Of a DNA stretch of 23,208 nucleotides, positions 1-23,208 are shown one piece after another. A program made the translations under genes and the position numbers. The first letter of the stretch is position 1. Each line of letters opens with the position of its first letter. The stretch is from IMG/VR virus record IMGVR_UViG_3300009593_000129, positions 1-23,208 of that record; one strand, written 5' to 3'. The notes beneath the pieces are model-generated. The model made no database searches and was not told where the DNA came from. It saw only the letters and a list, made by a program, of their open reading frames with translations. Source of the DNA: a virus.

Positions 1-3000
1 ACATTGCTGAAGAAATAGAAACTAAAACAGAAGAAGAAATAATTGGTGAAGTAGTCGAACCAATAACTAAACCAGCACCACCCCCTGATGGGACAGTTCC
101 TCCTGGAGATAGTGGAGATGGAACTGGTAAAAAAGCAAAACGACCTTTTAGAGAAATTATTTTAAAATGGGTAGGTGCTCCGCTTCAGTTCTTTGGAATG
201 CGTAATGCTGACGGCAGCTATATGTATCCTAAAATTAGAAAAATTATTGAAGACTACCAATTAAGAGATCAAACACTTTCAACTAGAATTTCTAAAATAT
301 TTAAAAGTTTCTCAGATACTGTTAGAGAAGTTGGAAAAGAAGAATGGGCTGATGTTTCAGCAATTGTTGTACAAGGGGACAGAGAAGGTAAACGATACCG
401 AACGGCTCAATTACAAGAAGGTATTACAGTTATTGATAGTGATGGGAATGCAAGGATAGTAAAATTATCAGAGGTCGGAATTAAAGGATACCATAAGACA
501 AGAGATACTCTTGATACACTTGGTCGTATGATCAACGAGCATAATGCGAAGATGAAGATCAAAACAAGAAAACGCTATAATGCTTTAATGAAAGAGGCAG
601 TAGAATTATTTAATAGCCAAGAATTAGTTATTAAAAAATTACCAACAGTTGAATTTAAACCCATTAAAGATGAAAAAGGAAGAAGAGTTATTGGTTATGA
701 TGTAACTGTTGGCTACGAGCCATCCTTTAGAGTAATGATGAGTGAGTTTAAGGGAGTTGATACTGGAACTTTACTTAAACAACGCATTAAAGACAGTTCA
801 AAAGTTAAAAATATTCAAGCAAAAATCATCGCTGAAAGGCAACGAAAATTTAAAGAAGAGATTGAGTCTATTGATTTTGAAGAAGAGTATAACAAGAGAG
901 ATGCTATATTCTACAAGTTAAGTCAAATGAAAAGATTGCCTAAAAAACATAGGCTAGATGAAGATGCATTAAATGATCTTTATAATCAACTTAGAGAAAT
1001 TGAAAAAAAAATAGGATACACAAAACGAAACACCCCACTTGATGCATTAATTGTTTCATTAGATATTGAGTCAAGTCGACTTAAACCTGATATGGATATT
1101 ATGACCAATGAAGGTTATCTACCTCACATATGGTACGGAAGCCATAAAGTTAAACTTGTTAAAACATTAGAAGACGGAACAAAATTAACTAAACATTTAA
1201 CTAACCCTGATATTGGATATTGGAAAACAGAGGCAGAGGCACAAGCCTATGCTGAAAAATTCATAGAAGATAATCCTAAATTTACTGGTGATGAGATTGT
1301 TATTGAAAACCGAGGGACAACCTGGGCTGACGATGGTTTTTCATACCGAACAATACCAGATGATGTTTTTGTTAAACTTGCAGAAAAAATTCCAGCCGAT
1401 GAATTGGAAAATGTAAAGACTGGGAAACAATCTTTATATGAACTACTTAATAAATATGGGCTACATTCAGAAGCTAGAAGATTAAAACCTTCATTTGAAA
1501 AAGAAAGATTAAACGCTGAAGGATATTCAACTGACACAGCTAAAGTTGTCGGATCGCATATTCAAAATGTTTTACGCTATCTTAAATTAGATGAATTTAA
1601 ATATGACGCATTTGAAGCCTTACAAGAATTAGAAAAAGAAGGCGATCCATTAGAGGGTGATTTTAGAAAATATGTTGATGATCTTATAGGAACAGAGAGA
1701 GGTTTTGAAAAAGGCTTTGATAGAGCAATGGATGTTTTTTTTGAAGCTACAGATAAAGGAATTTCAAAGTTAACACAAGGTAAAGTAAAAGGCATCAATC
1801 GTGCTGGGTTGACTGCTGGGATGACAGGATTACTTACTGCTGGAGTAGCAGGTATTTTTTCTGCCCCTACTCTAGTTACTGTCGGACTTGCTGGTGGGTT
1901 TTCTTACTTAGTCTACACTAAAGTTAAAGCATTCCAAGATGCAGGAATAGTCACAGGTGAGGGTAATGCAAAAATCTTTGATCCTTTTATTCAATCTACA
2001 TTAAGTATATCTGCACATACAAAACTTGGTATGTTATTCAACTTAATGTCACCGATCGTTAACTTATCGCAAACTGTTATTAATACAGCTTCTATATTTA
2101 ATTATAATGAAACATTTCAATCTATGAATATTGTTCGTAGATATATGATAGCAAAACTTACAAAAAGTGATCCTGCTTTCACAGAAAAATGGGATGCATT
2201 ATTTGATGATGGTGGAGTCGAAGTCGATCAAACATTATTTACCGATGCTCAAGACATGAATCTCGCTAGAAGTCGATTGGAAAGAACTTCAATGTACTTC
2301 TTCCAAAAAGCAGAAACAATCAACAGAATGGTTGCTTATGTTGCTGGTTATAATCGTGCTATTAATTCTGGTAAAACTGAAGCACAAGCAAAAAGAGAAG
2401 GCCAGTTAGCGTGGAATAAAACTCAATTCTATTATGACAAGTCAGATACATCTGAAGTATTAAGAATTAAAGGTCTTAAAGTAGGAACTCAATTTAAAAA
2501 CTTCTTATTCAAACAAATCGGATTCACGATGGGTATTTGGAGTGCTGCTTTTGATGCAAGAACTTTAGAAAAAACTGATGGTACTTTTGAAACTAAAGAA
2601 GAAGCTGTAGCTCGTGCTAAAGAAATGAAGAAAGCTGTTGTTAAACAGCTAGTACATGTCTTCTTTTTAGCTGGAGCGATAGGAATGCCAGGATTACAAC
2701 TTCTTGACTGGTTAATCAGATTGTTGAGTGGAGCTATTGATGATGAGGAATATTCACCAATGGCAGAATTGACAAGATGGAATTTAGAGATGCATTCTAA
2801 AGGCGAGGCTCAAGGTATTATGGCTGATTTATTAATCAAAGGTGCTCCTACTTTAATTGGTCAAGATCTTTCTGCTCGTGTCGGTTTAGGAAATAGATTT
2901 ATTCCTTACAACGACAGATTAAGTTTTGGTGATAATATGTTCGATCAATTTAAGGGACCATGGATTTCAACCTTAAATAACCAAAAAACACTAGCTGAAA

Positions 3001-3584
3001 GTGGAGCCACATTAGGAGATATGGCGGTTAATGTATCTTCTGGTATTGGTAAGCCACTTAAAGCAATTGAAATGTTAGCTGGAGGTAAAGACTTATCAAG
3101 TGTGGTCTGGGAACCAAATTCTATTGGTCAATATGCTGAACTTGTTATGCACGGAATCGCTAATCCGTCAGGGAGAGTATACACCTCTGGATATAAAAAA
3201 GGACAAGTTGTTACTAAAGATGTGAGCTTGTTAGATATTATTAATTATGCAATTGGTGGTCGTCCAGTATCTTTCTCTAGAGAGAGTGATTTAAATTATT
3301 TACTACAATGGGATGATAAAATTGTAGATAAGAATGTTCAAAGAATTTATACTAAAATGGCCAGGGCATATACTCAGTATGCTAAAACTAATCCAGATAA
3401 ATTCAGAGAAACACTAACTTATCTTTATGAAGAGGCTTACGAAAAACAAATTCCAATTAACAAAGCAACAATTAAGAGAATGTTCCAAACTCTTCAAACT
3501 CCAAGAGTATACAATGCAATTAAACGAGTTAGAAAATCAGAACGACCAGAATACTTTAAATATATAGAAGGATATACATTATAA
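1..3584 (+). CDS. Large virion-associated (putative internal/ejection) protein, C-terminal part, 5' partial
   Basis: The reading frame is open to the left edge (first full codon at position 3), so the ATG at 198 is internal and the visible product is 1193 residues of a longer protein. The visible N-terminus is an acidic then proline/glycine-rich linker, followed by a PLQFFG motif (encoded near 179-197) resembling the PLxRFG motif of very large phage proteins. Charged, helix-rich sequence follows, with two hydrophobic stretches: a Gly/Ala-rich one near visible residues 599-645 and one near 878-912. The rest is mostly polar with no enzyme motif that I can identify. Size, composition and position before the lysis genes suit a virion protein ejected with the DNA; this is inference. 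It ends in a TAATG overlap with the next gene. Confidence 0.7.
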   Translation, partial: IAEEIETKTEEEIIGEVVEPITKPAPPPDGTVPPGDSGDGTGKKAKRPFREIILKWVGAPLQFFGMRNADGSYMYPKIRKIIEDYQLRDQTLSTRISKIFKSFSDTVREVGKEEWADVSAIVVQGDREGKRYRTAQLQEGITVIDSDGNARIVKLSEVGIKGYHKTRDTLDTLGRMINEHNAKMKIKTRKRYNALMKEAVELFNSQELVIKKLPTVEFKPIKDEKGRRVIGYDVTVGYEPSFRVMMSEFKGVDTGTLLKQRIKDSSKVKNIQAKIIAERQRKFKEEIESIDFEEEYNKRDAIFYKLSQMKRLPKKHRLDEDALNDLYNQLREIEKKIGYTKRNTPLDALIVSLDIESSRLKPDMDIMTNEGYLPHIWYGSHKVKLVKTLEDGTKLTKHLTNPDIGYWKTEAEAQAYAEKFIEDNPKFTGDEIVIENRGTTWADDGFSYRTIPDDVFVKLAEKIPADELENVKTGKQSLYELLNKYGLHSEARRLKPSFEKERLNAEGYSTDTAKVVGSHIQNVLRYLKLDEFKYDAFEALQELEKEGDPLEGDFRKYVDDLIGTERGFEKGFDRAMDVFFEATDKGISKLTQGKVKGINRAGLTAGMTGLLTAGVAGIFSAPTLVTVGLAGGFSYLVYTKVKAFQDAGIVTGEGNAKIFDPFIQSTLSISAHTKLGMLFNLMSPIVNLSQTVINTASIFNYNETFQSMNIVRRYMIAKLTKSDPAFTEKWDALFDDGGVEVDQTLFTDAQDMNLARSRLERTSMYFFQKAETINRMVAYVAGYNRAINSGKTEAQAKREGQLAWNKTQFYYDKSDTSEVLRIKGLKVGTQFKNFLFKQIGFTMGIWSAAFDARTLEKTDGTFETKEEAVARAKEMKKAVVKQLVHVFFLAGAIGMPGLQLLDWLIRLLSGAIDDEEYSPMAELTRWNLEMHSKGEAQGIMADLLIKGAPTLIGQDLSARVGLGNRFIPYNDRLSFGDNMFDQFKGPWISTLNNQKTLAESGATLGDMAVNVSSGIGKPLKAIEMLAGGKDLSSVVWEPNSIGQYAELVMHGIANPSGRVYTSGYKKGQVVTKDVSLLDIINYAIGGRPVSFSRESDLNYLLQWDDKIVDKNVQRIYTKMARAYTQYAKTNPDKFRETLTYLYEEAYEKQIPINKATIKRMFQTLQTPRVYNAIKRVRKSERPEYFKYIEGYTL

Positions 3585-3820
3585 TGGCTACCCAATCACA
3601 AAGAAATGCTGACGCAATTATTGAATTAGATAAGAAAGTAGCCATCCTTTCTCACGATTTAGAGCTAATTCGTGATAATCATTTAGAGCATCTCTCTAAA
3701 GAAGTTCAAAGTCTTCATAAAAGTGTTAACCAGCTATTCAAATTAGCTGTTGGTTTTGCTATTATGTTAGCTGTCATATTTGCAGAAACTGTCCAGTCAA
3801 TTCTGGGTATTCTGCTTTAA
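3584..3820 (+). CDS. Small tail-anchored coiled-coil membrane protein
   Basis: 78 residues. Residues 1-50 form a charged heptad-like helix without proline, and residues 53-77 are one hydrophobic membrane segment at the C-terminus. This architecture resembles XhlA/hemolysin-type proteins that accompany phage holins, though I see no diagnostic motif. The start codon overlaps the stop of the large virion protein gene (TAATG), indicating translational coupling. A lysis or virion-accessory role is inferred from shape and from the holin gene 490 bases downstream. Confidence 0.7.
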   Translation: MATQSQRNADAIIELDKKVAILSHDLELIRDNHLEHLSKEVQSLHKSVNQLFKLAVGFAIMLAVIFAETVQSILGILL

Positions 3821-3849
3821 CAAACTGGTCATGCTCGGTTTGGATATGA

Positions 3850-4299
3850 ATGCCAACTTGTCGTCTATGTGGACAACAAAAATTAAAAAAACATTTCTAT
3901 GTTAATAACACACATAGAAAGAATCCAACACTTGATGCTTGTCGAGATTGTAAAAATATTCAATTAAGGGAAAGATATTCTAAAACTGTTGAAAGTTTTT
4001 TAAGAAGAAAACTTAGTCATAGCAGAAGATCTAAAGGTGTTCATGTAGATATTATATATTTACTTAAACTTTATAAAAAACAAAAAGGTCTTTGTGCTTT
4101 AACGAAAAGACCTATGACTAGGATACTAGGTAAAAATAAAAAGAGTAATACCAATATCAGTATTGATCGTATTAATAGTGATAAAGGGTATATGAAAAGA
4201 AATATTCAATTAGTTTGTGCTGATGTGAATATTGCTAAATCTGATTTAAAACAAAGAGAGTTCCTTGAACTCTGTAAATTAATTTCAAAACATAACTAG
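3850..4299 (+). CDS. Freestanding HNH endonuclease with N-terminal zinc finger
   Basis: 149 residues, rich in lysine and arginine. An N-terminal CxxC pair (C4, C7) and a second (C31, C34) should bind zinc. The C-terminal half holds an HNH core: a GLCALT segment near 80-85, IDRI at 105-108 with the metal-binding Asp, NIQLVC at 118-123, and N127-A-K. Such proteins are typically selfish homing endonucleases or phage nicking enzymes. It sits between a small membrane protein and the holin, where it interrupts an otherwise overlapping gene series: 29 bases separate it from the gene before, 10 from the gene after. This suggests a later insertion. The ribosome site before the start is weak. Confidence 0.85.
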   Translation: MPTCRLCGQQKLKKHFYVNNTHRKNPTLDACRDCKNIQLRERYSKTVESFLRRKLSHSRRSKGVHVDIIYLLKLYKKQKGLCALTKRPMTRILGKNKKSNTNISIDRINSDKGYMKRNIQLVCADVNIAKSDLKQREFLELCKLISKHN

Positions 4300-4309
4300 G
4301 AGAAACAAA

Positions 4310-4735
4310 ATGCCGTTCGAGATGATTACCATGCTCGGATCCACAGTACTTGGTGGAGTCATGAGTATATGGTCACAAAACATTAAAGCTAAACAAGCTG
4401 AACAAAAAATGCTTTTGCAAAGAGCTAAAGTTCAAACTGAAGCATTTAAAGAAGCTAGAGAATATGAAAATGTTGGCTTTCAATGGACACGAAGAATCAT
4501 AGCTTTAACTGCTGTTTTTGCAATTGTTGTATTACCAAAACTAATACCTCTGATTGCACCTGAAACAGAAGTCATTGTGGGCTATACAGAATTTAAACCT
4601 GGATTCTTATTCATTGAAGGTAAAGATGTAATGAGTTGGGTTCCGTTAAAGGGGTTAGTCATAACACCTTTGGACACTAACTTAGTATCTGCAATTATAG
4701 GATTATACTTTGGTGGATCATTGGTTAAAAAATGA
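4310..4735 (+). CDS. Holin, GTA-type three-transmembrane family
   Basis: 141 residues with three hydrophobic segments: about 5-20 at the N-terminus, 62-83, and 121-137. An amphipathic, Ala/Gln/Lys-rich helix (25-52) lies between the first and second. This arrangement and the 'GFQWTRR' entry into the second helix fit the 3TM holin family described for gene transfer agents and alphaproteobacterial prophages. It should form inner-membrane lesions that trigger lysis. The start is supported by AGGAGA 7 bases upstream. The stop overlaps the next start (ATGA). No endolysin partner is recognisable in this window. Confidence 0.8.
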   Translation: MPFEMITMLGSTVLGGVMSIWSQNIKAKQAEQKMLLQRAKVQTEAFKEAREYENVGFQWTRRIIALTAVFAIVVLPKLIPLIAPETEVIVGYTEFKPGFLFIEGKDVMSWVPLKGLVITPLDTNLVSAIIGLYFGGSLVKK

Positions 4736-4965
4736 TCTGGCTAATCACGGCCATGTTGGTGTACTCGGATCCTCAAGATCCAGTTTACACCGACTACCTC
4801 ACCAAATCTTTTGACACAAAAACAGAATGTTTAAATTATGTGTACTGGAATAAGGTTCACTTGGTCGATGGTATTTATGAAGCACATCGCTTTTTAGGAG
4901 AGGAAGAGTTAACAACATACGCTTTTTTCTGTGAAAATCGCTATGTAGCCTTAGAGGAAGTATGA
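4732..4965 (+). CDS. Small exported protein of unknown function
   Basis: 77 residues. A short hydrophobic N-terminus (1-11) could be a minimal export signal. The rest is soluble, with two cysteines (near residues 34 and 68) that could form a disulfide. The start overlaps the holin stop (ATGA) and the stop overlaps the next small gene, so it belongs to a coupled lysis/envelope series. The layout (hydrophobic start, Cys-Leu about a third to a half of the way in, a Gly-Ile-Tyr motif and a second Cys towards the end) resembles the 79-residue product encoded at 5484-5723; the two may be distant paralogues. No function can be assigned. Confidence 0.65.
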   Translation: MIWLITAMLVYSDPQDPVYTDYLTKSFDTKTECLNYVYWNKVHLVDGIYEAHRFLGEEELTTYAFFCENRYVALEEV

Positions 4966-5108
4966 CCCAAAGAATTTCTCAATACAATCGTCCTAAAACT
5001 GGTGAAGTAAAAACATTCACTCAACTTGTGCAATTTTTAAAAGATAACGAAAAAAAAATGAGTAGGAAACCTAATGACAAAAAAAGAAACAAACCTGGCC
5101 GTAAGTGA
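4962..5108 (+). CDS. 48-residue basic mini-protein
   Basis: An ATG overlaps the previous stop (ATGA), with a good ribosome site (GAGGAAG) just before it. The frame runs 48 codons to TGA at 5106. The product is very basic towards its C-terminus (KKMSRKPNDKKRNKPGRK) and has a short amphipathic stretch at 15-30. The gene fills a gap that would otherwise be empty and overlaps the first 35 bases of the next gene in another frame. I do not recognise it. Its support is its position and start signals, not homology. Confidence 0.5.
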   Translation: MTQRISQYNRPKTGEVKTFTQLVQFLKDNEKKMSRKPNDKKRNKPGRK

Positions 5109-5484
5109 CAACTCGATAATTTCGCTCCCTATGAGGAACTTAATAGCCATCCTGGCCGCAGTCGCAATGGGAACGACCGCTTTTTTCTCCATTCAAGAAA
5201 GATTAAATCGTCAAGCTACAGCGATTGAATTAATGCAGAAAGATTTAGAAGCTGCAAACTTATTTCAAAAATCAGTAACTGCTGGAACAATGGTCAGCCC
5301 ACAAATTAATGAAAGCATGATGCTAATAGAGTGGTTGAGTCGTACCCAGGAGGAGTTGCGTACTTATGTCAATTCTGAAATACCTGAATTGGCCAAAATG
5401 AATATGCAATTACAATTTATAGAAGAACGCATGATCGATGTTGAAACATTGATTGATAAATTAAGACAGAACGGAACACAATAA
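5074..5484 (+). CDS. Membrane-anchored coiled-coil protein, possible inner-membrane spanin-like
   Basis: 136 residues. A short polar N-terminus precedes one membrane segment (about 20-40), and the remainder is a long helical, Gln/Glu/Leu-rich region likely to form a coiled coil in the periplasm. That N-in, one-helix, coiled-coil design matches inner-membrane spanins (Rz-like), which fuse membranes at the end of lysis. The position a few genes after the holin supports this. I see no lipoprotein partner nearby that would be the outer-membrane spanin, so the assignment stays tentative. The stop overlaps the next start (TAATG). Confidence 0.65.
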   Translation: MTKKETNLAVSDNSIISLPMRNLIAILAAVAMGTTAFFSIQERLNRQATAIELMQKDLEAANLFQKSVTAGTMVSPQINESMMLIEWLSRTQEELRTYVNSEIPELAKMNMQLQFIEERMIDVETLIDKLRQNGTQ

Positions 5485-5723
5485 TGAAAGAAACTTTATT
5501 CGCAGTATTACTAATTGTTAATGGTGGAGTAATAGAAACAGTCCCAACAGAGTCGATGCACGACTGCCTTAAGACCAAGCGGGTGGCTATGCAGAACATA
5601 AACGGAGTGTCTGAACAAGAAGGAATATATATGAAATGCCTGCAGGTAGAGGCAATCACAGAGATGGACATGGGCCGAAAAAGGATTGTTAAAATACTCA
5701 CAGAAGATGTCCTCGGAAATTAA
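5484..5723 (+). CDS. Small exported protein of unknown function
   Basis: 79 residues. A hydrophobic N-terminus (about 4-14, FAVLLIVNG) may act as an export signal. Two cysteines (near residues 28 and 52) lie in the soluble part, and the C-terminus is basic and acidic by turns. The start is coupled to the preceding gene by TAATG. It shares general layout with the protein encoded at 4732-4965. It has no recognisable enzymatic motif; an envelope role is inferred only from its neighbours. Confidence 0.65.
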   Translation: MKETLFAVLLIVNGGVIETVPTESMHDCLKTKRVAMQNINGVSEQEGIYMKCLQVEAITEMDMGRKRIVKILTEDVLGN

Positions 5724-5784
5724 ATTTTATTTAATAATTTACATCACGACCATACTTTTTATGTGGTCAACAACAGGAGTTTAA
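5707..5784 (+). CDS. Candidate 25-residue single-span membrane peptide
   Basis: A frame from ATG at 5707 to TAA at 5782 encodes MSSEIKFYLI and then a hydrophobic run to residue 19, followed by a short polar tail. It overlaps the last 17 bases of the 79-residue gene and ends 2 bases before the ATG of the next. The otherwise unexplained gap 5724-5786 is thus filled by a membrane peptide in a row of membrane genes. The ribosome site is weak (CAGAAG), so this could be a chance frame. Confidence 0.35.
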   Translation: MSSEIKFYLIIYITTILFMWSTTGV

Positions 5785-5786
5785 TA

Positions 5787-6503
5787 ATGGTAAAAAATAT
5801 TATGATTATTATTGGGGTCATGGTCTGTACTTTAATGATATTTGGTTGGTTAATGGATCAAGCAATAGCCGACAATGATGTTACGAGTTCAGGGGCAACA
5901 ACAAATGATCAAGTCAACTCAAGTGGCTCAAATACTGCCATCACGGGCGGATACAACAGCGAAAGTACAGTAAATTACCAAAGTGGTTCATCTTCTAACA
6001 CGACCACTAATGCTACTACTAATAATAATTCTTATACTGGTGATAGTCGTGTGGTCCAGTCGACTACGGCTCCAAGTATCAGTAATATGTCACAGGATGT
6101 CTGTACTATAGGCATCGGAATCGGTGGATCTTCTTTTTCTTTTTCTGCAAGTATTGGAACAAGTAAAAGAGATTTAAATTGTGAAAGATTAAAACTATCT
6201 AAAGCACTTCATGATATGGGAATGAAAGTTGCAGCTATTGCCCTACTCTGTCAGGACTCAAGAATTTTCGCTGCCATGCATATGGCTGGGACCTACTGCC
6301 CTTATGATTCGGCTATAGGGCTAGCCGCTAAAGAAAAATGGGAGAAGTATGGTAAACTTCGTCCAGACTACGAAGAATATGTAAAGACTCTCAGGATTAC
6401 CGAAAAAATAGATCAAGAAGTCCTCAATAATTTAGAGGGCTTAGATGAAAAAGAAAATTATATTATTGATAGCAACGGCAACGCTGTTCATCTCGGTAGC
6501 TAA
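5787..6503 (+). CDS. Exported Ser/Thr/Asn-rich protein with conserved-looking Cys domain
   Basis: 238 residues from the ATG at 5787, chosen because AGGAG lies 9 bases upstream; an in-frame ATG at 5763 lacks such a site. Residues 1-28 are a signal peptide or anchor ending near AIA-D. Residues 30-104 are low-complexity Ser/Thr/Asn/Gly. Residues 105-200 form a compact domain with four cysteines (C106, C132, C155, C171), a Gly/Ser strand-like start and amphipathic helices. From general familiarity, similar domains occur in uncharacterised proteins of marine phages, but I cannot name the family. The last 59 bases overlap the start of the next gene in another frame. Confidence 0.75.
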   Translation: MVKNIMIIIGVMVCTLMIFGWLMDQAIADNDVTSSGATTNDQVNSSGSNTAITGGYNSESTVNYQSGSSSNTTTNATTNNNSYTGDSRVVQSTTAPSISNMSQDVCTIGIGIGGSSFSFSASIGTSKRDLNCERLKLSKALHDMGMKVAAIALLCQDSRIFAAMHMAGTYCPYDSAIGLAAKEKWEKYGKLRPDYEEYVKTLRITEKIDQEVLNNLEGLDEKENYIIDSNGNAVHLGS

Positions 6504-8298
6504 TTCTGAAGTTGTTATAAGTTATGACACGCCCAACATAGGGGATATTAGTACTACGACAACTTATAGCGTAGGATCTCCAGCAGTTACTGGAAACTTA
6601 ATTAGTCAAAATTGGGTTGATGGTAGTTGGGTTGGTACTCAATTTCCAGACAGTTCAGATATCAATGAACAAAAGTATGTAACTGGTAAGGCTTCTAAAT
6701 ATTTAGAAACAACTATTAATTCTGAAGATCATCTTAGTCTACAAGAATTAAAATTAGGTTTTACATCTAACTTCAGCGTAGATGCGAGATGGTGGAATCC
6801 AGTTCCGTCAACTTTCACAATGAAGCAGATCGCCACTAATGGAGATGACACTACTACACAAAGCATAACATTTGAAGATACGACAAACCATAATTACCAA
6901 TTTAATAATTATGGAAACACTTTAGTTATGAATGCTGATCCAAACTTAACTCATGGTACTCTTACTGCTCGGTTTGAGTTCGATATTCCATCCAACTCTT
7001 CTTATAATGGGGGCCACAACGGAGTCGATTTGACCAATCCTAGCTTGGTGGTTTCACATACAACTTTAGAAGAAACTAGTGTTACGGAAATTTTATATTG
7101 TTGGGAACAGATTCCAAATACTTGCCCTGGGAATGATGAGATAAACGAAGTCGAAACAATCCTTGATACATTCCAAGACGATCTTGAAACAATAGATTTG
7201 GATTTTCAAAATGATTTCTATGAAGAAGTTTATTTTAACCCAATAGATTATTATGAGTTTGAAGAAGTTGAGATAGAAGATATCCAAGAGTTTGAAGTCA
7301 CCGATGTTTACTTGGATGATTTCATGTATGAGCCTGAGTTTATTTACGAGTCAGAGCCAATGATAGAAGATTTCGATATGTCATTTGAAGATGAAATGTA
7401 TATCGAGGAAACTTTCTATGAAGAACCGATCTTTGAAGATTTTAAAATGCTCTCTCCAATGGACGAAGAAATGTTTGTTGAGGAGTTTACAACTGAAGAA
7501 TTTATAGAATCTTTCGAGGAAGAATTTGAAATGGCGATGCTCGATGAAGAGCCAGTATTTGAGGATGAACCTATTGAGTTCTTCGAAGATGAACCCCTGG
7601 AAACAGCCTCAACAGAAGAAGAGATAATCGAAGAAGAGATTATTGAAGAACAACCCCTAGAAACGAAAGACGAGGAGATAATTGAAGATGCCCCGGAACC
7701 TGAACCATCCATTGACGAGAAGCCTATCACAAACGAACCGAAGGAGAACACAAATGCTATCGAAGAAGAAACCACAGATGATATCGATTCATCCAAAGAA
7801 GAAGATATCCAAGAAGAAGAAACAACCGAAGAGAAAGAAAGCCCAAAAATTAAAGAGAGCACCGAAGAAGAACCTAATACAGAAACTGATATCGGCTCTA
7901 AACAAGATACTGAAATCTCTATAGAAGTTAAAATAGCAAAAATCGAAGAGAGAATTAAGCAAGATATTAAGAACGAAATACAAAGATTAGAAGTAACTCT
8001 GAATGTGGTTAATGAAATAGTTAGCCGAGAGATGATATCTCAACAGCCAGACATTTCTGATTATTTCGCCATGAACTCAAGCATGATTGATAACAGAAAA
8101 CTACCAGGGGATAACCCTGCTTTCTTTATCCAAGCGGATTTAAGTTCATACCAACAACCGATCTATCTTCAACAAGCTAACCTTGTTGGCGAGGATCCAG
8201 TAATCCAACATAAAATTAAAATGCAGAAGCATATTAATAAAACTAATGAAGCATATAAGAAACTAAAGGAGTTAATTGATGCAAGGAATAATATCTAA
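6445..8298 (+). CDS. Secreted protein with hyper-acidic central region
   Basis: 617 residues. A clear signal peptide (1-21: KKK, hydrophobic core, VANS before E22) directs export. Residues 22-215 are Thr/Ser/Asn-rich and look beta-structured. A cysteine pair (C219, C227) closes this part. From 231 to about 490 the chain is extremely acidic: by hand count 38 of residues 271-360 are Asp or Glu, interleaved with Phe/Tyr, and 231-400 has one basic residue (K334). Residues 495-530 are a likely coiled coil, and 585-610 a basic helix. The start has GAGGG 7 bases upstream, inside the preceding gene. Function unknown; envelope, cation-binding or adhesion roles are possible. Confidence 0.8.
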   Translation: MKKKIILLIATATLFISVANSEVVISYDTPNIGDISTTTTYSVGSPAVTGNLISQNWVDGSWVGTQFPDSSDINEQKYVTGKASKYLETTINSEDHLSLQELKLGFTSNFSVDARWWNPVPSTFTMKQIATNGDDTTTQSITFEDTTNHNYQFNNYGNTLVMNADPNLTHGTLTARFEFDIPSNSSYNGGHNGVDLTNPSLVVSHTTLEETSVTEILYCWEQIPNTCPGNDEINEVETILDTFQDDLETIDLDFQNDFYEEVYFNPIDYYEFEEVEIEDIQEFEVTDVYLDDFMYEPEFIYESEPMIEDFDMSFEDEMYIEETFYEEPIFEDFKMLSPMDEEMFVEEFTTEEFIESFEEEFEMAMLDEEPVFEDEPIEFFEDEPLETASTEEEIIEEEIIEEQPLETKDEEIIEDAPEPEPSIDEKPITNEPKENTNAIEEETTDDIDSSKEEDIQEEETTEEKESPKIKESTEEEPNTETDIGSKQDTEISIEVKIAKIEERIKQDIKNEIQRLEVTLNVVNEIVSREMISQQPDISDYFAMNSSMIDNRKLPGDNPAFFIQADLSSYQQPIYLQQANLVGEDPVIQHKIKMQKHINKTNEAYKKLKELIDARNNI

Positions 8299-8665
8299 AG
8301 TCCAAACAATAGGGATGCTAATTGCATTAGTATCAACCATTGGGGCAGGATTCTATGCCTATGGAGTTTTTAATAATCGTATAGATGTACTAGAAACTAA
8401 AGAATATACCATTGAACAAAAAGTTGATCTCTCAGGAATTAATGATGCAATTGCTAAGATCCACGAGAAAATCAATGAAAGATCAAATGCATTAGGTGCA
8501 GCTCAAGATGATGATTATGAAGAGATCCAAGAGTCTTTAAGATCTTTAGGTACATCTCTTGAAAGCATAAAAGCATCAGTTGCAATCAATGAGGCAGCTA
8601 TAGAATACCTTGATGCAAAAATAGAAGAATATAAAGCAGCTCAGTCTAATCCATTATTAAACTAA
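8279..8665 (+). CDS. Membrane-anchored coiled-coil protein
   Basis: 128 residues from ATG 8279. AGGAG at 8267-8271 is 7 bases upstream, which favours this start over the in-frame TTG at 8276. One membrane segment spans about residues 10-31, followed by an Asn/Arg/Ile/Asp junction and a long acidic, heptad-like helix to residue 120. The architecture repeats that of the protein encoded at 5074-5484, so both are candidates for a spanin-like or envelope-bridging role. It overlaps the end of the acidic-protein gene by 20 bases. I cannot name the family. Confidence 0.7.
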   Translation: MQGIISKVQTIGMLIALVSTIGAGFYAYGVFNNRIDVLETKEYTIEQKVDLSGINDAIAKIHEKINERSNALGAAQDDDYEEIQESLRSLGTSLESIKASVAINEAAIEYLDAKIEEYKAAQSNPLLN

Positions 8666-8668
8666 TAT

Positions 8669-8818
8669 ATGGAGTGCAAAAATTGTGGGCATGAGTTACA
8701 CCAAGGCAACTCAGGACAATGTCCAATCGAGGATTGTGAATGCATTAATCCAGAACCTAATGCTTTGGATGAATTTTTAGAAACGATAGGAAAAGGGAAA
8801 AAAGGGGTTACCACTTAA
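8669..8818 (+). CDS. 49-residue zinc-ribbon mini-protein
   Basis: ATG at 8669 lies 3 bases after the preceding stop, and the frame ends with TAA at 8816. The product has C3-x2-C6, H8, H11, then C18-x4-C23-x-C25, enough ligands for one small zinc site, and an acidic helix after it. Its last codons (GVTT-stop) are made by an attP arm repeat, so the gene ends inside the attachment region. It closes the plus-strand series. The function is unknown; a small nucleic-acid- or protein-binding regulator is one option. Confidence 0.6.
   Translation: MECKNCGHELHQGNSGQCPIEDCECINPEPNALDEFLETIGKGKKGVTT
8804..8816 (+). repeat. Candidate integrase arm site 1 (GGGGTTACCACTT)
   Basis: The first of three identical 13-base direct repeats flanking the tRNA-derived core. 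It codes for the last residues of the zinc-ribbon mini-protein. Repeats on both sides of a core are typical arm-type binding sites of lambda-like tyrosine integrases; the role here is inferred. Confidence 0.6.
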
Positions 8819-8857
8819 TTTTATTTTTCTTGATTTATATAGAGTTTTTTTTACTTC

Positions 8858-8880
8858 TTATTGGTAACCCCAACCAATAA
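8858..8880. repeat. Inverted repeat containing a reversed arm-site copy
   Basis: TTATTGGT (8858-8865) and ACCAATAA (8873-8880) are perfect inverted repeats around 7 bases. Bases 8862-8871 (TGGTAACCCC) are the exact reverse complement of the first 10 bases of the arm repeat. It may be a fourth integrase site or a binding site for a bending factor. No T-run follows it, so it is not a good terminator. Confidence 0.5.
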
Positions 8881-8909
8881 AATCAATAACTTAGGTATGA
8901 ATCTTGTCA

Positions 8910-8949
8910 ATTATGATTCCTCCGCTCTAACCAACTGAGCTACCCCGCC
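8910..8949 (-). other. attP core: 5' half of tRNA-Met (CAU)
   Basis: Read on the minus strand from 8949, the bases give a tRNA 5' half: acceptor GGCGGGG, TA, D stem GCTC/GAGC with a normal loop, G26, anticodon stem GAGGA and loop ATCATAA with CAT at 8915-8913. Position 39 (8910) still pairs with A31. The sequence then becomes TGAC and can no longer close the stem, and no 3' half follows. A tRNA fragment beside an integrase gene marks attP. The crossover probably lies in the anticodon stem-loop. An intact attB in tRNA-Met is predicted; tRNA-Ile with CAU is less likely from the acceptor sequence. Confidence 0.8.
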
Positions 8950-8950
8950 A

Positions 8951-8964
8951 CGCAGAAAACTGCG
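8951..8964. other. Small hairpin next to the tRNA 5' end
   Basis: CGCAG-AAAA-CTGCG is a perfect 5-bp hairpin ending 1 base from the tRNA 5' end. It is flanked by a 9-base A-run on the far side (a T-run upstream of it on the tRNA strand). After integration it would lie directly upstream of the rebuilt host tRNA, where it could influence 5' processing. On the minus strand the T-run precedes the hairpin, so it is not an intrinsic terminator for integrase. Confidence 0.45.
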
Positions 8965-8973
8965 AAAAAAAAA

Positions 8974-9011
8974 TTAGGGGTTACCACTTTTTCGTTAGGG
9001 GTTACCACTTT
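8974..9011 (+). repeat. Candidate integrase arm sites 2 and 3 (tandem 17-mers)
   Basis: TTAGGGGTTACCACTTT occurs at 8974-8990 and again at 8995-9011, a 21-base period (two helical turns). The second copy includes the integrase stop codon and last codons (ESGNP-stop on the minus strand). Together with the copy at 8804 and the inverted copy at 8862 they bracket the tRNA core. Confidence 0.65.
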
Positions 9012-10077
9012 CCCACTTCTCTATCGCAGCTTCAGTCATCTTATAATTCCTTGGAAGATAAGTTTCAAGGATCTTCTTTGTTTCTTCAATCGTGTGTCCT
9101 GAAATAGCTGATATCTGTATATCAGTCACTCCAATCTCAGCCATCCTTACCATTCCTGTCCTGCGTAAATCGTGAAAAGAATTATTTTCTAATAGATGTT
9201 TCTTTTTAAACTTCAAAAACTTTTTTTGAAAACTATCATACGATGTTTTTTTAACCAATGTATCTTCATTGTGAGTACGCAAATACGCATCAAGCGGTTT
9301 CTTTAATCCTTTGTGTACTTTTATTCCCACCACTTTATTCACTCTCCTTTTAGTCTTTGCTTGTTTGAGGGTTATTTTCTCACCATCATAATTACTTCTT
9401 TTTAATTCTAGAATATCCCCTATTCTTTGAAGAGTATAAATTCCTAACAATAAAATAATATATTCCGTTGAAGTCAACTCATCTTTATTGTTGTGAAGTA
9501 TTTCAATATCTTCTGTGGACCAAATTTGTTCTCTCTCAGTTGTTGGTATTTTACCAAAAGCAGAAACAGGATTAATAGGAACAATTTCTCTTACCTCTTC
9601 TTGGTTAAATAATATTCGAAGAGTTGATAAATATTTATTAGCTGCATCTTCTGAAATCTTTTTTACAAAAAATTCTTTAATAGATTGTACATCACTTCTA
9701 GTAATTAAATTTATTTGAATGTCACCATACAAATCTTTAAACTCTTTAATATGACGGCTATAACTTTTTTTTGTATTTTTAGCTTTGGTTTTATATGCCG
9801 TTGAGTTTTCGTATAAATCACACATCCAAGATACACTTCCGTAAGACCCTGGTGATTTAAAAGTATTATCAATCAATACATACTCTTTATGAAAATTATG
9901 ATGGTCTGGAGATACTGAAATTCTAGCGTGATATTTTTTATCACGGAAATAATAATAATATTTTTTAATTATTTTTTTAGATTTTTTAGAACGAGATCGT
10001 CTAGTGATTTCTTTTAAGTACTTGTAATTGTGTTTCATGAGCTGCTCTAATACCACTATCCTTTCGAATTGTGTCAT
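8995..10077 (-). CDS. int: Tyrosine-recombinase integrase
   Basis: 360 residues. The basic N-terminus (about 22-50) suits arm-site DNA binding, and residues 82-165 match the SAM-like core-binding domain. The catalytic domain shows R218 (TLQRIGD), a probable catalytic lysine near 241-243, the H302-x-x-R305 box (FHDLRR), H328 in SGHT and the nucleophile Y340 in LETYLP. All expected active-site residues are present, so the enzyme should be functional and should recombine attP, which touches its own 3' end. The start at 10077 overlaps the Xis-like gene by 77 bases. An internal ATG at 10038 (residue 14) would shorten the overlap, and neither has a strong ribosome site. It is the last gene of the minus-strand lysogeny operon. 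Confidence 0.93.
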   Translation of the reverse strand: MTQFERIVVLEQLMKHNYKYLKEITRRSRSKKSKKIIKKYYYYFRDKKYHARISVSPDHHNFHKEYVLIDNTFKSPGSYGSVSWMCDLYENSTAYKTKAKNTKKSYSRHIKEFKDLYGDIQINLITRSDVQSIKEFFVKKISEDAANKYLSTLRILFNQEEVREIVPINPVSAFGKIPTTEREQIWSTEDIEILHNNKDELTSTEYIILLLGIYTLQRIGDILELKRSNYDGEKITLKQAKTKRRVNKVVGIKVHKGLKKPLDAYLRTHNEDTLVKKTSYDSFQKKFLKFKKKHLLENNSFHDLRRTGMVRMAEIGVTDIQISAISGHTIEETKKILETYLPRNYKMTEAAIEKWESGNP

Positions 10078-10240
10078 TATCTAGCCAAGCATCAACTTTT
10101 TTTATGTCGTATTTGTTCAAAACTTTTTCTTGTTTTGGGAAACCTATAGCATGTAGCTTATTTTCCTTATCTAAAAAAGACGGATAACTAAGTCCTAGAT
10201 ATAACGCTATTTCTTTTTTATTTTTTAATCGTTGTGTCAT
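10001..10240 (-). CDS. Excisionase / AlpA-like small DNA-binding protein
   Basis: 79 residues. Residues 6-20 (KNKKEIALYLGLSYP) resemble the first helix-turn-helix of Xis/AlpA winged-helix proteins, and residues 30-54 (IGFPKQEKVLNKYDIKKVDAWLDN) resemble the wing followed by the typical 'D-x-x-x-W' helix. It lies between repressor and integrase, overlapping the repressor gene by 23 bases and integrase by 77. This order suits an excisionase or recombination-directionality factor. It could instead be a minor regulator. Confidence 0.7.
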   Translation of the reverse strand: MTQRLKNKKEIALYLGLSYPSFLDKENKLHAIGFPKQEKVLNKYDIKKVDAWLDNDTIRKDSGIRAAHETQLQVLKRNH

Positions 10241-11249
10241 CTGCTATTTGGTTTAAGGATCTATTTTCAAGGTCGTAAGCAAATAGTTCTTCAATAGCAC
10301 AGGGGGAAGTTTGGATCTCGGGTAGTGCGTAAACGAAATCCTCTATTGCTACATTTTCAACTATTATTTGCTGGTCTGCCCAATTTCTAACATTGGCTAC
10401 ATCTAATTCTTTATCTCTATTTTTTTTATTATCTGGTCGTACCTTATCAACTCTTTCATAATAAAAATAAATAGTAACTGTATTCGGAAGGTTACTTTCA
10501 TCTTGGGTTATCCACCCAACACAAATTCCATCTAAATTTAAATCATATTTTTCTGGATCCTTGAGTTCAATAAGACAATAATTACCAAGACAAGTATCGT
10601 ATAATTTTACATTTTTCTGGAGTCTTTTACCCATTTGTCCGTATATAGAATAACAATCATTCCAAGGAGTGTCCCACTTCACTACGACAGGATTTTTAAT
10701 CCTACAAGTTTGAAGCATTATATTATGTCGCCAGATATTATTTCTAGCTCCAATCTTTAAAGAAGTTATTGTTGGATCATTTTGTTTAGCTCTAAATGTT
10801 CCAAGCACAGGTATTGAAGTATAATTTTTTAAATCACTTACTAATGCAGATTCCTCAATAGGAACTGTTGTACTTCCAGAAATTTTATTCCAAACTTTTC
10901 TATATTTTGGATACGCTTTTAATAATTTATTAATGACATTGATTGTTGTTGTGTGTCCACTTCCAGGATTAAAGTGTTCTCTTTGCATATTATATAGAGT
11001 CTTTAAAGCAACCCCAGATTCATCTGCAATCTCATCTAACTTCTTATTTTCATCTAATTGAATAGTATTAACTACCATGAAAAAATCCGAATTGGATTTA
11101 ACTGGTCCACTCGCCTTAAATTCAATGTCGAATATCTTTCTATCGGTAGGACTTAAAGTAGCCATAATACCACTTTCAACCTCAGATGCCTTTAATCTTG
11201 GCAAATCACCCTCCTCCTCTCTGTAGTCATTTATAATCTTATATATCAT
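10218..11249 (-). CDS. CI-like phage repressor with HTH and S24-like C-terminal region
   Basis: 343 residues. A helix-turn-helix lies at about 70-90 (LDEIADESGVALKTLYNM), preceded by an extra N-terminal helical segment. From residue 146 (IPVLGTF) the sequence resembles the start of LexA/S24 repressor C-terminal domains, with later strands ending in VTIYFYY. I do not see the usual Ser/Lys dyad context, so self-cleavage is doubtful. It is the first minus-strand gene, facing the early operon across 254 bases, exactly where a lysogeny repressor is expected. AAGGAC lies about 10 bases before the ATG at 11249. An ATG at residue 29 is an alternative. Confidence 0.72.
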   Translation of the reverse strand: MIYKIINDYREEEGDLPRLKASEVESGIMATLSPTDRKIFDIEFKASGPVKSNSDFFMVVNTIQLDENKKLDEIADESGVALKTLYNMQREHFNPGSGHTTTINVINKLLKAYPKYRKVWNKISGSTTVPIEESALVSDLKNYTSIPVLGTFRAKQNDPTITSLKIGARNNIWRHNIMLQTCRIKNPVVVKWDTPWNDCYSIYGQMGKRLQKNVKLYDTCLGNYCLIELKDPEKYDLNLDGICVGWITQDESNLPNTVTIYFYYERVDKVRPDNKKNRDKELDVANVRNWADQQIIVENVAIEDFVYALPEIQTSPCAIEELFAYDLENRSLNQIADDTTIKK

Positions 11250-11280
11250 ATAAAAAAAGTCCTTTTTTCCTCAGATCGAA

Positions 11281-11309
11281 AAATTAGGCATATAGAAAGA
11301 TATTGTCAA
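11281..11309 (-). promoter_or_regulatory. Candidate repressor-operon promoter
   Basis: On the minus strand a perfect TTGACA (11309-11304) is followed after 17 bases by TAATTT (11286-11281), a poor -10. Transcription would start about 25 bases before the repressor ATG. A GCATATA repeat (11288-11294) lies within the spacer. Confidence 0.45.
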
Positions 11310-11311
11310 GT

Positions 11312-11350
11312 AAAAAAAGATAAAAAATAGTAAAAAAAAATTAAAAAAAA
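11312..11350. promoter_or_regulatory. Phased A-tracts, likely bent DNA/UP element
   Basis: Four A-runs of 7, 6, 9 and 8 bases start at 11312, 11322, 11332 and 11343, that is every 10-11 bases, matching the helical repeat. Such phasing produces static curvature. The block ends 3 bases before the -35 of the early promoter and lies just upstream of the repressor promoter, so it may serve both. Confidence 0.65.
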
Positions 11351-11353
11351 TGT

Positions 11354-11381
11354 TTGACTTTACATTGCCTAAGTCTATAAG
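11354..11381 (+). promoter_or_regulatory. Candidate early-operon promoter
   Basis: TTGACT (11354-11359) and TATAAG (11376-11381) are 16 bases apart, with the A-tract block directly upstream. The predicted start is near 11388-11390, so the message would begin at the first arm of the leader inverted repeat. TGCCTAA (11366-11372), in the spacer, is the reverse complement of TTAGGCA at 11284-11290 by the opposing promoter, a possible shared operator. Confidence 0.6.
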
Positions 11382-11389
11382 GGTGAAAT

Positions 11390-11482
11390 GTTTATATGCT
11401 TACATTTTTTTACAATATATAAAGACGAGAGTTTTAGGTAGATTCCGAGCATATAAACCCCAGTTTCTTAAAGCTCTCGTCT
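11390..11482 (+). promoter_or_regulatory. Structured early leader with two interleaved inverted repeats
   Basis: Arm A is GTTTATATGCT (11390-11400) and pairs with AGCATATAAAC (11448-11458), 11 bp. Arm B is AGACGAGAGTTTT (11423-11435) and pairs with AAAGCTCTCGTCT (11470-11482), 13 bp with one G-U. The order A-B-A'-B' means the RNA can form a pseudoknot or choose between two hairpins. The B stem ends 5 bases before the ribosome site AAGGAGG (11488-11494). The A arms also carry GCATATA, a possible operator at DNA level. Confidence 0.6.
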
Positions 11483-11503
11483 ACATTAAGGAGGTAAAAA
11501 ACT

Positions 11504-12067
11504 ATGAACATCAGTAACTTAACAACTGAGGTCTTAGACCAATATAAAGATGATCCAGCTAAAGCAGCGGAGCATTTATCTGATTCTGAGTTTTCAGAAT
11601 TACAATCTTTATTGAAACACGCAAATGATTTCAATAAAGGCCGTAGTGAGATATTGCAAAAAGCAATGTACTCAAAATATGGCGAACAAGCCAATCAAAT
11701 AAGAGAAGCCAAGAATAGTAAAGGACAAGTGTCCTGGAACTCTCTAGAAAACCCAATGCTATCAATCTCTTCTACTAGCCCTATCACTACTAAATGGGAC
11801 AGTAAGTCATTCTGGGCGGTTGTACTTAATAAAGTAAATGGAGCGGACCCAAAGGGCAATGATCTTAAATCTGTCCTAGTGGCTGATTTATTAAAACTAG
11901 GAGTAGACATTAAGATTAATGTTTCAGATAGCAACTGGCTAAAAATTAAAGCAGGAGATACGGAACTACATCAAGCGGCTAAAAAACTATTAGAGCCTTT
12001 TAGAACTGTAGAGCCTAAGAAACCTACTTTTGCAATTAAATTAAAAAAAGAAAAGGAGGAACAGTAA
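11504..12067 (+). CDS. First gene of early operon, unknown function
   Basis: 187 residues, probably soluble. The N-terminal third is helical and acidic. The centre (about 75-115) contains Ser/Thr-rich and tryptophan-bearing segments, and residues 120-150 look like alternating helices and strands (LKSVLVADLLKLGVDIKINVSDSNWLKI). The tail is basic (PKKPTFAIKLKKEKEEQ). I do not recognise the family. A strong AAGGAGG 9 bases before the ATG and the elaborate leader suggest high or controlled expression early in infection. It is followed after 1 base by the Sak4-like gene, so a recombination or DNA-binding accessory role is possible. Confidence 0.75.
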   Translation: MNISNLTTEVLDQYKDDPAKAAEHLSDSEFSELQSLLKHANDFNKGRSEILQKAMYSKYGEQANQIREAKNSKGQVSWNSLENPMLSISSTSPITTKWDSKSFWAVVLNKVNGADPKGNDLKSVLVADLLKLGVDIKINVSDSNWLKIKAGDTELHQAAKKLLEPFRTVEPKKPTFAIKLKKEKEEQ

Positions 12068-12068
12068 T

Positions 12069-12992
12069 ATGAGTGGTTATTCAATTATAACACCAGACCA
12101 GAGAGCAGCTCATTTGGCAACGCAAGGGCCAAAGATTCTGTTAACTGGTTCTTTTGGTGTGGGAAAGACTTACACAATAAGAACTATTCCTAAAGAAATG
12201 AAAACGATTGTACTTGATATTGAGAGTGGTCTTATGACTGTGAATCAATGGATGAGAACCGAAGAGGGATCTCATGTACAAACAATCAGAATTGAAACAT
12301 ACGAAGATTTTGAAGATATAACTGTTCTAGCATGTGGACCAGATAAGTCCGCATCGCCAGATAGTCCTATGTCCCAAGCTCATCACGATCATGTGATGCA
12401 AAAAAGAGCTGCGGCTGGGATTGATGTTGAGTCAGAAAAAAAGATGTTTCAAGAAGCAGATGTATTTTTTATAGATAGTATATCTGATTTAACAAAACTA
12501 GCATTCGCCAAAGCTAAAAGAGAAGAAACAACTAATAATCTTATGCGTGTTTATGGCAACATGGGATCTTGGGTGTTGAGTGCTCTTAGGCATTGGCAAC
12601 ATAATCATACAAAAACAGTCATTTTCTCTTGCAAACTTAGTCAAGAAGAAGATGAAATGGGACGAAAGTCTTGGGTTATTGAAACTGAGGGAAGAAAAAT
12701 TAAAAACGAACTTCCTGGAATAGTAGATGAAGTTATCACTCTTGCTGATATTGAGCAAAAAGGTGAAAACGGAATACCTACTGGCAGTTTTAAAGCCTTT
12801 GTATGCACAAGCCCCAACCCAGGGGGGTATCTGGCGAAAGACAGGTCAGGTCGCTTGGCGGGAATTGAACAGCCGCATTGGGGAAACTTGTTCAAAAAAA
12901 TGCGTGGAAACGGAGCCGAGGAAGTAAGCACTACCAAAACAGCCTCGACTCCTGTTGCCCTTAAACCAATGAAGGAAACAACAAATGGATAA
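12069..12992 (+). CDS. Sak4-like RecA-fold ATPase (phage recombination)
   Basis: 307 residues. Walker A is GSFGVGKT at 27-34, followed by a strand ending in VLDIESG (48-54). Walker B is VFFID at 132-136 within DVFFIDSISDL. This short ATP-binding core without other RecA domains fits the AAA_24/Sak4 group of phage proteins, which act with a single-strand-binding protein in annealing and strand invasion. The C-terminus is a Thr/Pro/Lys-rich tail. The next gene, overlapping by 8 bases, encodes a putative SSB, the expected partner. AGGAGGA precedes the ATG. Confidence 0.8.
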   Translation: MSGYSIITPDQRAAHLATQGPKILLTGSFGVGKTYTIRTIPKEMKTIVLDIESGLMTVNQWMRTEEGSHVQTIRIETYEDFEDITVLACGPDKSASPDSPMSQAHHDHVMQKRAAAGIDVESEKKMFQEADVFFIDSISDLTKLAFAKAKREETTNNLMRVYGNMGSWVLSALRHWQHNHTKTVIFSCKLSQEEDEMGRKSWVIETEGRKIKNELPGIVDEVITLADIEQKGENGIPTGSFKAFVCTSPNPGGYLAKDRSGRLAGIEQPHWGNLFKKMRGNGAEEVSTTKTASTPVALKPMKETTNG

Positions 12993-13845
12993 TACCTTTA
13001 ATACCGACTATAGTAAAGCGAAGTTGACCGCCCACTCTGAGTCGCAAAATCAATTTCTTAAAGACAATAAAGTAGATATCTCTAGTAATGAAAATCAAGC
13101 ATTACCAGAAGGTACACCTGCTGTCTTGGGAATTGCAGTCAACACTCGCTTTGTAGAAAAAAAAGAAGCAGAAAATAGACCAGTCAATAATGGACAGGTT
13201 TATTTATCACCTAAAGGAATGTGGATGGTTCCATTTACTATGACTGTACTAAGTCATAATGGAGTAAAATTCGTAGAGAAATACTATCCAGTACAAAGTG
13301 AAATACAATCTGCACCAACTCTTGAACAATATCATGCCCTACAAGGCACGGATCGATTTAATCAAATCAATCTGGATATTATGGAAGCTCAAGATAAACA
13401 AGCTGCTTATGCAAAATTGTATAAAGGTCAAATGACAAGTCTTAAGATGAATGAAAATTTCATCCCAGATGTTATACAAGCTGCAAAAGGAATAGCTTGG
13501 AATGATGAAACGGCCCCAGAATTTAATTTGGGAGCCAATATGTTTCAATCTTTAGACGGAATGGCTTTCCCAGTTATCTTATCATTTAAAAAAGATACTG
13601 GTTATGGAGATAAGAATGAAATTAAGTCAATTATTCTTCCATTCGATAACCAAGGTCAGCCAAATCCAGAGTACACCACAGTAATGAACGATAGAATGGA
13701 GGGAAGACAAACATGGATTCCTGGAAATTCTGGTGAGTCATTCAATACAAATGCATTTGATAATCAAAATGCAAATGTAGGTGGAGCACAACCAACTCCA
13801 GAAATGGATCCTGGTTTTTCTGCTCCAGCTTGGAGTACTAACTAA
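12985..13845 (+). CDS. Putative single-stranded DNA-binding protein
   Basis: 286 residues. Residues 43-105 are strand-rich with aromatics (VLGIAVNTRF, GMWMVPFTMTVL, VKFVEKYYPV), suggesting an OB-like fold. A helical insertion follows (112-150), then further strands (FPVILSFKKD). Residues 245-286 are an Asn/Gly/Pro-rich flexible tail ending in DPGFSAPAWSTN. A folded strand-rich core plus a disordered tail, directly after a Sak4-like ATPase, is how many phage SSBs look, but the sequence lacks a signature I can name. It ends 6 bases before a stable hairpin. Confidence 0.5.
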   Translation: MDNTFNTDYSKAKLTAHSESQNQFLKDNKVDISSNENQALPEGTPAVLGIAVNTRFVEKKEAENRPVNNGQVYLSPKGMWMVPFTMTVLSHNGVKFVEKYYPVQSEIQSAPTLEQYHALQGTDRFNQINLDIMEAQDKQAAYAKLYKGQMTSLKMNENFIPDVIQAAKGIAWNDETAPEFNLGANMFQSLDGMAFPVILSFKKDTGYGDKNEIKSIILPFDNQGQPNPEYTTVMNDRMEGRQTWIPGNSGESFNTNAFDNQNANVGGAQPTPEMDPGFSAPAWSTN

Positions 13846-13851
13846 TTAAAA

Positions 13852-13913
13852 GAGGGCTGGTTTTTATAGTGGGTTATTAGTTCATTTTCCCCACCTCCTT
13901 TCTACCAGCCCTC
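13852..13913 (+). other. Two-tier intergenic hairpin
   Basis: GAGGGCTGGT (13852-13861) pairs perfectly with ACCAGCCCTC (13904-13913). Inside it GTGGG (13869-13873) can pair with CCCAC (13890-13894). No T-run follows, so it is not a classical terminator. It sits between the putative SSB gene and the next gene and could stabilise the upstream message, attenuate transcription or be cut by RNase III. Confidence 0.6.
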
Positions 13914-13936
13914 ACAACATCTAAAGAGGAACATTG

Positions 13937-14119
13937 ATGTCAAAGGTAATAGATTTTAGTAAAGAAAAAGAGAAACGGATCAAAAAAAGAGCCGAGAATG
14001 AGATAAAAGATTTTTTATCTGATCAAGGCGTTCACCTGGAAACTATCAATTTCGAAGAAAATAAAGGTGAGGGAATTGTAGATATTGAATTTACATTAGA
14101 TTTCGAGGTGGATGAATGA
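13937..14119 (+). CDS. Small charged protein, unknown function
   Basis: 60 residues from ATG 13937, chosen because AGAGGA (13925-13930) is 6 bases upstream; an in-frame TTG at 13934 would be too close. The N-terminal half is a highly charged, mostly basic helix (KEKEKRIKKRAENEIKDFL), and the C-terminal half is acidic and strand-like (GIVDIEFTLDFEVDE). The stop overlaps the helicase start (ATGA). It may be a helicase accessory, inferred from coupling only. Confidence 0.6.
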   Translation: MSKVIDFSKEKEKRIKKRAENEIKDFLSDQGVHLETINFEENKGEGIVDIEFTLDFEVDE

Positions 14120-15792
14120 TACTCCGTCCTCGACAACAAGAATCAGTTTCAAAATGCATTGATGCATTAAATACAAAAGGAAATACTCTTTTAGTAGCAG
14201 CTACTGGGTACGGAAAAACAGTAGTCACTTCAGATATTATTGGAAAATTAAATGCTGAGAGAACATTAGTTATCCAACATAGAGATGAATTAACAAATCA
14301 AAATCTTTCAACATTTTCAAAACTAAATCCAGAGATAGAAACAAGTATCGTTAATGGCGATAATAAAGATTATTCTGGAAGAACAATTTTCTCAATGGCT
14401 CAAACATTGAGTCGTATGAAAAACTTACAAGAGCTACCACCAATAGATTTATGTGTGATTGATGAGGCTCACCACGCAGTTTCAGATAGTTATTTAAAAA
14501 TTATAGATCACGCAAAAGAAAATAATCCAAATCTTAAAGTCTTTGGTGTTACCGCTACCCCTAATAGAGGCGATGGTAAAAATTTAAGTAAGGTGTGGGA
14601 TAATTGTGCTGACCAGGTACATATCGGTGAGCTAATTATGTCTGGCCTTCTGGTCCCACCAAAAACATATCAAATTGATCTTGGGGTTAATGAAAGACTC
14701 AAAGAAGTAAAACAAAATTTAAACGATTTCAACATGAGTGATGTTGAAGAAATTATGAATAAACAAGTTCATAACAGATCAGTTGTAGAACATTGGAAGA
14801 AAAAAGCTGGTGATCGTAAGACGATTGTTTTTTGTTCAACAGTAAAACATGGAGAGAGTGTGTTGTCAGCTTTTCTAGATCAAGGGATTACTGCTGCATT
14901 AATAACTGGAGATACATCTGAGGGAGATAGAAAAGAAATTTATAGTGATTACGACTACGGCAACATTCAAGTTCTTATTAGTGTAATGGTTTTAACTGAG
15001 GGATTTGATAGTCAGCCAACAAGCTGCGTAGTTTTACTCAGACCATCCTCTTATAAATCAACAATGATTCAAATGATCGGCAGAGGTCTGAGAGTTGTTG
15101 ACCAGGAGAAATTTCCAGGAGTAGATAAAAGAGATTGTATCGTGTTAGATTTCGGCATTAGTTCCTCCCTACATGGTACATTGGAGCAAGAGGTTAATCT
15201 ACTTGCCGAAAAAGACACCAGACAAAAGTCTTCAAACCCATTTAAGATTTGCCCTGAGTGTTCAGTAGATGTCCCTCTTGCTTCACTTAATTGCCCTTTT
15301 TGTGGATACGATTTTGATTCCAAAAGAATCCAATACATGAACAAAGAAATTGTAATCGATTTTGAAATGAGAGAAGTCGATCTATTAAAAAAATCCCCAT
15401 TCCTTTGGGTAGATTTATTCAATCAGCAAGACACATATATGGCTGCTGGATTTAATTGTTTTGCAATGATGTTGCGTGTTAGTGAAAACGATTGGGTGTC
15501 AATCGGTCAAAAAGAAGGAAGACAAGCAAAAAAATTATTCATAGGAGAAAGATTACATGCATTGGCAGTCGCTAATGATTTTATGTGTCGTTATGAAATG
15601 GGCGATGCATCAAGAAAATCTAGAAGGTGGTTAAAAGAAAGACCAACACAAAAACAACACGAGATACTAAACAACAAATATAAGTTTGATTTTTCAATAA
15701 CAAAATACAAAGCAACGGCTCTTATTAAATGGAAGTTTCATGGCTCATTAATAAAAGACATCGCCTTATTGGAGAGAAGAAAAGTTGCTTAA
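14116..15792 (+). CDS. SF2 DNA helicase with zinc ribbon
   Basis: 558 residues. Motif order is that of SSL2/RecG-like superfamily 2 helicases: Q-like LRPRQQE (3-9), motif I ATGYGKT (29-35), motif II DEAH (116-119), motif III TAT (146-148), and motif VI QMIGRGLR (319-326) with R323 and R326. A four-cysteine zinc ribbon follows (C379-x2-C382, C393-x2-C396). The C-terminal 150 residues form an extra domain of unknown fold, rich in Trp and Lys. The protein should translocate on DNA using ATP during replication or recombination. It is coupled to both neighbours (ATGA before, TAATG after). Confidence 0.9.
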   Translation: MILRPRQQESVSKCIDALNTKGNTLLVAATGYGKTVVTSDIIGKLNAERTLVIQHRDELTNQNLSTFSKLNPEIETSIVNGDNKDYSGRTIFSMAQTLSRMKNLQELPPIDLCVIDEAHHAVSDSYLKIIDHAKENNPNLKVFGVTATPNRGDGKNLSKVWDNCADQVHIGELIMSGLLVPPKTYQIDLGVNERLKEVKQNLNDFNMSDVEEIMNKQVHNRSVVEHWKKKAGDRKTIVFCSTVKHGESVLSAFLDQGITAALITGDTSEGDRKEIYSDYDYGNIQVLISVMVLTEGFDSQPTSCVVLLRPSSYKSTMIQMIGRGLRVVDQEKFPGVDKRDCIVLDFGISSSLHGTLEQEVNLLAEKDTRQKSSNPFKICPECSVDVPLASLNCPFCGYDFDSKRIQYMNKEIVIDFEMREVDLLKKSPFLWVDLFNQQDTYMAAGFNCFAMMLRVSENDWVSIGQKEGRQAKKLFIGERLHALAVANDFMCRYEMGDASRKSRRWLKERPTQKQHEILNNKYKFDFSITKYKATALIKWKFHGSLIKDIALLERRKVA

Positions 15793-16211
15793 TGGCGAAG
15801 AGAGGAAAAAAAATACCATGGAGAATAAAGAAAAAAGTTTTGGAGGAAAAAGTTAAAGTGCTTGATCACAGATTCAAAGAGGCATTAGTCACATTCCAGG
15901 GAGTTATACATTCTCTTATTAAGAGAACTACTGACGAAGAAATTAAACCTTTATTGAAAGCTGCATTAACAGACCAACCTTATCGAACTGACAATCTCGT
16001 AAGGAAGATGATCAAAGATAGAAAAATAACTAGTGAGTGTGCGATCTGTTCAATTAATTGTTATGGCACAGAAGCAATGCCTAGAAAAGTTTCGTTTCCG
16101 TGTGGGTTATATCAATGTCCATTTGAAGTAGAGAAACTAAAGAAAAAAATAACGATTGAAGAATCATTAGAAACATTAACACAAGTAAAAAAGGATTACC
16201 TCTATGACTAA
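15792..16211 (+). CDS. Basic protein with cysteine cluster, unknown function
   Basis: 139 residues from ATG 15792, which overlaps the helicase stop (TAATG). The frame remains open upstream to 15729 inside the helicase gene, but coupling favours this start. The N-terminus is very basic (AKRGKKIPWRIKKK), followed by a helix. Five cysteines cluster at 83, 86, 90, 104 and 109, probably a zinc site, and the end is helical and charged. DNA or RNA binding is plausible. No family recognised. Confidence 0.65.
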   Translation: MAKRGKKIPWRIKKKVLEEKVKVLDHRFKEALVTFQGVIHSLIKRTTDEEIKPLLKAALTDQPYRTDNLVRKMIKDRKITSECAICSINCYGTEAMPRKVSFPCGLYQCPFEVEKLKKKITIEESLETLTQVKKDYLYD

Positions 16212-16539
16212 AATATATCAAAGAATACAACACATATTAGATTTCGGTTTAGACATCGTAATGGGAGCAAGGCAAAAACAAAATGGCGATGTTAAACGCA
16301 ACCATGAAAATATTGCAAGGATGTGGAATGCTTTTCTATATCACAAACTTAAAGACGGACAAAAAATAACTGGAGCAGACGCAGCTACTTTAATGGGGTT
16401 ATTGAAAGTGGCCAGGACATTATCTGGGCATTTTAACCTCGATGATTATGTAGACGGAGCAACATACCAAGCAATCTCTGGGGCTTTGAGAGAAGACGAA
16501 GTCGAAACTAAATTTAACGAACAAGGAAACTTAAACTAA
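16204..16539 (+). CDS. DUF6378-like phage protein
   Basis: 111 residues, all helical. NHENIARMWNAFLY at 33-46, then a helix GLLKVART (65-72), then DDYVDGATYQAI (80-91) reproduce the pattern of DUF6378, a small domain common in phages and prophages, often near replication or nucleotide-metabolism genes. The pattern of Asn/His, Lys/Arg and Asp-x-x-Asp side chains hints at a ligand or metal site, but the function is unknown. AAGGA precedes the ATG by 8 bases. It overlaps the upstream gene by 8 bases and shares a TAATG junction downstream. Confidence 0.7.
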   Translation: MTKIYQRIQHILDFGLDIVMGARQKQNGDVKRNHENIARMWNAFLYHKLKDGQKITGADAATLMGLLKVARTLSGHFNLDDYVDGATYQAISGALREDEVETKFNEQGNLN

Positions 16540-16838
16540 TGAAAGGAAAGAATGTTATGGCAGAAGTACATCATGGACAAGGTGAAGTTTTAGAAGACGG
16601 AGCTTTGTACAACATTAAAACTCTTATGACGGATATTAAACAAAAAGATATTCAAATTAATGAGTATCTAAAACAAATATCTGAATTAAAAAGTCAAATT
16701 AAGCTATTTGAAAGAACAGTAGTTGAAGAACAAAAAGCAAGATACCAGTCTTATCAAAGAGTTGGGCATTTAATAGACAACCAATCTGTTTTCGTTAAGC
16801 CATTTTTAAATTGGCTGAAAGGATTCAAGTTTTGGTAA
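16539..16838 (+). CDS. Coiled-coil protein, unknown function
   Basis: 99 residues from ATG 16539 (TAATG overlap with the previous stop). A second ATG at 16557 (residue 7) has AAGGAAAG upstream and may be the true start. Residues 25-75 are a coiled-coil candidate (DIKQKDIQINEYLKQISELK). The C-terminus is short, basic and aromatic (LNWLKGFKFW), possibly a partner-binding or amphipathic tail. It ends inside the start of the Cas4-like nuclease gene. A structural accessory to that nuclease is conceivable but unproven. Confidence 0.6.
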   Translation: MKGKNVMAEVHHGQGEVLEDGALYNIKTLMTDIKQKDIQINEYLKQISELKSQIKLFERTVVEEQKARYQSYQRVGHLIDNQSVFVKPFLNWLKGFKFW

Positions 16839-17623
16839 ACTTTAGATCAAATTATTCTGCAACCCCAGGTGATCTCTTTAATAAAAGAGTAAGTTTCGCT
16901 ATTGATTCTGCATTGGAGAAAAGAAATAAAGAAGCAAAGCGAAGAACATATCTGGGGCCATCCGCTATTGGCAGAGAATGTATGCGTGAAGTCCAGTATG
17001 GATTCATGGGACAAGCTAAAGATTATGACTTTACCGGGAAGACATTAAGAATTTTTGATTTCGGACACGAGTCAGAAACTTTAATGGCGAACTGGATGAA
17101 AGATGCTGGGATTCTTTTAGAAGACTATAACCCTAAAACTGGAAAGCAATGGGAATTTGAAATCCAAGTTGGGAAAGAGGGGAAAGTTGCTGGGCATTGT
17201 GATGGCATTATTAAAGGATTGAAAGATTCGGTCCCAGAAAAAGAAGTTATCGAAAAATATATGCATGGGTTTCCTTGTTTATGGGAGGCGAAGTCTATGA
17301 ACAATAGTAAGTGGAACGCCTATAAAAAGAATGGAGTCCGTGAAAGTCATTTTGAATATTATGTCCAGGTACAGTTGTATATGGCTTTCATGAAATTAAC
17401 TGACAACCTTTGTTGGTTTACAGCAGTTAATAAAGACACGGCAGAACTTCACCATGAATTTATCGGTTATGATTCTCAAGTTGCACAACAATACTCTGAT
17501 CGAGCTTATGAAATAATTATGGCAACCGAGAGAGGTGAACTATTGCCAAGAGCTTTTGATGATCCTTCTTATTTCAAATGTAAATGGTGTTCTTATCGAA
17601 ACACTTGTTGGGGGAAGAAGTGA
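16832..17623 (+). CDS. Cas4-like PD-(D/E)XK nuclease with Fe-S cysteines
   Basis: 263 residues from TTG 16832, supported by AAAGGA 8 bases upstream; an earlier in-frame TTG (16811) has no ribosome site and the first ATG would delete a key cysteine. C50 (GREC) and the C-terminal C250-x2-C253-x5-C259 form the four-cysteine set that holds an iron-sulfur cluster in Cas4/AddB-type nucleases. Catalytic residues fit: D124 in GHCDG, E152-x-K154 in LWEAKS, and Q180 in YVQVQLY. It should resect or process DNA ends with the helicase and Sak4-like proteins of the same operon. There is no CRISPR array or other Cas gene here. Confidence 0.85.
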   Translation: MVNFRSNYSATPGDLFNKRVSFAIDSALEKRNKEAKRRTYLGPSAIGRECMREVQYGFMGQAKDYDFTGKTLRIFDFGHESETLMANWMKDAGILLEDYNPKTGKQWEFEIQVGKEGKVAGHCDGIIKGLKDSVPEKEVIEKYMHGFPCLWEAKSMNNSKWNAYKKNGVRESHFEYYVQVQLYMAFMKLTDNLCWFTAVNKDTAELHHEFIGYDSQVAQQYSDRAYEIIMATERGELLPRAFDDPSYFKCKWCSYRNTCWGKK

Positions 17624-17757
17624 GAGCAACAGACGGAAAACATTTTCCAAGCAAAAAGTTTAAGGAAAACTACGATGAAATATTCAAAAAAATCAAGCAC
17701 ATAGAAGAGTGCAAAGAAGAGGTAAGAAAATTAAGAAATAAAAAAAATGAGAGTTAG
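17620..17757 (+). CDS. 45-residue charged mini-protein (GTG start)
   Basis: A GTG at 17620 overlaps the nuclease stop (GTGA) behind a purine-rich GGGGGAAGAA, and the frame ends with TAG at 17755, inside the next gene. The product is very rich in Lys and Glu (KIKHIEECKEEVRKLRNKK), a single charged helix with one cysteine. It fills the gap between two certain genes with coupled junctions at both ends, which is its main support. Function unknown. Confidence 0.5.
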   Translation: MRATDGKHFPSKKFKENYDEIFKKIKHIEECKEEVRKLRNKKNES

Positions 17758-17950
17758 GGAAAAAGAATTATATGTCGGCATTGCCGAAGTTAGAGATTTC
17801 ATGGCAGCTCTTGGAATACCGAGAGGGTTTGAGCAAGACACAATTAGAAAAAAGATTCGCAAAGGGAAATTTGGAGTCCCTTTCGTAACTGTCGGTTTGA
17901 CTAAATATTTTAAAAAGGAGGATTTAATAAAATGGTTAGAGAATCAATAA
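17747..17950 (+). CDS. AlpA/Xis-like winged-helix DNA-binding protein
   Basis: 67 residues. A helix at 12-20, a recognition-like helix with TIRKKIRKGKFG (32-43), a strand/wing FVTVGLTKYF (46-55) and the final KEDLIKWLEN helix match the compact MerR/AlpA/Xis fold. It is the second such protein in this window. Its place in the early replication operon rather than beside integrase suggests a regulator or a DNA-architecture protein, though a role in excision cannot be excluded. The start overlaps the preceding mini-gene. Confidence 0.68.
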   Translation: MRVREKELYVGIAEVRDFMAALGIPRGFEQDTIRKKIRKGKFGVPFVTVGLTKYFKKEDLIKWLENQ

Positions 17951-18129
17951 ATATTTTTTTAAAGATATTAATTGTTTTGCTTTTAGTTTGGTTTTGTTTG
18001 ACCTGGAATAGCACAAGTCAAAAACTTGACATGACAATTACACAAGCAACAAACAGCGACTGGTGTTCCCCTGAGATAGAACTGCTGCGTAATCAAGTGT
18101 CAGACCTTTGGTATGAGGCAAAACAATGA
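17932..18129 (+). CDS. Small single-span membrane protein
   Basis: 65 residues. Residues 8-24 are strongly hydrophobic (FLKILIVLLLVWFCL), followed by a polar, probably periplasmic, region with one cysteine (WCSPE). AGGAGG (17916-17921) precedes the ATG by 10 bases. It overlaps the AlpA-like gene by 19 bases and the next by 4. Membrane proteins in early operons sometimes act in superinfection exclusion or host take-over; there is no direct evidence here. Confidence 0.6.
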   Translation: MVRESINIFLKILIVLLLVWFCLTWNSTSQKLDMTITQATNSDWCSPEIELLRNQVSDLWYEAKQ

Positions 18130-18209
18130 GTTTATTATTAATGAGATGGAGATTTTATAAATTTCTTTGCAATCTTTTAACAACAAAACAAAGGGAGAAA
18201 AAAAATTGA
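18126..18209 (+). CDS. Candidate 27-residue peptide
   Basis: ATG 18126 overlaps the previous stop (ATGA) with GAGG 7 bases upstream, and the frame ends at TGA 18207, which itself overlaps the next TTG start. The peptide starts hydrophobic (SLLLM) and becomes aromatic and basic (RWRFYKF). Its only support is the unbroken chain of overlapping starts and stops with the genes on both sides. Confidence 0.4.
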   Translation: MSLLLMRWRFYKFLCNLLTTKQREKKN

Positions 18210-18340
18210 CTAAAACTTGCATTACTTGTGGCGAAGAATTTCAAATAACTAAATGGCAGAAGTTGAGAAAATATTGTTTCAATACGAAATGCAGTAAAGG
18301 TTATTACAACACAACAAATAAAACCAGGAAGAAAAAATGA
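18206..18340 (+). CDS. 44-residue zinc-finger mini-protein (TTG start)
   Basis: The start is TTG 18206, with GGGAG (18193-18197) 8 bases upstream and a TTGA overlap with the preceding stop. The frame ends in an ATGA overlap with the next gene. The product has C5-x2-C8 and C24-x4-C29, a compact zinc ribbon in a basic, Lys/Tyr-rich protein. The pattern resembles zinc-finger parts of ribosomal or HNH-like proteins, but is too small to assign. The cysteine spacing makes this more than a chance frame. Confidence 0.6.
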   Translation: MTKTCITCGEEFQITKWQKLRKYCFNTKCSKGYYNTTNKTRKKK

Positions 18341-18522
18341 AGAAGATAATAAAAACTCTTTGGAAACAAAATCCAGAAACCGATATTGCAAAAGATCCAG
18401 ATCCGTCTGACTTAACAGTCGACAATGCTTATAAAACCAGGTGGATTTGGTATCACACTTTTATGGCTTTAGAACTTTTAATCATAATCTTTTTACTCAT
18501 AGGAATACTTATTAAAATATGA
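18337..18522 (+). CDS. Small C-terminally anchored membrane protein
   Basis: 61 residues. The N-terminal 35 are polar and charged, then a single hydrophobic helix (about 40-60, FMALELLIIIFLLIGILI) ends the protein. AGGAAG precedes the ATG. It is coupled to its neighbours by ATGA junctions at both ends. Topology would leave the polar part in the cytoplasm. Function unknown. Confidence 0.6.
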   Translation: MKKIIKTLWKQNPETDIAKDPDPSDLTVDNAYKTRWIWYHTFMALELLIIIFLLIGILIKI

Positions 18523-18866
18523 TCAACCAAGATACGGAAAAATTTCGCAGACACGGAATAACAAGAAAATGTGTCCACGAAACAGGCAGATACTATGTCA
18601 ATGCACAATATATAAATGATATGTCTTTATGGTCGGTGAGAATCTTCCATAAATATCAAGAGGATATCAACAACAAAGGCTCTTACATGGCGGTATTCTC
18701 AGCTTATCTAACTGAAATGATTCAGAAATATCCAGGTGATGCAAAAAAAGGATTGAAAGAATGTTCTGAGAGAGAACTAAGAAGATCAGACGGCTCACCA
18801 ATGACAATCGTAGGTCTTATCGCAGATCATTTATTGGAAGATTATTATATGGAGAAACCTTTATGA
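18519..18866 (+). CDS. Protein of unknown function
   Basis: 115 residues, soluble and mixed helix/strand, with RRHGITRKCVHE at 10-21, a central aromatic region (YVNAQYINDMSLWSVRIFHKYQ) and an acidic-aromatic C-terminus (DHLLEDYYMEKPL). Two cysteines are present. No family recognised. ATGA overlaps tie it to the genes on both sides within the early operon. Confidence 0.6.
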   Translation: MINQDTEKFRRHGITRKCVHETGRYYVNAQYINDMSLWSVRIFHKYQEDINNKGSYMAVFSAYLTEMIQKYPGDAKKGLKECSERELRRSDGSPMTIVGLIADHLLEDYYMEKPL

Positions 18867-19189
18867 CTAAAAAAATAAAAAACCCTCTACCAGAAGAGGC
18901 AAAAATAAAAGCACTCATTAGTGTAGATCCTGGAATCAAAAGTATGTTTGATGCCATGCAAACTCATGTTCAACCAACGATTGAAAAATATTCTGACAAA
19001 GCAAGGAACGAGGAAGAACTATTTATACTCAAGTTAGATATCCTGGGCCACTTACATTGTGCATTAGTGGAACAAATTAAAGAGGTGTTTAAAGATTTTA
19101 ATTTACCTAAAGAGGCTTTCGAGGAGTTTATAAAAAACAATTTAAAATTAGCGTCAATGCCAAAAATACCACCAAGAGGAAGAAATTGA
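18863..19189 (+). CDS. Helical protein of unknown function
   Basis: 108 residues, almost entirely helical by composition, with repeated acidic/hydrophobic spacing (EEELFILKLDILGHLHCALVEQ and FEEFIKNNLKL) and a short basic, proline-containing tail (KIPPRGRN). GGAG lies 10 bases before the ATG, which overlaps the previous stop. No family recognised. Its position two genes before the primase-helicase suggests a replication accessory, by neighbourhood only. Confidence 0.6.
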   Translation: MTKKIKNPLPEEAKIKALISVDPGIKSMFDAMQTHVQPTIEKYSDKARNEEELFILKLDILGHLHCALVEQIKEVFKDFNLPKEAFEEFIKNNLKLASMPKIPPRGRN

Positions 19190-19278
19190 ACAAAAAAGAA
19201 GCTCATATCTGCACGAGGATGCAAACTTTTGATGTCCAGGATACTAGGACACCCCCTAGATTTGAGGTAAATCGATGA
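19186..19278 (+). CDS. Candidate 30-residue peptide (TTG start)
   Basis: TTG 19186 overlaps the preceding stop (TTGA) with AGAGGAAG 3 bases upstream, a short spacing. The frame ends at TGA 19276, overlapping the primase-helicase ATG. The peptide is polar (NKKEAHICTRMQTFDVQDTR) without clear structure. It may be a coupling leader that carries ribosomes to the primase-helicase start. Confidence 0.33.
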   Translation: MNKKEAHICTRMQTFDVQDTRTPPRFEVNR

Positions 19279-21500
19279 TGGAAACCTTTAGAACAGATTT
19301 TAGTGTTGGCACGAAGATTGATAAAGAGGCAATCGAAGTCTATCTAAAAACTGTTTATGGATATTGCGAGGGGTACATTCCAATCCGTATGTTTATGGAA
19401 AAAGGAGCAACCGGGAATCAATACCAACAATTACATTGGATACCAACCTCAAACTTAGAGGGAATGATGCAGCAATTAAAGCCTTTGGTAGAACGAGGTA
19501 GAAATTTCAAAATGGGAGTTTATGTAATACCTGGTACAACAACGGAACGCAATCAAGGTAAGGCATCAGATATAATTAATTACCCTTGTTTTATTGTTGA
19601 TATTGATAGTGGAGATATTGAGGGAACAAAGAATTATATTATCGCACAGTTAGGACAACCTACTCTTGAAGTTTATAGTGGCGGTAAGACGGAAGATAAC
19701 TCTTATAAAAGACATTTGTATTGGAAGCTAACAGAAGCTGCGACTGGAACTGATATTAAAAGATTAACCTCGGCACAAAAATTGGCAGCACAAAAGATTG
19801 GAGCAGATCCAAGTTTCGGCTCCCCTCACCAACCCATAAGATTACCAGGTAGTGTGCATCAAAAAAATAATAAAGCCTCACAAGTGAGGATCGCTAGTTT
19901 TTCAAAAATGGAATACGACATTGAAGAAATTATCGAGAGTGTCGAGAGCATGGATATTATGCCTGGAATAAATGTGAGTCCAGAAAAGCTAGTAGATAAG
20001 AAAACTCCAATGGAAGATATGTATAAGGAGCAAGTTTACGAGGGAGCGGAGGCAGGAGAAACAAGGTTTGAAGCAATGGGTAGAGCAATCGGATGGAGTT
20101 TAACTAGGCATTTTGAAGGACATTGGACACTTGAAGAGGCATGGAATGATGTTGTTGGATATAACCAAACAAAAGTCAATCCTCCTTGGGAGTTAGATAG
20201 AGTTAAAAAAGACTTTGATCGCATCTATCAAATTCATTACGACAAACATGGGGCTCCTAAAATGAAACCTAAAGAGTATCCTTTAGAGGGGAACGATTGG
20301 TCTGAGATTGTAGATGATGACACTCCATTACCACCAGAAATTATTGAAGGTTTACTAAGAGAAGGTGAGTTTATGGTTATCGCTGGTCCCCCTAAATCTC
20401 AAAAGTCTTTGTTAATGCAAGAAATGACTTACTGTATCGCAACCGGGAATAAATTATTAAATCGTTTTGATGTTCCAATACCGCAACAAGTTGTTGTTAT
20501 CCAAGCAGAAATGTCAAAGGCTCAGTTATCGGCAAGACTGAAAGCAGTTAAAGTAAATCCTGCAGAAAAAGCATTGCTAAAAAGGAACGCAAAATTCACT
20601 TATCGTTTTACAAAAGTTTTAAATGACGATGGAAGTAAGGATGTTATTGATTGGATTGATCGTGTGTGTGGCCAGGATAAACCCCAAGTAATCATCTTTG
20701 ATCCTTTATCTAATATTTTTGATGGTGATGACGAGAACTCGAATGTTGAATTGATGAAATTTATTCGAGATCGTATCTGGGTATTAAGAGATCACATTAA
20801 CCCTCAAGCTGCGGTAATTCTTATTCACCATTCCAATAAAGTGAATAGAAATCAAATGATGGAAAATCCTTTCTTGGCAATTCGAGGAGCATCAGCAATT
20901 CAAGGAGCTTATGATGTTGGATTATTTATCACTAAAACAAGCGAGGACACTTTAGATCGTAGATTATTCTTCCAAACAAGAGCAGTCCAGGAGCCTAAAC
21001 CTATGACTGTTCATTACCAAGACGGACATATGCTTGATCGAGGTGATGCTTTTGATCGAGATAGTGGAGTTAATATCACGGATAAAATGTCCTTAGATCG
21101 CTTTAATCAGGTCAATAAGTGCCTAGGATTACTCTTTAGGGAGGCAGCAAAGGGTAAGTATTATAATAAGAATCAATTCTGCTTAAAATTCGCTGATAAG
21201 TATAGATTGGGGAGTGCTGCGACCATAAGGAATAATGTCAATACTTTGCTTACTCAAGGTTGGATTATGCTCTTTAATGGAGAGCAAGTTGGCGAGAAGA
21301 TCATCAAGGGAGGCAAGTTTTTAGTGGTCAAAGATATGCCTGTCTGGGACCCAGCAGATAAGAATGTCAAACCTAATATGACAATCAGACCTACTCATTT
21401 TGTTGATCCTGGAACTGGAGAGGTGAGAGAAGTTGGTCCAGAAGAACTAGATTCAAAAGGCGAAGTAAAGTGGATGGTGAGTGATTATGACTTCAATTAG
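19275..21500 (+). CDS. Bifunctional primase-helicase (AEP-like primase plus RepA-like ATPase)
   Basis: 741 residues. The N-terminal domain (about 20-200) carries archaeo-eukaryotic-primase-like motifs: D109-x-D111 in FIVDIDSGD, a small-residue turn YSGG (134-137) followed by H147-x-Y149, and RLPGSVH at 189-195, as in RepB-like primases. A linker leads to a RecA-fold hexameric helicase: Walker A GPPKSQKS (371-378), Walker B VIIFD (472-476), LIHHS (516-520) and RGAS (537-540). A winged-helix-like tail follows 600. The protein should prime and unwind DNA at the phage origin. GAGG is 7 bases before the ATG. The gene ends where the repeat block begins. Confidence 0.88.
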   Translation: MMETFRTDFSVGTKIDKEAIEVYLKTVYGYCEGYIPIRMFMEKGATGNQYQQLHWIPTSNLEGMMQQLKPLVERGRNFKMGVYVIPGTTTERNQGKASDIINYPCFIVDIDSGDIEGTKNYIIAQLGQPTLEVYSGGKTEDNSYKRHLYWKLTEAATGTDIKRLTSAQKLAAQKIGADPSFGSPHQPIRLPGSVHQKNNKASQVRIASFSKMEYDIEEIIESVESMDIMPGINVSPEKLVDKKTPMEDMYKEQVYEGAEAGETRFEAMGRAIGWSLTRHFEGHWTLEEAWNDVVGYNQTKVNPPWELDRVKKDFDRIYQIHYDKHGAPKMKPKEYPLEGNDWSEIVDDDTPLPPEIIEGLLREGEFMVIAGPPKSQKSLLMQEMTYCIATGNKLLNRFDVPIPQQVVVIQAEMSKAQLSARLKAVKVNPAEKALLKRNAKFTYRFTKVLNDDGSKDVIDWIDRVCGQDKPQVIIFDPLSNIFDGDDENSNVELMKFIRDRIWVLRDHINPQAAVILIHHSNKVNRNQMMENPFLAIRGASAIQGAYDVGLFITKTSEDTLDRRLFFQTRAVQEPKPMTVHYQDGHMLDRGDAFDRDSGVNITDKMSLDRFNQVNKCLGLLFREAAKGKYYNKNQFCLKFADKYRLGSAATIRNNVNTLLTQGWIMLFNGEQVGEKIIKGGKFLVVKDMPVWDPADKNVKPNMTIRPTHFVDPGTGEVREVGPEELDSKGEVKWMVSDYDFN

Positions 21501-21518
21501 TCTGAATGACCATTCAGG
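21500..21518. repeat. CTGAATG-AC-CATTCAG palindrome, copy 1
   Basis: CTGAATG (21502-21508) and CATTCAG (21511-21517) form a perfect 7-bp inverted repeat, starting 1 base after the primase-helicase stop. A close relative lies at 22664-22680, suggesting binding sites for one dimeric regulator. Confidence 0.5.
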
Positions 21519-21527
21519 AAATAGGCT

Positions 21528-21724
21528 TCAAGATAGTATTACTATCTTAAAAGTTGGCAAATTTAAGATGGTAATTACTATCTTAAATGGTCTTAACTTG
21601 TTGAATTTATTAAGGAAATCGGAGTGTTAAGATGGTAAATGAAAGTTTACCCATTACTATCTTTAACCCTTTGAAATATATAACGAATTTAAGATGGTAA
21701 GATAGTACTCTTATATAATAAGAG
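21528..21724. repeat. Inverted/direct repeat block of AAGATRGTAA, candidate origin or control region
   Basis: Eight copies of AAGATRGTAA or its complement occur here. Pair 1: AAGATAGTA/TACTATCTT (21530-21548). Pair 2: ATTTAAGATGGTAA next to TTACTATCTTAAAT (21561-21588), a 28-base near-perfect palindrome. Pair 3: arms 21627-21638 and 21654-21666 around an inner GTAAA/TTTAC hairpin. Pair 4: two direct units at 21689-21708. A palindrome CTCTTAT-ATA-ATAAGAG (21708-21724) ends the block. The G/A variation preserves pairing through G-U, so RNA or single-stranded DNA folding is possible. The position after the primase-helicase gene suits iteron-like origin sites; transcription control is an alternative. 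No gene fits. Confidence 0.65.
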
Positions 21725-21754
21725 AGGGGTAAAAATAAATTTTTACACCCTCTC
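21722..21754. terminator. Strong hairpin ending the repeat block
   Basis: GAGAGGGGTAAAAA (21722-21735) pairs with TTTTTACACCCTCTC (21740-21754), 14 bp with one bulged A and a 4-base loop. The A5/T5 inner part replaces a downstream T-run, so termination is uncertain. It separates the early operon from the gene at 21781. Confidence 0.5.
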
Positions 21755-21780
21755 GCTAAGTAAAAACGAAAAATTGCAGC

Positions 21781-22263
21781 ATGGCTAAGAAGAAAAAAAA
21801 GAAGTCCAAACCACTCCCAGCGAGAGATGTTGGCACTCAGGAATTGCAAATGAAAAGAGCATTACTTGTTGGTCCTGGAGATCCCAACTTTGCTGAATCG
21901 GTACTTGGGGTTTTGTTTGCTCGTGGCTTTATTAATTCCTACCAACTCAAAGGCGGTCAGCAATATTCAAATCTAAGAAGAAAGATTTTTGGGTCCCCAT
22001 TTCCTAAGACTAGTTCATTACTTGGCGGAGGCAAAGGTATAGGTGAGATAGATGAAGAAACAGAAATCCGCATAAGAGATAGATATGATTTGGCAGCTTC
22101 TTACTTGTTTGATTGCGGTAATACAATCAGAATTGCGGTAGATAAAATTTGCATCTATGATGTTATGCCATACTCTTTGATCAACAACCCAAGAAACAAT
22201 AAAAACCTACTAAAAGACCTTAAAATAGGTCTTAATGCAATTTGTAAGGCTTTAGGTATCTAA
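21781..22263 (+). CDS. Protein of unknown function, basic N-terminus
   Basis: 160 residues. The first 15 are almost all Lys/Ser/Pro (AKKKKKKSKPLP). Then ESVLGVLFARGFINSYQLKGGQQYSNLRRKIFG (39-71) resembles a helical pattern I have seen in alphaproteobacterial phage proteins ('PLG-L--RG-I---Q---G--Y--L-R--FG'), and a C-terminal helix DLKIGLNAICKALG closes it. The pattern is compatible with DNA binding. I cannot name the family. The ribosome site is weak (GCAG). An intrinsic terminator follows the stop. Confidence 0.65.
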   Translation: MAKKKKKKSKPLPARDVGTQELQMKRALLVGPGDPNFAESVLGVLFARGFINSYQLKGGQQYSNLRRKIFGSPFPKTSSLLGGGKGIGEIDEETEIRIRDRYDLAASYLFDCGNTIRIAVDKICIYDVMPYSLINNPRNNKNLLKDLKIGLNAICKALGI

Positions 22264-22267
22264 AGAA

Positions 22268-22296
22268 AGGGGATGTTTCCACCCCCTAACTTTTTT
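22268..22296 (+). terminator. Intrinsic terminator after the 160-residue gene
   Basis: AGGGGATG (22268-22275) pairs with CACCCCCT (22280-22287) with one mismatch and a TTTC loop, followed by TAAC and six T (22291-22296). It ends plus-strand transcription where convergent minus-strand genes begin; the T-run overlaps the stop codon of the opposing gene. Confidence 0.7.
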
Positions 22297-22525
22297 AGCG
22301 TTTGCGTCTGTTATCTTGAATTTCTAGACCGCTTCCGCCTCTTAACTTAATGTTTACATTGTAAAGAGATTCAAAACCATCTTTCTTTTCACACCATTGT
22401 AAAACATTTAAGAGTACCCATTGATCTTCAGTATCATTGAGATCTCCCCAAGTTTGAACCAAAAACTGATGATTTTTCTTGTGGTCAATTTTTAGTTCTT
22501 TAGTTCCTTGTAGAAAGTAACTCAT
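22295..22525 (-). CDS. Small protein of unknown function
   Basis: 76 residues from ATG 22525. A near-perfect AGGAGGTGAT lies 3-12 bases upstream, so the longer frame beginning at GTG 22543 runs through the ribosome site and is not the start. The product is soluble and mixed, with three tryptophans (QTWGDL, DQWVLL, QWCEKK), a strand-like NVNIKLRGG and a basic tail (DNRRKR). It is convergent with the preceding plus-strand gene. No family recognised. Confidence 0.65.
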   Translation of the reverse strand: MSYFLQGTKELKIDHKKNHQFLVQTWGDLNDTEDQWVLLNVLQWCEKKDGFESLYNVNIKLRGGSGLEIQDNRRKR

Positions 22526-22546
22526 AATATCACCTCCTTTCACCCT

Positions 22547-22554
22547 ATTATAAC
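22547..22554 (-). promoter_or_regulatory. Extended -10 promoter of the 76-residue gene
   Basis: On the minus strand TATAAT (22552-22547) is preceded by TGT, giving an extended -10 without a clear -35. The start would be near 22540, leaving a leader of about 15 bases that is mostly the ribosome site. Confidence 0.55.
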
Positions 22555-22663
22555 ATATGGGTTTTTGTTTTTTGGCTGTTTTGAGCCATTTTTGAGGTTT
22601 TTGAGAAAAAAAGCTAGGAAAACTGCGAAAAAGAAAATGAAAAAAAAGCTTTTTTCGATTTTG

Positions 22664-22680
22664 TCTGAATAGTCATTCAA
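22664..22680. repeat. TCTGAAT-AGT-CATTCA palindrome, copy 2
   Basis: TGAAT (22666-22670) and ATTCA (22675-22679) form the inverted core, and the 17 bases TCTGAATAGTCATTCAA match copy 1 at 21501-21517 at all but the centre and last base. It lies 2 bases beyond the end of the 88-residue minus-strand gene. Confidence 0.45.
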
Positions 22681-22681
22681 T

Positions 22682-22948
22682 TTAAAACTCCCCCTTAACT
22701 ATTAAATCAATATCCCATTCAGCATTATGCAGACAAGCTCCCACATCACCCATAGTTTTAAAATCTGAATCTAAAACTTGTCCTAACATATCGCAAATTT
22801 CATAACCATATTCACCATAAGCATTGCAAGGAAAATCCGCCTCTTCTTGATCTTCCAAAAGCTGCCATTTTACCCACTCTTTATCTGGCTCTTGCTCGTA
22901 AACTTTAATTATATATCCACGATAAAAATGATTTATTTCTTTATTCAT
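22682..22948 (-). CDS. Small acidic protein of unknown function
   Basis: 88 residues, strongly acidic and aromatic (FYRGYIIKVYEQEPDKEWVKWQLLED at the start, then YGEYGYEICDMLG), with three cysteines and a C-terminal strand-like DIDLIVKGEF. The composition resembles small DNA-mimic or host-interaction proteins of phages, but nothing specific identifies it. The ATG overlaps the stop of the gene upstream (ATGA), so the two are co-translated. No family recognised. Confidence 0.6.
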   Translation of the reverse strand: MNKEINHFYRGYIIKVYEQEPDKEWVKWQLLEDQEEADFPCNAYGEYGYEICDMLGQVLDSDFKTMGDVGACLHNAEWDIDLIVKGEF

Positions 22949-23208
22949 TTTCGGTCCACTTTACCCCTAGATAACATTGTTTTAAAACTAATTGCTGTAA
23001 TTACCTCATTCAAGTAAATTTGATGTTCATAGAAAAATTTTTCCAAACAAGATTTAGTGCAAAAAAATCGGTTTTCTGGTTTAATGGTTTTATTGTATTT
23101 CCACTCCAATTTCTTATCTGAAGACCAATTATCTATAACTCCATTTTCGTCATACCAATTACCCTCAAAATATCTAGGATATCCAACTGAGTTTCTTTCG
23201 CTTGGGTA
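22945..23208 (-). CDS. C-terminal part of a gene cut by the right edge
   Basis: The minus-strand frame is open from the window edge for 87 codons and stops at TGA 22947-22945. The visible protein is aromatic and basic, with YFEGNWYDENG and FFCTKSCLEKFFYEHQIYLNEVI, where a C-x3-C pair could bind zinc. It is joined to the next gene by ATGA overlap. The start is outside the window and no family is recognised. Confidence 0.55.
   Translation of the reverse strand, partial: YPSERNSVGYPRYFEGNWYDENGVIDNWSSDKKLEWKYNKTIKPENRFFCTKSCLEKFFYEHQIYLNEVITAISFKTMLSRGKVDRK

Follow-up and report, generated by a model that had tools for sequence, protein, structure and literature searches.

The locus analysed here raises the question of what is encoded by two inverted repeats that are interleaved immediately upstream of the ribosome site of a phage early operon: whether they act in the DNA or in the RNA and, if in the RNA, how the structure is used. 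The window, i.e. the whole stretch of 23,208 nucleotides, is a 23.2-kb virus record. Its leftward block encodes a tyrosine integrase (with a Pfam Phage_integrase domain), a small HTH protein and a divergent 343-aa protein, and its rightward early operon encodes, in this order, a 187-aa protein, a Sak4-like AAA_24 recombinase, a 286-aa protein, a ResIII-type helicase, a Cas4-like exonuclease and a primase/helicase. We infer from the integrase that the phage is temperate; that it is marine is suggested by its AT-rich relatives of Pelagic type and by the source of one MAG contig.

The early leader and its interleaved helices

The features of the leader and of the genes that follow it are listed below, all on the + strand.

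11354-11381, +: early promoter, with TTGACT (11354-11359), a 16-nt spacer and TATAAG (11376-11381)
11385-11408, +: small 5' hairpin P0, GAAATGT (11385-11391) with ACATTTT (11402-11408), arm A lying in its loop
11390-11400, +: arm A, GTTTATATGCT, the core ATGC (11396-11399) being invariant
11423-11438, +: 5' strand of helix B, AGACGAGAGTTTTAGG
11444-11448, +: loop bases TCCGA, invariant in all leaders, unpaired in the model and directly 5' of arm A'
11448-11458, +: arm A', AGCATATAAAC, in the loop of hairpin B, with GCAT invariant
11461-11465, +: loop bases CAGTT, 3' of arm A', with AGTT invariant (TAGTT in L005)
11467-11482, +: 3' strand of helix B (B'), CTTAAAGCTCTCGTCT
11488-11494, +: Shine-Dalgarno (SD) sequence AAGGAGG, read from the sequence, unpaired in the hairpin-B model
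11504-12067, +: first early gene (AUG at 11504), 187 aa, function unassigned, with a distant and weak phrog_2480 match
12069-12992, +: second early gene, Sak4-like AAA_24 recombinase

The sequence-only reading had described two inverted repeats in the order A-B-A'-B' within 93 bases (11390-11482), ending five bases before AAGGAGG, and an inverted-repeat search confirms this arrangement: arms A and A' are complementary over 11 nt (100%), while B (11423-11436) and B' (11469-11482) are complementary over 14 nt (93%), the single non-Watson-Crick position being a U-G. When G-U pairs are allowed, helix B extends to 16 pairs (11423-11438 with 11467-11482), two of which are G-U; A11448, the last of the TCCGA bases, may additionally close helix A. 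None of 5000 dinucleotide shuffles contained two helices of 9 or more Watson-Crick pairs in an interleaved order, and no second such arrangement is found elsewhere in the 23.2-kb window. The two helices have no nucleotides in common and can be formed at once; the leader strand folds with z = -4.2 even when the pseudoknot helix is left out.

A sigma-70-like promoter precedes the two helices, and the ribosome site that serves the first early gene follows them. The promoter sequence predicts a transcription start at about 11387-11389, so that the leader would be the 5' end of the rightward early mRNA; the TTGACT/TATAAG pair is absent from the output of a consensus promoter scanner, and a -35-like hexamer is located 148-151 nt upstream of the AUG in all relatives. 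Three other roles for the leader have been considered and rejected: antisense control from the opposite strand, as the scan has found no promoter-like site on the minus strand between 11150 and 11650; intrinsic termination, as no terminator is found in the leader; and leader-peptide attenuation from the conserved ATGC, as the frames in the six leaders, compared by eye, differ from leader to leader in sequence as well as length, and a clear SD sequence is lacking.

Conservation of both helices in one phage group

Relatives have been collected by protein scans with the products of the first, second and third genes, which yield a small set of phage contigs and, in addition, a 40.5 kb contig from a Flavobacteriales MAG. 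The leaders known all come from this one phage group and comprise six distinct sequences: those of the window, L004 (the same in L002), L005, L006 (the same in L007), L008 (the same in L009 and L010) and L103. The first-gene products that accompany the five other distinct leaders are 83, 60, 44, 39 and 40% identical to that of the window. All contigs that include sequence 5' of the first gene have the element, which invariably precedes that gene (L011 and L195 begin inside the operon), and our RNA model, R2, finds it once in each phage record, with the reservation that the records may be incomplete.

Outside this group, two collection-wide pattern scans have returned chance matches only. The early operon on the MAG contig (L104, PAYK01000017.1, 40 kb), together with its leader, is nearly identical to that of L005, the two leaders differing by one loop base; among 295 genomes from the class to which this MAG belongs, model R2 matches that MAG alone, which could mean either a wrongly assigned bin or a rare phage. 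Among named phages there is no DNA match beyond chance level and no tblastn match to the first gene, and the relatives of Sak4, in AcaML1 and Wolbachia WO, reach at most 38% identity; in AcaML1, different genes precede the Sak4 gene.

Because a whole-leader MAFFT alignment misaligns the variable stems, the base pairs have been counted in two other ways, i.e. in a hand-made composite of the core and in an independent covariance-model alignment. The composite consists of segments of equal length, omits one extra pair that occurs in L005 and L006, and leans towards structure: 96.5% of its cells are paired, both sides have changed in 10 of the 17 pairs, and its covariation is 0.58, compared with 0.25 +/- 0.06 after shuffling (0/500 reaching it) and 0.08-0.17 with the partners slid. 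Four of the eight core pairs of helix A are double-changed and the other four are invariant, 95% of the cells being paired, and double changes occur in 6/9 pairs of helix B. Kinship among the leaders inflates such counts; the slid control retains this kinship and yet stays low.

For the independent check, a covariance model was built from the window and L004 alone; it recovers L005, L103, L008 and L006 at E = 6e-7 to 2e-4, and in the resulting alignment 13 of the 15 pairs of helix B are double-changed, with 92% of cells paired and a covariation of 0.82 against 0.30. Compensatory changes in each helix among homologues, the mark of a covarying structured RNA, have thus been found in A-A' as well as in B-B', as the sequence-only reading had proposed to look for, and, as the two helices are also compatible with each other, its pseudoknot interpretation is supported. 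We regard it as almost certain that the conserved two-helix pseudoknot is a real structured RNA.

The cells of helix B contain nine G-U combinations and one A-C, which argues that it is the sense strand that is kept paired, i.e. RNA rather than DNA. This bears on the reading in which the repeats are DNA-level operators that bind the phage repressor or Cro, or that form cruciforms: they do lie downstream of a promoter and face a divergent gene that is placed like a repressor gene (10218-11249, minus strand), but the G-U excess is strand-specific, the interleaved arms are 32-47 nt apart, unlike operator half-sites, and the distance to the AUG is constant, so that we attach next to no weight to this reading.

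Invariant loop bases, spacing and a putative translational operator

The pairing is not all that is conserved; the unpaired loop bases, the constant spacing to the start codon and the small hairpin around arm A had escaped the sequence-only reading. A 9-nt core of the hairpin-B loop, TCCGAGCAT, and the AGTT that follows are invariant over all leaders; within this core GCAT pairs in helix A, and the model leaves TCCGA and AGTT without partners. The distance from the ATGC of arm A to TCCGAG is 41-44 nt in the leaders, and that from the end of B' to the AUG is 19-21 nt in all of them (21 nt in the window, ACATTAAGGAGGTAAAAAACT), although this constant spacing could partly reflect few indels. The upstream edge of the 30S footprint lies at about -20, and helix B therefore ends at that edge. 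Directly after B' (11483-11487), the motif RCATT(A/T) is conserved in most leaders in addition to the SD sequence, with GCTTTA in L006.

The small hairpin P0 surrounds the ATGC of arm A in five of the six distinct leaders (combined p = 0.002); it is absent in L004 and weak in the window (p = 0.08), where its first bases possibly lie upstream of the true start. Its stems differ by clade: GAAATGT/ACATTTT, ATATGAT/GTCATAT, GTGATT/AATCAC and GGTTCGAG/TTCGAATC, the last being common to L008 and L103. Since the ATGC of arm A tends to occupy the loop of P0, the contact between A and A' is probably an intramolecular kissing loop, for which the P0 stems are suggestive and short of proof.

It had also been suggested that the leader could switch between two hairpins, one of them next to the ribosome site, and that a protein or ligand might bias the choice early in infection. 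In a loop-SD switch, the loop of hairpin B would pair either with arm A, leaving the ribosome site open, or with the SD sequence, closing it. For the window leader this is unsupported, no stable pairing with the ribosome site being found (loop-SD pairing, p = 0.48), and the pairing is likewise not significant in L004 (p = 0.27) and L005 (p = 0.15). It reaches -14.3 kcal/mol in L008 (p = 0.009) and -13.2 kcal/mol in L103 (p = 0.017), and is borderline in L006 (-11.4 kcal/mol, p = 0.07); these energies are comparable to those of the pairing between arm A and the loop. A loop-SD switch is thus possible in the clade of L006, L008 and L103, but sequestration of the SD sequence is not a conserved mechanism, and as an account of the element as a whole the switch is very unlikely. 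In the same three leaders, an ACCUUCC in the hairpin-B loop (L006:189-235, L008:3409-3455, L103:3406-3452) is complementary, over 6-7 bp or more, to their own unusual SD sequence GGAAGG; this complementarity is lacking in the window, L004 and L005.

The SD sequence is free in the hairpin-B model, and regulation is therefore not visible from the structure alone. One way to read this is that the knot is a constitutive 5' structure that involves no regulator and serves either to guard the early mRNA against 5'-dependent decay or to hold the ribosome site open: the element begins at the predicted transcript start and leaves the SD sequence free, and its stems vary freely while the pairing is kept. 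A stability hairpin, however, needs no invariant 9-nt core and AGTT across strongly diverged leaders, and we consider this reading rather unlikely.

The invariant loop bases could alternatively form the pocket of a metabolite riboswitch that acts on translation. In translational pseudoknot riboswitches of the preQ1-II and SAM-II/SAM-V types, interleaved helices lie beside the SD sequence and loop bases are invariant; the leader resembles them in its pseudoknot, its invariant unpaired bases and its adjacency to the SD sequence, and in L006, L008 and L103 the loop is alternatively able to pair with that sequence. It differs from them in that it has no Rfam riboswitch match, occurs only before one phage recombination operon and not before metabolic genes, and has its SD sequence outside the knot, with no conserved sequestration in the clade of the window; a riboswitch is distinctly unlikely.

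The reading that we prefer, with a probability of roughly 45%, is that the leader is a cis-acting translational operator, read by a putative trans-acting factor, that affects how translation of the first gene is initiated. The long hairpin B-B' displays arm A' in its loop, and arm A' pairs there with arm A, which is close to the start of the RNA and in most relatives lies within the loop of the small 5' hairpin; the outcome is probably an intramolecular kissing loop, or else an H-type-like pseudoknot, immediately 5' to the first gene's 30S footprint. The putative factor would read the pseudoknot together with the invariant UCCGA/AGUU and, as at the T4 gene 32 operator, would lower or set translation of the first gene, perhaps also of coupled genes. 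The likeliest candidate would be a protein from this operon that binds nucleic acids: DNA-binding recombination proteins are encoded there and T4 gp32 provides a precedent, which makes it the most economical choice.

A little more tentatively still, the kissing-loop complex at the 5' end of the mRNA, with its invariant UCCGAGCAU/AGUU core, may represent a new class of phage early-leader RNA, a sensor through which expression of the recombination operon would be timed by the phage or by a host factor that is recognised.

Comparison with known leader RNAs

Pseudoknotted translational operators are already known as a kind. In the T4 gp32 operator, a 5' pseudoknot is followed by a less structured ribosome site (PMC535899), and the leader described here shares with the T4 and RB69 gene 32 operators a 5'-leader pseudoknot located upstream of the ribosome site of a phage DNA recombination or replication gene, as well as a fold that is retained while the sequences of relatives diverge (PMC535899). 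The knot of the window ends 5 nt before the SD sequence. The T4 pseudoknot, however, is about 28 nt long and is accompanied by UUAAA/UAAA repeats before and around the ribosome site, whereas the present element spans about 95 nt, with a long hairpin and a probable kissing loop; its invariant core is different, only 19-21 nt separate it from the AUG, no array of such repeats occurs in the 21 nt between B' and the AUG of the window, and the first gene is not known to encode an SSB. On the preferred reading, the leader would work like the T4 gene 32 operator; it is not a member of that class.

A structured RNA at the start of a temperate-phage early transcript is also seen in putL and putR of HK022, and by this likeness the nascent leader could bind RNA polymerase and cause terminator read-through. 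The element does lie just after an early promoter, as putL lies directly downstream of PL (PMC9378689), and comprises about 100 nt with two structured parts. The put sites, however, are about 70 nt long, consist of two stem-loops and occur twice per genome (PMC9378689), whereas the helices are interleaved here and model R2 matches once per record, with none in the leftward operon, although the records may be incomplete. In addition, there are few terminator-like sites downstream on the + strand, and antitermination does not need a constant 19-21 nt to the AUG; put-like antitermination is, on balance, quite improbable.

The pseudoknot of STAXI (RF01728), an RNA or DNA element found near ssb, integrase and other DNA-manipulation genes (PMC2864571), is repeated two or three times and occurs in Enterobacteriales, whereas the present element is single, larger and without an Rfam match. 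At the gathering score, Rfam 15 gives no match over the whole window, permissive Rfam scans of four leaders give matches at chance level only, and a limited literature search has found no published description of the leader element. Our best reading is that it represents a new family of cis-regulatory phage RNAs, which would act when translation is initiated and would probably be bound by a protein.

Few phage leader RNAs are known with a tertiary interaction that is backed by covariation, and in this case one knot precedes the recombination operon in all members found of an uncultured group of marine temperate phages. Loop bases that do not vary and a constant spacing are direct targets in the search for the putative factor that reads the leader, and the present alignment is sufficient to seed a new RNA family.

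As regards the proteins encoded around the leader, the AlphaFold model of the first gene product (pLDDT 81) has no clear relative in the PDB and no convincing structural relative of known function, and structure comparison finds no likeness to any known RNA-binding protein, which counts against the operator reading; the model of the third gene product (286 aa, pLDDT 39) is unusable. The first gene product is specific to this phage group, has conserved KNxxGQVS and KWD motifs and is always encoded immediately before Sak4. The divergent 343-aa gene (10218-11249, minus strand), which is positioned like a phage repressor gene, has no Pfam or PHROG match; its counterparts in L008 and L103 have, by eye, a GVSxKTLYN-like motif in common.
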